NCBI GenBank assembly: GCA_000961725.1
Contig: LADS01000050.1
Coordinates: 1-64,000, forward strand
Direction of reading: 5' to 3'
DNA length: 64,000 bases
Source: Desulfobulbaceae bacterium BRH_c16a
Lineage (GTDB): Bacteria; Desulfobacterota; Desulfobulbia; Desulfobulbales; Desulfocapsaceae
Shown here: one piece after another, positions 1 through 64,000 of the stretch
How the letters are laid out: each line of letters begins with the position of its first letter
Numbering within the stretch: position 1 is the stretch's first letter
Made by a program: the position numbers and the translations under genes
The notes under the pieces: generated by a model
Database searches by the model: none
What the model saw: the letters and a program-made list of their open reading frames with translations, nothing else
Told to the model about the DNA's origin: nothing

Positions 1-621
1 TTGTTCGGCGGTAAGTTTCATTCTTGGTGCTCCTGACACATACTGTTGAGGCAATAGTGAACCGGATAACACCAGGCGGGCATTCCGCTGTAGGGGGTAA
101 ACGAAGACAAGCTTTGAGGTTTGACAAGTATCGCTATAGCCGTTTCGAGTACGCTGATATCCTTTGGTATTACCGACCAGGGTCCAGTTCGCTGCGTGAT
201 AGACCGTGCCAACATAACGAGAGGGGTCGACAAAGGTTTCCATCATCAGAAGTGGGAAGCCGAAACGATTCTGCCAGTCTCCCTGAATTCTTCGCCGGCA
301 CAGGGAGAGAATCTTGGTGGCAAGATTTTTGTAATGACAGTGTGGCAGTATCAGGAATCGTGAGTTGTTTGCCACCAGATGAAGCCGATCATACTGCAGG
401 CGGTGCCCCCAGCCAATCCAGCGATCACGGGCACCGCATTTCAGGGCTGCAGCGGAAAAGCTTAGGAGACCAAGCCAGTCATTATTACAGGTAGCCACAT
501 ACCAGATCGTGTTACTGATTTTCGGCAAGGAGCCAAGGTAATGATGTTGCTGCATCAGTTCCTGGAATCTGGCTTCTTCAGCAGGATCTACTGGACGGAC
601 GACAACCTGGGATAAGTTCAA
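1..621 (-). CDS. DUF4338 (DruA-like) protein, 3' end beyond window
   Basis: The minus strand is open from a TTG at 619-621 to the left edge without a stop, about 207 codons. An AGAGGA ribosome site lies 5-7 bases upstream of the TTG. An ATG about 22 codons inside is the alternative start. Motifs such as QQHHYLGSLP, LLSFSAAALKCGARD, NSRFLILP, ETFVDPSRYVGTVYHAANW and GYQRTRNGYSD are the signature of the DUF4338 family, which includes DruA of the Druantia anti-phage system. Most genomic copies of the family accompany transposase genes, so this is likely the first gene of an insertion element continuing to the left. The biochemical role is not established. The family call is from recognised motifs; the mobile-element role is inference. 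Confidence 0.75.
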   Translation of the reverse strand, partial: MNLSQVVVRPVDPAEEARFQELMQQHHYLGSLPKISNTIWYVATCNNDWLGLLSFSAAALKCGARDRWIGWGHRLQYDRLHLVANNSRFLILPHCHYKNLATKILSLCRRRIQGDWQNRFGFPLLMMETFVDPSRYVGTVYHAANWTLVGNTKGYQRTRNGYSDTCQTSKLVFVYPLQRNARLVLSGSLLPQQYVSGAPRMKLTAEQ

Positions 622-780
622 AATGGTCCTCTCGTGTTGGGTAAAATTTTGGAGAGTGTACCTTGCACGAAAGGGTTTGTCCAGTTCTAATTGCAATTGG
701 TTGAAATTATATCAGGAAAGAGGAAGGAAAAATTCACCCTGACTCATATCCTCCCAACATGAGTTCATGAAAGAGAAACA

Positions 781-1227
781 TCAATCGGTAGTGTCCTGGT
801 CAATATTGCTCGGTTTCGCCCGATGGAAGGAGACTTTCGCGCTCCCTCCAACTACCGCACCTCCCGTAGGGAAAAATGTGTATCCTTGGTGGCCGTTCCG
901 CTCGATAATCAAGAAGCCGTATTCATCTCGTCTCGCAACGCGCCCCTTGTTTTTTCCGCCACGCGTAGGTAGTTGAGCATCACAGTTGGGGCAAAGATAG
1001 CGAAGCATTTCTGGACGATTATCTGAGGCATTTCCATCTTTATGATCGAGAATCAGGGGAAGCTCATTGTCATTCCAAAACAGCTGTCCAGTGTGAAATT
1101 GACACGATGGATTGTCACATCTAGGAGGAATTCCAGCTTCTTCGCGATACTGTTGGTAGTATCGCCGAATCGTGTCCCTATTCGCAATTGTCTCTTTGTA
1201 GACTAGGATTTCTCGCCATGTTTTCAT
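781..1227 (-). CDS. HNH endonuclease-like protein
   Basis: A 148-residue protein with a zinc-finger type HNH core: CDNPSC, then LILDHKDGNASDNRPEML with the catalytic-type His and Asn, then LRYLCPNCDAQ. This CxxxxC...H...N...CxxC order is that of small HNH nucleases carried on phages and mobile DNA. I chose the ATG at 1227 (MKTWREI) because longer versions would translate straight through the GC-rich hairpins at 1245-1329. The gene is alone and starts 17 bases from the hairpin cluster, as cassette genes often do. The target is unknown. It could be a homing-type, restriction-type or defence nuclease. Confidence 0.7.
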   Translation of the reverse strand: MKTWREILVYKETIANRDTIRRYYQQYREEAGIPPRCDNPSCQFHTGQLFWNDNELPLILDHKDGNASDNRPEMLRYLCPNCDAQLPTRGGKNKGRVARRDEYGFLIIERNGHQGYTFFPTGGAVVGGSAKVSFHRAKPSNIDQDTTD

Positions 1228-1244
1228 GTGTGTCTCGACCGCCC

Positions 1245-1329
1245 AATCGCGGTGCTGACCGGCGCCGTGCGCCGGAGCCAGGGGCTTGACGAAGTCAGCA
1301 CCGCGATTCTCGGCGGCGCAGCCGCCGAG
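1245..1329 (-). repeat. attC-like cluster of GC-rich inverted repeats
   Basis: Three nested or adjacent perfect palindromes are visible. A 15-bp repeat AATCGCGGTGCTGAC (1245-1259) is mirrored at 1294-1308. Inside it is CCGGCGC/GCGCCGG (1259-1265 and 1269-1275). Beside it is CTCGGCGGC/GCCGCCGAG (1309-1317 and 1321-1329). The long imperfect stem with an asymmetric interior, placed immediately before a gene start on the minus strand, resembles an integron attC recombination site. The flanking GTTRRRY/RYYYAAC core boxes are degenerate: GTCGAGAC lies where GTTAGAC would be expected. A REP-type hairpin is the alternative. Confidence 0.35.
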
Positions 1330-1721
1330 AACGTGGAGTTCAGTTGACACTGGCACAAACAGAATTTGGCAAGTGTGAAAAAGTATCTGCAAATGATAAA
1401 CTTGGAAGAAGCAAAAGCCGAGCCGTGCCAGAGGTCAACTGGAACGTCTTGTTATTAAAAGATCTTTTCGCTTTAATCTTTTGCAGTTAATGCAGTTTTA
1501 CTACTTGTTTTAATTGTATCAGAGCACCTCGAATACCTAACATGTTTTTTAATGCCCTGCACCAAAATGCCGTTGAATCATGTAAAGATTATCTTTGGTA
1601 AGACAAATTTTTCTTGAATTCGATGACCTTCCTGTGAAACGCCATGTCTTTTAGTGTTGTGGAAAATAACGCAGAATTAACCGGTTGCGGGGCTGTTCAC
1701 GCAATCCGTGTTTAATGATTT
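1330..1721. other. Intergenic, no gene seen
   Basis: AT-rich stretch between the hairpin cluster and the group II intron. I find no open frame with recognisable protein, no tRNA and no repeat shared with other parts of the window. Confidence 0.5.
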
Positions 1722-2435
1722 GTGTACGCCCGGCATGGGCGTGATCTTATGGGGTGCAAGCCCCTGTATGTAAACCCTGTTACTGTCGTGATGACAGGAA
1801 CATAAATACTAGCCGAAAGCAAGGGCGTTCCCGCGAGGGCGCGTCCGGAGGAAGCTGGAGCGCAAAACTATGAGCCGACGAACAGAAATGGCATACAAGG
1901 CCGAGTCTCCGGGCAAGTCAGCACAACATGACAAAACCCTGGGTTTAGGAGATACGGTAAATGCTACGGTTGCATAGCGACAGATTACGTTCTTATCCGG
2001 GGAGGCCTGTTCAACGTGCAGTCGCAGTATCGGCAGCGCCCTGTGTGGCAACATGCAGGGAGTTTGGGCAGGAGTCAGCAGAGGCCATAGTAGGCGAAGG
2101 AAGTCACCATGCAGGGGCAATGGAGACTGGAAACGAGCCCGGCGAATTGAAAAGCCGGGAGGACTCACCCCGCTGAAGGGCCAAACTCATAGAAGAAAGT
2201 GAGATCTTAGTTGCTCTGCCACGCATTGAACCCGACCGGGGGAGCGAATCGGCAGGCGCGATGTAAGAACTATCACACTTTCATGTATTATTTGCAGTTG
2301 CCACCTTCTTGTTGTCAAAGAACTGCGGATATACTTCATCCGACTACGGTCCGGTGTTCTTTGGGAACCGCCTGGTGCGGACCCGCATGCCAGGTGGTGT
2401 GGGGGCTGGGGGAGAAAATCCCCCGGCTACCCGAT
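1722..2435 (+). mobile_element. Group II intron lacking its reverse transcriptase
   Basis: The 5' end GTGTACGCCCGGCATGGGCG followed by GTGATCTTATGGGGTGCAAG is the typical start of domain I of a bacterial group II intron. The 3' end carries a domain V hairpin (about 2363-2400: ACCGCCTGG, TGCGG-ACC-CGCA, CCAGGTGGT), then a domain VI stem with GGGGG/CCCCC and the bulged A of GGCTACCCGAT. The domain I-III region is present to about 2200. No LtrA-type maturase/reverse transcriptase is encoded: only about 160 bases lie between the 5' ribozyme part and domain V. The element is therefore an ORF-less or internally deleted derivative that would need a maturase in trans. Boundaries follow the GTG..AT ends and may be off by a few bases. 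Confidence 0.75.
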
Positions 2436-2471
2436 TGTGTGTTTATTTCATCAATTTTAATAATTTTGATG

Positions 2472-3287
2472 CTATGTTGCAGTATTTCCTTCGAGGCTAT
2501 ACGCAAGTTCACCTCTAGTAAAATCTGCACCAGTGGAATATAACCTAAACTCTGTTTTTTGTTTATTATCGAAAATGTCAATGTATTCTAAATAACCCCA
2601 AACGTAGAAACTACCTTCTTTGCTTGTTATTGCATTCACTTCAACCTCTTTAAGAGAGCGTGGAAGAGTCGGGTACATTCGTATTATTTGACCAGGAGCG
2701 AGATATGTTTGTGAACCATTTTGGAAATTCGGCGGATCAAGTGTCTCATTGAGAGGGTTTTTGTATATATTTACGAAAGTACTAATTTTCAGTTGATGAC
2801 CAGGAGTTTGACCATGGTTTTCGATAATAATCGGTACACTAAGACAATTTATTTCATCTGGAAATAGTTTTTCACCATCGGCAAGTCGTGCAAAAATATA
2901 CGCTCTCAATTGTCTTTTGGCGGTGTTTTCTGTAATCTTTACACTTCTGTTTGCTTCTCGCCACAAGCCTATAGTGAATAGAGCAAGTATTGCTGTGAAT
3001 AGAACCATGAATATGTCGGCATTACTCCATTCAGTATCCTCATCACTCAGGTCTTGCACATGTTTAACTGTCTGTATATTCGTGTTGGTTTGAGGATTAA
3101 CTTTTTTTGAGTTGGTATCGATTAATTCTTTTGTAATTGGTTCTTTAATATTTTTTTTGTTTAGTTTCTCTTTTTTATCAGGGCTTTCCTTTTTTACTAG
3201 ATCCTTTACTTCTTCCGAATAGCCAAAATGCACTGAAGCAGGAGTCAGTAATAAGAGAATGATTGCAATGTAGTAAATTGGTTTCAT
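2472..3287 (-). CDS. Hypothetical membrane-anchored protein
   Basis: About 271 residues from ATG 3287 (MKPIYYIAIILLLL), the start that begins a signal-like hydrophobic segment; a longer ATG at 3347 adds 20 unlikely residues. A charged Lys-rich linker follows, then a transmembrane helix (ADIFMVLFTAILALFTIGLW). After it comes an ANRSVKITENTAKRQLRAYIF segment, and then a mostly beta soluble domain. This TM-then-RAYIF layout occurs in many uncharacterised small membrane proteins. Codon use is much more AT-rich than the rest of the window, which suggests recent acquisition together with the neighbouring intron. Function unknown. Confidence 0.6.
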   Translation of the reverse strand: MKPIYYIAIILLLLTPASVHFGYSEEVKDLVKKESPDKKEKLNKKNIKEPITKELIDTNSKKVNPQTNTNIQTVKHVQDLSDEDTEWSNADIFMVLFTAILALFTIGLWREANRSVKITENTAKRQLRAYIFARLADGEKLFPDEINCLSVPIIIENHGQTPGHQLKISTFVNIYKNPLNETLDPPNFQNGSQTYLAPGQIIRMYPTLPRSLKEVEVNAITSKEGSFYVWGYLEYIDIFDNKQKTEFRLYSTGADFTRGELAYSLEGNTAT

Positions 3288-3347
3288 GATGTTTTTCCTA
3301 AACACAACAAGTGAATAACTGGACGGAAACGTCCTGTTAATACACAT

Positions 3348-4041
3348 AATTGTGTTGTTAACTGTAATAGCAAAAAAGGTGCCTAGACTGCAATTATTTT
3401 ACACGATGCCAATAATTCAAAAAAGAATGCCAGGATCCAAATATCTGCCGCTTGTCATTAGAGATATCGCCTGAACCTGTTTCGGATAAAGTTCACATAT
3501 TTCCAAAATATCATTACTCGAAGATCAGACGACATTCTCACACCTTTTGCAAGGGGATAAACCTTTATCTTCTTTATTTTGGAGGATTTTTATCCAATTT
3601 TTTCCAACATCATGCTGGGCGGTTTGCGGTGGCGATTCACCACGCCTCAACACCTCCCGGGCGGCTTTGATGGGTATACCTGCCTCACAGGGGACCGCCG
3701 ACTGAAATAGCTTTCTTGACGTACTCGCGGGAGCGGGTGAGATGATGTCGGCGCTTTTCCTTGTCATCGCCGATACGGAGATGGCTCGTGCCCGAACAGG
3801 CGCGACGCATTTGCCGCAGGTGCCTTGGGCATAAATGTGGCGATAGTCGTGATGGCCGGTGAAGAGACACGGGGTCGGGGGGGATGGTGAGTCTGGCCAC
3901 CACTGATCTTACCCGCATCGCCTTGACTCTCCCGGTTGAGTAAAGGTGGCCGTTTTACCATTCAGGTTATTGGAACTACAATCTTTATTCAATATTCTGA
4001 AAAATGTCATCCGTCACCAACCAAATGGCGATCCTTGCCAT
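3348..4041. other. Gene-poor stretch, possible decayed gene
   Basis: About 690 bases with no convincing intact gene. The minus strand between about 3690 and 3920 has a short open frame with a plausible C-terminus (HLRIGDDKEKRRHHLTRSRE). It has no recognised homologue and no good ribosome site. Base composition shifts from AT-rich (before 3600) to GC-rich (3600-3960), which suggests a junction of foreign pieces. Confidence 0.35.
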
Positions 4042-4233
4042 TTATTGCTTGCTGATGAGCTGTAACTGGTGAACTGGAGTCAGCTTGTACTCCCTTATCA
4101 ACATCCGCATGGCTTTTATTTCCTCTTGAGTCGCCGATGTTCCTCCAGGTTTGTTCCTGATCTCTTCCAATATCTGCAACAATCCCTCTGTCTTGTAACC
4201 CTTATAAGTTTTGGGCAAGGCTGTTTTTTGCAT
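4042..4233 (-). CDS. Small hypothetical protein, 63 residues
   Basis: The ATG at 4231-4233 is preceded by GAGGAGAGAAC, a strong ribosome site, which selects this start over longer in-frame ones. The protein is hydrophilic and helical (MQKTALPKTYKGYKTEGLL, then KPGGTSATQEEIKAMRMLI). I do not recognise the family. Its 5' side abuts repeat copy A (4261-4354), which may supply or separate its promoter. Confidence 0.45.
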   Translation of the reverse strand: MQKTALPKTYKGYKTEGLLQILEEIRNKPGGTSATQEEIKAMRMLIREYKLTPVHQLQLISKQ

Positions 4234-4260
4234 GTTCTCTCCTCTATTGATCATTCGGAT

Positions 4261-4354
4261 GTAAACGTTCACCAGCACCCCCATTTTTGTCCGATCAGGC
4301 CACCTCACTTGTCAGCTCTAACTCGGCGGCCTGCTTGAACCAACCTGTTGTTAC
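4261..4354 (-). repeat. Dispersed repeat family 1, copy A
   Basis: On the minus strand this reads CTGTAACAACAGGTTGGTTC, AAGCAGGCCGCCGAG, GTGAGGTGGCCTGATCGGAC, then GGGGGTGCTGGTGAACGTTTAC. It is homologous to copies at 33810-33917 and 57658-57790. This copy is the most diverged at its left end. Confidence 0.7.
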
Positions 4355-4374
4355 AGGGAACCAGGAACCACAAC

Positions 4375-4398
4375 AAAAGCCTCAACGGGAGGCCTTTT
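4375..4398. terminator. Bidirectional terminator-like palindrome
   Basis: AAAAGCCTC, loop AACGG, then GAGGCCTTTT: a 5-bp GC stem flanked by A and T runs on both sides. It lies between the minus-strand small gene and the plus-strand helicase gene. Confidence 0.4.
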
Positions 4399-4622
4399 CA
4401 ACGAAAAAGTGAAACAACTTTCGAGGAATAGGGGTGAGATAATCTCCAGGAGTTCAAGCAGGTTATACCCTCTTTTATGATTACTGAGGAGTATTTTATA
4501 TGGCCCTTCTGTATTTTCGCCCGTCTGGGCGTGCTCTTTTCATGAAAAACGTGGATATTGACCAACATATGCGGTAGATAGAGAATATTGGATGTCAGGA
4601 TACTTAATGTGACGACAGAATT

Positions 4623-7600
4623 ATGGCAACACCCAGCGATCCCCGGGAATTTCTCGACCAGTGCCTGCTTTTTGATATTGAAGTCAACGAAGCACAACGC
4701 ATCTATTCAATAGGCGCTTCTTTTCGGGGCAAGAGCTTTCTTTTCCCGTCCGGCAGGAAGATCGGTGCGCAGCAGCTCCGTGATTTTGCCGAATTCGGGG
4801 CTGCCGCAGTTTTTATCCTTGGCCATAATATTCTCAGCCACGATCTCCCCCGGCTGCGCGAGATCGCGCCGGCTCTTGCTATCTTGCAGAAACCGGCAAT
4901 CGACACGCTCTATCTTTCCCCGCTCGCTTTCCCGGCAAATCCCTATCACCGGCTGGTAAAAGACTATCAGATCGTCCGGGACAGCGTCAACGATCCGGTT
5001 CAGGATGCCCTTTTGGCGGGCAAGGTGTTTGCCGAACAGTGGCAGGCTTTTGCCGATCAACTTGCCGCAGGCCACGATGCGCCGCTCCTTTATCGAGGCT
5101 TTCTTGAGCAGGATCAAAGTCTTGCCGGGACTGCCGCGGCATTCGGGGCAATTGGTGTGCCGAGGCTTGGCGGCGATGATCTGTATGCGGCTTTTTCCTG
5201 GCTGGCTCGGAAACAGGGTTGCATGACGGCGGTGGAGAGCATTGTCGACCAGCTGCTTGACAAGACGATTGCCCATCCGCCGCTGGCCTATGTGGTTGCC
5301 TGGCTGACCGTTGCCGGGAGCAATTCGGTCCTGCCGCCCTGGGTGCGGCATCGTTTCCCCGAGGTGGCGGTCATTCTTCACCGCTTGCGAGAGAGTCCCT
5401 GCACGGATCCACAGTGCAGCTATTGCCGAAAATATCATAATCCGGTGACCGTTCTGCAGAATTATTATGGTTTTGCCGATTTTCGGCCGGAGCCGGCGAC
5501 TGCAGGGGGCGAAAGTCTGCAGGAGGCGATAGTGACGGCTGCGGCAAGAAATTCGACGCTTTTTGCCACCTTGCCGACCGGCGGCGGCAAGTCGCTCTGT
5601 TATTTGTTGCCCGCCCTGATGCGCTACCAGCGGCGCAATATGCTGACCATCGTCATCTCGCCGCTGCAGGCCCTGATGAAGGATCAGGTGGATAATTTTT
5701 CCCGTCAGACCGGAACCCGGATCGCGGCATTTTTGTCGGGAATGTTGACGCTGCCGGAACGCGGCGAGGTGCTGGAGGGGGTTCGGCTCGGCGATGTCGG
5801 GATACTCTATGTTTCTCCCGAACAGCTGCGGAATCATAGCTTTACCGGCACCGTCAGCCAGCGGGAGATCGGCGCCTGGGTGTTTGACGAGGCGCACTGC
5901 CTGTCCAAATGGGGCCATGATTTTCGGCCTGATTATCTCTATTCCATCCGTTTCATCCGGGAGTTCGCGCAAAAAGAAAAAACCGCTCTGCCGCCGGTCC
6001 AGTGTTTTACCGCCACCGCCAAAAAAGATGTCAAGTCGGAGATCATCGACATCATCCAGAGCGAGCTTGGTCTGCGGGTGGTTGAGTTTGCCGGGGGCCA
6101 TGAACGGACCAACCTGCACTATGAGGTGTGGCCGGTAGAAAAGTACGAAAAATACCAGACCATCCTCGAGCTGTTGCGGGCGCGCTTCGACAGCGGCAGT
6201 GTCGTCATCTATTGCGCGAAAAAGAAGCAGACCGAAAACCTTGCCGAATTTCTGCAAAACGGCGGATATAACGCGGAAGCATTTCATGCCGGCCTGGAAC
6301 CGTCGCTGAAAAAACGCATTCAGGAAAATTTCATTAACGGGACGACGCCGATAATCTGTGCCACCAATGCCTTCGGCATGGGGATCGATAAGGACGATGT
6401 GCGCCTGGTCATCCACGCCGATATCCCCGGGTCGCTCGAAAACTACCTGCAGGAAGCCGGGCGAGCCGGTCGGGACCGCGACAATGCCGAATGTATTCTC
6501 ATTTTTACCGAGCAGGATATCGAAGGCCAGTTCCGCCTGAGCGCCATGTCACGGCTCAGTCGGCGGGAAATCGACCAGTTGCTTCGCGGCATACGGTTTG
6601 CCGCAAAAGGCGGGAAGGAGGTGGTCATGACCGCCGGGGAGCTGTTGCGGCTCGATGTGGTCGATATCGATCCGGGCGAGCTGAACGACGGCGATACCAG
6701 GGTGCGGACCGCCATTTCCTGGCTCGAGCGGGCGGGTTATCTTCAGCGGAACGAGAACGAGAATCGGGTCTTTCAGGGCAAACCGCTGGTCCGAGATCTT
6801 AAGGAAGCGGCGGCAAAAATCAAGGATCTCGACCTTTCGGCGCGGCAGCGGGAGCGCTGGCTTGCAATTCTTGCGGCAATGATGGAGAAAAGGCCCGACA
6901 AAGGGTTCAGTGCCGATGAGCTTGCAAGTCTTTCGCCATTTGCCGCAGCCGAGAACGAGAGCGATTCGGAGACCGAGCGGGTGCTCCGAACCCTTCATGA
7001 CATGGCCAACCAGGGACTGCTCACCAAGGAAACCATCCTGACCGCCAATGTCCGGTACAAGGTGAAAAACCACAGCGAAAAGCATCTGCAGCGGGTGATG
7101 GCGCTGGAGAGGGATTTTCTCAAGGTGCTGGAGGAGACAGCGCCGGACGTAACGGTCGAGAATCCGGTTGAACTCGATCTTCGCCTGATCAATCAGGTAC
7201 TGTTGAACCGGGGGTTTGACTACGCCACGCCGCACAGCCTGAAGCTGATTCTGCATGGCCTGTCCCGCGACGGCAAGGGGCTGGCCGGACAGCGGGGGAG
7301 TATCACCGTCAAGGCGACGGGCAACAACCGGTTCACCTTTCTTCTGCACCGGGACTGGCAGTCGCTGGTAAAGACCGTCCAGGTTCGGCAGCAGGCTGCG
7401 GCCATTGCCTTGAAGGTTATCGTCGGTAAAGTCGCACCGGAAACACGACCCGGAGACAGCCTGCTGGTGGAGTTTACCCTGGAGTCGCTCGTTGCGGGGT
7501 TGAAGATGGATCTGCACCTGTTCCCGCTGTTGAAGGATCCACTCGCCGCCGCCGAACGGGCCCTGACCTTCATGCATGAGCAGGGGGTAATCGACCTGCA

Positions 7601-9779
7601 GCAGGGCTTGGCGGTTTTTCGTCAGGCGATGACGTTGCGCCTTTTTCCGGAGGCGAAAAACAGGCGCTATTCAAAGGCCGATTTCGCGCCGCTCGGCACC
7701 CACTATTTAGAACGCAACTTTCAGATCCATGTGATGAACGAGTACGCCAGGCGGGCGCTCGATAAGCTGAGCGCGGCGATGAGCCTGGTTGCCTCCTACT
7801 TCAACGACGACAAGGAGGATTTTATCCGGCGCTTCTTTGCCGGCAAGACCAAGCTGCTGAAACGCGCCACCAGTGAGCAGTCCTGGCAGCGGATCGTCGA
7901 TGACCTGAAAAACGACAGCCAGGAGAGCATCGTCGGGGCAAGCGCCGAACAGAACATGCTCGTCCTGGCTGGGCCGGGGGCAGGCAAAACGCGCGCCGTG
8001 GCCCACCGGGTCGCCTTTCTGCTTCGGGTGAAACGGGTGAAGCCTCGGGCGATTCTGGTACTGTGCTTTAATCGCAGCGCGGTGCTGAGCCTTCGTCGAA
8101 GGCTGCGTGAGCTGGTCGGTGACGACATGAACGGGGTCACCACGCTGACCTTTCATGGCCTGGCCCTGCGCCTTACCGGCAGATCGTTGGTTGCAACGGG
8201 CAAGGCCGGCAACGGCGATGTCGATTTTTCCGAAGTGATCCGGGATGCGGTCACCTTGCTCAGCGGCGAAAAAGAGGTGATGGGGTTCGGGGATATGCCG
8301 GCGCGCGATGCCTTGATCGGGACCCTCAGCCATATTCTGGTCGATGAATACCAGGACATAGATGCCGAACAGTATGAGCTGGTGGCTCTTCTTGCCGGGA
8401 AGAATCTCGCTGATAAAGAAGGCAAGATGACCATCCTCGCGGTGGGCGACGACGATCAGAACATCTACCGGTTTCGCGGCGCAAATGTCGGGTTTATCCG
8501 CAAATTTCAAGAGGATTATAAGGCTCAGATTCATTATCTCATCGAAAATTACCGATCGACCGGCAACATCATCGCCGCCGCCAACAACCTGATCGCCCAT
8601 AATTCCGATCGGATGAAGACCGGATATCCGATTCGGATAAACCAGGCAAGAAGCGAGATGCCTGCCGGAGGCAACAGGCAGATCAACGATCCTATTGCCG
8701 CCGGCAGGGTACAGCGCCTGGAAGTTGCCGGCCGCAAGGATCAGGCGTCGGCGCTTTTGCAGGAAATCGCCCGGCTGCAGCAGCTGGACAGCAGTTTCGA
8801 CCTGAACAGTTGCGCCGTCCTTTCGCGGGAATGGAAGGATCTCGACCCGATCCGGTCGGCGCTCGAATCGGCCGGGATACCGGTCGGTTTCACCTGGGGG
8901 CGCAGCGATTCCTTTCCGCGACTGCACCGCATCAGGGAAAATGCGGTGCTGCTCGAGCATCTCAGGGATAATCAAAATGCCTTGCAGACGGCAGGCTCCC
9001 TCCTTGCCTTCCTGCCGGAAAAAGCGGCGGACGATTCGCTCTGGCAGACCAATCTGCGTCGGTTGATCGACGACTGGCGGGAAGAGACCGGCGATACCCC
9101 GCAGCCTGTTTCCGCCATCCTCGAGTATTTTTATGAAGCATTCTCCGATCAGGGCCGGGCGAAAAATCTCGGCAACGGCGTCCTTCTGACCACCGTTCAT
9201 TCCGTCAAAGGCCTGGAGTTCGACCATGTCTTTCTCCTCGGAGAGTGGCCTTTGAAGCACGGAGCGGAGGCGGAAGAAGAACGGCGGCTCTACTACGTCG
9301 GCATGTCGAGGGCTCGGCAGACCCTGCAGCTCTTCACCTTTGAAAATGGGCCGAATTCTCATGCCGGGCTGCTGGCGGGCGATTTTCTGGTGGAGCGGAA
9401 GCTGCGTCCGTCGGCCGGGCACCGTGGCAAAGAGAGGCGATATGCTCTTCTTGGCCTTGAAGATATGTATCTTGATTTTGCCGGGGTCAGGGAGGAAAAC
9501 CATCCTATCCGCAGGGCCCTGAAGCAACTTGTGACCGGCGATGCGGTGACGGCGGAAATCCGTAATGGCAATATTGAACTGGTGGACGGCAAGGGCGTTT
9601 CGGTTGCCCGGCTGTCAAAAGCAGCGCGGGAGAAATGGCTGGATAAGCTGGGGGAGATTGCGGCTATTCGAATAGTTGCCATAGTTCGAAGGTACCGCGA
9701 CGACATTGCCGACAAGGAGTACGGCGGCCGATGCCACGGCGAGATGTGGGAGGTGCCGGTGGTCGAGATTGTCTGGTAA
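4623..9779 (+). CDS. Exonuclease-RecQ-UvrD triple-fusion helicase
   Basis: A 1718-residue protein. Residues about 12-150 look like a DnaQ-type 3'-5' exonuclease (LLFDIEV with D-x-E, GHNILSHDLP, DTLYLSPLAF, a later D). A CTDPQCSYC cysteine cluster lies near 260-270. A complete RecQ helicase follows: Walker A LPTGGGKS near 317, DEAH near 421, FTATAKKDV, then FGMGIDKDDVR and LQEAGRAGRD near 580-620. From about 1100 there is a UvrD/PcrA superfamily 1 helicase: AGPGAGKT near 1115, VDEYQDID near 1240, VGDDDQNIYRFRGA, VHSVKGLEF near 1525 and LYYVGMSRARQTL. Both ATPases keep their catalytic motifs. Such fusions are annotated as large RecQ-family helicases; a role in repair or defence is inference. 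The gene stands alone. Confidence 0.9.
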   Translation: MATPSDPREFLDQCLLFDIEVNEAQRIYSIGASFRGKSFLFPSGRKIGAQQLRDFAEFGAAAVFILGHNILSHDLPRLREIAPALAILQKPAIDTLYLSPLAFPANPYHRLVKDYQIVRDSVNDPVQDALLAGKVFAEQWQAFADQLAAGHDAPLLYRGFLEQDQSLAGTAAAFGAIGVPRLGGDDLYAAFSWLARKQGCMTAVESIVDQLLDKTIAHPPLAYVVAWLTVAGSNSVLPPWVRHRFPEVAVILHRLRESPCTDPQCSYCRKYHNPVTVLQNYYGFADFRPEPATAGGESLQEAIVTAAARNSTLFATLPTGGGKSLCYLLPALMRYQRRNMLTIVISPLQALMKDQVDNFSRQTGTRIAAFLSGMLTLPERGEVLEGVRLGDVGILYVSPEQLRNHSFTGTVSQREIGAWVFDEAHCLSKWGHDFRPDYLYSIRFIREFAQKEKTALPPVQCFTATAKKDVKSEIIDIIQSELGLRVVEFAGGHERTNLHYEVWPVEKYEKYQTILELLRARFDSGSVVIYCAKKKQTENLAEFLQNGGYNAEAFHAGLEPSLKKRIQENFINGTTPIICATNAFGMGIDKDDVRLVIHADIPGSLENYLQEAGRAGRDRDNAECILIFTEQDIEGQFRLSAMSRLSRREIDQLLRGIRFAAKGGKEVVMTAGELLRLDVVDIDPGELNDGDTRVRTAISWLERAGYLQRNENENRVFQGKPLVRDLKEAAAKIKDLDLSARQRERWLAILAAMMEKRPDKGFSADELASLSPFAAAENESDSETERVLRTLHDMANQGLLTKETILTANVRYKVKNHSEKHLQRVMALERDFLKVLEETAPDVTVENPVELDLRLINQVLLNRGFDYATPHSLKLILHGLSRDGKGLAGQRGSITVKATGNNRFTFLLHRDWQSLVKTVQVRQQAAAIALKVIVGKVAPETRPGDSLLVEFTLESLVAGLKMDLHLFPLLKDPLAAAERALTFMHEQGVIDLQQGLAVFRQAMTLRLFPEAKNRRYSKADFAPLGTHYLERNFQIHVMNEYARRALDKLSAAMSLVASYFNDDKEDFIRRFFAGKTKLLKRATSEQSWQRIVDDLKNDSQESIVGASAEQNMLVLAGPGAGKTRAVAHRVAFLLRVKRVKPRAILVLCFNRSAVLSLRRRLRELVGDDMNGVTTLTFHGLALRLTGRSLVATGKAGNGDVDFSEVIRDAVTLLSGEKEVMGFGDMPARDALIGTLSHILVDEYQDIDAEQYELVALLAGKNLADKEGKMTILAVGDDDQNIYRFRGANVGFIRKFQEDYKAQIHYLIENYRSTGNIIAAANNLIAHNSDRMKTGYPIRINQARSEMPAGGNRQINDPIAAGRVQRLEVAGRKDQASALLQEIARLQQLDSSFDLNSCAVLSREWKDLDPIRSALESAGIPVGFTWGRSDSFPRLHRIRENAVLLEHLRDNQNALQTAGSLLAFLPEKAADDSLWQTNLRRLIDDWREETGDTPQPVSAILEYFYEAFSDQGRAKNLGNGVLLTTVHSVKGLEFDHVFLLGEWPLKHGAEAEEERRLYYVGMSRARQTLQLFTFENGPNSHAGLLAGDFLVERKLRPSAGHRGKERRYALLGLEDMYLDFAGVREENHPIRRALKQLVTGDAVTAEIRNGNIELVDGKGVSVARLSKAAREKWLDKLGEIAAIRIVAIVRRYRDDIADKEYGGRCHGEMWEVPVVEIVW

Positions 9780-10034
9780 AAGAGCCAGGCGAGCAGAAGT
9801 TCCCAGTGATTGTATCGCCGGCCGGCGGCGACGAAGATAAAGCATTCTCCGTCGATGCCTGGTAAAATCATTGGTATTCAAAGTCGATGGATGATCAAGA
9901 ATAAAAGGTCGATCCTGCATGATAAAACGGCGGCCGGTCCTAATTATATCCGACATTGATTTTGCTCTACTTGCGGTTGTTGAATGGGAACACTCAGGCT
10001 TCCCAACCTTACTCAACTCATAAAGGAGAATACC

Positions 10035-10616
10035 ATGGCAGCTAAAAAAATTCTGATGCTGGTCGGCGACTATGTCGAGGATTACGAAGTAATGGTGCCG
10101 TTTCAGGCCCTGTCGATGCTTGGTTATCAGGTTGACGCGATATGTCCGGGAAAAAAAGCCGGAGAGTTTGTCCGCACTTCGATCCACGATTTTGAAGGTG
10201 ATCAGACCTACAGCGAGAAAAGGGGACACAATTTCACCCTCAATGCCGATTTTGCCACAACCAAGGCAGAGAATTACGATGCCCTGCTGATCCCCGGCGG
10301 CCGTGCCCCGGAATATCTGCGGATGAATGAAGAGGTCCTGGCCATCGTCAAACATTTTGCCGCCAAAGAAAAACCTATTGCCGCCATCTGCCATGGCGCC
10401 CAGCTGCTTTCCGCAGCGGGTGTTCTGCAGGGCCGCGAGTGTTCCGCCTATCCGGCCTGCGCGGCGGAGGTCGGCCTTGCCGGCGGCAAGTATGTGGCGG
10501 TGGAGATGGACAGTGCCCATGTCCAGGGTAATCTGGTGACTGCACCGGCCTGGCCGGCCCATCCCGCCTGGCTTGCCAGGTTTGTTGCGCTATTGGGGGC
10601 GAAGATCGAGCTGTAG
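10035..10616 (+). CDS. DJ-1/PfpI family protein
   Basis: 193 residues. The start at 10035 follows AAAGGAGAATACC; a longer frame begins upstream without a ribosome site. The fold markers of the DJ-1/PfpI class I amidotransferase-like family are present: [20 protein letters not shown] at the N-terminus, [13 protein letters not shown] in the middle, and the nucleophile elbow AICHGAQLL with the conserved cysteine. Members act as glyoxalase III, deglycase-like or protease-like stress proteins; the exact activity cannot be read from sequence. Single gene, cytoplasmic. Confidence 0.85.
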
Positions 10617-10644
10617 GAGAAAAGAAGAAATATCAGGCAAAAGG

Positions 10645-10673
10645 TGAGCATACGGTTTATTGAGGTATGCTCA
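10645..10673. terminator. Hairpin after PfpI gene
   Basis: TGAGCATAC and GTATGCTCA form a 9-bp perfect stem around an 11-base loop, 29 bases past the stop. There is no T-run, so its strength as a terminator is doubtful. Confidence 0.35.
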
Positions 10674-10785
10674 TCCCGGTTTGGATGCCAAGCTCCCCCC
10701 TTCACATCAGAGGAATGAACGGGGGGAACTCTGCGCAGGACGAACGCGGTGGTTCTTTGTTGCTGCCGGAGGTCTTACGACACCA

Positions 10786-11790
10786 TCATCGAGCCGTCGC
10801 GGCCTGCTCAAGGGCCACGGCAACGGAGACGGAGGCTCCGACCATCGGGTTGTTGCCCATGCCGATGAGGCCCATCATTTCGACGTGGGCCGGGACCGAG
10901 GACGAACCGGCAAACTGGGCGTCCGAATGCATCCGGCCCATGGTGTCGGTCATGCCGTAGGAGGCAGGGCCTGCGCCCATGTTGTCGGGATGGAGCGTTC
11001 GGCCGGTGCCGCCGCCCGAGGCGACCGAGAAGTATTTTTTACCTTGCTGGATACATTCCTTTTTGTAGGTGCCGGCGACCGGATGCTGAAAGCGGGTGGG
11101 ATTGGTCGAGTTGCCGGTAATGGACACGTCGACTCCCTCCATGTGATTGATTGCCACACCTTCTCTGACATCGTCGGCGCCGAAGCAGCGTACCTTGCCC
11201 CGTTCGCCTTCCGAGTAGGGTGTCTCGCCTACTACATCCAGCTTACCCGAGGCATAATCGAACTTTGTTTCGACGTAGGTGAAGCCGTTGATTCTTGAGA
11301 TAATTTTCGCTGCGTCTTTGCCGAGGCCGTTGAGAACCACTCGCAGAGGCCTGGTTCGGACCCGGTTGGCCGAGCGGGCGATACCGATTGCCCCTTCGGC
11401 GGCGGCAAAAGATTCATGCCCGGCGAGAAAGGCGAAACACGAAGTCTCCTCGGAGAGCAGCATGGCGGCAAGGTTGCCGTGGCCGATTCCGACTTTGCGG
11501 TCGTCGGCTACGGAACCGGGAATGCAGAAGGCCTGAAGGCCTTCGCCCAAAGTTGCGGCAATCTCCGCCGCCTTTTTCTGGCCTTTTCTGATGGCAATAG
11601 CCGCGCCGAGGGTGTAGGCCCATAAGGCGTTCTCAAAGCAGATCGGCTGAATGGCCCGCACGATTTTGGCTACGTCGACTCCATACTGAAGACAGATTTC
11701 ATTTGCCTCCTCAAGCGTCTTCATGCCGTATTGTTCCAAAACCGGAATGATCTGATCGATCCGCCTGTCATAACTTTCAAACAGTGCCAT
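10786..11790 (-). CDS. GGGtGRT family protein
   Basis: 334 residues. It carries the motif that names the family, SVASGGGTGRTLHPDNMG, near residue 265, plus conserved segments IGHGNLAAMLLSEETSCFAF and MIGLIGMGNNP-like MGLIGMGNNPMVGA near the C-terminus. The family is strictly of unknown function and occurs in anaerobes next to a NifU-like scaffold gene, as here: that gene ends 10 bases upstream and the two must be co-transcribed. Glycine-rich loops suggest nucleotide or cofactor binding, but that is inference. Confidence 0.85.
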   Translation of the reverse strand: MALFESYDRRIDQIIPVLEQYGMKTLEEANEICLQYGVDVAKIVRAIQPICFENALWAYTLGAAIAIRKGQKKAAEIAATLGEGLQAFCIPGSVADDRKVGIGHGNLAAMLLSEETSCFAFLAGHESFAAAEGAIGIARSANRVRTRPLRVVLNGLGKDAAKIISRINGFTYVETKFDYASGKLDVVGETPYSEGERGKVRCFGADDVREGVAINHMEGVDVSITGNSTNPTRFQHPVAGTYKKECIQQGKKYFSVASGGGTGRTLHPDNMGAGPASYGMTDTMGRMHSDAQFAGSSSVPAHVEMMGLIGMGNNPMVGASVSVAVALEQAATAR

Positions 11791-11800
11791 GGTCTTCCCC

Positions 11801-12493
11801 CTATTCCTTTCTTGGATCTATTGTTTTTGCGGCCTCGGTGAATCTGCCGTAGGTGCCGGACGCTTCCTGCAGGGCCTGGTTGGCATCGACACCCTTCTTG
11901 ACGGCTGCCATCATTTTACCGAGATTGACGAATTTATAGCCGATGATCTCATCGTTTTTATCAAGGGCGATTTCCGTCACATATCCCTCGGCCATTTCCA
12001 GATAGCGGGGCCCCTTGGCGCTGGTGCCGTACATGGTGCCGATTACCGACCGCAGTCCTTTGCCGAGATCTTCAAGACCTGCGCCGATCGGCAGTCCTCC
12101 TTCGGAAAAAGCCGACTGGCTGCGTCCGTAGACGATCTGGAGAAAGAGCTCGCGCATGGCTACATTGATGGCATCGCAGACCAGATCGGTGTTCAAGGCT
12201 TCCAGGATGGTTTTACCGGGCAGAATCTCGGAGGCCATGGCCGCCGAATGAGTCATGCCGGTACAGCCGATGGTTTCGATCAGGGCCTCTTCAATGATGC
12301 CGTTTTTCACATTGAGGGTAAGTTTGCAGGCGCCCTGCTGCGGCGCGCACCAGCCTACACCATGGGTCAGGCCGCTGATATCCTTTATCTCTTTGGCCTT
12401 TGTCCATGCGCCTTCCTGGGGGATAGGGGCCGGACCGTGATTCGTCCCCTGAGCCACACGGCACATTTCCATGACTTCAGCAGAGTAGAGCAT
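11801..12493 (-). CDS. NifU-like iron-sulfur scaffold protein
   Basis: 230 residues, related to the N-terminal scaffold domain of NifU/IscU. Conserved cysteines are seen in VGWCAPQQGACKL, in LIETIGCTGMTHSAA and in NTDLVCDAINVAM; the second fits the scaffold's substrate cysteine region. Scaffold members assemble 2Fe-2S or 4Fe-4S clusters for transfer. It starts the two-gene unit with the GGGtGRT gene. No cysteine desulfurase is encoded nearby, so it probably draws sulfur from elsewhere or does a specialised job with its partner. Confidence 0.8.
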   Translation of the reverse strand: MLYSAEVMEMCRVAQGTNHGPAPIPQEGAWTKAKEIKDISGLTHGVGWCAPQQGACKLTLNVKNGIIEEALIETIGCTGMTHSAAMASEILPGKTILEALNTDLVCDAINVAMRELFLQIVYGRSQSAFSEGGLPIGAGLEDLGKGLRSVIGTMYGTSAKGPRYLEMAEGYVTEIALDKNDEIIGYKFVNLGKMMAAVKKGVDANQALQEASGTYGRFTEAAKTIDPRKE

Positions 12494-12611
12494 GCTTTTC
12501 TCCTTGGAAAGTAGTTGTACTGCGTATAATTGTGAGAGATAGGCCGGGAGGCACGTTATCTCTGTTCAGGCCGGCTATTATAGTAGGATCGTGGGAAAAT
12601 TCAATGCGAGA

Positions 12612-12743
12612 GTGAGGGGGTGGGGTGAGGGTTCACGCGAAGGCGCGAAGGCGCGAAGTTATGAAAAACCGCAGTTTAAATCCTTCGCGGACTTCGCGTC
12701 TTCGCGTGAGACGGAAATAACCCTCACTCCTCACCCTCCTTCA
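12612..12743. repeat. Large imperfect inverted repeat
   Basis: An outer arm GTGAGGGGGTGGGGTGAGGG (12612-12631) is mirrored by CCCTCACTCCTCACCCTCC (from about 12721). An inner arm TTCACGCGAAGGCGCGAAGG (from 12632) is mirrored by CTTCGCGTCTTCGCGTGAG (to about 12710). It lies directly after the M16 peptidase stop and before the NifU-like gene, so it may act as terminator or mRNA stabiliser. GCGAAGG-type repeats of this sort are common in related genomes. Confidence 0.6.
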
Positions 12744-15662
12744 CTACAGGTCGATCAGGACGTCGAAAAGGGCTTTGTCGGATTCGATCTTGCTCCTGTT
12801 GCCGATAATGGCCCGATAACTTTGTTGCATCATGGCGGCAAAAGCCGGGGCAAAGCTGCGCAGATCGGTAACGGTGGTATGGACGATTTCCGCCAGCCGT
12901 TGCTCTTTGTAGGCGATATCGATGCCGTTGAGAGAGTCGTTTCTGGCGGTGGCACCTTTGGCTGCGGCACTCTGCAGCGGGTCGAAATTGCCGTAGGTTC
13001 CGATAATCAGCTGTTCCAGAACCTTTTCGGCAAGATCGAGGCCGGCCACGATTTCCGGCACTCCTTTGTAGGCGTCGTAGGTTTTTTTAACCTGGGGATC
13101 ACGGTAGCTGACAAAGGCTAAATTGCCGCTGAGCTGGCCGAACTGGATGAAGCAGCCGTAAGCCCCGCCCATCTGGCGAACGGTATTCCACAGGTAATCG
13201 CGGGAGAGATACGTTTTCAGGACTTCGAAATGACCGTTATAGCCGACGGCGTTTTTCAGCAGATTGCCTCCCTGGACGGCGAACACCACTTCCGCCGAGG
13301 TGATGAATGCTTCATGATCGGCAAGTTGCAGTTCAGGAAGCTCATAGCGGGAGAGCGAAGCCGAGCTGAGGGCATCGGCAATGCAGTTTCCGGCTTTGGC
13401 AAAATGATCGAGCTCCCGTCTATCGGAGGTTATGGCCAGCAGCAGGTTGTTGCGGTTGAACAGCAGACCGGCAATTTTTTCAAGAGCGGCAAGAAACGAC
13501 TGCTCCTTTTGTTCATAATTAAGCGCCAGATCTTTTACCGCCAGATAGGAGGTTACGCCATTGACTGCCTCGTTGTAGCGTCCGGCGGTGCTCAGATGGG
13601 CGAAGACTCTGGTCGAGGGAAGATGATATCCTTCGCTGTGGGCGGAATGCTCGGCCCAGGCAAATTCCCGGCCGACAATCTCGCGGATGCGCACCTTATC
13701 GGCAAAGGAAACGGAGGTAAAAATCTCGGCCAGCAGCTGCAGGGCCTGGTCGAGATATGCCGGCAGGCATTTCAGGTGCATCCAGAAAACCGGGCGGGTG
13801 GAATCCGGCTCTTCCCTTTTGGTGTAGGTAGTCAGGGCATGGGAGAAGGAGCCGGTGCAGGTCGCGATTTCCTTGGCAAACTGCTGATAGCTGAGCCTTT
13901 TAGTGCCAATTTCCGTCACAATCGTGCCGAACAGGTCGAGGATCGGCAACAGTTCCGGCGGCAGGCAGGAAAAATCGAAACCGACATCGATATAGGAAAT
14001 ATGATTGGTGAAAAGTTCGCTGACCAGTACCTGCCGGCCGAACATCTCCGTCGGGACCGCAACATGAAAATCGTCCTTGGTCGACAGATCGGCAAGAGAC
14101 AGCTGCGGCAGCAGGGCAAGGGTCTCAAGGCTGTTGGGCTGCAGCTGCTCCCGTATCAGTTCCTGGGTTCGTGCGATTCGCTCGGTCCGTTCCCGTTCCG
14201 TCACTCCGGCATCGTAGGCCGCGAGGCGTTCCTGTTCTTCGGCCTGGGTACGCTTTTGCTTTTCGGGATCGGGGACCAGGGTAACGGTGACTGTTGCGGG
14301 ATTGTCGAGGAGAAATTGCCTGATCAGTTTCTCAAAATATCCGTCGTTCAAGGCTTTTTGCCGCAGGGAGGCGATAAGCTCCTCGTTCTTCAGGGTTTCG
14401 ATCGGGTCGGTGCCGTATTTGAGTCCGATCATGGCCTTGCTGATGAGATCCAGTCCCCGCTGGGCTTTACTGGCATCTTCCCTGAGGCTGAACTCGAACT
14501 TGTTCAGCTCGGCAAGGACCAGATCCCTGTCAAGTCCATCGTCCACCATCTTGTTCAGGGTGGTCCGATACAGTTCGATAAAGGTGTCGCGATGCTCTGC
14601 TTCACTGCCGACCAGATAGGTGATCATCATCGTCCGGCTGGATGAATTGGCCATGAAAAAGCCGCCGAAATCCTTGCACAGGCCGCTGGACACGATGGCA
14701 TTTTTCAAGGGGGAGCCATCCGAATTGAAGAGGATGTTGGCAATGATCTGCAGTGCGGTGTTTTCTTCGCGCATGGCGATTGTCGCCACATTCGTGCCCA
14801 CTGCTAGAAAGGTTTTGCCTGTTGTGTCAGCCGAGTCGACGGCATAGCTGTCGGTGATGAAGACCGGTTCGCGGACGGGTTCTCCCTCCTCGATTGTGGC
14901 TTTATTGCCAGGCGCTGTAAAGGTGGAGAGATATCTGCTCTCGAGAAAATGCAGTTCATCTTCCAGCGGGGCGTCGCCGTAGACCATGAAAATGCCATTG
15001 GTCGGGTGATAATGGTCTTTATGGAAATCGCAAAACTGTTCATAGCTCAGGTCCGGAATTTTCCTGGGATCTCCGCCGGATTCATGGGCATAGGTCGAGC
15101 CGGGCATGAGACCGGCAAAGATGTGATGAAAAATATGACGGACCGGATCGGAGAAGGCTCCTTTCATTTCGTTGAAGACTACGCCCTGAAACTGTAAAGG
15201 ACTATCCGGACTTTCCTGATGATAGTGCCATCCCTCCTGCTCGAAGGTGCTTCTGCTGAGCAGCGGATTGAACACCACGTCACAGTAGACATCCATTATA
15301 TTGAAATATTCTTTGATATTACGGGTGGCAAAGGGATAGTAGGTCACGTCCGCCCCGGTCATGGCGTTGAGAAAGGTGGTGAGGCCGCCTTTGTTGATCT
15401 CGCCGAACACATCTTTGACCGGATACTTTTTCGAGCCCATAAGCACCGAGTGTTCAAGGATATGCGCAACTCCGGTAGAATCGGTGGGGCTGGTATTGAA
15501 GGCTACCGAGAAGGTCTTGTTCGGGTCGCTGTTCTTGATGGCCAGCAGGGGACATTTCAGCAGTTCGTGTTCGAAAATATAGACATCGGAAGCGATCTCC
15601 TGAATAAATGAATGGGTGGTGAGACGAAAACCTGAATAAATTGAACCTTGGCTGAAAGTCAT
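12744..15662 (-). CDS. M16C insulinase-family metallopeptidase (PreP-like)
   Basis: 972 residues, the usual length for presequence-protease/falcilysin type M16C enzymes. The inverted zinc motif HILEH is at residues 67-71, within GVAHILEHSVLMGSKKYPVK. The distal glutamate lies in the FNEMKGAF region, and KGGLTTFLNAMTGADVTYYP is the family's conserved follow-on. The two-halves clamshell architecture is retained to the end. There is no signal peptide, so the protein is probably cytoplasmic and degrades oligopeptides. It lies 64 bases downstream of dtd in the same direction. Confidence 0.9.
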   Translation of the reverse strand: MTFSQGSIYSGFRLTTHSFIQEIASDVYIFEHELLKCPLLAIKNSDPNKTFSVAFNTSPTDSTGVAHILEHSVLMGSKKYPVKDVFGEINKGGLTTFLNAMTGADVTYYPFATRNIKEYFNIMDVYCDVVFNPLLSRSTFEQEGWHYHQESPDSPLQFQGVVFNEMKGAFSDPVRHIFHHIFAGLMPGSTYAHESGGDPRKIPDLSYEQFCDFHKDHYHPTNGIFMVYGDAPLEDELHFLESRYLSTFTAPGNKATIEEGEPVREPVFITDSYAVDSADTTGKTFLAVGTNVATIAMREENTALQIIANILFNSDGSPLKNAIVSSGLCKDFGGFFMANSSSRTMMITYLVGSEAEHRDTFIELYRTTLNKMVDDGLDRDLVLAELNKFEFSLREDASKAQRGLDLISKAMIGLKYGTDPIETLKNEELIASLRQKALNDGYFEKLIRQFLLDNPATVTVTLVPDPEKQKRTQAEEQERLAAYDAGVTERERTERIARTQELIREQLQPNSLETLALLPQLSLADLSTKDDFHVAVPTEMFGRQVLVSELFTNHISYIDVGFDFSCLPPELLPILDLFGTIVTEIGTKRLSYQQFAKEIATCTGSFSHALTTYTKREEPDSTRPVFWMHLKCLPAYLDQALQLLAEIFTSVSFADKVRIREIVGREFAWAEHSAHSEGYHLPSTRVFAHLSTAGRYNEAVNGVTSYLAVKDLALNYEQKEQSFLAALEKIAGLLFNRNNLLLAITSDRRELDHFAKAGNCIADALSSASLSRYELPELQLADHEAFITSAEVVFAVQGGNLLKNAVGYNGHFEVLKTYLSRDYLWNTVRQMGGAYGCFIQFGQLSGNLAFVSYRDPQVKKTYDAYKGVPEIVAGLDLAEKVLEQLIIGTYGNFDPLQSAAAKGATARNDSLNGIDIAYKEQRLAEIVHTTVTDLRSFAPAFAAMMQQSYRAIIGNRSKIESDKALFDVLIDL

Positions 15663-15708
15663 TCTGAATCCTTATAGAAGGTGAAAATTGGTAAGTCGTA
15701 AGAACTAA

Positions 15709-15729
15709 CATCCCGCAAGGGGGGTACTA
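15709..15729 (-). repeat. AGTACC palindrome, short copy
   Basis: On the minus strand TTAGTACCCCCCTTGCGGGATG; its TAG is the stop codon of dtd. It belongs to the AGTACCCC-TTG-GGGG family also seen at 23689, 41393 and 56815. Confidence 0.5.
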
Positions 15730-16176
15730 AAACATTTTTTCCGAATCTAAGATGAGGGTGACCGGTCCGTCATTGACCAGTTCAACCTGCATTGCGGCCT
15801 GAAATGTGCCGGTGGCTGCTCTGAGGCCCTTTTTTCCGACCTCTTCGACAAACAGGTCGTACAAAGGTTCGGCAATATCGGGCGGAGCGGCAGAGGAAAA
15901 CCCCGGTCTTCGCCCTTTGCGACAATCTCCGTAGAGAGTGAATTGGGAGACAATAAGCATCTCCCCGCCCATGTCCGCAAGAGAGATATTCATTTTTCCT
16001 TCAGGGTCTTCAAAAATTCGAAGGTGTATGATTTTTTCCGTCAGCCACTTTACGTCCCTGGCCGTGTCGCTCGATCGTATTCCTATCAAAACGACCAGCC
16101 CCGGCCCGATTGTTGCCGTTGTTGTGCCTCCGATTACAACCGAGGCCCGGCTTGCACGCTGTACTACTGCCCGCAT
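15727..16176 (-). CDS. dtd: D-aminoacyl-tRNA deacylase
   Basis: 149 residues, full family length. It opens with MRAVVQRASRASV and has both catalytic signatures of the DTD fold: SQFTLYGD with the active-site Thr, and NDGPVT with the cross-subunit Gly-Pro motif. The homodimer removes D-amino acids mischarged on tRNA. It is the first gene of a likely two-gene unit with the M16 peptidase. Confidence 0.95.
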   Translation of the reverse strand: MRAVVQRASRASVVIGGTTTATIGPGLVVLIGIRSSDTARDVKWLTEKIIHLRIFEDPEGKMNISLADMGGEMLIVSQFTLYGDCRKGRRPGFSSAAPPDIAEPLYDLFVEEVGKKGLRAATGTFQAAMQVELVNDGPVTLILDSEKMF

Positions 16177-16322
16177 TTTTTCTCCACCTGTGGCTTAGCT
16201 TCTTGGCCTGCCGCCGTCTGTTATTGTAATGGCAAGAAATTATTTCATATTAGGGTAGTCAAATGGTATACTCATTTCAATGTGTATTTGACCTTTCATA
16301 TGAAAACTCAACAGGCTGACTC

Positions 16323-16718
16323 ATGATCAAACAACTCCAAAACCTGATCGACCAGATGTCGAGAGAACTTCCAGGGATTCTGGCGGCTGCCGTAGTGACC
16401 GTAGAGGATGGAATGTCCATTGCCGAAGTTCGACGGAGAGACGATATTGAAACGGCTGCGGCTGCTGCCTACCTCGCTTCAATCGTCAAATCGAACGCCA
16501 AGGCCATTAATCTTCTGGCTGATGACGAGGAAGTCGAGGATATCCTGATTACCACCCGTCAGTACCATTTCATAATCAGACATGTGGACGATCAGCCCTT
16601 TTTCATCTTTGTTATGACTACCAAGGAAGAATGGCTGGGCAAGGCGAGGATGCTGATCAAGAAATATGAGTCACAGCTCACAGGATTTGCCGGGTATTTT
16701 GAAAAAAACTTCCAGTAG
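16323..16718 (+). CDS. Roadblock/LC7 domain protein
   Basis: 131 residues, a single roadblock/LC7 fold (MSRELPGILAAAVVTVEDGM, then AAAYLASIVKSNAKAINLL and FIIRHVDDQPFFIFVMTTK). Roadblock proteins usually regulate small Ras-like GTPases such as MglA. No GTPase is encoded in the window. It faces a response regulator that also ends in a roadblock domain, with a shared terminator between the two, so joint function is likely. Confidence 0.75.
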   Translation: MIKQLQNLIDQMSRELPGILAAAVVTVEDGMSIAEVRRRDDIETAAAAAYLASIVKSNAKAINLLADDEEVEDILITTRQYHFIIRHVDDQPFFIFVMTTKEEWLGKARMLIKKYESQLTGFAGYFEKNFQ

Positions 16719-16752
16719 GGAGTGCTTGTCTATACCGTAAAGAGGCAAGGGC

Positions 16753-16786
16753 AAGGCCGGATTTTCGGAGAAAAGCCGGCCTTTTT
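16753..16786. terminator. Bidirectional rho-independent terminator
   Basis: AAGGCCGG and CCGGCCTT, with inner TTTT/AAAA pairing and a short loop, followed by a T run on the plus strand and matching As on the other. It separates two converging genes. Confidence 0.8.
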
Positions 16787-16789
16787 GTA

Positions 16790-17998
16790 TTACAGCGCTG
16801 CGACTTGCTGGATCTTTTTCGAGTTTTTCTTGATGCTTATCCTGATCCAGCCGAGATTGGTTTCCTGATCGGCGACAATGACCAGAAAAGCTTCTTCGCC
16901 GACCGGGGCAAACATTACCGGGCCGTTGGCAAACTCGAACATGGTCATGCGAAGATCGCCCTGACCAAGCTGATTGCCCATGGACTCGGCAGATCCAAAG
17001 CCCGATGAGGCGATTGCACCGATCATTTCCGAATCGATACCCGCTCTGGCAAGACTGTCCAGAAGAAAACCGTCCCGTCCTACCAGACATGCGGTATGGA
17101 CGCCTTCAATATTGGTGAACTCGGCCAAAATCTTTTGTATCTCCGTCATTTCAAATTCCTCGGTAAAGGTTGTAAGTTGATTATCCGTTATATTCGTTAA
17201 ATTTTCTTCTCTCGTTGTATTTTCCGGTTCGGCAACAGGCGCAGCGGGAGATTGCTTATCGTCCGATCTGCCGGCGACGGGATCCGTCTGCGGTGTCGCT
17301 TGAGGAGGGTTGTTTTTGCTGCTGGCCTTTTCGTCATTTTTGACAGCCGTCTCGAAGAGCAAGGCCTCGATGCTTTTATTGATGCTGACCACAGGGGGCT
17401 GGACGCCGCGGATATTCTGCAGGGAACCGCCATTGAAACTGAGAATGGTGAAAAAGGCGTTTTCCCCTATTTCGCGCCCGCACATGGCGTGGACGACCGA
17501 GCCATCCTTGAAAAAGATCATTCCTTCCCGGTTGCCGGTGGTCACTTTCAGGGCTGCAGTCGCTCTGGACAGGCTGTTGAACTGGACAATATCTATGAGG
17601 TCGATGCCATCGACGGTTCCCTGAAAGCCTTCGTTTTCTTTGAGAACCTCTTCGACAATCGCTCGCACTTCCTTAATGTCGAAAGGCTTTTCGATAAATC
17701 GCAGACTGCCGCTCATCATCGCCTTGTTTTCGTAGGCGTTCGATGGATATGCGGTCATTATGATAACGCCGGTGTCGGGAAATCTATTGTTTATTTCGAT
17801 GAGCAGATCGAGGCCGTTCATGCCCGGCATATTGATGTCGGTGATGACCAGATTCACCGTAATATCGCTGAGAAGAGCAAGAGCCTCTTCTCCCGATTTT
17901 GCCGCGAGTATTTCTACATCCTGCATTCCCTTGTTGAGATTTCTCTGCAGCATCCAGAGCATATCTTCTTCATCATCGACAACCAGTACTCTCTTCAT
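16790..17998 (-). CDS. Response regulator with PATAN and roadblock domains
   Basis: 402 residues. Residues 1-120 are a receiver domain (VVDDEED, phospho-acceptor Asp54 in ITDINMPGMNG, KPF). Residues about 125-230 match the DUF4388/PATAN type (FQGTVDGIDLIDIVQFNSL, MIFFKDGSVVHAMCG). A low-complexity linker with Pro, Asp and Asn spans about 235-285, and a C-terminal roadblock/LC7 domain follows (GVHTACLVGRDGFLLDSLAR, VMFAPVGEEAFLVIV). Such proteins link phosphorelays to GTPase or motility switches. The kinase is not encoded adjacent in an operon. Confidence 0.8.
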   Translation of the reverse strand: MKRVLVVDDEEDMLWMLQRNLNKGMQDVEILAAKSGEEALALLSDITVNLVITDINMPGMNGLDLLIEINNRFPDTGVIIMTAYPSNAYENKAMMSGSLRFIEKPFDIKEVRAIVEEVLKENEGFQGTVDGIDLIDIVQFNSLSRATAALKVTTGNREGMIFFKDGSVVHAMCGREIGENAFFTILSFNGGSLQNIRGVQPPVVSINKSIEALLFETAVKNDEKASSKNNPPQATPQTDPVAGRSDDKQSPAAPVAEPENTTREENLTNITDNQLTTFTEEFEMTEIQKILAEFTNIEGVHTACLVGRDGFLLDSLARAGIDSEMIGAIASSGFGSAESMGNQLGQGDLRMTMFEFANGPVMFAPVGEEAFLVIVADQETNLGWIRISIKKNSKKIQQVAAL

Positions 17999-18238
17999 AT
18001 TCTCACCAGTTTAATTTGCCCTTTCCCTGTGAAGGGCTTGGGGGCGAAAAGTTTGATTATTCAGTCAATCCGGAAAATGATGCCTGGATGCCGGGAGTAT
18101 TGCAAGAGATGAACCATTTCGAAAAAACGCAGATAATGTTGTAATATATTTAATTTACAGTATAAAAAATGAATGATGTTCGGCAGGGAATAGACCGAAG
18201 GTGGTTGAGAACTGGTCAACTGGTCAATTTCTGACCAG

Positions 18239-19540
18239 TTACAGGCTGTCTCTCAAGGTTGTTCTTGAAATGCCGAGGATTCTTGCCGCCTTTGATTTAT
18301 TGTTGTTGACGGCGTTGAGAACTTTTTTGATATATTGCCGCTCCATCTCTTTGAGACTCGGCAATGGCTCTTTCTTCATCGCTGTCATCTGGCTCTCGAA
18401 CGTCAGGCCGGACATGGCCAGCCAGCCGCTTTTGTTGAAGATCACTTCCCTTTCAATAATGTTGCGGAGTTCTCTGATGTTGCCCGGCCAGTCATGCTGC
18501 ACTATTTTTATCCGTGCTTCGGGGGTGAAGCCCTGCAGATTTTTTTTCAATTCCCTCTGCAGCTCCTGAAGGAAAAAGTCGGCAAGCAGCAAGACGTCCT
18601 CTCCCCGGTCCCGCAAGGGGGGAAGCGCAATCGGCACTACATTTAACCGGTAATAGAGATCTTCACGGAATTTCCCCTGATCGATCTGTTCTTCCAGTTC
18701 GGCATTGGTTGCGGCAATGATCCTTATTTTCACCTGGATATCCTTCAGGCCGCCGACCCTCCTGAATGTCGATTCTTCGATGAGTCTGAGGAGCTTGGGC
18801 TGCAAATCGATCGGCAGGTTGCCTATCTCGTCGAGGAAGAGAGTGCCGCCATTGGCAACTTCGACAAGTCCTTTTTTTTCACTGCGGGCATCGGTGAAGG
18901 CTCCTTTATCATAGCCGAAGAGTTCCGACTCCATCAGATTGGATGAAAGCGTACCGCAATCGACCTTGACGAAAACACCGTTTTGGCCGGTTCGGCTCTC
19001 GTGAATGGCCCTGGCCGCCAGCTCTTTGCCGGTGCCGGTTTCTCCGGTAATAAGAATGGCGGAATCGACCTGTGCCGCCATTTCGATCGCCTCCTTTACC
19101 CGTAGCATCGGCGGGCTGGTGCCGAGAATGGTGCCGACACCTATTTCCCGGTGAAGGAGACCGGCCTTTTTCCTCATCAGCCGGGTCTGGAGGATTCTGT
19201 TGAGGATGGCTTTAAACTCGATGAGGTCAAAAGGTTTCACGATATAATCGACCGCTCCGGCGCGCAGGGATGCGACCGCGGTTTTGGCCTCGTTGATCCC
19301 GGTGAGCATGACTATATCGATATCGTCGCCGATTTCCTTAATGGCGCCGATGAGCTCTATGCCGTCGGCATCGGGAAGTCCGATATCGAGGAAGACCAGA
19401 TCGACAAGAGTCGAACGCAGGGCATCCAGCGCGTCTTTCCCGTTTGCCGCAGTCGTCACGCAATAGCCCTGCTTCTCAACCACTTTTGCCAGCGAAAACC
19501 GCAGGTCTTCCTGATCGTCGACGATAAGTACCGCACCCAT
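18239..19540 (-). CDS. Sigma-54-dependent response regulator (AtoC/ZraR type)
   Basis: 433 residues: receiver with Asp52 (VFLDIGLPDADG), AAA+ domain with Walker A GETGTGKE, the sigma-54 contact loop written GAFTDA instead of the usual GAFTGA, Walker B GTLFLDEIGN, and R-finger region. A Fis-type HTH follows (NKSKAARILGISRTTLRDSL) and ends abruptly, as a short-tailed form. Its start overlaps the kinase stop by one base (TAATG), so the pair is co-translated. Activates sigma-54 promoters on phosphorylation; targets unknown. Confidence 0.92.
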   Translation of the reverse strand: MGAVLIVDDQEDLRFSLAKVVEKQGYCVTTAANGKDALDALRSTLVDLVFLDIGLPDADGIELIGAIKEIGDDIDIVMLTGINEAKTAVASLRAGAVDYIVKPFDLIEFKAILNRILQTRLMRKKAGLLHREIGVGTILGTSPPMLRVKEAIEMAAQVDSAILITGETGTGKELAARAIHESRTGQNGVFVKVDCGTLSSNLMESELFGYDKGAFTDARSEKKGLVEVANGGTLFLDEIGNLPIDLQPKLLRLIEESTFRRVGGLKDIQVKIRIIAATNAELEEQIDQGKFREDLYYRLNVVPIALPPLRDRGEDVLLLADFFLQELQRELKKNLQGFTPEARIKIVQHDWPGNIRELRNIIEREVIFNKSGWLAMSGLTFESQMTAMKKEPLPSLKEMERQYIKKVLNAVNNNKSKAARILGISRTTLRDSL

Positions 19541-21225
19541 TACACATCCGCCCGGAAAAAAATAATGAAAGTGGTGCCTTTGCCCTTTTTGCTTTCGAGA
19601 ACGATTGCTGCATCGTTTTCCTTCAGGGTCCGGTAGACAATGGACAGACCCAGTCCGGCGCCGGACGTTTTGGTGGTGAAAAACGGTTCAAATACCTGCT
19701 CGGCCACCTCCGGCGGCATCCCCGTGCCGTTGTCGGTGAAGTGGACCACCACATAATTGTTGCCTTCAAGCAGAGCCGGATACCTCTTCTTGAAGTAGTG
19801 CACCTTGCTTTTCGTCAAAAATCTAGCGGAAATCTCTATCTGTCCCTGCTCCTTGATAGCGTCGATGGCGTTGAGAAAAAGGTTGAGAAAGACCTGCTGG
19901 ACCTGGTGTGGATCGGCAATTATCTTCGGCAGCTCGTTGCTGATATCGACAAAGAGATCGATGTGGCTTTTTATCAGCCGGTTATGGATGAGCGGCTTGG
20001 TTTCTGCAACAATGGCGCCGAGCGAGGTCGGTCTTTTGTTCGGTTCGGCCGGTCGGGCATAGGAGAAGAAATCGCTCAGCAGTTCATTGAGCCGGTCCAC
20101 CTGCCTGATGATGCGCTGGGAGCATTCCAGCTGCTCACTGTTATCTTTTGCCTCTTCCTCGATCGACTGAGCCATTATCTTGATGCCGGCCAGGGGGTTT
20201 CTGACCTCGTGGGCAACCGCCGAGGCGATTTCTGCGATGGTCGACAGTCTGTTCATCTTTTCCATCTCCCTGCGAACATATTTCAGTTCGGAAATATCGG
20301 AAAGGGAAATAATCACTCCGACCTTTCTGCCTCTGGCATCCTCCTGCGGCACATTGGAAAAGCCGATGATTTTTTTTTCCCGGGTGGGGGTGATGAAGGT
20401 CAGTTCCCGTTCGAACTGGTTGGTGTTCGACGGCGATGTGGTAAGGAGCTGTTTGGCCGCACTGTCGCCGAGGAAGTCGGCGAGAAATTGACCGTCAAGT
20501 TGAGTGGTGAAGGGTTTGAAGATCGATTGGGCGACCGAATTGCATTTCCTGATCCGTCCCTCCAGGTCGACAACAATCAGGCCGTGGTTCAGTCCCTGGA
20601 TGATCGATTCGGAGAACTTTTTTTCTTCCCGCAGGTTGATGATCGAACCACGAAGGTCGTTTACCAGCTGGATAAGCTGCTGATCCATCTGCTGGCTTTC
20701 AATTATTACCGCGATGATGTTGCCGATTGCCTCAAAGAGTCCTTCCGTCTCGGCGGAGTGACTGTGGTTCCCGTTCACATAGATTGTCAGAACACCAAGC
20801 GGCTGGCCGTCCTTGACGATCGGTACACAGTAATTGCCGGTGAAGAGGGCTGCTTTTATGTGGAGGGACAACAGGGGTGGTTGAGTCCTTGAAAATTTGC
20901 TTTTGCCGTTTTTTACGGCCTGACCGCAGTGGCAGAGGCCAAACCGTGTCCCGTTGCAGGCGGTTTTATCGGAGTCGGAAAATCCTCTTGAGACCAGGAG
21001 ATCCAGCGTCTGGGATCCATGGTCGATGAGAAACAAAGCTGCCTTGTCCGCCAGTTCCAGGTTGCGCAGCGAAAGAAGGTAGTCGAGAATCCGACCGATT
21101 TTTGTTTTAGGAGGGTATTGCTCGAGGGCAGTTTTGAGGACTTCTATGAGGATACTCTTGAAACTTGGTTCGAGGGTTGCAGGAGAATTCTGCATCGGTT
21201 TTTCCCACTGTCTTGTCTGCACCAT
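19540..21225 (-). CDS. Sensor histidine kinase (GAF-PAS-HisKA)
   Basis: About 561 residues from ATG 21225, which has GGAGAG upstream; ATG 21195 and ATG 21306 are alternatives. An N-terminal GAF-like domain contains a cluster FGLCHCGQAV that could bind metal or haem. A PAS domain follows (GLNHGLIVVDLEGRIRKCN). Next is the phosphorylation box AVAHEVRNPLAG, then an HATPase_c domain with N box, DNGTGMPPEV and GAGLGLSIV. There is no transmembrane helix, so it is a cytoplasmic sensor. It partners the downstream sigma-54 regulator. Confidence 0.9.
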   Translation of the reverse strand: MVQTRQWEKPMQNSPATLEPSFKSILIEVLKTALEQYPPKTKIGRILDYLLSLRNLELADKAALFLIDHGSQTLDLLVSRGFSDSDKTACNGTRFGLCHCGQAVKNGKSKFSRTQPPLLSLHIKAALFTGNYCVPIVKDGQPLGVLTIYVNGNHSHSAETEGLFEAIGNIIAVIIESQQMDQQLIQLVNDLRGSIINLREEKKFSESIIQGLNHGLIVVDLEGRIRKCNSVAQSIFKPFTTQLDGQFLADFLGDSAAKQLLTTSPSNTNQFERELTFITPTREKKIIGFSNVPQEDARGRKVGVIISLSDISELKYVRREMEKMNRLSTIAEIASAVAHEVRNPLAGIKIMAQSIEEEAKDNSEQLECSQRIIRQVDRLNELLSDFFSYARPAEPNKRPTSLGAIVAETKPLIHNRLIKSHIDLFVDISNELPKIIADPHQVQQVFLNLFLNAIDAIKEQGQIEISARFLTKSKVHYFKKRYPALLEGNNYVVVHFTDNGTGMPPEVAEQVFEPFFTTKTSGAGLGLSIVYRTLKENDAAIVLESKKGKGTTFIIFFRADV

Positions 21226-21304
21226 AAAGTAATGTCTCTCCTGCCGGTATGGGCCCGTTGATTCCTTCGAGTGCGACCGGCCATACCCGGCCTGATCCAT
21301 GCCC

Positions 21305-21476
21305 AACTTGTCAGCATCAATGTCATTAACTTAAGCGTAGACTATCGGTCACATGCAGTTGAAGGTGCATGAAATGCACCCTGCGAGCTCAACGATTTTG
21401 CCGAAATTTCCGGTAGAAGCAGGGTGCATTTCATGCACCTTTTACCTAATTTAATGACATTGTTGTCAGCATAGTA
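21305..21476. repeat. Nested inverted repeats between kinase and tup region
   Basis: A 23-bp perfect inverted repeat, AAGGTGCATGAAATGCACCC plus TGC (21362-21384) and its mirror at 21419-21441, is built from self-palindromic GGTGCAT...ATGCACC units. It is framed by AATGTCATTAA (left, near 21318) and TTAATGACATT (right, near 21452), with TTGTCAGCAT directly repeated at both outer ends. It lies in the promoter region of the divergently transcribed kinase operon and tup regulator. It could be an operator, a terminator or a small mobile element. Confidence 0.5.
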
Positions 21477-21767
21477 AATTGATCTTTATGGAAAAAACAA
21501 GGAAATACCACGACCGGGCCAAATATAGATGGTTTTCCCGTGAAAATGTGTTGAACGGTGGCTGGCAAGTGGTGTGGCAAGGCCGATTAAGATGAGGAAA
21601 ATGAGGTTGGCGGGAGCACCTATGAAGAAGTAATTCAGCAGTCTGTTATTCTTGGTTAGTTAAGGTTATTATAGCGACCATTGGGACAATTGTTGGAATT
21701 TTTTTTTTGTATTGAGTACTCGTTTGCAACGGTAGTTAAGATCAATTGGGAGCGGCAAAAGACGAAA

Positions 21768-22706
21768 ATGGAAGCAACGTACTACGGTAAGTTCTTAACG
21801 ACAAAAGAAGTAGCCAAACTCCTTAATGTCAATGACAAAATGGTCTACTCTCTGGTCAATGATAAAGGATTGCCGGCGACCAAGGTCACCGGTAAGTGGC
21901 TTTTCCCGCGAAGGCTTGTGGAAGAATGGCTGGAGACCAATGTCATCAACTACTGCAAACCGGGCAATAACTATTCTTCGGAACACGGAGTTTTATTGCT
22001 GGCAGGCAGTGACGACCTGCTCTTTCAAAGAGCTTTGACTTTATTTCATGCAAAACAAACCGAGACAGTAGGTTTTTTTGCCAATCTCGGCAGCATGGGC
22101 GGCTTGAAAAGTCTCCGGCGCGGGATCTGTCATATCGGCGTGTGCCATCTGCTGCAGGACGATAATGAGGAATATAATTTTGACTTTGCCGATCAGGAGC
22201 TAGACAAGACACCGGTTTTTGTCAATTTCAGCCGCCGTCAGCAGGGCATTCTGGTCCGCCCCGGCAACCCGAAAGGCATTACCTGTGTGGCGGATCTGGC
22301 GCAAGACGACGTCACTATTATCAACCGTCCTCTCGGTACCGGAACCAGACTGTTGCTTGACTATGAAATTGCCAGATCGGATATTTCTTCCGGGCAGATC
22401 AAAGGATACCATAACGTGGTTGCCCGGCATCTCGATGCCGGATTGGAAATTTTTGCCGGCAGGGCCGACGCCGCACCGGCGATCAGGGCTGTGGCCGGAA
22501 TCCTGGGTCTTGATTTCGTGCCTCTCCGTTGGGAACGGTTTGATCTGCTGATTGCCAGGGAGCGCTTTTTCGAGCGCGGAATTCAAAATTTTATCGGTGT
22601 ATTACACGAAAAATCCTTTCGAGATCTTGCCGCGTCTTTTACCGGATATGATGTTTCATTGTGTGGGAAAATGCTTTTTCCCGATAATTTCAACAATAAG
22701 GAGTAG
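21768..22706 (+). CDS. HTH plus ligand-binding regulator of tungstate uptake
   Basis: 312 residues. Residues 1-60 are an excisionase/MerR-like HTH (FLTTKEVAKLLNVNDKMVYS, ATKVTGKWLFPRRLVEEW). The rest is a type-2 periplasmic-binding-like domain related to molybdate/tungstate sensors (GILVRPGNPKGI, NRPLGTGTRLLLD, GRADAAPAIRAVA). ATG 21768 is chosen because the HTH begins there; the upstream in-frame ATG adds no domain. It sits 3 bases before tupA, so it most likely senses tungstate or a related oxyanion and controls the transporter. The role is inferred from context. Confidence 0.75.
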   Translation: MEATYYGKFLTTKEVAKLLNVNDKMVYSLVNDKGLPATKVTGKWLFPRRLVEEWLETNVINYCKPGNNYSSEHGVLLLAGSDDLLFQRALTLFHAKQTETVGFFANLGSMGGLKSLRRGICHIGVCHLLQDDNEEYNFDFADQELDKTPVFVNFSRRQQGILVRPGNPKGITCVADLAQDDVTIINRPLGTGTRLLLDYEIARSDISSGQIKGYHNVVARHLDAGLEIFAGRADAAPAIRAVAGILGLDFVPLRWERFDLLIARERFFERGIQNFIGVLHEKSFRDLAASFTGYDVSLCGKMLFPDNFNNKE

Positions 22707-22709
22707 TTC

Positions 22710-23603
22710 ATGTCGAAAGAAATGGTTGCCTGGCTGGGGGCGGTTTGTCTGCTGGTTTTTTGGCCCGGAAACGGTGTTGCCGCAGGTAAAGTGTTGAAGA
22801 TGTCGACTACGACAAGCACCGAATCTTCAGGTCTTCTCGATCTGCTTTTGCCGGAATTTCTCAAAGATACCGGAATCGAGGTGAAGGTGATCGCCAAGGG
22901 GACGGGGGCAGCCATACGGGATGGCATGGATGGCAATGTGGATATAATATTTGTCCATGCCAAGGCCCGGGAAGAAGAATTTGTCGCCAATGAATTCGGG
23001 ACGAAAAGATATCCGGTGATGCACAATGACTTTGTCATCATTGGTCCGGCGGCAGACCCGGCGGGCATCAAGGGTATGTCGGACGCAGGACAGGCACTGA
23101 AGAAAATTGCCGCAGCGAAGGCGACTTTCATTTCCCGCGGCGATGACAGCGGTACTCATACCAAAGAACAATCTCTCTGGAAGGCTACGGGACTGGGGCT
23201 TGCCGATCAAACTCAGAAAATCGTCAGCGGCGGGAAGGAAAAAGATATTAAATATGGCGCGCCTGCCGATTCTGCCGACTGGTATATGTCGATTGGTCAA
23301 GGAATGGGGAAGACCATCACCTTTGCTGAAGAAAAACAAGCTTATACCATGACAGATCGCGGGACATTTATTAAATACAAATACGGAAAAACACCGGCTG
23401 TAGATTTGGATATTGTCTGCGAGGGCGGTGAGGCTTTGGCAAATTATTATGGGATTATTCCCGTCAACCCTGCCAAGCATCCCCATGTTGAAAATGACCT
23501 GGCGATGCAGTTCGTCACCTGGATCATTTCGCCGAAAGGCCAGAAATTAATCGGCAATTATACGCTGGAGGGAAAACAGCTTTTCTTTCCGGATGCCCAA
23601 TAA
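22710..23603 (+). CDS. tupA: Tungstate ABC transporter, substrate-binding protein
   Basis: 297 residues with an N-terminal signal peptide (WLGAVCLLVFWPGNGVAAG). The TupA anion-binding motifs are present: MSTTTSTESSGLLD near the mature start and FISRGDDSGTHTKE in the middle. TupA binds tungstate with very high affinity in the periplasm. Tungsten feeds formate dehydrogenases and aldehyde:ferredoxin oxidoreductases in anaerobes, consistent with the C1 metabolism encoded downstream. Confidence 0.92.
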   Translation: MSKEMVAWLGAVCLLVFWPGNGVAAGKVLKMSTTTSTESSGLLDLLLPEFLKDTGIEVKVIAKGTGAAIRDGMDGNVDIIFVHAKAREEEFVANEFGTKRYPVMHNDFVIIGPAADPAGIKGMSDAGQALKKIAAAKATFISRGDDSGTHTKEQSLWKATGLGLADQTQKIVSGGKEKDIKYGAPADSADWYMSIGQGMGKTITFAEEKQAYTMTDRGTFIKYKYGKTPAVDLDIVCEGGEALANYYGIIPVNPAKHPHVENDLAMQFVTWIISPKGQKLIGNYTLEGKQLFFPDAQ

Positions 23604-23606
23604 TTT

Positions 23607-23738
23607 AGTACCTTACAGATTGTTTTCTTGTTTTTTTACAAGAAAACAATCTGTAAGGTACTTATATCCCTCAAGGAGGCACTGATAAGAGTACCCCCTT
23701 GTGGGGTGCCCGGCATTCTTTTGGTGAAACGAATTTTG
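23607..23738 (+). repeat. AGTACC structured element, long copy 1
   Basis: It starts with a 25-bp perfect inverted repeat (AGTACCTTACAGATTGTTTT, then CTTGT, 23607-23631; mirror 23638-23662) around a T6 loop. TTAT, CCCTCAAGGAGG and ACTGATAAGAGTACCCCCTT with GTGGGGTG follow, ending with TTTTGGTGAAACGAATTTTG. The same modular order recurs in 41369-41511. It separates tupA from tupB, so its hairpin could attenuate or protect the transporter mRNA. Confidence 0.65.
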
Positions 23739-23797
23739 GGGGAGGAGTATGTCTGAATACGCCTCCCCCGCAGCTATTTTCGGAGTTTCTACAGGTT

Positions 23798-24502
23798 ATG
23801 GATTTGCTGTTTGACAGTGTGCAGTCCGCGTTACTGCTTTTCATCTCTTTTGACAAGGATTTGATTGAAATTGTCGGGGTTTCTCTCAGGGTCAGCTTCT
23901 TCGCGACCCTGATAGCTGCTGTTATCGGTATTCCTGGCGGTTTTATCATCGCCTATTCGAGTTTTCCCGGGAAACGATTCGTCCTGACCTGTCTCAATAC
24001 CCTGCTTGCCCTGCCGACGGTGGTGATCGGCCTGCTGGTCTATTCGTTTATTTCCCGGCAAGGTATTCTCGGGCCGCTCGGACTGCTCTATACGCAGAAG
24101 GCAATCGTTATAGGACAAGTGATTTTGATTGTCCCGGTGATTATGGTCATGACGATAGCCGCAATCAGCAGGATAGACAGTCGGTATCGCATGACCGCCC
24201 TGACGCTCGGGGCAAACAAATACCAGATGGCCCTGGTGATTATAAAAGAGGCTCGGTATGGCATCTTTGCTGCAGTCATTGCAGCTTTCGGCCGGGTGAT
24301 TGCCGAGATCGGGATCAGCATGATGCTGGGCGGCAATGCCAAGGGCTTTACCAGAACCATGACCACGGCGATGGCGTTGGAGTACGATAAGGGAGAGTTT
24401 GTGCTGGCGGTAGCCCTCGGCATAACCCTCATGGTTATTGCCTTTGCCATTAATCTTCTTTTTCATTTTTTCCAGGGAAGGACCGTCACCGATGCTGTAT
24501 AG
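23798..24502 (+). CDS. tupB: Tungstate ABC transporter, permease
   Basis: 234 residues from ATG 23798 (MDLLFDSVQSALL). The frame is open further upstream, but that part translates the AGTACC repeat and is unlikely coding. Five or six membrane helices are visible, plus the cytoplasmic EAA-type loop (ALTLGANKYQMALVIIKEA, RVIAEIGISMMLGGN). Matches the TupB family. Forms the channel with TupA and TupC. Confidence 0.9.
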   Translation: MDLLFDSVQSALLLFISFDKDLIEIVGVSLRVSFFATLIAAVIGIPGGFIIAYSSFPGKRFVLTCLNTLLALPTVVIGLLVYSFISRQGILGPLGLLYTQKAIVIGQVILIVPVIMVMTIAAISRIDSRYRMTALTLGANKYQMALVIIKEARYGIFAAVIAAFGRVIAEIGISMMLGGNAKGFTRTMTTAMALEYDKGEFVLAVALGITLMVIAFAINLLFHFFQGRTVTDAV

Positions 24503-25526
24503 AGCGGAAGACTTGCGCCGGGTGCATGGCTCCCGTACTGTTTTGAACATCGGCAAGCTGGAGATAGAGCCCCATAAAGTATATACTCTTATTGGTCCGA
24601 ACGGCGCCGGCAAGACCAGTCTGCTGCGAATCCTCGCCTTTCTCGACAGACAGACCAGCGGCAGTTTGCAGTTTCTCGGCCGGCAGATAGGAAGCGGTGA
24701 AAAACAGTTGTATGAGCTGCGCCGGCAAGTGGTTCTGCTCGACCAGACCCCTATCATGTTTACCGGTTCGGTCTTCACAAACGTTGAATTCGGCTTGAAG
24801 GTGCGAAAAGTGCCGCAACCGGAGAGACATCGGCGGATTGCCGAAGTCCTCGATCTGGTAGGTATGGCGAGTTTCGCCGATTACAACGCCAGGGGTCTCT
24901 CCGGCGGGGAGACTAAACGGGTGGCTCTGGCGCGGGCATTGGTTTTGCAGCCCGAGGTATTGCTCTGTGACGAGCCGACCGCCAATGTCGACAACGAAAA
25001 CCAGGAAATCATTCTCAAGAGTATCGAGCGAATCAATAAAGAGCAGGGAACCTCGATCATTTTTTCGACCCACTATCTGTCGCAGGGACAACGGCTTGCC
25101 GATCATACATTGCTGCTCCAGAACGGCATGCTTTCCGACGCAGTCAACGAAAATATCTTTCGGGCAACAATCATCGGGCGGGAGAAAGACAGCATCACCT
25201 GTCGGTTGACCGGTCAGCTGGTTTTTGCCTTTCCTGCCGATATCTTTCCTGCCGATGCGCCGGGAGTGAAAGTGCATATCGATCCCAGCCAAATCCTGCT
25301 GAATCCCGTGGAAAGCGAAATGGGCGATGGTAACTCGCTGAGCGGTCTTATAACGGAGCTGAGACAGGACGGCGGCCGGGTTCGCATTACCATGGATATC
25401 GGGGTGAAGCTGGTCCTGAGTCTTGCTATGGACCGATATCGGCGGCAGAAACCCTGTGTCGGCGACAGAGCACTGATCTACATTCCCCATGGCGCCATTG
25501 GCTGCAGCCGGGCAGGTCTTCCTTAA
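24492..25526 (+). CDS. tupC: Tungstate ABC transporter, ATPase
   Basis: 344 residues from ATG 24492, overlapping the tupB stop by 11 bases. It has Walker A GPNGAGKTS, signature LSGGETKRVAL, Walker B VLLCDEPTANVD and the switch histidine STHYL. A C-terminal extension of about 100 residues (VKVHIDPSQILLNPVESE) resembles the TOBE-type regulatory domain of oxyanion importers. Confidence 0.92.
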   Translation: MLYRAEDLRRVHGSRTVLNIGKLEIEPHKVYTLIGPNGAGKTSLLRILAFLDRQTSGSLQFLGRQIGSGEKQLYELRRQVVLLDQTPIMFTGSVFTNVEFGLKVRKVPQPERHRRIAEVLDLVGMASFADYNARGLSGGETKRVALARALVLQPEVLLCDEPTANVDNENQEIILKSIERINKEQGTSIIFSTHYLSQGQRLADHTLLLQNGMLSDAVNENIFRATIIGREKDSITCRLTGQLVFAFPADIFPADAPGVKVHIDPSQILLNPVESEMGDGNSLSGLITELRQDGGRVRITMDIGVKLVLSLAMDRYRRQKPCVGDRALIYIPHGAIGCSRAGLP

Positions 25527-25545
25527 CGGGTCCGGAATCATCCGC

Positions 25546-25959
25546 CTATTTGCGGCGGGGATCGGGGAAGAGTTTGACGGTTTTTTGAGCTCGATCCATG
25601 ATGATCTGTGAAACCTCACGGACAAAAGCATATTCACAATGTGCCTGACACCGTATGAGCTTTGTTCGGTCGAGGCAAAGCCGTGGGCATTCCTTGGAAA
25701 GTGTCTTGATACCGGTGTAGCGTCTCCCGGAATAGAGAGAAAGAAACGCCTGAGTCTTGATAACCATCGTCGAGCCGCATTCGGCGGTCTCGTGGGAAAA
25801 ATAAAAAAAGCCCTGTTCGATCGTGCCGAAATTCGCCTGATATCCGTTGAAGACCAGGAAGGGATCTTCCAGAAAAGCGTCCATGGAGATCCACATCTCT
25901 GCACACATGGGGCAGGTCTTAAAGATCTGTTGTGGGTCGCCGGTCATCTCGCTGTCCAT
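25546..25959 (-). CDS. Conserved Cys-rich hypothetical protein
   Basis: 137 residues. Cysteine pairs CPMC (residues 16-19) and CPRLC, plus CQAHC near the C-terminus, suggest zinc or Fe-S binding. The central part is aromatic (FLVFNGYQANFGTIEQGFFY) and reads like a small ligand-binding or signalling domain. No family recognised. It converges with tupC with only about 20 bases between stops. Confidence 0.6.
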   Translation of the reverse strand: MDSEMTGDPQQIFKTCPMCAEMWISMDAFLEDPFLVFNGYQANFGTIEQGFFYFSHETAECGSTMVIKTQAFLSLYSGRRYTGIKTLSKECPRLCLDRTKLIRCQAHCEYAFVREVSQIIMDRAQKTVKLFPDPRRK

Positions 25960-26276
25960 GGTGGAAAAGGTGTTTGGTACCCGTCGTCATACCTGAACCG
26001 CTTGCAGAAACCATTATAGCTTCAACAAATAAACAGTTAATTAAATGAGATATAAGGATAAAGCAATAATTTTTCGGGCTCCTGTTTTTTGTTGTAAGTC
26101 GAATTCTTTTTGTCTTGAAAATAATTTGAATTATTAGTTAAATGAAATTTATACAAGAAGAACGGCCCTTTTAGTGTATAGTACATAAAGCTCGTCCTTC
26201 GTAGTCATCAACGCGCTGAGATCTCCACTCTCCCTGAAGAAAGTAATTCTTTTTTTATCATCTTACAGGAGGTTCA
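25960..26276. promoter_or_regulatory. Leader region of the Hdr-MetF operon
   Basis: About 315 bases without a gene, AT-rich from 26020 to 26190, where the promoter of the following long operon must lie. TTGAAAATAATTTG and a TATAGTACAT stretch near 26175 are candidate promoter parts, but spacing is not decisive. It ends with ACAGGAGGTTCA, a strong ribosome site for the next gene. Confidence 0.4.
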
Positions 26277-27158
26277 ATGGACGCCGCACAAGAAACCAGT
26301 TCTCCCGCTCATCAACATTATTCGCTTATTGCCGAAATGGACCCGCCCAAGGGGGTCAACCTGCAAGGATTTCTCGGGACTGCCCTCCAGGTAAGGGGCC
26401 GGGTCGACACCATCCGGGTTACCGACTGTGAACATGCGATCATGCGTATGTCACCGGTTGCCCCCTGTCTCGCTCTCAAGGACAAAGGCTTCGAGCCGGA
26501 AATGATCATCACCGGCCGAGATCGAAACCGGATCTCCTTTCAGGCCGATCTCCTGTCTGCTGCCGCTCTCGGCATCAAGAAAATTGTCATAAAGGAAGGT
26601 CACGATCCGGCCGAAGGGGATCAACCGGTGGCAAGGACAAGCGGCGATCTCGATCTGGAGTCCATGCTGCAATGCGTCGCTGCTCTCAACAGCGGCAGAG
26701 ATCTTGCGGGGGAGGCTCTCGACGGGGCGACCGATTTTCACGTCGGGGTGGGCATTGAACTTTCCGATGACATCAATTACAACCGGGAAAGGGCCGAGTA
26801 TTTCAGAAAGCTCGCCGTATACGGCGTGCAGTCGGTCACCCTGGGGCCGACCTATGATGTCAATATCATCGAGCAGTTCCTCCCTTTTGCCGAGGAGACC
26901 GGCATAAAGCTTTTCACCTCGGTGATGTTTCTAAAATCTGTGACAATGGTTCGCTACCTCAATAACCTGCCGGGAGTCCCGTCGATTCCCCATGAGTTTC
27001 TGAAAAAAATGATGCAGGCGCCGGTCAAAAAAGATGCAGGAATGCAGGTGGCGGCGGATCTCATAAGGGAACTGGCCCCGCTGGGAGACGGAATTGTGTT
27101 ACTAGCCATAGGTTTAAAGGATAAGCTGCCAGATTTTCTCGACATCATTGGTCGTTAA
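26277..27158 (+). CDS. Methylenetetrahydrofolate reductase-like protein (MetF paralogue)
   Basis: 293 residues of the MetF TIM-barrel family. Typical segments are SLIAEMDPPKG at the N-terminus, RVTDCEHAIMRMSP, MIITGRDRNRISFQADLLSA, the acidic ELSDDINYNRERA, and LFTSVMFLKSVTMVRYLNN. It is a second, more divergent copy in the operon; the canonical metF lies at 35074. Possibly it reduces a related C1-pterin or is a regulatory or alternative subunit. Methylene-THF reductase activity is inferred. Confidence 0.8.
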   Translation: MDAAQETSSPAHQHYSLIAEMDPPKGVNLQGFLGTALQVRGRVDTIRVTDCEHAIMRMSPVAPCLALKDKGFEPEMIITGRDRNRISFQADLLSAAALGIKKIVIKEGHDPAEGDQPVARTSGDLDLESMLQCVAALNSGRDLAGEALDGATDFHVGVGIELSDDINYNRERAEYFRKLAVYGVQSVTLGPTYDVNIIEQFLPFAEETGIKLFTSVMFLKSVTMVRYLNNLPGVPSIPHEFLKKMMQAPVKKDAGMQVAADLIRELAPLGDGIVLLAIGLKDKLPDFLDIIGR

Positions 27159-27168
27159 GCGGGTAACT

Positions 27169-28713
27169 ATGACCGACGTCGTGCATTCGACAGCAGGCAA
27201 GGATCCGGAGGTATTGTACGAAGCTCTGGGTTCCTACCATTATCTTCACACCATTCTCGAAGAGACGCCTAACGGGGTGGTAGTGGCGGGGCTTGACCAT
27301 CGGGTGATCCATGCCAACCCGGCGGCCAGCCGGTTCATCGGAGTACCTTACGGCAGTCTCACCGGAAGCTTGATGGGCGAGATTCTCGGCAAGAGGAACA
27401 GTGCGTTCTTTCGCCTCGTCGAGGAGCATTTTCTGTTGGAGAATCACCGGGACGGCTGGAAGATCCGGCGTGAAATCGAATTATCCCGCAACGACGACCG
27501 ATGCAGCATGATCGGCATGGTCGTGTATCCTCCCGCAACGCCTGCATATTACCTGTTGTATCTGATTGACATTACCCAGCAGAAAATGCTTGAGGGCGAA
27601 CTTAGGCGGCGCAACGCCTTCTTCCATAATCTCATAGACAGTTCGGTGGACGGCATCATTGCTTCGGATATGAAGGGGCGGATCATGCTGTTCAACACCG
27701 GAGCCCAGTCTCTGCTCGGATATGACGAGGAGGAGACAAAGATTCTTCATGTTACGCAGCTGTACAATGAAGGCGTGGCCTATGAAATCATCAAGCGGAT
27801 GCGCAGTAATGACTTTGGCGGCAAAGGTAAGCTCCTGCGCCATAAACTGATCGTCAAGCATAAAAACGGCCACGATATCCCGGTGAGTTTTTCCGGCGGG
27901 ATTATCTATGACAACGATAAGGAAATTGCCACCTTCGGACTGTTTACCGATCTGCGGGCGCTGCAGCAGATCGAGGAAGATCTCGAACAGACCCACCAGA
28001 TGCTGATGCAGTCGGAAAAGATGGCCGGGCTTGGCCGATTGGCGGCGGGGGTGGCACACGAGATCAATAACCCGATGTCGGGAATCATGCTGTATGCCAA
28101 TCTGGTGCAGGAAGAACTCGGTGACGACAGTCCCCTGCGCGAGGATCTGCAGACCATCATCCACGAGGCGGAGAGATGCAAGGTGATTGTCGCCGACCTC
28201 CTGGAGTTCTCGCACCAGAACACCTATGAGATGGAACTGGTCGATCTGAACGACGTGATCCAGAAAACCCTGACCATTCTGCAGCATCAGCCCCTTTTTC
28301 AGAACATCGCCATTATCCGTCAGCTGGACCCGGATCTGCCGCCCATCTACGGCAACTCGATACGACTGAATCAGGTGGTCATGAACATCGTCGTCAACGG
28401 TGCCCAGGCCATGGAAGGCAAAGGCCGGATACGCATTACCAGCAGGACCAGGGCCAATAAAGACATCAACGAAATAGCCATAGAGGATACAGGGCCGGGG
28501 ATTAAGGATGAACTGCTCGAGAAGATCTTCGATCCTTTCTTCACCACCAAGGCAACGGGGGAAGGGACCGGGCTCGGGTTGTCGGTCTCCTATGCAATAG
28601 TCAAGGAGCACAAAGGAACCATCAGAGTGACTTCCACTTCGACATCCGGAACCACCTTTACCCTGAAATTTCCTGTTGTCATGGAAAATTTGACTGGAGA
28701 GAACCATGGATAA
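27169..28713 (+). CDS. PAS-domain sensor histidine kinase
   Basis: About 514 residues; an upstream in-frame TTG at 27148 would overlap the preceding stop. Two PAS domains are seen (ILEETPNGVVVAGLDHRVI, then LIDSSVDGIIASDMKGRI). A HisKA box GVAHEINNPMSG and an HATPase_c domain (DTGPGIKDELLEKIFDPFF, GTGLGLSVS) follow. No transmembrane helix, so it is a cytosolic sensor, perhaps of redox or energy state. It lies between the MetF paralogue and hdrC and overlaps hdrC by 8 bases, so it belongs to the same transcript. Confidence 0.9.
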   Translation: MTDVVHSTAGKDPEVLYEALGSYHYLHTILEETPNGVVVAGLDHRVIHANPAASRFIGVPYGSLTGSLMGEILGKRNSAFFRLVEEHFLLENHRDGWKIRREIELSRNDDRCSMIGMVVYPPATPAYYLLYLIDITQQKMLEGELRRRNAFFHNLIDSSVDGIIASDMKGRIMLFNTGAQSLLGYDEEETKILHVTQLYNEGVAYEIIKRMRSNDFGGKGKLLRHKLIVKHKNGHDIPVSFSGGIIYDNDKEIATFGLFTDLRALQQIEEDLEQTHQMLMQSEKMAGLGRLAAGVAHEINNPMSGIMLYANLVQEELGDDSPLREDLQTIIHEAERCKVIVADLLEFSHQNTYEMELVDLNDVIQKTLTILQHQPLFQNIAIIRQLDPDLPPIYGNSIRLNQVVMNIVVNGAQAMEGKGRIRITSRTRANKDINEIAIEDTGPGIKDELLEKIFDPFFTTKATGEGTGLGLSVSYAIVKEHKGTIRVTSTSTSGTTFTLKFPVVMENLTGENHG

Positions 28714-29269
28714 TACCTGCATTTCACCCGATGAGCGGAACGAAAAATTCCTCAGTAAACTGAAGGCCAGGAATATCGATGTGCATGCCTGTTACCAGTG
28801 CGGGCGCTGTTCTTCAGGCTGTCCTGTCGGGGATTTTTTTGATTTTAACGTCATGGAAGTTGTCAGGCTCGCCGCCTACGGCCAGGAGGAAAAGCTCCTG
28901 CACAGTCATACCATCTGGCTCTGTGCGGCCTGTGAAACCTGTGCCACCCGGTGTCCGAATGAAATTGAAATCGCCGGTCTCATGGATGTCCTGCGGGAGC
29001 TTGCCTTGAGGCGGGGCATTCCGCCGGCCGAGCCGCGTATCCCGCTGTTCCATCAATCGTTTCTCGGGTCGATACGAAGCTTTGGCCGAGCCTGGGAGAT
29101 CGGCATGATCGGCAACTATAAACTGCGTTCGGGGGATCTGGCTGGAGACATGAAACTTGGCCTGCGCATGTTCATGAAAGGCAAGCTCAATCTTTTACCC
29201 CACTCGATCAAGGGAAAGTCGGAAATAAGAGAAATCTTTTCCGGCAAGGGAAAGGAGTATGACCGATGA
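28706..29269 (+). CDS. hdrC: Heterodisulfide reductase subunit C-like
   Basis: 187 residues with two 4Fe-4S motifs: CYQCGRCSSGCPV and CAACETCATRCPN. No membrane segment, so it is the soluble HdrC of Hdr complexes. It transfers electrons between HdrA and HdrB. It overlaps hdrB by 4 bases (ATGA), tight translational coupling. Confidence 0.9.
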   Translation: MDNTCISPDERNEKFLSKLKARNIDVHACYQCGRCSSGCPVGDFFDFNVMEVVRLAAYGQEEKLLHSHTIWLCAACETCATRCPNEIEIAGLMDVLRELALRRGIPPAEPRIPLFHQSFLGSIRSFGRAWEIGMIGNYKLRSGDLAGDMKLGLRMFMKGKLNLLPHSIKGKSEIREIFSGKGKEYDR

Positions 29270-30129
29270 AACTATCCTATTACCCCGGCTGTTCCCTCGA
29301 AGGAACGGCGCTCGATTATGACCGGTCGGTTCGGGCAGTCTGCAAAAGGCTGGGTATCGAACTGGTAGATATTCCCGACTGGAACTGCTGCGGTGCATCT
29401 TCGGCCCATATGACCGATCATGAGACCGGCATGCGACTGCCCATCCGCAACCTGCTGCTGGCGGCAGAGGCAGGGCACGATATTCTCGTTCCGTGCGCCG
29501 CCTGTTATCAGCGGTTGAAGGCGGCGGACAAGGCCTTGCGGGCCGATCCCGGCTTTTGGGATGTCGGCAGATATGCGACCGATCTGCAGATCATTCATAT
29601 CAGTTCTTTTCTTGCCCGGCCGGAGATGCTTGCGGCCATCGAGGCGAAGGTCGCTAAAAACCTGAAGGGCTTACCGATAGCCTGCTATTACGGATGCCTC
29701 TCGCTGCGTAATCCGCGGATAACAGATGCTCCGAGCTGGGAGATGCCGACGACCCTTGAGGGCATCGTCGCAACGCTTGGCGCAAAAGCGGTTAGCTGGT
29801 CGCATCGGACCGAATGCTGCTCCGGCAGTCTCACCATGGCAAGGCCCGACATTGCCGAAAAGCTGGTCGGCGATATTGTCCGCGCGGCTAAACGGGCGGG
29901 GGCAAGGGCGATGGTAACCGATTGCCCGATGTGCCAGGCCAACGTTGAAAGCCGACAGACGACGCCAGCCGGTGCAGGCGACATGCCGGTATTTTTTGCC
30001 ACCGAACTGATCGAAGCGGCAATGAGTGGAACGTATCCGGCAAAACAGCAGCGGGCGCATCTTGTTTCCCCGGTAATTTTCGCCGGGATTTTCAATGAAG
30101 CGACCATGAAAAAGGAGGATTCGGCATGA
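29266..30129 (+). CDS. hdrB: Heterodisulfide reductase subunit B-like
   Basis: 287 residues with two CCG domains. In the first, YYPGCSLEG, NCCGASS and PCAACYQRL hold the CxnCCGxnCxxC pattern. In the second, CYYGCLSL, ECCSGSL and TDCPMCQ do, with CCS in place of CCG. HdrB carries noncubane 4Fe-4S clusters. In complexes with MetVF the natural electron acceptor of HdrB is still unknown. It overlaps hdrA by 4 bases. Confidence 0.9.
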   Translation: MKLSYYPGCSLEGTALDYDRSVRAVCKRLGIELVDIPDWNCCGASSAHMTDHETGMRLPIRNLLLAAEAGHDILVPCAACYQRLKAADKALRADPGFWDVGRYATDLQIIHISSFLARPEMLAAIEAKVAKNLKGLPIACYYGCLSLRNPRITDAPSWEMPTTLEGIVATLGAKAVSWSHRTECCSGSLTMARPDIAEKLVGDIVRAAKRAGARAMVTDCPMCQANVESRQTTPAGAGDMPVFFATELIEAAMSGTYPAKQQRAHLVSPVIFAGIFNEATMKKEDSA

Positions 30130-33100
30130 AAGGAGACCTCAACAGCTTTTCAGGATCAAAAGAGCATCCGACTGCCGCCGTCCTCGTTATAGGTGGAGGG
30201 ATCAGCGGGATGCAGTCGGCGCTCGATCTCGCCAATGCCGGAATCAAGGTCTATCTGGTGGAAAGCTCGCCTGCCATCGGCGGCAAGATGGCTCAGCTGG
30301 ACAAGACATTTCCCACCAATGACTGCTCGATGTGTATCGTTTCACCCAAGCTTGTCGAGGTGGGCCGGCACAGAAATATCGACCTTTTCACCCACAGTGA
30401 GATCAAAAGCCTTGAAGGGGATCCCGGAAGATTCAAGGCAACCGTGGTCAGCCACGCCCGCTATGTCGATACCAAAGCCTGCACCGGCTGCGGACTCTGC
30501 GAGATCGTCTGTCCGGTGACCCAGATTTCCCACTTTCCGGTAATGCCTCAGGAAGGGGAGAAAAAAACCCGCGCCAGAGCCAAAGAAAAGAGAATTATTA
30601 AAGGACCGGGACTGCCGCAGCCAAAAAGCGCGCACAAATGGGCTTTTACAGTCGATACTGCAACCTGCGGGATGTGCGGCGGCTGTTTCAAGGCCTGTCT
30701 GCACGGAGCGGTCAGTTGGGAAAAAAAACAGGTGGCTTTAATCGATCAGAATAAATGCACCGGTTGCGGGGCCTGCTTTACCGCCTGTCCGGATAAGTTC
30801 TCGGCGATCGCGATCGATCAGGCGCCGGACCTCGACAAGAGCGTCGGCGCGGCTGTTCATGCCAGATCCCAGCTGCTCAAGAAGGAATACAGGGGAACCG
30901 ATCAGAAGGATTGCATCCGCTGCGGTCTCTGCGCCATCACCTGCGATAAGGTGATGAAAATCGGGGCCTTGAAGATGGTTGAGGAAGGCATTGAGGCTGG
31001 CGTCGATATCTGCCAGGTCTGCGGCGCCTGCGTGTCGGTCTGTCCGGTTAATTATCTCACGATCGATCAGGTCACCAACAAGACCCCCCGGCCGCTGCTC
31101 GACAGTTTCAACGAAGGCCTGAACGGTCGAAAACCGATAAACATCCACTATCCTCAGGCGGTGCCGAGGGTGCCTGTCATCGACGAGGCGAGCTGTGTGC
31201 AGTTGAATACCGGGGCCTGCGGCACCTGTGCCTCGATCTGCGGGGTGGGGGCAATCCACTATGACCACCGGGAGGAAGAAACCGAGATAGACATCGGCTC
31301 GGTGATCTTTTCGCCGGGAATAGAAGTTTTCGATGCCAGACTGCGGGGCGAGTTCGGCTACGGAATGTATAAGAACGTCGTCACCAGTATCGAGTTCGAA
31401 CGGCTGCTCTCCGCCTCCGGGCCGACCTCCGGGACGGTGGCCCGTCCGGGAGATGCGAAACACCCGAAAAAGATCGCCTGGATCCAGTGCGTCGGCTCCC
31501 GCGACCATTCGTGCGACCGCGATTACTGTTCGTCGGTCTGCTGCATGTATGCAACCAAAGAGGCTTTTATTGCCCGGGAACATGATAACAACATCGAGCC
31601 GACCATTTTCTATATCGACATGCGTTCGTTCGGCAAGAATTTCGATAACTATGTTACCCGCGCCAAAGAGCACAATGTCCGCTTCGTCCGGGCCATGGTC
31701 AGCAGAATCTTCGAAGACCCGGTAACCGGCGATCTCGAATTGCGCTATGTCGACGGCTCCGGCGTGAGACAGTCGGAAGTTTTCGATATGGTGGTGCTTT
31801 CCGTAGGCATCCAGGTGCCGAAGGCAACCAGGGAACTGGCCGGCAAACTCGATATCGATCTCGACCGCTACGGATTCGTGGTCACCGATTGCTATCAGCC
31901 GCTGGCGACATCCAGGCCGGGAATCTTTGTCAGCGGCGCGGTTAAAGGGCCAAAGGATATTCCGGAAACGGTCTGCGAGGCGTCAGCCGCCGCAGAGGCC
32001 GCCTCCGCCGGCCTGGCCGGGGAGCGCGGCAGCCTTATCACCGCCGAATCCCTGCCGCCGGAACGCAAGGTCGAACCCGGTGAAGAGTTGCGGGTCGGTG
32101 TCTTTATCTGTCACTGCGGCACCAACATCGCTTCGGTGGTCGATGTCGAGGCGGTAACCGAATACGCCAGGACGCAGCCCGGAGTAGTGTATGCCGAGCA
32201 TCCTTTATACACCTGCTCCCAGGATTCGCAGGAGCGGATGCGCGAGATTATCAAAGAGCACCGGCTGAACAGGGTGGTGGTCTCGGCCTGCTCGCCGAGC
32301 ACCCATGAGCCGCTGTTTATGTCGACCCTGCAGCAGGCCGGGTTGAATAAATATTTCTTCGATATGGCCAACATCCGTGACCAGTGCAGCTGGGTCCATC
32401 CCGACGATCCGGCACTGGCCACCGAGAAATCGAAAAGGCTGACCCGTATGGCTGTGGCCAACGCCACCGCCGGGGAACCTTTGCAGGAAATGGAGTTTAC
32501 CGTCGATGCAAGGCTGCTGGTGGTAGGCGGTGGACTTGCCGGCATGACGGCGGCTCTCGAGGCAGCGAGGCAGGGCTTCGGCGTCTATCTGGTCGAAAGA
32601 GAACCGCAGCTGGGTGGTCAGCTTGTCAACCTGCAGCGCAGCAGCGATGGCCGGAAATTTGCCGATTATCTCACCGAACTCAAAGACAAGGTGGTAAGCA
32701 ACGAGCGGATCAGGGTCTTTACCAGCAGCGAAGTGGTTGAGCAATCGGGCTTTGTCGGCTCGTTTGAAACCGAGATCGTCATGCCCACCGGAGGCACTAG
32801 AACTTTGAAGCATGGCGCGATACTGGTGGCGACCGGGGCCGAGGAATATCGACCGGAAATCCATGGCCTTGGCCTGCTTGATACGGTAATTACCCAGACC
32901 GATCTGGAAACGGAACTGGAAAACGGTCCAAAAGCCGACTGGCGCCATCTTCGCGTAGTCATGCTCCAGTGCGCCGGCTCCCGCGATGCCGATCATCTGG
33001 CCTACTGTTCACGAATCTGCTGCAACCAGGCGGTCAAGAATGCGAGACGGCTGAAAGCATTGTATCCCGAGGCCCGGATCGATGTACTCTACCGCGATAT

Positions 33101-33758
33101 GCGCTGCTATGGACTGGGTGAGGCCGATTATAGCCTCGCCCGGCGGGCCGGGATCAATTTTATTCGGTTCGATCCGGAAGAAAATCCGGTTGCGATCAGT
33201 GCCGAGGAAACCGGTGTCGAAGTCACTCTTACCGATCCCTCTATCAGGATGCCGGTACGACTCCGTCCCGATCTGCTGGTCCTTTCCACCGGCATGAAAC
33301 CGCGTGACGCCGAGGAGCTTGCTTCGATGCTTCGGGTGCCGAGGAACGATGCCGGTTTCTTCATCGAAGCTCATGCCAAGCTGCGGCCGGTCGATCTGCC
33401 GAGCGAGGGATTGTTCATGGCCGGAACCGCCCACGGGCCAAAGAGCAGTACCGAAACCATCGTCCAGGCCCAGGCTGCGGTGGCGCGGGCGGCGACGCTG
33501 TTGTCCCGGGAAAGCATGAAGATGTCGGGGGTTGTGTCGGTGGTCGATCCGACCCATTGCGCCGTCTGTCTTACCTGCGTGCGGGCCTGCCCGTACGGGG
33601 TGCCGTTTATCAACGACCAGCATTCGGCCGAGATCAACCCGGCACTCTGTCAGGGCTGCGGGATCTGTGTGGCCGAATGTCCTGCCAAGACCATTCATCT
33701 TGGCAGATATGATGACAAAAACATCAGAGCAAAGATTGAATCGTACAGTGCGTCCTGA
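30126..33758 (+). CDS. hdrA: Heterodisulfide reductase subunit A-like, duplicated fusion
   Basis: 1210 residues, nearly twice a normal HdrA. The N-terminal half has an FAD-binding VIGGGISGM near residue 20, NDCSMC near 70, and a run of 4Fe-4S motifs: CTGCGLCEIVCPV, CGMCGGCFKAC, CTGCGACFTACPD, CIRCGLCAITC and CQVCGACVSVCPV. From about 650 a second HdrA begins: VGVFICHCGTNIASVVD, a second FAD site VVGGGLAGMTAALEA near 796, QCAGSRD, and C-terminal ferredoxin motifs CAVCLTCVRACPYG and CQGCGICVAECPA near 1144 and 1175. HdrA performs flavin-based electron bifurcation. The first half looks like a QmoA/HdrA-type module. All cluster cysteines seen are intact. Confidence 0.9.
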   Translation: MKGDLNSFSGSKEHPTAAVLVIGGGISGMQSALDLANAGIKVYLVESSPAIGGKMAQLDKTFPTNDCSMCIVSPKLVEVGRHRNIDLFTHSEIKSLEGDPGRFKATVVSHARYVDTKACTGCGLCEIVCPVTQISHFPVMPQEGEKKTRARAKEKRIIKGPGLPQPKSAHKWAFTVDTATCGMCGGCFKACLHGAVSWEKKQVALIDQNKCTGCGACFTACPDKFSAIAIDQAPDLDKSVGAAVHARSQLLKKEYRGTDQKDCIRCGLCAITCDKVMKIGALKMVEEGIEAGVDICQVCGACVSVCPVNYLTIDQVTNKTPRPLLDSFNEGLNGRKPINIHYPQAVPRVPVIDEASCVQLNTGACGTCASICGVGAIHYDHREEETEIDIGSVIFSPGIEVFDARLRGEFGYGMYKNVVTSIEFERLLSASGPTSGTVARPGDAKHPKKIAWIQCVGSRDHSCDRDYCSSVCCMYATKEAFIAREHDNNIEPTIFYIDMRSFGKNFDNYVTRAKEHNVRFVRAMVSRIFEDPVTGDLELRYVDGSGVRQSEVFDMVVLSVGIQVPKATRELAGKLDIDLDRYGFVVTDCYQPLATSRPGIFVSGAVKGPKDIPETVCEASAAAEAASAGLAGERGSLITAESLPPERKVEPGEELRVGVFICHCGTNIASVVDVEAVTEYARTQPGVVYAEHPLYTCSQDSQERMREIIKEHRLNRVVVSACSPSTHEPLFMSTLQQAGLNKYFFDMANIRDQCSWVHPDDPALATEKSKRLTRMAVANATAGEPLQEMEFTVDARLLVVGGGLAGMTAALEAARQGFGVYLVEREPQLGGQLVNLQRSSDGRKFADYLTELKDKVVSNERIRVFTSSEVVEQSGFVGSFETEIVMPTGGTRTLKHGAILVATGAEEYRPEIHGLGLLDTVITQTDLETELENGPKADWRHLRVVMLQCAGSRDADHLAYCSRICCNQAVKNARRLKALYPEARIDVLYRDMRCYGLGEADYSLARRAGINFIRFDPEENPVAISAEETGVEVTLTDPSIRMPVRLRPDLLVLSTGMKPRDAEELASMLRVPRNDAGFFIEAHAKLRPVDLPSEGLFMAGTAHGPKSSTETIVQAQAAVARAATLLSRESMKMSGVVSVVDPTHCAVCLTCVRACPYGVPFINDQHSAEINPALCQGCGICVAECPAKTIHLGRYDDKNIRAKIESYSAS

Positions 33759-33809
33759 GCGGGGTAATGGTTCACAGGAATATATCGAAAGACTGCACAA
33801 CCTGGAGCT

Positions 33810-33917
33810 GTAACCGTTCATCCAGTGCTCCAGGTTCGTTCAAGCAGGCCGCCGAGCTAGAGTTGGCTCTGTGAGGTGGCCTGATCGGACGAAAATGGGG
33901 TGCTGGTGGACGGTTAC
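33810..33917 (+). repeat. Dispersed repeat family 1, copy B, inside the hdr operon
   Basis: GTAACCGTTCATCCAGTGCT at the left and GGTGCTGGTGGACGGTTAC at the right form terminal inverted repeats. The core contains TTCAAGCAGGCCGCCGAGCT and GTGAGGTGGCCTGATCGGAC. It lies between hdrA (ends 33758) and mvhD (starts 33954), the only large gap in an otherwise overlapping gene series. Confidence 0.8.
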
Positions 33918-33953
33918 TGAGCGGGATGAACGGTAATTTTCAGGAGGAGGAGA

Positions 33954-34412
33954 ATGATGAGTGACTTTTCACCCAGTGTCATAGTCTTTGCCTGTCGCCA
34001 TTGAGCGTATTCCGCCGCGGACCTGGCAGGTTCGGAAAGAAGGAGATATCCCCCGGCAATCAGCATCGTCATGCTGCCCTGTACCGGTCGCATAGATGAA
34101 TCGCTGTTGCTGAAAGCCTTTGAAAACGGGGCGGACGGGGTGATGGTAGTCGGATGTCTGGAGGGAGACTGCCATTATGTATCGGGCAATATCCGCGCCC
34201 GGGCACGAGTCAACAGAGTGTATGCAATACTGGATAAAATCAAGATCGGACCCGATCGCATCAGGATGTTCAACCTGAGTGCCGGGGAGGGCTCGAAATT
34301 TGCCGCGTATGCCAATGAGTTTGTCGGAAAAATTCGGGAACTCGGTCCCAGCCCTATCAATCTGGTGCGTGCGGGACAAGCTCACGCAGTATCACAGAAG
34401 GAGACAACATGA
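33954..34412 (+). CDS. mvhD: MvhD-type electron carrier, putative selenoprotein
   Basis: 152 codons from ATG 33954, after CAGGAGGAGGAGA, to 34412. An in-frame TGA at 34002-34004 is codon 17. Read as selenocysteine, the start is MMSDFSPSVIVFACRHU, followed by AYSAADLAGSERRRYPP. This matches the FACxxC-(Y)-xxADLAG opening of MvhD, where the TGA takes the place of the second Cys. Downstream, CTGRIDESLLLKAFENGADG and GCLEGDCHYVSGN are the remaining 2Fe-2S ligands and family motifs. The family includes selenocysteine forms in methanogens (VhuD). It passes electrons to HdrA. It overlaps metV by 4 bases. If TGA is a stop, only the C-terminal part from 34071 would be made. Confidence 0.85.
34010..34037 (+). 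promoter_or_regulatory. Candidate bacterial SECIS hairpin
   Basis: Starting 6 bases after the TGA, TTCCG (34010-34014) pairs with CGGAA (34033-34037). After an internal loop, ACC (34021-34023) pairs with GGT (34029-34031), with apical loop TGGCA that contains the GG expected for SelB binding. Position and size fit a bacterial SECIS, but the stem is short and unconfirmed. Confidence 0.5.
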
Positions 34413-35074
34413 TTACTGGTACCCCAAAACCCATCGAAGAGATTCTGGAAATGCTTGAGCCATACGACAACATCATTCTCGCCGGTTGTCATGGTTGTGT
34501 TACCGTCTGTCGGGTCGGCGGGGAAAAGGAGGTGCAGGTGCTGGCCTCGACACTGCGTCTTGCCCGTGAGGCTGCCGGCCGGAAAATCAATATCAGGGAA
34601 GTAAGCCTCGAGCGGCAGTGCGATCCCGAATATGTCGAGCAAATGCGGCCCTATGTGGCGGATCATCAGGCGGTATTGTCGATTGCCTGCGGGGCGGGCA
34701 TACAGTTTCTTGCCGAAAAATTCACCATGACTCCTCTTCTGCCGGGGATCAACACCGGCTTTCTCGGGGTTACCGAGCGGCAGGGAGAGTGGTCGGAGAG
34801 GTGCCAGGGCTGTGGCGACTGTGTGCTGCATCTGACCGGCGGCATCTGTCCCGTCACCCGCTGTGCCAAGTCACTCTTCCATGGACCCTGCGGCGGCTCG
34901 GTGCAGGGAACCTGCGAAGTGAGCAAGGATGTCAAGTGTGGCTGGCAGCTCATTATCGATCGATTGAAATCATTGAATCAACTGGAGAATTACGGCAAAT
35001 TGAAACCGTACAAAGGATGGTCGACGGCAAGGGACGGCGGACCGCGCCGCATACTCAGGGAGGACATGATATAA
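34409..35074 (+). CDS. metV: MetV, methylenetetrahydrofolate reductase C-terminal domain protein
   Basis: 221 residues rich in cysteine: AGCHGCVTVC near the N-terminus, then CQGCGDCVLHLTGGICPVTR, CAKSL, GPCGGSVQGTCEV and KCGWQ. This is the MTHFR_C zinc/Fe-S domain that partners MetF in acetogens and links it to HdrA/MvhD electron flow. Its stop and the metF start overlap as TAATG at 35074. Confidence 0.9.
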   Translation: MITGTPKPIEEILEMLEPYDNIILAGCHGCVTVCRVGGEKEVQVLASTLRLAREAAGRKINIREVSLERQCDPEYVEQMRPYVADHQAVLSIACGAGIQFLAEKFTMTPLLPGINTGFLGVTERQGEWSERCQGCGDCVLHLTGGICPVTRCAKSLFHGPCGGSVQGTCEVSKDVKCGWQLIIDRLKSLNQLENYGKLKPYKGWSTARDGGPRRILREDMI

Positions 35075-36000
35075 TGAAATCGGGAAGCAATCTGGAAAAG
35101 GTACTGGCGGCAGGGCACTTTTCAGTCACTGCGGAGTGCGGTCCTCCCCGTGGTGCCGACCCGGAAATCGTCCGGAAAAAGGCGGCCTTTGTCAGGGGCA
35201 ATGTCGATGCCTGCAATGTCACGGACAATCAGACATCGGTGGTTCGGATGAGTTCTCTTGCCGGCTGCCTTCTGATCAAGGAGGAGGGCATTGAGCCGCT
35301 CATCCAGATGGTAGTCAGGGACCGCAATCGCATCGCCCTGCAGTCCGATCTGCTCGGCGCCTCGGCGATGGGTGTGCGCAACCTGCTCTGCCTGTCCGGC
35401 GATCATCAGAAATTCGGTGACGATCCCCAGGCCAAAAATGTCTTTGACATCGATTCGATGCAGTTCATCCACCTGGTCAAGTCGATGCGCGATGACGGAA
35501 CCTTCCCGTCCGGCAAGAAACTTGAAGGGGCGCCTCTCTTTTTTATCGGCTGCGCCGTCAACCCCTTTGCCGATCCGTTCGAGATCAGGGTGCCGCGGTT
35601 GAAATTGAAAATCGCGGCAGGCGCCGATTTCGTCCAGACCCAGTGCATCTACAATATGAAGAAATTCAAAGAATATATGGAACTGGCAAAAAAGGAAGGC
35701 CTGCATGAAAAAGTCAAGATCCTGGCCGGGGTGACCCCGCTCAAATCGGCGGGAATGGCGAAATTCATGCGCAAGATGGTGGCGGGGATGGATATCCCCG
35801 ATGAGGTCATCAACCGGATTTCCGCAGAGCCGAAAGAGAAGCAGGCGGAAAAAGGGATCGAAATGTGCATCGAACAAATTCAGGAGCTCAGGGAAATGGA
35901 GGGCATCGCCGGGGTGCATGTTATGGCTATCGAGTGGGAAGAAAAATTACAGGAAATCATTGGTGGTGCGGGTTTACTCCCTCGACCTGTGGTAGAATAA
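35074..36000 (+). CDS. metF: Methylenetetrahydrofolate reductase
   Basis: 308 residues, FAD-binding MetF barrel: VTAECGPPRGADPE, NVTDNQTSVVRMS, VVRDRNRIALQSDLLGA, CLSGDHQKFGD, GCAVNPFADP, FVQTQCIYN and VKILAGVTPLKSAGMA. Catalyses reduction of methylene-THF to methyl-THF in the Wood-Ljungdahl methyl branch, or the reverse during acetate or formate oxidation. Last gene of the hdrCBA-mvhD-metVF set. Confidence 0.93.
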   Translation: MKSGSNLEKVLAAGHFSVTAECGPPRGADPEIVRKKAAFVRGNVDACNVTDNQTSVVRMSSLAGCLLIKEEGIEPLIQMVVRDRNRIALQSDLLGASAMGVRNLLCLSGDHQKFGDDPQAKNVFDIDSMQFIHLVKSMRDDGTFPSGKKLEGAPLFFIGCAVNPFADPFEIRVPRLKLKIAAGADFVQTQCIYNMKKFKEYMELAKKEGLHEKVKILAGVTPLKSAGMAKFMRKMVAGMDIPDEVINRISAEPKEKQAEKGIEMCIEQIQELREMEGIAGVHVMAIEWEEKLQEIIGGAGLLPRPVVE

Positions 36001-36039
36001 GAGAAAAAGCATATCAATTTCAAATGATGGAGGAGATAC

Positions 36040-36426
36040 ATGGCTGAGAAAAAGAAAATTCTGCTCGTTGACGATGATCCTGATTTTGTCGAGGCAGTAC
36101 GCGTGATCGTGGAAAGTGGCGGCTATGATGTGCGGGTGGCATATGACGGTCAGGAAGGACTTGATGCGGTTGCCGAAGAAAAACCGGACCTCATTGTCCT
36201 CGATGTCATGATGCCGGTGATGAATGGTCATGCCGCCTGTGCCCGCCTGAAAGGCAATCCGGAGACGGCCAAGATCCCGATAATCCTTCTTACAGCCGTC
36301 GCCGACCGGGTTACGACCAGCACCTATACCCACCGTGACATGCTGGAGAGCGAAGCGGAGGATTACATGCCGAAGCCGGTGGAACCCGCTGAACTGCTTA
36401 ATCTCATCAAGAGCTGGCTGCAATAG
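36040..36426 (+). CDS. Single-domain response regulator
   Basis: 128 residues, a receiver only: KILLVDDDPD, phospho-acceptor Asp55 in IVLDVMMPVMNG, a Thr at LLTAV and a Lys in MPKPVEP. No output domain, so it acts by protein contact, perhaps as phosphorelay intermediate for the operon's kinases. It follows metF by 39 bases. Confidence 0.9.
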   Translation: MAEKKKILLVDDDPDFVEAVRVIVESGGYDVRVAYDGQEGLDAVAEEKPDLIVLDVMMPVMNGHAACARLKGNPETAKIPIILLTAVADRVTTSTYTHRDMLESEAEDYMPKPVEPAELLNLIKSWLQ

Positions 36427-36436
36427 CGTCGCATCG

Positions 36437-36475
36437 CCTTCTGCCGTCGCCCGACCCTCGGCGAGCGGCAGAAGG
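36437..36475 (+). terminator. Intergenic hairpin
   Basis: CCTTCTGCCG and CGGCAGAAGG, extended by CGC/GCG, form a strong stem between the receiver and the receiver-kinase genes. No T run follows, so it may be a processing or stability element. Confidence 0.4.
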
Positions 36476-36522
36476 AACGGTTACCTCTCTACCGTTTTTC
36501 TTCAGGATCCAGGGATATTGTT

Positions 36523-38031
36523 ATGAATAATGTACGTATTCTGGTCATAGATGATGAAAAGGTTATCCGGGAAGGGGTGGAGCGTGCCCTTGCCAAAAGA
36601 GGTTATGAAATCGCCAAAGCGGAAGACGGCAACCGGGGGCTGGAGCTGCTCAAGGAGATGCATTTCGATATCGTCCTCACCGACCTCATGATGCCCGGTC
36701 TCGATGGTTTTGCCGTCCTCGACTGGATTCGCGAAAATCAACCGCATGTCCAGGTTATCGTCATTACCGGATTTGCCACGGTTACCAAAGCGGTAACCGC
36801 CATGAAGCAGGGAGCTTTCGATTTTGTCGGCAAGCCTTTCACACCGGATTATATCCGGGTAGTGGTGGATAGGGCCATCGACAGGCTGACCATGCGGGCC
36901 GAAACCGAAAAGCTGCGTGAAGAAAAAAACAGGGGCCTGGAAGCCATCGATAAATCCCAGAGCCGGCTGAAGACCGTTTTCAGCTGCATGGCCGAAGCGG
37001 TTCTTATTACCGACGCGGAGGGAATCGTCGTCCTGCACAACCCCGCCGCCATCAAGATCCTCGAGATCCAGACCGATCCGTTTATCGGCAAGCCGCTGTC
37101 GGCTTCGATCAGGGATAAAACAGCGGTAAACATGGTGAATGAGGCAATGAGCAAGGGGATGGTGGTCACCCGGGAGTTTGTCCCCGGTGCTATCTCCCGC
37201 AAATTTCTTCGGGCCTATTGTTCTCCGGTGACCAATGAACAGGGCATGGTGATCGGGTCGGTCACTACTTTTGAGGATATCAGTGCCCATAAGCAGATTG
37301 ACAGGATGAAGTCGGATTTCGTGGCGATGGTTGCCCACGAACTGAAATCGCCCCTTGCCTCAGTAGAACAGATGATCTATGCCGTGCAGGTGGGATGTGA
37401 GTATGAGGTGCTCAACAACTGCAATGCTCTGCATAAGCGAATGACAACAAGGACCAAGGATCTCCTGCGATTGATCGACAACCTGCTCAATCTGTCAAAA
37501 CTGGAGAGCGGCACGGTGGTCTTCAATCTTGAACCGGTGCGGGGCGATGATATCATTCGCGAGGTGATCGATATCACCAAGCCCCAGGCTGACGGCAAGG
37601 GGATAACCATCGGCTATCATCCGTGCGGAGAAGAATGGCTTTTTAACATCGACTACGATCATATGCGGACGGCGATCATGAACATCGTCTCCAACAGCGT
37701 CAAATATACCCCGGACGGCGGCCGGGTGCTCCTCAGCACCGAAGTCATCGGCGGATTTGTCAATCTCATCGTGCAGGACACCGGCATCGGCATCGGCGCG
37801 GAGGATCTGCCGCATATTTTCGATCGTTTCTTCCGGGTCAAAGGCAAAGCCACCCGCCACATAACCGGGTCGGGTCTAGGACTTGCCCTGGTCAAGGAGG
37901 TGGTCGAGGCACATCAGGGGTATATCGATGTGCAGTCCACTCCGCAGGTGGGTACCACCTTTACCCTCAGTTTTCCTCTCGCTCAAAAGAATGGCGCGTC
38001 CATCCCGGAACTTCAGCTGAACGCCGGGTAG
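36523..38031 (+). CDS. Receiver-PAS-histidine kinase
   Basis: 502 residues: N-terminal receiver with Asp54 (IVLTDLMMPGLDG, KPFTPD), PAS domain (CMAEAVLITDAEGIVVLHNP), HisKA box VAHELKSPLASVEQ with His near 272, and HATPase_c (NIVSNSVKYTPDGG, DTGIGIGAEDLPHIF, GSGLGLALV). Cytosolic. The receiver-first order suggests it is itself controlled by phosphorylation. With the upstream kinase and receiver it makes a three-protein signalling set on the Hdr-Met transcript. Confidence 0.9.
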   Translation: MNNVRILVIDDEKVIREGVERALAKRGYEIAKAEDGNRGLELLKEMHFDIVLTDLMMPGLDGFAVLDWIRENQPHVQVIVITGFATVTKAVTAMKQGAFDFVGKPFTPDYIRVVVDRAIDRLTMRAETEKLREEKNRGLEAIDKSQSRLKTVFSCMAEAVLITDAEGIVVLHNPAAIKILEIQTDPFIGKPLSASIRDKTAVNMVNEAMSKGMVVTREFVPGAISRKFLRAYCSPVTNEQGMVIGSVTTFEDISAHKQIDRMKSDFVAMVAHELKSPLASVEQMIYAVQVGCEYEVLNNCNALHKRMTTRTKDLLRLIDNLLNLSKLESGTVVFNLEPVRGDDIIREVIDITKPQADGKGITIGYHPCGEEWLFNIDYDHMRTAIMNIVSNSVKYTPDGGRVLLSTEVIGGFVNLIVQDTGIGIGAEDLPHIFDRFFRVKGKATRHITGSGLGLALVKEVVEAHQGYIDVQSTPQVGTTFTLSFPLAQKNGASIPELQLNAG

Positions 38032-38052
38032 AATTGCATCGGAGAAGGTATT

Positions 38053-38274
38053 ATGAGATTTTTTGCCGTTGTCGCGATGCTCTCTACTTTATTTTTGTCC
38101 TCTTGCAGCAACGACCAGAATAAAAAAGAGAAAGGAGTGATCGACAAGCACAATGAAAAAGTGGCGCAAGAAGCAATCCAGATGATCAAGACCCCCTTGG
38201 ACCAGGCGAAGATGGCCGCAGAACAAACGAACGCCCATAACCAGCAGGCGGAAGATCAGTTGAAGACGCAGTAA
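38053..38274 (+). CDS. Small lipoprotein
   Basis: 73 residues. The signal peptide ends with lipobox LSSC, then a charged, helical, Gln/Asn/Lys-rich tail (KHNEKVAQEAIQMIKTPLDQ). It resembles small periplasm-facing lipoproteins of unknown role. It follows the receiver-kinase by 21 bases and may be the end of its operon. Confidence 0.6.
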   Translation: MRFFAVVAMLSTLFLSSCSNDQNKKEKGVIDKHNEKVAQEAIQMIKTPLDQAKMAAEQTNAHNQQAEDQLKTQ

Positions 38275-38310
38275 GAGGGGGGCTTCTCAGTTGAGGGAGA
38301 TATTTTCAAT

Positions 38311-38943
38311 ATGAAAAACCTACTCGAACGCATTCTGATAATTGTCAGTTTGATCCTTTCATTTAGTATCCCGGCTGCTGCCGCCGATGACCTGGCCAGG
38401 AAGGTTCTGGCGGAGATTAATCTGGCGCGTACTGAACCAGGCTCATATGCGGGTTTTCTCCGCGAGTCGCGCAGTCGTTACGAGGGGAAGCTTTATCGAA
38501 TGCCGGATTCGGACACCTTTCTTGAGACCCAAGAGGGGGTTGCCGCCCTCGATGAAGCGATCAAGTTTCTCGCTCACCAAAAGCCACTAACTCCGCTGGA
38601 TTGGTCGGCGGGCCTGGCCGCTGCCGCGGCAGAGCTTGCCCGGGAGCAGGGAAAAACAAGTTCCACAGGCCACATCGGTGCGCAAAGCGGCGGCATGCAG
38701 GCACGGTTAGAAAGGCACGGAACTGTATTGCAGGGCCGAATCGGTGAAAACATCGCCTATGGCCCCGAGGATCCCCGGAGAATGGTCATGCAGTTGATCA
38801 TAGATGACGGGGTGCCGGATCGCGGCCACCGAAAAAACCTGTACAACGCTCATTTCGACAGCGCCGGCATTGCCTGTGGTCCACATCCTGATTTCGGGAA
38901 TATGTGCGTTATCGACTTTGCCAAGGGGTTCATGAGTAAGTAG
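38311..38943 (+). CDS. Secreted CAP (SCP/PR1) domain protein
   Basis: 210 residues with a signal peptide (LSFSIPAAAADD). The CAP fold is shown by AEINLARTEPGSY, LAAAAAELAREQ, TGHIGAQSGG, IGENIAYG, DRGHRKNLYNAHFDSAGIA and the closing CGPH...MCVIDFA. Bacterial CAP proteins are secreted and of mostly unknown activity. Confidence 0.85.
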   Translation: MKNLLERILIIVSLILSFSIPAAAADDLARKVLAEINLARTEPGSYAGFLRESRSRYEGKLYRMPDSDTFLETQEGVAALDEAIKFLAHQKPLTPLDWSAGLAAAAAELAREQGKTSSTGHIGAQSGGMQARLERHGTVLQGRIGENIAYGPEDPRRMVMQLIIDDGVPDRGHRKNLYNAHFDSAGIACGPHPDFGNMCVIDFAKGFMSK

Positions 38944-38965
38944 TCTTGTGAGGTGCGGAGCACAT

Positions 38966-39355
38966 CTAAAAAAGCATAACTCTTGCCAGTCGTGAAAATT
39001 CCACTACCAGAATAACGGCCCAGATGAGGATCGCGATACCGGTGGCTGCCGCGGAGATATCCTTTATTACCTTTATCTTCTCGTTATTATGAATCTCAAT
39101 GAAATCACACAAGGCTTCTATGGCGCTGTTGAACATTTCGGCAATGAGCATCAGACCAGTGGCCGCCATGACCATAAGGGAATCAATCCATTGGCGTAGG
39201 AAAAAGCAGGCTATCAGGGTCAACAACGAGAGGTAGACCTTGTAGGCGACACTGAAATCATAATGGATTGCATAGCGCAGACCGGAGATGCAGACCTTGA
39301 TTTTGCGAATCGGGTGGTAGCCCTTCTCTCCGGTACCCAGAAATTTGTTATGCAC
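38966..39355 (-). CDS. dgkA: Diacylglycerol kinase
   Basis: 129 residues, full DgkA length, with three membrane helices and the signature AEMFNSAIEALCDFIE that holds the catalytic glutamate. It recycles diacylglycerol to phosphatidate. It is paired with a downstream-of-promoter PAP2 phosphatase 35 bases upstream in the same direction. Confidence 0.9.
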   Translation of the reverse strand: MHNKFLGTGEKGYHPIRKIKVCISGLRYAIHYDFSVAYKVYLSLLTLIACFFLRQWIDSLMVMAATGLMLIAEMFNSAIEALCDFIEIHNNEKIKVIKDISAAATGIAILIWAVILVVEFSRLARVMLF

Positions 39356-39390
39356 GGATAATCTTCCTTAACGAGTAATTAAACCAGAGA

Positions 39391-39879
39391 TTATTTTCCC
39401 TGAAGCCATGCCAGGCGGGGAATGAAAAACTGCACGGCCAATACAACCGGAACCGCCAAGATCATTCCTGCCAGAACATCCGAAATGTAGTGCACCTGCA
39501 GATAGACGCGCGAAAAACCAACAACTCCTGTAAACAACAGGCTGAATAAGGCGATAAGGGCTGACGGGAGCGGCGAAAAAACCTTCATGGCGATAAGGGT
39601 GACAGAGAGGAAGAAAGCCGTAGCCTGGGCCGAATGTGCACTTGGAAACGACCAGCTTAAGGGCAACGTCACCAGGAGCTCGAGTTCGGCCGGTCGCGGT
39701 TGGCGAAATATCAGCTTTGCCGCATGGACTAAAATGACAGTGATAAACAGACTGAGGCTCAGCAGAACCGCCTGGCCGGATCGCCCGGACCCGATCAGTA
39801 CGAGACAGATCATTGTTGTGAGCGGTAGCAGGAGATACAACGAGCCGAACCAGGTGATAATTGTAAAAAACGTGTCCAT
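39391..39879 (-). CDS. PAP2 family membrane phosphatase
   Basis: 162 residues from ATG 39879, preceded by GAGGGAGGATCT; longer starts lack a ribosome site. The acid phosphatase triad motifs are present: KLIFRQPRP, SFPSAHSAQA and SRVYLQVHYISD. Five or six helices. Likely dephosphorylates undecaprenyl pyrophosphate or phosphatidate, fitting the neighbouring dgkA. Confidence 0.88.
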   Translation of the reverse strand: MDTFFTIITWFGSLYLLLPLTTMICLVLIGSGRSGQAVLLSLSLFITVILVHAAKLIFRQPRPAELELLVTLPLSWSFPSAHSAQATAFFLSVTLIAMKVFSPLPSALIALFSLLFTGVVGFSRVYLQVHYISDVLAGMILAVPVVLAVQFFIPRLAWLQGK

Positions 39880-40248
39880 AGATCCTCCCTCCTCTTTTTC
39901 CTCAGAAAGATGATAACCACTCACTGCGGACGTTGCCGGGTGCCTTTTCTCTATTATGGCTCTACCTCGAAACAATCAGGGATGTTCGATCTCTTTTTAC
40001 GTATCTGAGAGGATTGACGTTCTTGACATACATATCATTCTTCGACAATAATTTTCCCCTTGACGAGGAACAACCTGCTGGCGTTTTTCAGTACGGTTTC
40101 ATCAATGAAATCGAACGCACTCTCACCACACCGTGGAGCAATAATCAACAGACGGAATCGGCGGGAGGTGTAGAGGGGGGTGCCGGGAACCCGGCAATAA
40201 TGGTGCCGAGAGAGTTCGAACGGTCAATGACCCATGAGAAAGTAACGT
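39880..40248. other. Intergenic, no supported gene
   Basis: About 370 bases upstream of the PAP2 gene and downstream of the HD-GYP gene. A plus-strand frame here has no domain or ribosome site and overlaps both neighbours. Confidence 0.5.
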
Positions 40249-41286
40249 TTAGTCGGCAAACCTGGTCCGGATTGCAACAAATGATTTGAAGTTACGGACA
40301 AAATGATCGAAGAGACGGGGGTCGAAATGGGTTCCTTTGCCTTCCATCATGATAGCTAAAGCTTCATCGGCAGGAATCGCCTTCTTATACACCCTTTCGC
40401 TGGTGAGGGCGTCAAAAACATCGCAGATCGCCGCGATGCGGCCGGTAATGGGGATATCCTCGCCCGAAAGTCCTTGCGGATATCCGCCTCCGTTATATTT
40501 CTCGTGGTGGTTGAGGGCTATTTCGGCACCGAGACTGAGAATATCGGATGTGGATTCCGAAAGTATCCGAAAGCCAATCTCGCAATGGCTTTTCATGGCA
40601 TCGAATTCTTCCGTCGTCAATTTACCGGGTTTCAACAAAATAGTGTCGGATATGCCGATCTTGCCGACATCATGCAGCGGGGCGGCTTGTTTGATTTTTT
40701 GGCACAAAGTTTCAGTGATACCGCTCATGCGGGCAAGCTGTTCGCTGTAGAGGCCCATCCTGATGGTGTGCTTGGCTGTTTCATTGTCACGAAATTCTGC
40801 TGCCTTGGAAAGGATATGGATAGATTCTTCCCGGGACTTGGAGAGTTCTCTTGTCCGTTCCTCCACCAGGATTTCCAGCTCTTCACGATGTCGGCGGTTC
40901 TCGATTTCGAGCTGCCTGCGGCGCAAGGCATTGGCTATATTTATGATCAGCTCATTGGCCTGGAAGGGCTTGGTTACGTAGCCGTAAGCACCCATATGCA
41001 GAGTTTCGATCGCCGTTTCCCGGTCATCGATTCCGGTAACCATGATCACCGCCAGATCCCGATAGCGATCCAAGACGATCTGCAACAGTTCCATGCCGGT
41101 CATACCCTTCATATTGATATCGCTGATCAGCAGATCGACGTGTTGTACGGCGAGCGTTTCGAGAGCGGTTTCGGCGTCTTCAGCCATACAGTAGAGATAT
41201 CCCTCCATATTGACTATGGCGCCGATAACCCCACGGACCTGGCTCTCGTCGTCGACAATGAGAATGGTCTGCTGTTGTGGATCCAT
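40249..41286 (-). CDS. HD-GYP response regulator (cyclic-di-GMP phosphodiesterase)
   Basis: About 345 residues from ATG 41286, which has AAGGAG upstream; ATG 41310 is the alternative. Receiver with Asp56 (ISDINMKGMTG), coiled-coil linker (RRQLEIENRRHREELEILVE), and HD-GYP domain with HDVGKIGISD and HHEKYNGGGYPQGL, the full metal and GYP motifs. Predicted to hydrolyse c-di-GMP on phosphorylation, opposing the diguanylate cyclase at 53317. Confidence 0.92.
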   Translation of the reverse strand: MDPQQQTILIVDDESQVRGVIGAIVNMEGYLYCMAEDAETALETLAVQHVDLLISDINMKGMTGMELLQIVLDRYRDLAVIMVTGIDDRETAIETLHMGAYGYVTKPFQANELIINIANALRRRQLEIENRRHREELEILVEERTRELSKSREESIHILSKAAEFRDNETAKHTIRMGLYSEQLARMSGITETLCQKIKQAAPLHDVGKIGISDTILLKPGKLTTEEFDAMKSHCEIGFRILSESTSDILSLGAEIALNHHEKYNGGGYPQGLSGEDIPITGRIAAICDVFDALTSERVYKKAIPADEALAIMMEGKGTHFDPRLFDHFVRNFKSFVAIRTRFAD

Positions 41287-41368
41287 AATATCTGGTAACT
41301 CCTTTTTCATCTATAAATGAGCCAAACAAGTGGACATGATAATTTAATCACAGGTCCTCCTGTTTTCG

Positions 41369-41511
41369 CAAAATTAATTCACCAAACACCTCACTAGGGG
41401 GTACTCTTTTCAGTCCCCCCTTGAGGGGGATAAGTACCTTCACGAAATTCATTCCTACTCCTTTCAGCACACCCCCTTGAGGGTGAATAAGAAATGAATT
41501 TCTAAGGTACT
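41369..41511 (-). repeat. AGTACC structured element, long copy 2
   Basis: Read on the minus strand: AGTACCTTAGAAATTCATT... mirrored by AATGAATTTCGTGAAGGTACT. TTATCCCCCTCAAGGGGGG and ACTGAAAAGAGTACCCCCTA with GTGAGGTG follow, ending TTTGGTGAATTAATTTTG. Every module matches 23607-23738 in order, but the hairpin arms have different sequence while keeping AGTACCTT/AAGGTACT ends. Confidence 0.65.
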
Positions 41512-41675
41512 AAAAAAGGATAGCGTGCTCTTTGGATTATGTATACTGCTTCGTCCTTGGAAAAAGATGGACGGGAAGATCATGGTAAGATGTGCCGGTC
41601 GAAAAAAGCTGAAGAAACTCTTCCCTTCGATCCCCGGGTGTCCGGGAATTGTCGGAAAGAGTCCGGGTGATGCGG

Positions 41676-43304
41676 TCAGGCTGCCTTTCTCGTCTGATTG
41701 TCTTCAGCCATTTCTGCATCCTTCATGGCGAGATACTCGTCAAACTGCATCATTACGTCGATGATTCCGGTTGGGGTAATTTCAACAATCCGGTTGGCCA
41801 CGGTAGAAACAAACTGATGGTCATGAGATGCAAAAAGCACCACCTCGGAGAAACTCATCAGGCCGTTATTCAGGGCGGTAATCGATTCGAGATCGAGATG
41901 GTTGGTAGGTTCATCGAGAATGAGAGCATTGGCGTCGGCGAGCATCATCCTCGAGAGCATGCAGCGCACTCTTTCCCCCCCGGAAAGCACCGAAGTTTTT
42001 TTGGTTGCCTCTTCTCCGGAAAAAAGCATCTTTCCAAGAAATCCCCTGATGAAACTTTCATCGGTCCTCGGTGGCGCGAACTGGCGCAACCAAGTGACCA
42101 GATCGTATTGGTCGCTATCGAAATAGCTGCTGTTTTCCTTAGGGAAATACGCATGTTTCATCGTAACGCCCCAACGGAAGCTGCCCTTGTCCGGCTGCAC
42201 TTCTCCTGCCAGGATCTGGAATAACGCGGTCTTGGCGAGGCTGTTGGCGCCGACGAAGGCAATTTTGTCACCCTTATTGACCGTGAGGGTGAGATCCTTG
42301 AACATGGTAACCCCATCGGTCTCTTTGCAAAGTCCTTCGATCTCCAGAATAATATCGCCACAGGGACGTTCCGGTTTAAAGACAATATAGGGATATTTGC
42401 GGGACGAAGTCGGCATCTGATCGATGGTCAGTTTATCCAGAAGCTTTTTTCTTGAAGTGGCCTGTTTGGCCTTGGAGGCGTTCGAGCTGAAACGCCGGAT
42501 GAATTCCTTCAGTTCTTCCGCTTTAGCTTTAGCCTTGTTGCTTTCGGTTTCCTTCTGGCGGAAATGGAGTTGGCTGGCTTCATACCAGAAATCATAGTTG
42601 CCGACATACACCGTGATTTTGCCATAATCGATGTCCGCCATATGGGTGCAGACCTGATTGAGGAAATGCCGGTCATGGGAGACGATGATTACCGTGTTCT
42701 GAAAACGCGAAAGAAAATCTTCGAGCCAGTTTATGGTCCTCAGGTCGAGCTGGTTGGTCGGTTCGTCGAGCAGGAGAATGCCTGGGTTGCCGAAAAGCGC
42801 CTGGGCCAGGAGCACCCGGACCTTGTCGCTGCCGTCCAGTTCCTTCATTTTTTTATGGCGGTATTCTTCGGGGATACCAAGTCCTTTCAGCAATACTGCA
42901 GCTTCGGCCTCGGCTTCGTAGCCATTCATTTCGCCGAACTTTGCCTCCAGTTCAGCCGAGCGAACGCCGTCTTCTTCGGTAAAATCTGCTTTGGCGTAAA
43001 TAGCTTCGCGTTCGGCCATCACCTTATAGAGTTTTTTGTGGCCGACGAGTACGGTATTGAAAACGGTGTATTCGTCAAAGGCAAACTGGTCCTGATTGAG
43101 CACGGCAATGCGTTGTCCCGGTCCTTTGGAGATTTCGCCGCGATCCGGTTCAAGCTGCCCTGCCAGTATTTTCAGAAAGGTGGATTTGCCGGCGCCGTTT
43201 GCTCCGATCAGGCCGTAACAGTTGCCGGGCGTAAACTTGATGTTGACATCTTGGAAGATGATTCTCTTGCCATAGGAAAGGGCAACATTGGAAGCGGTAA
43301 TCAT
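41676..43304 (-). CDS. ABC-F family ATPase (YbiT-like)
   Basis: 542 residues from ATG 43304 (MITASNVALS); the longer frame from 43343 adds a non-conserved tail. Two ABC domains and no membrane part. The first has GANGAGKST, LDGSDKVRVLLAQ and LLLDEPTNQLDL. The second has an unusual Walker A, GANSLAKTA, where the GK step is AK, then LSGGERVRCML and ILDEPTNHLDL. ABC-F proteins act on the ribosome as translation factors or antibiotic protectors. The AK variant occurs in this subgroup, so the second site may still bind ATP. Confidence 0.9.
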   Translation of the reverse strand: MITASNVALSYGKRIIFQDVNIKFTPGNCYGLIGANGAGKSTFLKILAGQLEPDRGEISKGPGQRIAVLNQDQFAFDEYTVFNTVLVGHKKLYKVMAEREAIYAKADFTEEDGVRSAELEAKFGEMNGYEAEAEAAVLLKGLGIPEEYRHKKMKELDGSDKVRVLLAQALFGNPGILLLDEPTNQLDLRTINWLEDFLSRFQNTVIIVSHDRHFLNQVCTHMADIDYGKITVYVGNYDFWYEASQLHFRQKETESNKAKAKAEELKEFIRRFSSNASKAKQATSRKKLLDKLTIDQMPTSSRKYPYIVFKPERPCGDIILEIEGLCKETDGVTMFKDLTLTVNKGDKIAFVGANSLAKTALFQILAGEVQPDKGSFRWGVTMKHAYFPKENSSYFDSDQYDLVTWLRQFAPPRTDESFIRGFLGKMLFSGEEATKKTSVLSGGERVRCMLSRMMLADANALILDEPTNHLDLESITALNNGLMSFSEVVLFASHDHQFVSTVANRIVEITPTGIIDVMMQFDEYLAMKDAEMAEDNQTRKAA

Positions 43305-43387
43305 GGTAGTTTCCTCATGAAAAAGCCAAAAGGAGAATCCCATGGCATAATGTAATTTCGGAAGAAAAACGCAGGGGCGAAAAAAAA

Positions 43388-43534
43388 TTATTCGTCCGCT
43401 TGAGGAATCGGGGTTCCGTCATCGTTGACGGGAGTGTCAGCCTTTTCCTGCTTGCGCTGCTTTTTCTCATCCTTTTTTTTCTTCTTCGCCAGTTCTTTCT
43501 GGCGCTTTTCATAGGAGTAATTTGTCTTGGCCAA
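43388..43534 (-). CDS. Small basic protein MAKTNYSYEKRQKE type
   Basis: 48 residues from a TTG start at 43532-43534, set by AAGGAGGGGACTC just upstream. The sequence opens MAKTNYSYEKRQKELAKKKK and ends in an acidic tail (VNDDGTPIPQADE). Short Lys-rich proteins with this opening are widely conserved in proteobacteria and of unknown role. It sits between csp and the ABC-F gene, which hints at an RNA- or ribosome-related job. Confidence 0.7.
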   Translation of the reverse strand: MAKTNYSYEKRQKELAKKKKKDEKKQRKQEKADTPVNDDGTPIPQADE

Positions 43535-43580
43535 GAGTCCCCTCCTTGCGAATCTTTGATTGAGTAAAAAACTGCGGTAA

Positions 43581-43614
43581 AAAAAAGACCCCGCAATAAT
43601 GCGGGGTCTTTTTT
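43581..43614 (-). terminator. Rho-independent terminator of csp
   Basis: AAAAAAGACCCCGC, loop AATAAT, GCGGGGTCTTTTTT: a strong stem with T runs on both strands, 20 bases after the csp stop. Confidence 0.9.
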
Positions 43615-43634
43615 AGTGGGCTCTGTCGGGATTC

Positions 43635-43835
43635 TTAGTCCTGAACAACATTGGCCGCTGCAGGACCTTTGGGGCCGTCAACGACCTCGAAGGTGACCCG
43701 CGCGCCTTCAGTCAGGGATTTGAAACCCTGGGCCTGAATCGCGGAGTGATGTACGAATACATCCTTGCCGCCATCTTGTTCAATAAAACCAAAACCTTTT
43801 GAATCGTTAAACCACTTTACTGTACCTTGAGCCAT
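43635..43835 (-). CDS. Cold-shock protein
   Basis: 66 residues, CspA family OB fold: [16 protein letters not shown] (RNP1) and [10 protein letters not shown] (RNP2), closing with [11 protein letters not shown]. An RNA chaperone. It lies 108 bases downstream of the RhlE-type helicase gene; the gap may hold its own promoter and cold-responsive leader. Confidence 0.95.
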
Positions 43836-43943
43836 CTTGTACTACTCCTTTGTGCGGGGTAAAACCCCTTTTGTGTATAGAGCCGAAACATCACATGATA
43901 CTTCGACTGGTTGTCTGGATTTCCAGACAAATCTTGATAATAA

Positions 43944-45212
43944 CTATCTTTGTACCGGCTTTCTCGTGCCGAAATCAAAGGAGCACGCTCTGCTCCGTCC
44001 TTTTTGATTGCGGCCCGCTGTGGCGGGTTTTTGTGAAGTCGGTTTGTAGCGGGTAGTGTTTTCTCTTCCCGCTGCGCGTCGTTCTTCTTCGGTCGCGGGG
44101 GCAATAGCGGGAAGCGCCTCGCGGACCATTCTCTTGCCGAGATTGCGTTCGATGAGCGCTATCATCTTGCCGTCCTCTTGACCGGCAAAGGTGAGTGCCT
44201 GCCCTGACCGTGTTGCCCTGCCGGTTCGTCCGGTGCGATGGGTATAGGTCTCGGCGGTATCCGGCACGTCAAAGTTGATGACATGGGAAATACCGGTTAC
44301 GTCAATCCCGCGGGCGGCTATGTCTGTTGCAACCAATACTTTGAAAGTGCCATCCCGGAAGCCATCCAGCGCCTGCTGCCGTTTCTGCTGGGAAAGATTG
44401 CCCTGCAGCGAGGCTGCACTGAAACCTGCCTTTTCCAGATGGAGGGCCAGGCTTTTAGCCTTGTGCTTGGTGCGGGTGAAAACCAGAGTGCTGGTCATCT
44501 CCTGCTCATGGATGATACTCTTCAGCAAAGATGTTTTCTGCGCCGTGGCAACCTGGAAAAGAACATGGGAAATTCTCGGGGCCGGCAGGTCATGGTCGAT
44601 CTGCACGGTCGCCGGGTTCACCAGAAGTTCTTCGGCCAGATGGCGGATTTCGTGAGGCATGGTGGCGGAAAAAACCAGAGACTGGCGTTTGGTCGGCACC
44701 AGCTTGATGATCCGCCGGATATCCGGGAGAAAACCCTTGTCGAACATATGGTCGGCTTCATCCAGCACCAGCACTTCCACGGTGTTGAGGCTCAGAGCCT
44801 TGTCATTGATCAGGTCAAGCAGGCGGCCCGGACAGGCGACGACAATTTCCACCCCGGCACGAAGTGTTCTGATCTGCAATCCTTTACCCACACCGCCATA
44901 GATGACGATGCTGCGCAGGCCGGTTTCTTTGCCCATCATGCCGATATTCTCATGGATCTGCTCGGCGAGTTCCCGTGTCGGTGCAACTATCAGAGCCCGC
45001 ACTTTTTTGCGGGGACCATCGAGCAGCCGCTGGAGAAGGGGCAGAACGAACGCTGCGGTTTTCCCGGTTCCAGTCTGGGCCAGGCCGAGGATGTCGCGGC
45101 CGGCGAGGATCGACGGGATAGCATTTTTCTGAATAGGGGTGGGTGCGGTGTAGCCGCAGGCTTCAATGCCGGCGGATATTGTCGGGTGAAAATTAAACTC
45201 TTTAAAACTCAT
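43944..45212 (-). CDS. DEAD-box RNA helicase (RhlE type)
   Basis: 422 residues. Q motif (FNFHPTISAGIEACGYTAPT), Walker A AQTGTGKT, PTRELAEQ, LDEADHMFDKGF, SAT, VLVATDIAARGID and HRTGRTGRA are all intact. A short basic C-terminal tail (KPTSQKPATAGRNQKGRSRA) aids RNA binding. With Csp downstream this forms a typical RNA-remodelling pair. Confidence 0.93.
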   Translation of the reverse strand: MSFKEFNFHPTISAGIEACGYTAPTPIQKNAIPSILAGRDILGLAQTGTGKTAAFVLPLLQRLLDGPRKKVRALIVAPTRELAEQIHENIGMMGKETGLRSIVIYGGVGKGLQIRTLRAGVEIVVACPGRLLDLINDKALSLNTVEVLVLDEADHMFDKGFLPDIRRIIKLVPTKRQSLVFSATMPHEIRHLAEELLVNPATVQIDHDLPAPRISHVLFQVATAQKTSLLKSIIHEQEMTSTLVFTRTKHKAKSLALHLEKAGFSAASLQGNLSQQKRQQALDGFRDGTFKVLVATDIAARGIDVTGISHVINFDVPDTAETYTHRTGRTGRATRSGQALTFAGQEDGKMIALIERNLGKRMVREALPAIAPATEEERRAAGRENTTRYKPTSQKPATAGRNQKGRSRACSFDFGTRKPVQR

Positions 45213-45846
45213 TCATACTCCTGTGTATTTCAAGGTGAGACTGCCGGGGTGTATTGCCCGGTGTCTCGGCTGCGGATGCCATATGCCCCGCTGGTAGTGC
45301 TGTTATATATTCTACGGGGAAGCCGGGCTGATAATGAACCCTTCCTGGCCGGCTTGTTGCCTGTACAGGATGGGTAAATATCTCAAGAAGTAGTCCCGGA
45401 TGAGTGTCATGCTATGACAGGGGATTCGAAAAGAATCATACTGCTTCTCCGTTTTTAAGTAAACAGCATGAATTTCTACAGCAACGATCGACACTCGGTA
45501 TAAAACGAGATTAACGAGGAGAACCTGAAGGGAATGTGCTTCTACTTAATAGAATTGAATACGAACAATATAGAACTTTCCTGGAGATTTGCAAGACAAT
45601 AATCGCAACGGAGTGAAAAGAATTCCGGATGCATCGATAATATTCGTCAGGCACGACATCTTTTCCTTTCAATTTTTTCCAGCCAGGCGGTACAATACCA
45701 CAATGCCTGTGCAGCACGAGACGCTTCAGGCTGACTTCCCAAAAGGGGGTACGTAGACGGAAATAATCTGTACCACACTGAGCACCACTGGCGGAGAAGT
45801 ACACAATCGGCACGTTCGAAAAACAACCTTAACAAAGGAGAATGCC
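45213..45846. other. Long intergenic region
   Basis: About 630 bases between divergently transcribed rhlE-type gene and dodecin. A minus-strand frame at 45511-45813 (100 codons) has no recognised domain and no ribosome site, so I do not call it. CTTAACAAAGGAGAATGCC at the right end is the dodecin ribosome site. Confidence 0.45.
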
Positions 45847-46059
45847 ATGACTGAGAGTGTTTACAAAATCATTGAGCTGGTCGGATCAAGCCCTGTGTCC
45901 TGGGAAGAAGCTACCCAAAATGCCATAAAATCGGCCGGAATGAGCCTCCGTGATCTTCGCATAGCTGAGGTTGTCACGCTGGATATGAAGCTTGAAAATA
46001 ATCAACCGGCGATCTTTCGGGCTCGTGTGAAACTCTCTTTTAAGCTCCTCGCCGACTGA
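45847..46059 (+). CDS. Dodecin family flavin-binding protein
   Basis: 70 residues, full dodecin length: VYKIIELVGSSPVSWEEATQ at the N-terminus, then LRDLRIAEVVTLDMK and FRARVKLSFKLL. Dodecins assemble as hollow 12-mers that store or buffer flavins, which suits the flavoproteins in this genome. Confidence 0.92.
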   Translation: MTESVYKIIELVGSSPVSWEEATQNAIKSAGMSLRDLRIAEVVTLDMKLENNQPAIFRARVKLSFKLLAD

Positions 46060-46159
46060 TCTGACCATATTCAGCTGCTTGAGGTGTGGTAATTATGCGC
46101 ATGTTCCATACCTCAAGTTCCCGTCCCCGTGTTCTCTGCCACCCTGGCAGCAGGGCGTA

Positions 46160-46603
46160 TTACCGAAACAGTTCGCCGATTGCCTTGCCATAGTCCTGGC
46201 AGGCCTTCGGTCCTTCATTGCCGGCAATCATGTTTTCGGCAAGATTCAACGGCCCAAGAGAGACCATGTTCATTTTAAAGACGTGCATCATGGTATCGTA
46301 AATCATTGGTGCACTCTCGCCGCTATGCGTGTGCGATCCGAAGGCGGCGCCGATTTTACCTTTCAGGTTGGCAAGATTCGCCTTGAACAGGAACTGCTTC
46401 ATTCCACCGGTCATATCCTTATGATATGTCGGGCAGCCAAAGACATAGGCATCATAACCGACAATGTCGAGTTCATTGTCAATTTCTGAGATCTTCTTCA
46501 GTACCACATCGATACCCGCAAAACGTAGACCTTCGGCGATGTAATCGGCCATAGTTTCGGTTTTTCCCGTTCGGCTGTGATAGGCGATAAGAGCTTTTTT
46601 CAT
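46160..46603 (-). CDS. Flavodoxin family protein
   Basis: 147 residues with the FMN phosphate loop YHSRTGKTETMAD at the N-terminus and GCPTYHKDMTGGMKQFL near 60. Short-chain flavodoxin-like electron carrier or NAD(P)H:quinone oxidoreductase-like protein. Single gene. Confidence 0.88.
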   Translation of the reverse strand: MKKALIAYHSRTGKTETMADYIAEGLRFAGIDVVLKKISEIDNELDIVGYDAYVFGCPTYHKDMTGGMKQFLFKANLANLKGKIGAAFGSHTHSGESAPMIYDTMMHVFKMNMVSLGPLNLAENMIAGNEGPKACQDYGKAIGELFR

Positions 46604-46695
46604 GGGACCTCCTCTGGTTTTAAGAGATGGTGGGAGAATCTGTGTACCGCGATCGGAATTATGACCGAAAGTACCAGTGATCCTGACTGGATATA

Positions 46696-47202
46696 TTATA
46701 AATCAGTTGTCCCTCCCTGCCACTGGAATTCGGGTGCCGGTTTGGCAGGACGATGTCTCAGCTGCAGGCTTTTGAGGAAATTGCGGAGGATCTGGTCTTT
46801 ACAGGGACGATAATGCTTGTGCTCCGCCTTACGAAAAAAAGCGCTCAGCTCGGACTTGCCCAGGGGCAATTGGGCCATGGATAATAGGTCTATAATATCA
46901 TCGTCTTTCAAATTGAGAGCGATTTTCAGTTTGCGGAGGATGATATTATTTGTCAATCGTTTTTCCGGTTTCATCCGGAGCTCGTCCTTTTTTCCTCTTT
47001 TATCGCAGATCAGGCCGTTGAGGAAAATAGCCAGTACCAAGTCATTGCATTTCTGGAAGGCAGGGTCATCCTCCTTTTTGAGCCAGTCGCTGATCTGTTC
47101 CCTGGTTACTTCGTATTCGGCCAGGCCAAAGATGCCGATCATTTTTCCGTCACTCAAGTCAAAGATGTAGCGGATGCGGCGAAGGATATCGTTATTATTC
47201 AT
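46696..47202 (-). CDS. DUF1456 protein, YehS-like
   Basis: 168 residues, two tandem helical DUF1456 repeats: NDILRRIRYIFDLSDGKMIG with FGLAEYEVTREQISDWLKKE, then NIILRKLKIALNLKDDDIID with LGKSELSAFFRKAEHKHYRP. Function unknown. It overlaps the EamA transporter stop by 8 bases. Confidence 0.88.
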   Translation of the reverse strand: MNNNDILRRIRYIFDLSDGKMIGIFGLAEYEVTREQISDWLKKEDDPAFQKCNDLVLAIFLNGLICDKRGKKDELRMKPEKRLTNNIILRKLKIALNLKDDDIIDLLSMAQLPLGKSELSAFFRKAEHKHYRPCKDQILRNFLKSLQLRHRPAKPAPEFQWQGGTTDL

Positions 47203-48148
47203 GTATTTGTTTTTGGCTTGTCATCGTTGCGGGAACGACCTTCATTCGGTTGACCAGGATGAGTCCCGTCACTACCAGCATTATCGCACCGACAAGGTTG
47301 ACAGTCAACGGTTCCTTGAGCAGGGTAACGCCAAGAAAAACTCCTGAGATCGGCATGAGAAATACAAATGAGTGGAGCGCAGTCGCGCCGAATCTGCTGA
47401 TCATGGTGTTCCACGCGACAAAGCCGAACGACGCCGTGACAAATATCTGGTAGAGCATCGATTGGAAAACCGCCACATCGACGGATCCGATCATTTCGTC
47501 ATCAAACAGAAAGCCGCATATGAGAAAGAGCGGGGCGGCCATGGCCATGGGGTAGAGGGTGATCTGCAGCGGCTGAAAATTGCCGATGATCGTTTTGATG
47601 TACACGACGTGACAGCTCCATACCATCACTGCCAGGAGAATCAGGAGATCCCCCTGTAAAGCGTCTCCGGTCAAAGCGACATTATCGAAAAACAGCAGCG
47701 CTACTCCGGCAAAACCGACCAGGAGGCCAAAGATTTTCTTCCTGTTGATGGTGTCTCCCGGAAGGAACACATGGGCCAGGAGCATCACCATGAAGGGCAG
47801 GATGTTGCTGATAAGGGTGCCATGGGATGCGGTGGTTTTGTTCTGTCCCAAATAAAACAAGGAAAGCTGGATAAAAAATATTGCCGCTAAAAGAATCAGC
47901 CGGCCGAAATGCCGTCGTTGAACGGCCAGCGCCTTACCGGTACAGATCGCCCAGAGGCACAAGACGATTGCGGCCATGCCGAAACGCAAACCGGCGGTGG
48001 TAAAGACCCCCAGCCCGGTCAGGCTGATCTTGACGGCGACCGTATTGGCCCCGAACAAAATGCATAAAAAAGCGGTAAAAAACGATGCGCCAAGAGGCAG
48101 CTCGCGGCTGGTTGCTTCCGGGTGTAATGCATTGACATGTATTTTCAA
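47195..48148 (-). CDS. EamA/DMT family transporter
   Basis: 317 residues with about ten membrane helices in two EamA repeats (FLCILFGANTVAVKISLTGL; LILLAVMVWSCHVVYIKTII). Inner-membrane exporter or importer of small metabolites; substrate not predictable. Confidence 0.88.
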   Translation of the reverse strand: MKIHVNALHPEATSRELPLGASFFTAFLCILFGANTVAVKISLTGLGVFTTAGLRFGMAAIVLCLWAICTGKALAVQRRHFGRLILLAAIFFIQLSLFYLGQNKTTASHGTLISNILPFMVMLLAHVFLPGDTINRKKIFGLLVGFAGVALLFFDNVALTGDALQGDLLILLAVMVWSCHVVYIKTIIGNFQPLQITLYPMAMAAPLFLICGFLFDDEMIGSVDVAVFQSMLYQIFVTASFGFVAWNTMISRFGATALHSFVFLMPISGVFLGVTLLKEPLTVNLVGAIMLVVTGLILVNRMKVVPATMTSQKQIHE

Positions 48149-48237
48149 CTGACTGCCTTTCTTTCAATGCCACGGAACGTGCGGCGCCAAATTTTCCCGA
48201 TCAGGTGCCGGTGTGCCCGGCCGGATGATCCTGGATG

Positions 48238-48915
48238 TTAAAGGAGGATCTCCTCGCCATAGTTCATCACTCTCGCCTTCTTGCCGATTGCTTCCACTTT
48301 TTTCTTGAATTCGCCCGGGTCGGCGGCGATGACCGGAAAGGTGTTGTAATGCATGGGGATAGCCACTTTGGGATTGGCAAGTTCGACCGCTTTCACTGCG
48401 TCCTCGATGCCCATCGTGAAATTGTCGCCGATCGGCAGCAGCATATAATCGATCGGGGTCATTTCGCCAATCAATTTCATATCGTAAAAAAGACCGGTGT
48501 CGCCGGTATGATAGACCGATTTGCCGTCTGCAGTTATAATTACGCCGGCAGGTTCCCCGCCGTAGGTGTTGTCCGGGGTCATTGAGCCATGGTGGGCGAT
48601 GGTGAATTTCAATCTGCCGAAGTCGAAGGTGTGTGCCCCGCCGATATGCATGTTGTGAGCACTAAACCCTTTGCCGATGCAGTAATTCGCCAGCTCATTG
48701 ACACAAATGAACAACGCCCGGGTCCGTTTGGCAATCTTGAAGGCATCGCCGACATGATCGCCATGGCCATGGGTCAGAACAATGAAATCGGCGGCAAGAT
48801 CGGCCGATTTAACAGGAGAGGTCGGATTATCGTCAAGAAACGGATCGATGAGAAGGGTATGGCCGGCATCGGTTTTGATCTGAAATGAGGAATGGGAAAA
48901 ATATCTGAGTTTCAT
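48238..48915 (-). CDS. Metallo-beta-lactamase fold hydrolase, UPF0173
   Basis: 225 residues, full UPF0173 length. Metal ligands: LTHGHGDHVGD, IAHHGSMTPDN, YHTGDTGLF and the C-terminal PMHYNTFP. Cytosolic metal-dependent hydrolase, substrate unknown. Confidence 0.92.
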   Translation of the reverse strand: MKLRYFSHSSFQIKTDAGHTLLIDPFLDDNPTSPVKSADLAADFIVLTHGHGDHVGDAFKIAKRTRALFICVNELANYCIGKGFSAHNMHIGGAHTFDFGRLKFTIAHHGSMTPDNTYGGEPAGVIITADGKSVYHTGDTGLFYDMKLIGEMTPIDYMLLPIGDNFTMGIEDAVKAVELANPKVAIPMHYNTFPVIAADPGEFKKKVEAIGKKARVMNYGEEILL

Positions 48916-49079
48916 GTCTGCCTCCAGGGTTGGTAGCGCTTATCGCCTTTCTGCCTGTATAACATCTGGCCAACTGTCTTGGGCCGTTAGATTCTAGACA
49001 ACCCATCAGAGAGTAGCAGTAATGGCCGTAGTTTTCAAATAGATTCGTGGTTGCCATGCGAGCAGACAAGTGGAGGGAA

Positions 49080-51716
49080 TCAGTCTCGTTCGGCGCGCGC
49101 CGTCTCAATTGCGCTTGCCAGTTCCTGCAGGACATAGGGCTTTGTTACTGCGGCAGAGAAGCCATGGTCATGGTAGGACGCCATAACCGGATCGGTGGAA
49201 TAGCCGCTGGAGACAATGACACAAGCCTGGGGATCGAGCTTCAGCAGTTCATCCATTGTCTCCTTCCCGCCCATGCCTCCCGGAATGGTCAAGTCGACGA
49301 TAACCATGTCGAAGGGCTTGGGCGATACCAGCCGGTCCCGGTAGAGCGACACCGCCTCCTTGCCGTCACCGGTTACGATCGCCTGGTGACCGAGAAGTTC
49401 CAGCATCGATTGCAGAACCACCCGGACTGTTTCATCATCGTCCATAACCAGAACATTCAGCTCGATCGGCACGATTTCGACCCCCGCATTTCCCGGTGCG
49501 TTGTCCATGGGTATGTCTATTGCAGGGAGATAGATGGTGAATTCGGTTCCTTTGCCCTGCTCGGAATTCACCAGGATGTGGCCGTGATGCTTGTTGATGA
49601 TGGACAGGGTTATGGCAAGCCCCAGTCCGCTACCCTCCTGTTTGGTGGAAAAATAGGGGTCGAATATCTTGTCCAGAAGAGCTGCGGGAATGCCTATGCC
49701 GCTGTCCCTGATCGAAATTTTTACATATTTTGTCGCCCTGTCGAGAAGGGCGAAGGAGTCGGTTTCGGGCAATACATTCGTGCCGGCGATTTCAATGATC
49801 CCGCCTTCCGGCATGGCGTGTCGGCCGTTGAGAACGATATTCTGGATGACCTGACTGATCTGGCCGCGATCGACAACGGCGTACCAGAGATCGTCGGGCA
49901 GCCGGTATCGGCAGGAAACGTTGCCGCCATGGAGGACGAAGGTGGCGGAATCTTCTATTATATCGGCAAGTGAGGTCGATTCGGTGATTGGTTCGCCACC
50001 TTTGGCAAATGTGAGCAACTGCTGGGTAAGAGCTTTTGCTCTGATTGCTGCCTTTTCGGCCGAGATCAACATTTCCCGGGTCTTTTTTGCGAGGCTTTCG
50101 TCAAACAGCGAAAGGTTGATGTTTCCCAGGATGGCAGTAAGAATGTTGTTGAAATCGTGAGCAATTCCTCCGGCAAGAATGCCGGTCGATTCAAGTTTTT
50201 CGAGTTTCAGCAGTTCTTTTTCGGTCCGCATCCGTTCGGTAACGTCTTCTACCAGGGAGAGCGCGCCCAGCAGTTTTCCCGAAGGGTCGAAGAAGGGTGT
50301 GTTGAACCAGTCGCAGAGGATGATTCGACCATGTTTGTCGAGATTTTCATTGTGACTGCGTACCCCGTTTCGCGTGGCGATCAGCTTCTGCCAGATTTTA
50401 TCGATATGCAGGTGCATCGGTTTTGGCAGGAGTCTTGCGGCATGCATGTGTAAAGCCTCAGCCATGGAATAGCCGAAGATCGTCTCGGCGGCCTTATTCC
50501 ATTGAATCACTTCAAACCTGGTATTCCAAAGAATTATACCCATGGGCGACTGGTCGATGATAGTCCGGAGGCGTTCTTCATTGACCCGCAGGGCCCGTTC
50601 GGCGATGCTGCGTTCGGCAACTTCCTTTTTCAGTTCCAGGGTACGCTCCTCCACCAGATCCTGGAGGTGATCGCGGTACAGCACGATGTCCTCGAAATTC
50701 CGGCGCAGCTTGATGGTCATCTGATTGAAGATAGCTCCCAGTTGCCCGATTTCATCCTGGGAGCTGATCGAAACAGTGGTGGCGAGGTTGCCGTTCAGGA
50801 TCTCTTTCGCCGAATTCTTCAATTGCTCAAGTGGCCGGGTGATGCGGGTGGAGAGGACAATGGTGACCAGGATGGATAAGGCAATGGCGGCAAGAGATAC
50901 TGCGACGGTAAGCAACTGCAGTCGGTTTGCGTGCGCCTGAGAGAGAGCCAGTTCACGGTCGACAAACGTTCGTATTTTTACGGCAAGTTCTTCCGATAAA
51001 TGATGGGTGTCATGCAGCATGACGAGATGTTTTCGCTGTTCTTCCAGATACTGTGTGAAAATATCCCGGTAGACCGCGGCAACCTTGGCAATCCTGAAAG
51101 CCTTCAGCCGATCGGAGCTTGCCCCCGACTGCTGGGCATGGTTGGCAAGCCGGCCGATTTCGGCAACGGCGGCAATGACGGTATTGGCCGTATCCGCCGA
51201 ATCGGTCAGCATGTAATCTTTTTCCGCCTGCAGCATCCGGCTTACCTGTTGCAGAATACCGACTGCGATTTCACTGCCTTGATCGGTTAAATCCCTGGTG
51301 TTGGCCAACAGTCGTTCCGATTCCAGGATCATTCTGCTCTGTATGGTTTCCAGATCGATCATCTGGTTGGAGAATTCGGTGAAATTGCGTTGATATCGGG
51401 AAAGGTCGTCAAGAACACTCTGGACCTGCCGTTGCTGGCTTGCACTGAACCTGGAGCGGGCGGTTTCGATAGTATCGTACAGCTCAGTCTGGGTGTCGCC
51501 GACCGCAATGGCGTCGTCTATTTTCCGGCTGGTAAGATAGGAGTGTTCTTGATGGCTCATGGTGTTTTGCAACCGGTTGACATCGAGACTGAAGGTAAAG
51601 ATGATACGCTGGCGGTTGAGGGCCGTGTCCATGCCCCACCACGAAGTCAATGCGACAACGATGGTCAAAAACAGCACGGAACACAGAGCGATGCCGAGTT
51701 TCAGACGAAATGACAT
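49080..51716 (-). CDS. Hybrid sensor histidine kinase with receiver
   Basis: 878 residues: membrane helix at 8-28, a long helical periplasmic region, second helix near 270-290, HAMP (RITRPLEQLKNSAKEILNGN), coiled coil, PAS (IIDQSPMGIILWNTRFEVIQ), HisKA box GGIAHDFNNILTA, HATPase_c (NIVLNGRHAMPEGG, GSGLGLAIT) and C-terminal receiver (VLVMDDDETV, Asp in VIVDLTIPGGMGG). It is encoded 14 bases after a sugar-type binding protein in the same direction. That protein likely presents a ligand to its periplasmic domain. Confidence 0.92.
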   Translation of the reverse strand: MSFRLKLGIALCSVLFLTIVVALTSWWGMDTALNRQRIIFTFSLDVNRLQNTMSHQEHSYLTSRKIDDAIAVGDTQTELYDTIETARSRFSASQQRQVQSVLDDLSRYQRNFTEFSNQMIDLETIQSRMILESERLLANTRDLTDQGSEIAVGILQQVSRMLQAEKDYMLTDSADTANTVIAAVAEIGRLANHAQQSGASSDRLKAFRIAKVAAVYRDIFTQYLEEQRKHLVMLHDTHHLSEELAVKIRTFVDRELALSQAHANRLQLLTVAVSLAAIALSILVTIVLSTRITRPLEQLKNSAKEILNGNLATTVSISSQDEIGQLGAIFNQMTIKLRRNFEDIVLYRDHLQDLVEERTLELKKEVAERSIAERALRVNEERLRTIIDQSPMGIILWNTRFEVIQWNKAAETIFGYSMAEALHMHAARLLPKPMHLHIDKIWQKLIATRNGVRSHNENLDKHGRIILCDWFNTPFFDPSGKLLGALSLVEDVTERMRTEKELLKLEKLESTGILAGGIAHDFNNILTAILGNINLSLFDESLAKKTREMLISAEKAAIRAKALTQQLLTFAKGGEPITESTSLADIIEDSATFVLHGGNVSCRYRLPDDLWYAVVDRGQISQVIQNIVLNGRHAMPEGGIIEIAGTNVLPETDSFALLDRATKYVKISIRDSGIGIPAALLDKIFDPYFSTKQEGSGLGLAITLSIINKHHGHILVNSEQGKGTEFTIYLPAIDIPMDNAPGNAGVEIVPIELNVLVMDDDETVRVVLQSMLELLGHQAIVTGDGKEAVSLYRDRLVSPKPFDMVIVDLTIPGGMGGKETMDELLKLDPQACVIVSSGYSTDPVMASYHDHGFSAAVTKPYVLQELASAIETARAERD

Positions 51717-51730
51717 GTTCTCTCCCGGCG

Positions 51731-53035
51731 TCAGTGACGAGACCTGATATTTGCCACGGCCGCCTGCAGGTGCTCCAGGATTTCTTCGCTCTGATCGGGA
51801 AAAGCGATAAGCTCGTTAAAGCTGTCCATACCCTTGTCGGCGATTTCGGCTTTGGTGGCCAGATCATAATTGAAGGCCCAGTGCGAAGAAGCCTCACTTG
51901 CCGCGAGTATGCGTTGTCTCAGCGCCGAGTAGTTCTGCTTCGCCACCTCGCTGCTGGGCGCAAGGGCTCCGGAGCCTTCGCTCAGCCGTTGTTGCGGTTC
52001 GACCTCGGAAAAATAGCTGAGAACAGTTTTGGCGACTTCGTGGTTGGTGGAATCTTTGGCGAGTACAATACCGTCAACCGGACCGACGGCTGTTGCAGGG
52101 ACATCGGGGTTGATCGTCGGAAAGACAAAAAAATCGAAGCCGCTCTCTTCGGCAAGACCGCATTCCGCAGCGGTAAAGGCCTGAATCGCCCAGGTGCCCA
52201 TCAGCGTCATGGCTGCTTTGCCGGAACAGACCAGTTGAGTCGCCTCCGCCCAGTCGAGTGAGTTGGCGTCGGCATTGAAAGAGCCATTTTTGATAAGAGA
52301 AGCCCACATTGAATAGGCGAGGGCTACTTCCCGGTCGGTGTAGGCGGCTTTGCCATCCATCAGCGCCTGCCGATACTCCGGTCCGGCGGTCCTCAGTAAC
52401 AGGTAGTCGAACCAGAATTGAGCCGGCCAGCGCTCTTTTGCTCCCAGCGCAAAAGCTGTCAGTCCGCGAGCGGTGAGTTTTTCCGAAAGGTCGGTCAGTT
52501 CCTCCCATGAGGCGGGTGAGGTGAGGTTTTCCCGATTGAAAAGGCGTTTATTGTAAAAAAAGACGACAAAGTGCTGGGTTATCGGAAGAAGGTATTTTCG
52601 GCCGTTATAGGTGCTTGCCGCTTCGGCAACCGGCGTGGCAAAACGGCCGGTCAGTGGGATTGCCTGCCAGATATCGTCGATGGGTTCAAGTTTTCCCTGG
52701 TCAACCAGCTCCTGGGTCTTGACTCCGGCCCAGTAGGTAAACAATTCGGGTGGGGTGCCTTTAGCCAGGGTTGAAAGAATCATGCTTTTAAAAGCCTCAT
52801 GATCGAGAGGCTGGGCAAAAACCTTTTGCTGCGGAATTCTTTTGTTGACGGTATCGATCATTTCGCCCAGTCCTCCGCTGAGAGATCCCGAAAAATAGTG
52901 GAAAAGGCTGATCGGTTTGATATGTTCCGGCGAGAAAAGAGCGGTCTTCGGCTGTGTTTCCGGTTTGTAGAAGAACCAGAAGACAACCGTGCCGAGCAGG
53001 AAGAAAAAAACAGCTGCATATACACAATTTTTCAT
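51731..53035 (-). CDS. Extracellular solute-binding protein (family 1)
   Basis: 434 residues. An uncleaved-looking N-terminal anchor (VYAAVFFFLLGTVVFWFFYK), then a maltose/sugar-binding fold (GTPPELFTYWAG, PITQHFVVFFYNKRLF, GKAAMTLMGTWAIQAF, PAQFWFDYLLL). No permease or ATPase gene is near, so it is more likely the periplasmic sensor for the downstream hybrid kinase than part of an importer. Confidence 0.85.
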   Translation of the reverse strand: MKNCVYAAVFFFLLGTVVFWFFYKPETQPKTALFSPEHIKPISLFHYFSGSLSGGLGEMIDTVNKRIPQQKVFAQPLDHEAFKSMILSTLAKGTPPELFTYWAGVKTQELVDQGKLEPIDDIWQAIPLTGRFATPVAEAASTYNGRKYLLPITQHFVVFFYNKRLFNRENLTSPASWEELTDLSEKLTARGLTAFALGAKERWPAQFWFDYLLLRTAGPEYRQALMDGKAAYTDREVALAYSMWASLIKNGSFNADANSLDWAEATQLVCSGKAAMTLMGTWAIQAFTAAECGLAEESGFDFFVFPTINPDVPATAVGPVDGIVLAKDSTNHEVAKTVLSYFSEVEPQQRLSEGSGALAPSSEVAKQNYSALRQRILAASEASSHWAFNYDLATKAEIADKGMDSFNELIAFPDQSEEILEHLQAAVANIRSRH

Positions 53036-53316
53036 TCATTCACGATGGTTTACGGTGATACTTCTTCAAAATAATAGCAGCAGTGGCGGGGCCCCTGTGC
53101 TATGAAAGTCTCTTGACAATGGTATCAGAATTTTGCGCTGTATGAAATGCCGATAATCGTATTATCTTTCATGCCAGACAGAGACCCTGAGCCGAGAGCG
53201 CAAATGAGTTGACTGGATACAGCCGGTAACATAAGATTTAAAGCCAATGCAGGAGGTCCTGGATCCGGCGGAAAAAGCCGCCGGAGGGGGTTCCCAAAAG
53301 AACTTGAGATATAAAA

Positions 53317-54573
53317 ATGAGTATGCGACAGGTTCTTCTTGTTGAAGACAGCAAGATGTTTGGCCGATTGGTCAAAAGCAGAATTGAAAAGACCTTTGAT
53401 GTTCCGGTCTTCTGGACCAAGACCCTCGCCGAGACGGAGAAGATCCTGGCCATGGCCAAGGGCCATTTTTCCCTGGCTTTGCTCGATTTCAGCCTGCCTG
53501 ATGCCCCGAATGGCGAGATAATCGACCGTGTTGTCGGAGAAGGTATCACTACCTTTGTTTTTACCGCCGACTTGACCGAGGAGGTGCGAAATCTGGTCTG
53601 GTCAAAAAAGGTCGCCGACTATATCCTGAAAGAGGACTCGAACAGTCTCGATTATATCGTCGCTGCGATTCGTCAATTGGGCGACAACCAGGACTCCCTC
53701 GTCCTGGTTGTCGGTGATTCGGCCAGATATCGAACCCTGGTTTCCGAGCTTCTGTATATCCGGAAATTCCGGGTATTGAACGCCACGGACGGCAAGAGCG
53801 CCATGGCAATTCTCGAACAGTATCCGGAAATCAAGCTGGTTGTCACAGATTACCATATGTCCGGGATGGATGGTTGCTCGCTCTGCCAGAAAATCAGGGA
53901 GAAATATAAGCAGGACCGTCTGGCTATTATCGGATTTTCTTCGAAAAATGAAGGAAATATCGGTGCCAGGTTCATTAAAAGCGGGGCCAATGATTTTATT
54001 ATTCAGCAGTCGTTTCTGGTTGAGGAATTCTACTGTCGTGTCAACCACTGCATGGAAAATTTAAGTCTCATCGACAAGATTCGCGACGGAGCCATCCGCG
54101 ATTTTCTCACCGGCCTGCACAACAGGAGGTATTTTTTCGATGCGGGAACCGAACTGCTCGGTCATGTTCAAAAGCATGGGGAACTCTTGGCCTGCATTAT
54201 GCTGGATATCGATTTTTTCAAGAAAGTGAACGATACCTACGGCCACGACGTGGGCGACATGGTGATCAAGAGCATTGCCCGGACGTTATGTGATAATGCC
54301 GGGGACAGGGACATTGTGGCGCGGATCGGCGGCGAGGAATTCTGCATTCTCACCCCGCATGGAAATCGGCAGGAGGTTATCGACCGGTTTGAAAAACTCC
54401 GCCGACAGATTGAGACAACTCCGGCTGCCATTGTTGAGGACAAGCCGCTCTTTGTCACGTCCAGTTTCGGAATATGTACGGCAATCGGCGACAATCTGGA
54501 GTCGATGATGAAAATAGCCGATGAATATCTCTACAAGGCCAAGAACGGCGGTCGGAATCGGGTTCAGTTCTAG
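53317..54573 (+). CDS. Response regulator with two receivers and GGDEF
   Basis: 418 residues. First receiver (LLVEDSKMF, LLDFSLPDAPNG); second receiver (VVTDYHMSGMDG); GGDEF domain with DFLTGLHNRRYF, DIDFFKKVNDTYGHDVGD and the active site GGEEF at 338-342. An active diguanylate cyclase of the PleD-like layout is predicted. It is divergent from the binding-protein/kinase pair, which may phosphorylate it. Confidence 0.92.
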   Translation: MSMRQVLLVEDSKMFGRLVKSRIEKTFDVPVFWTKTLAETEKILAMAKGHFSLALLDFSLPDAPNGEIIDRVVGEGITTFVFTADLTEEVRNLVWSKKVADYILKEDSNSLDYIVAAIRQLGDNQDSLVLVVGDSARYRTLVSELLYIRKFRVLNATDGKSAMAILEQYPEIKLVVTDYHMSGMDGCSLCQKIREKYKQDRLAIIGFSSKNEGNIGARFIKSGANDFIIQQSFLVEEFYCRVNHCMENLSLIDKIRDGAIRDFLTGLHNRRYFFDAGTELLGHVQKHGELLACIMLDIDFFKKVNDTYGHDVGDMVIKSIARTLCDNAGDRDIVARIGGEEFCILTPHGNRQEVIDRFEKLRRQIETTPAAIVEDKPLFVTSSFGICTAIGDNLESMMKIADEYLYKAKNGGRNRVQF

Positions 54574-54580
54574 AATTCTC

Positions 54581-55690
54581 TCACTGTTTTTCCCAGACCT
54601 GGATGTGGTTGCCGTTGCTTCTCACCAGCTCAATTCTGTTGGTTTGACAATTTTTTGAAACGAGATCGGTCACCGAGAAACTATTGCAGGCCTCTACCGC
54701 ATCACACGCCTGTCCTGCTGCAAAGACCTCGGCCAGCCCCCTTGTCGTTCCGCTGACACAGGCGCCGGCGGTATCGGCAACAGTAACGGTGAGCGTCGAG
54801 GGAGATACCGATTGGAAGGTGCCGGCCGTGGTGCAGGTTACCGTTTGGGTCTGTCCCGCACCGGTAACGGAGCAAGGGTTGTATTCATAACGGCTCAGTA
54901 TCCACGACCCACTCGCAGGATTTGCAGGCGGGGCGGGTTCGACCGGATCTTCCGGGGTTTCAGGTGGAGTGTCGCCCCCGCCCGAGGAACCTCCTCCGCC
55001 TAAGGCCACGGCGACAACGGCTACGCCGGCCACAGCTGCCCCGCCAATAAGCCAGGGGTTCAAGGATTTTTCGGAGGAATCGGCAACTGTTCCCCCGGAT
55101 ACCGCATCGGTCGATATCCAGCTGACCGATTCGGGATTGTACAATCCCGCTACCACACCGTATTTTTCGGATGGGTCGGCAACCTGGAAATCATAGCCCC
55201 CCTCAAAACCAATGATGTATTTGGAAGCATAGGGGGATTCGCTGTAGACTTTTATCTTATCCTGTTGTGCATCTGCTTTGGATTTGTCGGGATTCTCAGC
55301 GATAACTATCTGGTAGTGCTGCGATTTGACGACGACTCCGTTGTTGTTTTTTACCAGTATCAAATATTCGATTTCCCCCGCATCGGCCGCGGCAGCAGGA
55401 AGTATCCCGCTGTAATTGCTGTTTTTTGTTTTAACGAGTGGGATGTAGTAGTATATGGTTCCTAAAGTTGATTTAAAGTATACACGCACCACTTCGACCC
55501 CAGCCGAATCCGTGACACCGGCGGTCAGGGGAATAACCAGCCCTGCCAGTGAGGTATTCACTGGTTGATGAAGAATTTTGGTATCCGATAAGTCGCTTTT
55601 TTCGGCGGCGATGACCCAGGGAGATGTATTCAATACCGCGAGCAATGGTATTAATATTTGTGCAACAACCCTCATGCAGTATAATTTCAT
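54581..55690 (-). CDS. Secreted surface-type protein with beta-sandwich domain
   Basis: 369 residues: signal peptide (MKLYCMRVVAQILIPLLAVL), an N-terminal beta domain (residues about 40-130: VIPLTAGVTDSAGVEVVRVY, GEIEYLILVKNNNGVVVKS), a middle part, a Gly/Ala helix (LIGGAAVAGVAVVAVALGGG) followed by a Pro/Glu linker, and a C-terminal domain with paired cysteines (NPCSVTGAGQTQTVTCTTAG, ACVSG, QACDAVEACN). The N-terminal domain resembles that of the protein at 57849. Family unknown. Confidence 0.6.
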   Translation of the reverse strand: MKLYCMRVVAQILIPLLAVLNTSPWVIAAEKSDLSDTKILHQPVNTSLAGLVIPLTAGVTDSAGVEVVRVYFKSTLGTIYYYIPLVKTKNSNYSGILPAAAADAGEIEYLILVKNNNGVVVKSQHYQIVIAENPDKSKADAQQDKIKVYSESPYASKYIIGFEGGYDFQVADPSEKYGVVAGLYNPESVSWISTDAVSGGTVADSSEKSLNPWLIGGAAVAGVAVVAVALGGGGSSGGGDTPPETPEDPVEPAPPANPASGSWILSRYEYNPCSVTGAGQTQTVTCTTAGTFQSVSPSTLTVTVADTAGACVSGTTRGLAEVFAAGQACDAVEACNSFSVTDLVSKNCQTNRIELVRSNGNHIQVWEKQ

Positions 55691-55923
55691 GTGATTATCC
55701 CTGTTCAGTTGTGACTGCAGAAAAAGGTGCAGGTGCCTGCTCCCGGAGGAATCGCTGCAAAACCGGAAAGAGACGTTTGCAGTCGATGGCTTCGGGATGC
55801 AACATTATTAAATCAGATTACTGTACTCGATCCTCTTTTAAAGTCAATAATTTCAACCGTGTTATGTTGAGTGGAGCCGTTGGCCGTAATGCCGCGGCCG
55901 GTAAAAAAAGGAAGTGGGGACAA

Positions 55924-56817
55924 ATGAAAAAACACACAATCGCCGCAATCGGCGAAATACTTTGGGATGTGCTGCCGGCAACGGAAACATTGGGCGGTGC
56001 TCCGACAAATTTCACCTATCACGTGACGGCTCTTGCGGCCCGTGGCATTCCGATATCGACAATAGGCAATGATCTTCGCGGGGAAAAGGCTCTTGCCGAA
56101 CTGCAGCTGCGTGGAGTGGAGACATCGGGGATCTCGGTTGCAGAGGGGTTGGCCACGGGATATGTCGAGGTCTGTGTCGACAGGGACGGGTCGGCAACGT
56201 ATAATTTTCCTGCAGAGGCTGCCTGGGACCACCTGCAGGTCAATGACTTCGCCCATGCGATTCGGAACAAGCTCGATGCAGTCTGTTTCGGTTCGCTTGC
56301 CCAGCGGTCGGAGGATTCACGGCGGACCATCCTGGCCTTCCTGGACAGTCTCAACAAGGCGACGGTTCGGGTTTTCGATGTAAATCTCCGGCAGAATTTC
56401 TATTCGCGGGACATCATCGAAGCGTCTCTGGGCCGGACGGATATCCTGAAACTGAATGACGAAGAGTTGCCCGTACTGGCGGAACTGCTCGGCTTTCGGG
56501 AGAAAGAGTCCGAGAAACGGCTGAGGATGCTGGTCGACAGATACCGGCTCGACCTGGCAATCCTCTCGAGAGGCGGCGGCGGGAGTCTCCTTATGACCGG
56601 GACCGATTCCTCCGATCATCCGGGCATTGCAACCCGTGTCGTTGATACCATCGGAGCGGGGGATGCGTTTACCGCTGCGGCGACCATCGGCTACCTGGAA
56701 AAGATGGCTCTCGGTGAAATCAATGAAAAGGCCAACAGGCTGGCGGCGTATGTTTGTACACAGCAGGGGGCGATGCCGCATATTCCGGAGAACCTGAAAA
56801 AGTCTGTGGCTGGTTAG
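55924..56817 (+). CDS. PfkB family carbohydrate kinase (fructokinase-like)
   Basis: 297 residues from ATG 55924, after AGGAAGTGGGGACAA; the frame is open 300 bases further up, without plausible protein. PfkB motifs: GEILWDVLPATETLGGAPTN at the N-terminus and VVDTIGAGDAFTAAA with the catalytic Asp at the C-terminus. Most like bacterial fructokinases. Confidence 0.9.
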   Translation: MKKHTIAAIGEILWDVLPATETLGGAPTNFTYHVTALAARGIPISTIGNDLRGEKALAELQLRGVETSGISVAEGLATGYVEVCVDRDGSATYNFPAEAAWDHLQVNDFAHAIRNKLDAVCFGSLAQRSEDSRRTILAFLDSLNKATVRVFDVNLRQNFYSRDIIEASLGRTDILKLNDEELPVLAELLGFREKESEKRLRMLVDRYRLDLAILSRGGGGSLLMTGTDSSDHPGIATRVVDTIGAGDAFTAAATIGYLEKMALGEINEKANRLAAYVCTQQGAMPHIPENLKKSVAG

Positions 56818-56834
56818 TACCCCTTGTGGGGTGT
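56815..56834 (+). repeat. AGTACC palindrome, short copy
   Basis: TAGTACCCCTTGTGGGGTGT; its TAG is the stop codon of the PfkB gene. The core matches GAGTACCCCCTTGTGGGGTG at 23688. Confidence 0.5.
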
Positions 56835-56938
56835 CAGGAGCGAAGGACGGCCGGATTTTATTTCAGTGACTTTTCAAATTCTACAAGCCGAACCTGGTTT
56901 TTGTCTGTATTTTATCGATCAAAAGGAACATCCGCTGG

Positions 56939-57652
56939 ATGTCTCAAGAGACAAACAGGATCTTGCTCAAGCAATACCGTGGTAAAAATATGGTGCTGAC
57001 AAAAGAAGAAATAAATCGAAAACTGCTGCATATCTTCTCCGGAACCCTCATTCCGGCGGGCATCCTGTACATCCCCATGGTGGACGACTATTCACCCCTC
57101 ACTCCTGTTGTCGTTTTGCTGCTTCTGACGCTCGGGTCGCTTTTGCTCGAATATCTCCGTTTCAACAATGCTGCGGTGCAGAAGCTGTTCACATCTCTCG
57201 GTGCGGGGGTGCTCAGAAGTTCCGAAAGGAAAACGTTGACCGGATCCACCTACATATTTGCATCGGCCTTCATCTGCTCGGTGATTTTCTATCAGGACCC
57301 TCAGATCTCCTTTATCGCCCTGTCTCTCTTTATTCTCGGAGATGCCGTTGCCGCCATTGTCGGAATTCGCCTCGGCCGGATCAAGATAGGGAAAAAATCG
57401 CTGGAGGGGTCTGCTGCCTGCTTCCTTCTTGGCCTGTTGCTCTTCTTTTTTGTCTATCCGAACGTACCGATGCTGCTTGATCGATGGAATGGGCATGTGC
57501 CGCTGCCGCTCATCCTGATTGTCTCTTTTGCGAATACCTTTTTTGAGCTTTTCCCGATACGTTTCGGGAAAAACTTCCCCATCAACGACAATCTTTCCGT
57601 GCCGCTCATCACCGGCATGGTGATGCTCCTTTGCTATCCGCTTTTCGTTTGA
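56939..57652 (+). CDS. DGK1/SEC59-type integral membrane kinase
   Basis: 237 residues with about seven membrane helices. Conserved segments ELRR-like EEINRKLLHIFSG, GSTYIFAS, LGDAVAAIVGIRLGRIKIGKKSLEGS and the C-terminal FFELFPIR...NDNLSVPL match the CTP-dependent diacylglycerol/dolichol kinase family. Start at 56939; ATG 56990 is possible. Likely phosphorylates a lipid alcohol such as diacylglycerol or an isoprenoid. Confidence 0.85.
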   Translation: MSQETNRILLKQYRGKNMVLTKEEINRKLLHIFSGTLIPAGILYIPMVDDYSPLTPVVVLLLLTLGSLLLEYLRFNNAAVQKLFTSLGAGVLRSSERKTLTGSTYIFASAFICSVIFYQDPQISFIALSLFILGDAVAAIVGIRLGRIKIGKKSLEGSAACFLLGLLLFFFVYPNVPMLLDRWNGHVPLPLILIVSFANTFFELFPIRFGKNFPINDNLSVPLITGMVMLLCYPLFV

Positions 57653-57657
57653 GGAGA

Positions 57658-57790
57658 GTAACCGTTCACCAGCACCCCATTTTCGTCCGATCAGGCCACC
57701 TCACATAGCCAACTATCGGAGTCTCCCGATGGTCGCTTACCTGCTCGGCGGCCTGCTTGAACGAACCTGGAGTACTGGATGAACGGTTAC
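57658..57790 (-). repeat. Dispersed repeat family 1, copy C
   Basis: Read on the minus strand it begins GTAACCGTTCATCCAGTACT and ends GGTGCTGGTGAACGGTTAC, near-identical to copy B. An extra 25-base middle contains GACCATCGGGAGACTCCGAT, a hairpin. Terminal inverted repeats are GTAACCGTTCA/TGAACGGTTAC. Confidence 0.8.
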
Positions 57791-57848
57791 AGATCCCGGG
57801 TTATTCAGTCTTTTGGTGTGTACCGGTGCACGATAACTGAGGAGAGAT

Positions 57849-58526
57849 TTACTGGCCGGAGAAGGATCGGTAGGTAAATCCGATACCACCGGCTTTTATT
57901 GAGAATGACACTCCTCCCGGACCGCCGAGCATTCCGCCGGAAGACCTGCCGCTGCCTGGGCCGGGCACGGTAATGGGCGGATACGGGTCTTCCACCGCTT
58001 CTGCCAAGAGGGGTTCCGTTGTCATGACGACTCGGAGCGGTACGGCAAAATCGAGATTTTCGGCTTGGCTCACGCGGTGCTCCGTCTGCACCGGGATTTC
58101 GCCCTGAGACGGCGGAGAGGCGCTGAAATCATTTTGGATGAGCAGGCGGAAGGGCTTGGTCTTCCGAACCTCGCCCCGGGTGTTTTTGCGCAAAAGCAGA
58201 TAGTCGACCCCTTTGGTCCAGTTTCCGGCCGGCGGGATACTCGCCGTATAGGTCACCTTTCCGGAGATGGTCATCGGCAGAAAGAGGTATTCGTCGGCGG
58301 CCATGGTTTTAAAATAGAGACGCATTTCGGCGATCTCTCTGGGGTCGGCGAAGGTGACGCTCACCGGCACGCTTTTTCCGGCGGTGACCGAATAAACCGG
58401 GTTGTGGTCGAGAGAAGCCTGCGGCGCCGGGTCGCCTTGAGCGGCTTCTGCCGGTAAAACCTGGTAAAACAGCACCGGGAGAAAGATCGGAAAAAGCAAT
58501 GAAAACAGCCGCGAATGCAGGTTCAT
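57849..58526 (-). CDS. Secreted protein, paralogue of the 54581 protein
   Basis: About 225 residues from ATG 58526 (MNLHSRLFSLLFPIFLPVLF, signal peptide). The domain at about 35-125 (VTFADPREIAEMRLYFKTMA, GVDYLLLRKNTRGEVRKTKP) parallels the N-terminal domain of the 54581 protein, with matching YFK, LP, YLL and NTRGEV/NNNGVV positions. The C-terminus is Gly/Pro-rich (GPGSGRSSGGMLGGPGGVSF). Unknown function; surface or periplasmic. Confidence 0.6.
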   Translation of the reverse strand: MNLHSRLFSLLFPIFLPVLFYQVLPAEAAQGDPAPQASLDHNPVYSVTAGKSVPVSVTFADPREIAEMRLYFKTMAADEYLFLPMTISGKVTYTASIPPAGNWTKGVDYLLLRKNTRGEVRKTKPFRLLIQNDFSASPPSQGEIPVQTEHRVSQAENLDFAVPLRVVMTTEPLLAEAVEDPYPPITVPGPGSGRSSGGMLGGPGGVSFSIKAGGIGFTYRSFSGQ

Positions 58527-58601
58527 GAGGTTATGACAAATGCGTCCTTGTCCCGGCTGAGCCTCTGTGGGCATGCCGGGACACTGTTGACAGCCGGATG
58601 A

Positions 58602-58994
58602 TCAAGGAAGTTCCTGCATGATCCGACTGATGATTGCCTGGTCCCACTCCCGCTGCTTGGCGATGCCGGAAGGCCTCAAGGCGGTATGGGTAAGGACCAG
58701 AACGCTGCTTTCTCTCGGCTTGAACCAGATGCCGACGAGTTCACTGTCGTTGTCCTCGACGGTTTCCCCAGGTTTTAAATGGACCGCCTCGATATACTCT
58801 TCACTTTCCTTGGTAATGGCAAAACCTAAATGGGTCAGAGCATTGCGGGTTGCATTCTGAACCTCGCTCAGTGGCTGCTGAAAAACGGTGCCGGTGCTCG
58901 GTGCGGGTTGAACAGGGACACGATCCGCACAGCCGACAAGGCTGACCAGACTGAAAAGAAACAGGACTGACAGGGTTTTTAATGGACCGATCAT
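58602..58994 (-). CDS. Lipoprotein
   Basis: 130 residues. Signal peptide with lipobox LVGC at about 19-22, then a compact alpha/beta domain (ATRNALTHLGFAITKESEEY, LVGIWFKPRESSVLVLTHTA). Reads like a small periplasm-facing lipoprotein; family not identified. Probably in one unit with the secreted protein downstream. Confidence 0.7.
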   Translation of the reverse strand: MIGPLKTLSVLFLFSLVSLVGCADRVPVQPAPSTGTVFQQPLSEVQNATRNALTHLGFAITKESEEYIEAVHLKPGETVEDNDSELVGIWFKPRESSVLVLTHTALRPSGIAKQREWDQAIISRIMQELP

Positions 58995-59199
58995 ACATTT
59001 CTCCTCTCGAGGGAAGGGGGTTTTTTCTACTCCTCGGGGAACACTGCAGCTTCATCCCCGAGAAGGTTTGTAACCGATTGTTACTGGCCGGAATTAAAAG
59101 GATCTTGTTCGTTGGACATTTTTATTCTAGCATAGGTTGAGAGGGGAAGCAAACCTATGAATGAATGTGCCGGAACAGTCCCGCACGGGTGTTCGGGTA
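58995..59199. other. Intergenic region
   Basis: Short AT/GC-mixed gap upstream of the lipoprotein gene, presumably its promoter. Nothing else seen. Confidence 0.4.
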
Positions 59200-59556
59200 T
59201 CAGTCTTTGTCGTGACATGTGCATCCCCTGCAGCGTCCGCAGCAGCCCGTTTTTTTCTTTTCGTAGACAATAACCCTGCCCTTGTCAGGGCTGATATCCA
59301 GTCCTTTGCGGCCGGTCAGATAGATGTTGTTCTGCGGGAGTCCCTCCGAGCCGATACTCTGGCCGAAGGCATGTTTGGCATCCGGGGCAACCGAGGTAAG
59401 CTTGGCCGTATGGATGAAGATGTTCCCCTTGCCTTGGTAGGTCCGGGCGATGGTGCTGGTCAGCTCGCCGGCAGTTTTCGAGGTAAAATCCCCCTGGAGG
59501 TTGACGTGCAGGTTGCCGTTGCGGTGTACCGCTTGAATCTGTAGCCGGATATCCAT
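59200..59556 (-). CDS. Hypothetical protein with Cys-rich tail
   Basis: 118 residues. The first 95 form an alpha/beta domain reminiscent of STAS (LHVNLQGDFTSKTAGELTST, GNIFIHTAKLTSVAPDA). The end TGCCGRCRGCTCHDKD has five cysteines and looks metal-binding. It follows the DUF2325 gene in the same direction, so a role in iron or thiol handling is possible. No family firmly recognised. Confidence 0.65.
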   Translation of the reverse strand: MDIRLQIQAVHRNGNLHVNLQGDFTSKTAGELTSTIARTYQGKGNIFIHTAKLTSVAPDAKHAFGQSIGSEGLPQNNIYLTGRKGLDISPDKGRVIVYEKKKTGCCGRCRGCTCHDKD

Positions 59557-59585
59557 GATGCTCCTTCTCTTGTTTAATAATTAAA

Positions 59586-60782
59586 TTATTGAATAATATC
59601 GGTGAGCCCCTTCGCCAGTGAGGAAAGACTTGCACTTCGCATCATGACAAAGGGTTTACGGTAGCGCTTGCACATCGTTTTGACGCAGTTGCAGGCGTCA
59701 TGACTGACACAGTCTATCGGGCAGAAAACGGCATCGGCGGTAATCAGCATCTTGGGCAGGAGATTGCGCGAGATCTCCTTGCCGCCGTCATGATGCATGA
59801 AACGACCGCCGGAGTTTTCAACCAGTTGCCGATAGTGGGGCACCATCCTGTGCAGGCCGCCCACGTACAGGACTGTACGGCCGCAGAGGTTGAGACCGGG
59901 ACATTTCCGGGTGTTCTGGTCTGCACAGGCCGCACACGGATTCCCTTGGGCCGGATGCTGCAGGAGCATGTCTTCGAGTGCGGCCATTTCTCCGGTCTGC
60001 TCGGTCACACGCTGTTGCAGAATGAGGTGCTGCTCTTCCATCTTCCGGACTTTTTCCATGGCATGTGCATGCCGCCCTTTCATACCTTCGAGTTCGACGG
60101 TCAACTCCTCAATCCTGGAGGACAGTTCGCTGTTAAGCCGACGAAGCTCCTCGTTCGCCTGCCGATCCGGTTCCTCCTGCGGTGCCGAACTATGCCCGGC
60201 TATTTCCACCGCCAAGCCGGCGATCTCTTTTTTGAGCTGACGGTTTTCCCGCAAATATGACTGACGCTCGGAACCGAGTACTTCTTCGAGGGCCGACACC
60301 TTCGAGCGAAGGCTGCCAATCATGATCTTTTTCTTGTGATAGCTGCCGACGCAATCATGACCAAGCATATGCACCTTCCGGTAAAGCTGGGCGACGAGTT
60401 CCATCGATGCCAGCGGGTGGGTCATGACCGCCCACCAGCCACTGTCCACCCGTCCCTCGGCCAGATCCTCCTCCCAGAGCCTTTTGATCTCTTCATCCGT
60501 TGTCACCAGGAAGTATTTTCGGGTTGCGGCCCGGTACTTCTTTTCCAGATATTTATGCAGGGCCTTGCCCTTCGGGTCCTGCCGACCCGCTATCCCGATG
60601 AACTGGGAATGGAGGAGATAGTCGTCAGAGGCGGGAGCGACGGCGTACACCTTCTCCCTGCTGAGTTTGCGCAGTTCGCCGCGGCTCAGGCAGGTGCCGA
60701 TCAGTGCACATTTGAAGGACTCGTCGATTTCCCATATTTTTTTTCGCTGGACCGGTTGAGATTCCAATTCTTGTCGATTCAT
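59586..60782 (-). CDS. DUF2325 domain protein
   Basis: 398 residues: N-terminal conserved region (GTCLSRGELRKLSREKVYAV), a coiled coil from about 155 to 265, a Cys cluster (CAACADQNTRKCPGLNLCGR) near 285, and the C-terminal DUF2325 domain (VLYVGGLHRMVPHYRQLVEN, GGRFMHHDGGKE, DCVSHDACNCVKTMCKR). DUF2325 proteins occur beside iron-transport and nitrogen-fixation genes; biochemical role unknown. The position next to feo supports an iron link. Confidence 0.85.
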   Translation of the reverse strand: MNRQELESQPVQRKKIWEIDESFKCALIGTCLSRGELRKLSREKVYAVAPASDDYLLHSQFIGIAGRQDPKGKALHKYLEKKYRAATRKYFLVTTDEEIKRLWEEDLAEGRVDSGWWAVMTHPLASMELVAQLYRKVHMLGHDCVGSYHKKKIMIGSLRSKVSALEEVLGSERQSYLRENRQLKKEIAGLAVEIAGHSSAPQEEPDRQANEELRRLNSELSSRIEELTVELEGMKGRHAHAMEKVRKMEEQHLILQQRVTEQTGEMAALEDMLLQHPAQGNPCAACADQNTRKCPGLNLCGRTVLYVGGLHRMVPHYRQLVENSGGRFMHHDGGKEISRNLLPKMLITADAVFCPIDCVSHDACNCVKTMCKRYRKPFVMMRSASLSSLAKGLTDIIQ

Positions 60783-60889
60783 GGTGAGCCAATAAAATAA
60801 GTTGAGATGAACCTCGATTAAATCGCCGCAAAAACTCCGGGGAAAAGGCTTTTCCCGGAGCTTTCGGTCGAAACCGCACTACTAAACCC

Positions 60890-61114
60890 TTATCCCGTCC
60901 ATTCGTAGGTTTCCAGGGTGGCCGGATCGCATTTGCAGCACCCTTTGCACGTCCCGGCGGCAGCCCCGGTATGTTTTCGCGCCTTTCCCTTGTTGACCCA
61001 GAGTTCGAGCAGGGGTTTTACGGTGTCGATATCGACCCTGAAGTGCAGGGCAACATCCTTGAGCGGCACAATCCTCCGTTCACGCAGATAGTGTTTCACC
61101 TGAAGCAAGTCCAT
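60890..61114 (-). CDS. feoC: FeoC-like protein
   Basis: 74 residues: winged-helix N-terminus (LLQVKHYLRERRIVPLKDVA, LELWVNKGKARK) and a cysteine cluster CKGCCKCD, the Fe-S/iron-binding part of FeoC. Start after AAGGAGAAAGACGT. Partners FeoB, yet the adjacent feoB is broken. Confidence 0.85.
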   Translation of the reverse strand: MDLLQVKHYLRERRIVPLKDVALHFRVDIDTVKPLLELWVNKGKARKHTGAAAGTCKGCCKCDPATLETYEWTG

Positions 61115-61161
61115 ACGTCTTTCTCCTTATCTTTCTGTAAGACCTGAGCAATATTCTCGAT

Positions 61162-62737
61162 TCACGCTCGGGCCGGTTGCAGCCGGGGCTGGAGTCTCGG
61201 GCCTCTGCCGATCGCTTTCATAATGAGGATCACACTGGCAAAGGCACAGATATCGACGGTGATGATCGTCAGCGAATAGCCGGGATGGGCGGCAAAGTTT
61301 ACTGTCTGGTAAAAGAGGGTCGAGGCAAGGTACGCCAGGAATGTCGTCCAGAATCCGGCGAAGGCGGTCCAGGCCAGGTTGGTCTCCCGATAGACGGCGG
61401 CGATCGCCGCACTGCAGGGGAAGTAGAGCAGAACGAACAGCATATAGGCAAAGGCCGCGCTCTGACTGCCGAAAAGATTGACCATGGAACCGAAGGTGGC
61501 GACGTTGACCGACTGCTCTTCCGCTGCGGCGGCGGTATCGCTGATATCGCCGATCGAGATCCCGAGCGGATCGGCAAAGGTGTCGATCACCCCGAGCAGG
61601 TTTTCAGGAATGGTGGCAAATGCCCCGACGATGCCTCCCCAGAAATCGAAGGGCTCCTCGGCTTCCCCAACTGCGGCCGCCTGCTTGTCGATCCCGGCAT
61701 AGAGCGCATCCAGGGTGCCGACCACTGCCTCCTTGGCAAAGATCCCGGTAAAGATGCCGACCGTGGCCGGCCAGTTTTCTTCCGTCACCCCCAGGGGTTT
61801 CAGTGCCGGGGTGAAAGGCGCCGCCGAGGTTGATGGTGAACATGAACATCAGGTACATCGCCGCGAGAAAGATCGGGATGCCGTAGACCCGGCTGAGGAC
61901 GAGCCGGTCGATGCGGTCGGAAACGGTGGTGTCGACCAGACCCCGTTTCTTGACGAGACCCTCGGTCAGCCGGGAGACGAAGCCGTAGCGGGCCGAGGCG
62001 ATGACTATATCGGCTTCCTCATCCTCCTGCTGCTCGATGTTCTCCTGCAGGACAGCGGCCCTGGCCATGACCGCGGGATCGGCCATTTCCTGCGCCAAAC
62101 TGTCTCCCTCGAGCAGTTTCAGGGCCAGCCAGTGGGGATCGATCCCGCCCGTGAGGCAGGCGTCCTTCAGATCCCACGCCAGTGCTGTCCTGGCCTCCTC
62201 GACCGAGGCAGGATAGGTGGTCTCGGCCATCGGCAGGGATATCAGGTCGGCCGCCTGGAAAATCGTCTGCTTCAGCTCGTCGACTCCCTTGTTCTTCGAG
62301 GCGGTCAGGGGCACGACCGGGCAGCCCAGCCGCTCTGCCAGGCCCTGAACGTCGATCGTCAATTGCCGTTCCGCGGCCATGTCCATCATGTTCAGGGCGA
62401 TGATCAGCGGGGCCCGCATCTCAAGGAGCTGGCTGGTGAGGTAGAGGTTGCGCTCGATATTCGAGGCATCGACGATATTGACTATGACATCCGCCTTGCC
62501 GTCCAGAACGAAAGTCCTGGTGATTTTTTCGTCGAGCGAAGTGGCGGCCAGGGAATAGATGCCCGGGGTGTCGACCACCTCGACCGTTTTTTCCTTGAAG
62601 CGGTATGAGCCCGTTTTCCGGTCAACCGTAACCCCGGGCCAGTTGCCGACCTGCTGTTTGGCCCCGGTCAGGCAGTTGAAAAGGGTTGACTTCCCGCAAT
62701 TGGGATTGCCGACTATGCCGATACTGATGTTTTTCAT
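61162..62737 (-). pseudogene. feoB: Ferrous iron transporter FeoB, internally deleted and frameshifted
   Basis: The intact first part (from 62737, about 305 codons) has the G domain: GNPNCGKSTLFN, GVTVDRKTGSY, DTPGIYSL, NMMD and the helical GDI region. It then enters the first membrane helix (YLMFMFTINLGGAF). At about 61815-61825 the frame is lost. In the next frame, PALKPLGVTEENWPATVGIF (C-terminal FeoB) resumes to the stop at 61162. Compared with ordinary FeoB (about 770 residues), some 250 residues holding most of the membrane gate are missing. The G domain could still be made as a soluble-plus-one-helix protein. Overlaps feoA by 4 bases. An assembly error is possible. Confidence 0.85.
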
Positions 62738-62973
62738 TGCCGTACCTCCTCGACGCGTAGTGCTTTTGCCTCATCCTTGCGCAGGCTGAGACTGAAATCC
62801 CTTATCCTGATCTCCACCGGATCGCCCATCGGCGCAACTCTTGCCACCCGGAATGTCGTACCTTTAATGAGCCCCATCGCCAGCAGTTTCTGCCGGTAGG
62901 CATGGGCGCCCTTGGCAAATCCCACGACCTGCCCGGTCTCCCCAACCATAAAATCAGCCAAAGTCTTTTCCAC
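62734..62973 (-). CDS. feoA: FeoA domain protein (second)
   Basis: 79 residues, SH3-like FeoA fold: VGETGQVVGFAKGAHAYRQK, LLAMGLIKGTTFRVARVAPM. It sits between the other FeoA and feoB, overlapping feoB by 4 bases. Supports FeoB-mediated ferrous iron uptake. Confidence 0.9.
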   Translation of the reverse strand: MEKTLADFMVGETGQVVGFAKGAHAYRQKLLAMGLIKGTTFRVARVAPMGDPVEIRIRDFSLSLRKDEAKALRVEEVRQ

Positions 62974-62976
62974 GTT

Positions 62977-63249
62977 CTAGCACCTGATTACGTTAATTTT
63001 ATGGGCCATCCCGCCGCCGAGGGCGACTCTGTTGCCCTCCCTGGCGACGAGGACGGCCCCGCCATCATGTTTCTGCACAATCACGATTTCATCTTCAGGG
63101 CAAATGCCCATGCTGAGCAGCCGTTCCCGCATCACAGCACCGCCTCTGAAGAACACGATTTTCACTTTTTCCCCTTCTCCGGCGAAAGCGAGCGGGAAAG
63201 AGGAGCTCAAGCCAGTTCCTTTTCTTTCTGTTCCACAGCAGCAATGCAT
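62977..63249 (-). CDS. FeoA domain protein (first)
   Basis: About 90 residues from ATG 63249, selected by GAGGGAGAGC upstream; ATG 63291 is the alternative. Cys-rich start MHCCCGTERK, then the FeoA fold (ERLLSMGICPEDEIVIVQKH, REGNRVALGGGMAHKINV). First gene of the feo unit, downstream of the two DtxR-type boxes. Confidence 0.85.
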   Translation of the reverse strand: MHCCCGTERKGTGLSSSFPLAFAGEGEKVKIVFFRGGAVMRERLLSMGICPEDEIVIVQKHDGGAVLVAREGNRVALGGGMAHKINVIRC

Positions 63250-63379
63250 ATGCTCTCCCTCTTCTTCTTTTTCCGATAAGAACCGCTTCATGCATCAAGT
63301 GGCTGCGCCTTTGTCAGCTGCCTCAATACCTGTCTGTACAAGGCTGTGATATCTAGGCATTACATTAGTGGTGTCACTT

Positions 63380-63398
63380 AATTAGGTTCACCTAAATT
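63380..63398. promoter_or_regulatory. DtxR/IdeR-type iron box 1
   Basis: AATTAGGTTCACCTAAATT is a near-perfect palindrome resembling the TTAGGTTAGSCTAACCTAA box bound by iron-dependent DtxR/IdeR-family repressors. It lies upstream of the feo genes. Confidence 0.6.
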
Positions 63399-63443
63399 CC
63401 AAAAGGCGAATCTACAATGTTTTTCTAAAGAGTCAACATTAAA

Positions 63444-63457
63444 TTAGGTGTCCCTAA
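63444..63457. promoter_or_regulatory. DtxR/IdeR-type iron box 2
   Basis: TTAGGTGTCCCTAA, a second half-conserved palindrome of the same type, centred 62 bases from box 1. Two boxes suggest tight iron repression of feo. Confidence 0.55.
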
Positions 63458-63628
63458 TAAAATATTGTAATCCGAACAAAAGGATGGTGGAGAGGAGAGG
63501 GACGGTCGGAACGGTTGGGAATCAGAAAAATGCAGGCTGTGGATCACAAAGCCGAGGACGGGGAATATATCCTCGGCAGTGGCCGGGCAGTTATGTGAAG
63601 ATGGATGGGGCGGTCGCCGGAACGCTTG

Positions 63629-64000
63629 TCAAAAGTGGGTGATGATCCGCCGGAGCATGTCGAGGAAATGAGTGGCCTCTTCGGGGGCGAGCGCCCCGGC
63701 GATATCCTCTGAGAGCCGGGTGTGGAGATTGTGGTGCAGGGCGAAGTGTTTTTTACCCTCCGGGGTCAGCCCGACCTGGATCGAGCGCCGGTCGAGTTCG
63801 TTCGGCCTTCTCTCGACAAGACGGGCGCGGACCAGCCGGTCGACCAGCACGGTCAGCGAGCCGGTGGTGACGCCCATCTTTTCGGCGAGTTCCTTCATCC
63901 GCAGGTTGCCCGAGGAACCGAGGATCTCCAGGGTGTGCATCTGCGGCAAGGTTATGCCGGTTCCTTTGACCACGCCCTGTTCCCAAGAGGAGAAGCGTTC
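63629..64000 (-). CDS. MarR family regulator, 5' end beyond window
   Basis: The frame is open to the right edge (ERFSSWEQGVVKGTGITLPQ), so the true start lies outside. Winged helix: LRMKELAEKMGVTTGSLTVL, VDRLVRARLVERRPNELDRR. MarR proteins respond to small ligands or metals. It is transcribed towards feo but separated from it by about 380 bases carrying DtxR boxes, so it is not necessarily the feo regulator. Confidence 0.85.
   Translation of the reverse strand, partial: ERFSSWEQGVVKGTGITLPQMHTLEILGSSGNLRMKELAEKMGVTTGSLTVLVDRLVRARLVERRPNELDRRSIQVGLTPEGKKHFALHHNLHTRLSEDIAGALAPEEATHFLDMLRRIITHF

Follow-up and report, generated by a model that had tools for sequence, protein, structure and literature searches.

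A putative selenocysteine-containing MvhD, truncated by standard ORF calling, in a conserved HdrCBA-MvhD-MetVF gene cluster of Desulfobulbaceae bacterium BRH_c16a

In the stretch of 64,000 nucleotides of contig LADS01000050.1 that was analysed here (the window), a reading frame of MvhD type contains an in-frame TGA, which raises the question whether this codon terminates a short protein or is decoded as selenocysteine (Sec) within a longer one. The frame runs on the plus strand from 33954 to a terminal stop at 34410-34412, and its sole internal stop is the TGA at 34002-34004 (codon 17). Translated with TGA as Sec it gives MMSDFSPSVIVFACRH-U-AYSAADLAGSERRR..., with the putative Sec as second residue of a CxxC motif, and the MvhD opening with a TGA at the second cysteine, which the initial annotation had read upstream in the same frame, is thus confirmed. 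A mechanical ORF caller places the start at 34071 and reports only 34071-34412, exactly the kind of truncation that had been anticipated for automatic callers. That this ORF is just the later part of MvhD, as had also been claimed, follows from the match of the read-through protein to Pfam PF02662 (FlpD/MvhD; 3.3e-46, 156.7 bits, curated cut-off 22.3), which begins upstream of 34071 and in which residues 9-131 cover the entire profile (1-123 of 123). Solved MvhD structures match by sequence to residues 2-134 (5odc, 4e-36). Five Cys/Sec positions are conserved in the family (14, 17, 43, 68, and 73 in the window gene). Judged by its sequence, the window gene is an MvhD/FlpD with a predicted Sec replacing one of these five cysteines, and the Sec at position 17 may ligate or tune the [2Fe-2S] cluster of MvhD. 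The start of the gene had been proposed to follow a strong ribosome binding site. This site, GGAGGAGG at 33943-33950 on the plus strand, is present, and purine-rich sites also precede the start in relatives, but the exact start has to be revised. Two ATGs (33954 and 33957) lie downstream of the site, and ATA replaces the first of them in 5 of the 12 relatives printed (L032, L033, L034, L036, L041). Therefore, translation more likely starts at the second ATG, 33957.

A scan of a collection of 84,980 species, each represented by a single genome, yielded 103 stretches encoding a relative, of which the best 80 were kept. The TGA is present at exactly the same codon in 79 of these 80, a count which, the homologues being related, does not represent 79 independent events. 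The single remaining homologue (L069) has Cys aligned with the TGA of the window gene, as have paralogues such as L004, L141, and L142. The other four cysteines of MvhD are Cys in all of the best 80, and the base following the TGA is G in all 79 Sec homologues. Instead of a true stop with a downstream start, which had been named as evidence against read-through if seen in close relatives, these genes have the TGA inside a continuous protein. Two cultured relatives, Desulforhopalus singaporensis (L038) and Desulfopila aestuarii (L061), are among those with the TGA. Within an order-level set of 193 genomes, 182 have a match, and the 24 best-scoring hits all contain an internal TGA; among these 24, G128, G173, and G149 contain two TGAs, and G147 has a TAA in addition. 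Among the matches listed, three hits are free of stops (60-72% identity; in G104, G184, and G149), and each of the three genomes also has a Sec gene. Within about 7 kb on each side, two of the stop-free hits are not adjacent to MetV or MetF, and the third is situated at the end of its contig. Two Cys paralogues (L161, 7236-7679, and L162, 6971-7387) are 61-65% identical to the window MvhD and do not adjoin MetVF; their genomes also carry the Sec gene.

The pattern of substitutions bears on the two simplest alternatives. If the TGA were a true stop and translation restarted at ATG 34071, a protein of 113 residues would result, and this is precisely the ORF given by the mechanical caller. Such a product would, however, be devoid of Cys14, position 17, and the beginning of the FlpD domain (residues 9-39), and the codons upstream of 34071 vary mostly silently. 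Compared to the window gene, the first 33 orthologues show 217 silent and 88 non-silent differences in the codons that separate the TGA from 34071, against 1336 silent and 490 non-silent differences in codons 40-130. From the TGA to 34071 the gene therefore evolves like its remainder. Codons 3-16 are under weaker constraint (134 silent, 104 non-silent), with changes still mostly silent. Given also that the TGA is kept in nearly all of the best 80 homologues, a restart is very improbable. Even harder to believe is a recent Cys-to-stop mutation or a sequencing error, by which the gene would be or appear a pseudogene: according to the genetic code TGT and TGC are one base away from TGA, but the same TGA is found in the 79 homologues and the hairpin codons described below are frozen. 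On this homologue evidence, all three readings (pseudogene, sequencing error, and restart further downstream) were rejected.

Decoding of the TGA depends on the Sec machinery, which had been named as a further check, and SelA, SelB, SelD, and tRNA-Sec are all present in the genome (G000; 6.5 Mb in 72 contigs, completeness 96.6%, contamination 6.0%). SelA was found with 6e-163 and SelB with 3e-107. The tRNA-Sec match reaches 72 bits (cut-off 47); each of the 14 control genomes also has weaker matches to this family, in five of them above the cut-off. A second match in the genome (47.3 bits) probably represents a different tRNA. SelD is above the cut-off at three places, with a TGA inside each. 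As a separate observation, two of the three SelD places (the three being L026, L027, and L028) share score and frame length and are located on different contigs.

Bacterial SECIS elements are hairpins that follow soon after the TGA and carry a G early in the loop. The hairpin at 34018-34034 on the plus strand, 20 nt past the TGA, agrees with this rule, having a 7-bp stem (34018-34024/34028-34034) and a GGC loop (34025-34027), and is proposed as the SECIS. The initial annotation had described a hairpin with a GG loop that begins 6 bases downstream of the TGA. In the fold predicted for 34002-34045, a weak outer stem of 3 bp indeed begins there, with the loop being GGC, but it is the inner stem of 7 bp that relatives conserve. 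Folding of this region, which had been recommended, thus predicts a hairpin but of ordinary energy: its stability does not exceed chance (z 0.17), 104 of 200 shuffled sequences being equally or more stable, and Sec and Cys sites have indistinguishable mean fold energies (p 0.55). When hairpins are scored with a demand for an early G in the loop, 77 Sec sites exceed 41 Cys sites (p 4e-9, with sequences that are not independent).

The clearest sign of a SECIS is the codon choice. Taking one site per locus, counting sites identical over 48 nt once, dropping loci without the protein motif, and bearing in mind that the species-collection and the order-level sets may include the same species twice, D-L-A is encoded by GAC-CTG-GCA in all 76 Sec sites. 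GAC is used for D in 76/76 Sec versus 14/24 Cys sites, GCA for A in 76/76 versus 5/24, and GGT for G in 74/76 versus 0/24; M replaces L in 17 of the 24 Cys sites. The Ala two codons before D is encoded in the Sec sites by all four codons (23, 22, 20, and 11 times). The core GACCTGGCAGGTTC is present in 73/76 Sec sites and in none of the 24 Cys sites. Where the peptide is identical (DLAGS), the core is found in 73/75 Sec and 0/4 Cys sites, this peptide being present in just 4 of the 24 Cys controls. Going by these counts, the hairpin codons are frozen in the Sec genes. Searching 33700-34120 against Rfam revealed nothing at gathering score, and at loose thresholds a single match of 14.9 bits (gathering 150, E 2.5), which was taken as chance. 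A codon-usage scan of the window for more TGA-interrupted genes gave seven candidates, all of them weak, and missed the known site at 34002.

The reading of 33954-34412 as a Sec-MvhD gene, put forward in the initial annotation, is therefore supported. The frame, the family, the Sec machinery, and the conserved state of TGA and hairpin codons can be seen in the sequence, and from these we infer Sec insertion in the cell: 33957 (or 33954) to 34412 very probably encodes full-length MvhD, in which SelB and tRNA-Sec would decode the UGA at 34002-34004 as Sec under the direction of the hairpin situated just 3' of the UGA and inside the coding sequence.

The gene is part of a cluster of ten genes on the plus strand. 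The cluster is headed by a second, divergent MetF-like gene (26277-27158; PF02219, 40 bits), which is followed by a PAS-domain histidine kinase gene overlapping both its neighbours (27148-28713). The next genes are hdrC, encoding the 4Fe-4S subunit (28706-29269), and hdrB with CCG domains (29266-30129), both assigned by domain match and by the gene order of relatives, and hdrA (30126-33758), which encodes a protein of 1210 residues with a nucleotide/FAD-binding and several 4Fe-4S domains and has no in-frame TGA. Downstream of mvhD are metV (34409-35074; PF12225), metF (35074-36000; PF02219), a response regulator gene (36040-36426), and a receiver-PAS-histidine kinase gene (36523-38031). All ten genes, including the MetF-like and the signalling genes, are found in the same order in each of the seven relatives fetched from the 193-genome order set. 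The six genes from hdrC to metF are contiguous on one strand (28706-36000), and their product would be an Hdr-type methylenetetrahydrofolate reductase (HdrCBA-MvhD-MetVF). To judge from homologues, the [2Fe-2S] cluster of MvhD would link HdrA to a partner module, which would here be MetVF, and Sec-MvhD would accordingly be expected to carry electrons between HdrA and MetVF. It could also be that the Sec gene is real and MetVF a mere neighbour, the module serving another Hdr-linked donor or acceptor. Four MvhD copies of the same genome (L002, L003, L005, L006) are without MetV within 1.5 kb on either side, and in one homologue (L110) the downstream genes are HdrC and HdrB, not MetV. However, metV is located within 0.9 kb downstream in 77 of the 79 Sec loci, one of the two exceptions (L078) reaching its contig end, and hdrA is found upstream in 77 of the 79. 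In addition, pull-downs described in a Sporomusa study connect MvhD with MetF (PMC9430772). Another partner is thus unlikely, and MetVF is the probable partner of the Sec-MvhD.

The genome has eight FlpD matches, six of which contain a TGA (L002, L003, L005, L006, L007, L008). L005 and the window gene have a predicted Sec at the CxxC site (site 1). In L002, L003, and L008 it is predicted at a second site (G-U-x-x-G-[DEQ]-C), and L006 has one at each site; none is present in L004 or in L009, the latter an HdrA fusion. MetV and MetF are adjacent to three of the copies: the window gene with Sec at site 1, L004 with Cys only, and L008 with Sec at site 2. Beside the remaining copies, neither MetV nor MetF was found within about 1.5 kb. 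The idea that MetVF-linked MvhD always contains Sec was rejected on account of L004, which is all-Cys and MetVF-linked, and of the MetV loci counted below. PF12225 (MetV) has at least five matches in the genome. Among the 30 loci of best-scoring PF12225 hits, an MvhD motif is present at 25, of which 23 are all-Cys, one has Sec at site 1, and one has Sec at site 2.

The region between hdrA and mvhD is occupied by a MITE-like repeat of 154 bp with inverted ends (33764-33917). It is flanked by an 8-bp duplication, TGAGCGGG, at 33756-33763 and 33918-33925, and the first copy of the duplication starts with the hdrA stop codon, so that the repeat was inserted on the hdrA stop. The gap between hdrA and mvhD is shorter than 40 bases in L032-L034; in L031 it is longer and of unlike sequence. 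Further copies within the window are located at 57658-57837 and 4261-4347, both on the minus strand. The 154-bp stretch has 48 matches in the genome, and because some of these are the opposite arm of a listed copy, the repeat occupies about 40 places. Its right end occurs 43 times in the genome versus 0 in the control. Nine copies were recognised by their end pattern (two in the window and seven at the nine other loci scanned), and eight of these nine have a duplication of 8-9 bp, L200 having none. In the ORF lists, inspected by eye, no obvious transposase was seen at five places with the repeat end. Because the RNA of 33765-33950 would fold strongly (a very strong predicted fold, z -7.2), the repeat may affect mvhD expression in BRH_c16a. 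The copies L198 and L199 have identical flanks, which, like the duplicate SelD places, could reflect either real duplication or mixed strains (contamination 6%). Elsewhere in the window, Rfam matches were obtained for group II intron D1-D4 near the window start (1827-1991 and 2037-2118, plus strand) and for the cspA thermoregulator (43581-43999, minus strand; 85.7 bits, gathering 78).

Sec-FrhD/MvhD is an established selenoprotein family (PMC1794560, PMC2702500, PMC5109826, PMC13188914). FrhD has been listed as a bacterial Sec family since at least 2006, with 19 members and Sec-FrhD in several deltaproteobacteria (PMC1794560), and a 2026 review lists the CxxU position of FrhD/MvhD/VhuD as well as several Sec residues in archaeal FrhD/VhuD (PMC13188914). 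The window gene shares the family (PF02662) and the CxxU position. The FrhD operons described there are of hdrA-frhD-frhG-frhA types with hydrogenase subunits, whereas the window copy precedes metV-metF. Among sulfate reducers, Sec-MvhD is described for Desulfococcus multivorans and for Desulfobacterium autotrophicum (mvhD1, 2, 3, and 5). The mvhD of D. multivorans is likewise split into two locus tags (dmul_C28840/50), and its mvhD2 adjoins hdrA2 and hdrBC, both likened here by description (PMC5109826, PMC2702500). The text of the D. multivorans paper does not mention MetF or MetV, which the window gene adjoins. In the archaeal complexes whose structures are solved, MvhD has a [2Fe-2S] cluster and joins Hdr to the electron-donor module (PMC12350162). 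For Moorella and Sporomusa, the hdrCBA-mvhD-metVF genes have been proposed to encode an Hdr-type methylene-THF reductase (PMC9430772, PMC5736913), with the same six subunits as the window operon and, in Sporomusa, the same order hdrC, hdrB, hdrA, mvhD, metV, metF (PMC12456013, PMC11385720). Unlike in Moorella and Sporomusa, the conserved cluster of the window includes the MetF-like gene and two-component genes. MetVF was absent from HdrBCA-MvhD copurified from Sporomusa ovata, while pull-downs showed contact (PMC9430772), and because MetVF did not copurify the complex may be loose. The passages of open-access papers that were consulted yielded no statement tying Sec-MvhD to MetVF in this group. 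The link may nevertheless be known in substance, since the list for Moorella thermoacetica contains FrhD and HdrA (PMC1794560).

The present analysis adds the conserved ten-gene cluster, the three MetV-linked MvhD copies with three selenium patterns, and the MITE-like repeat at the hdrA stop. Standard ORF calling loses residues 1-39 of MvhD including two of the five Cys/Sec positions, and a central electron-carrier subunit then appears truncated. It is possible, if somewhat doubtful, that the cluster encodes a sensor-controlled, selenium-dependent methylene-THF reductase, and that the three MetV-linked HdrA-MvhD modules are isozymes used according to redox state or selenium supply, here via the PAS kinase and the regulators. 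With Sec at two different places or none, these three modules allow a natural comparison between Sec and Cys in a single class of enzyme.
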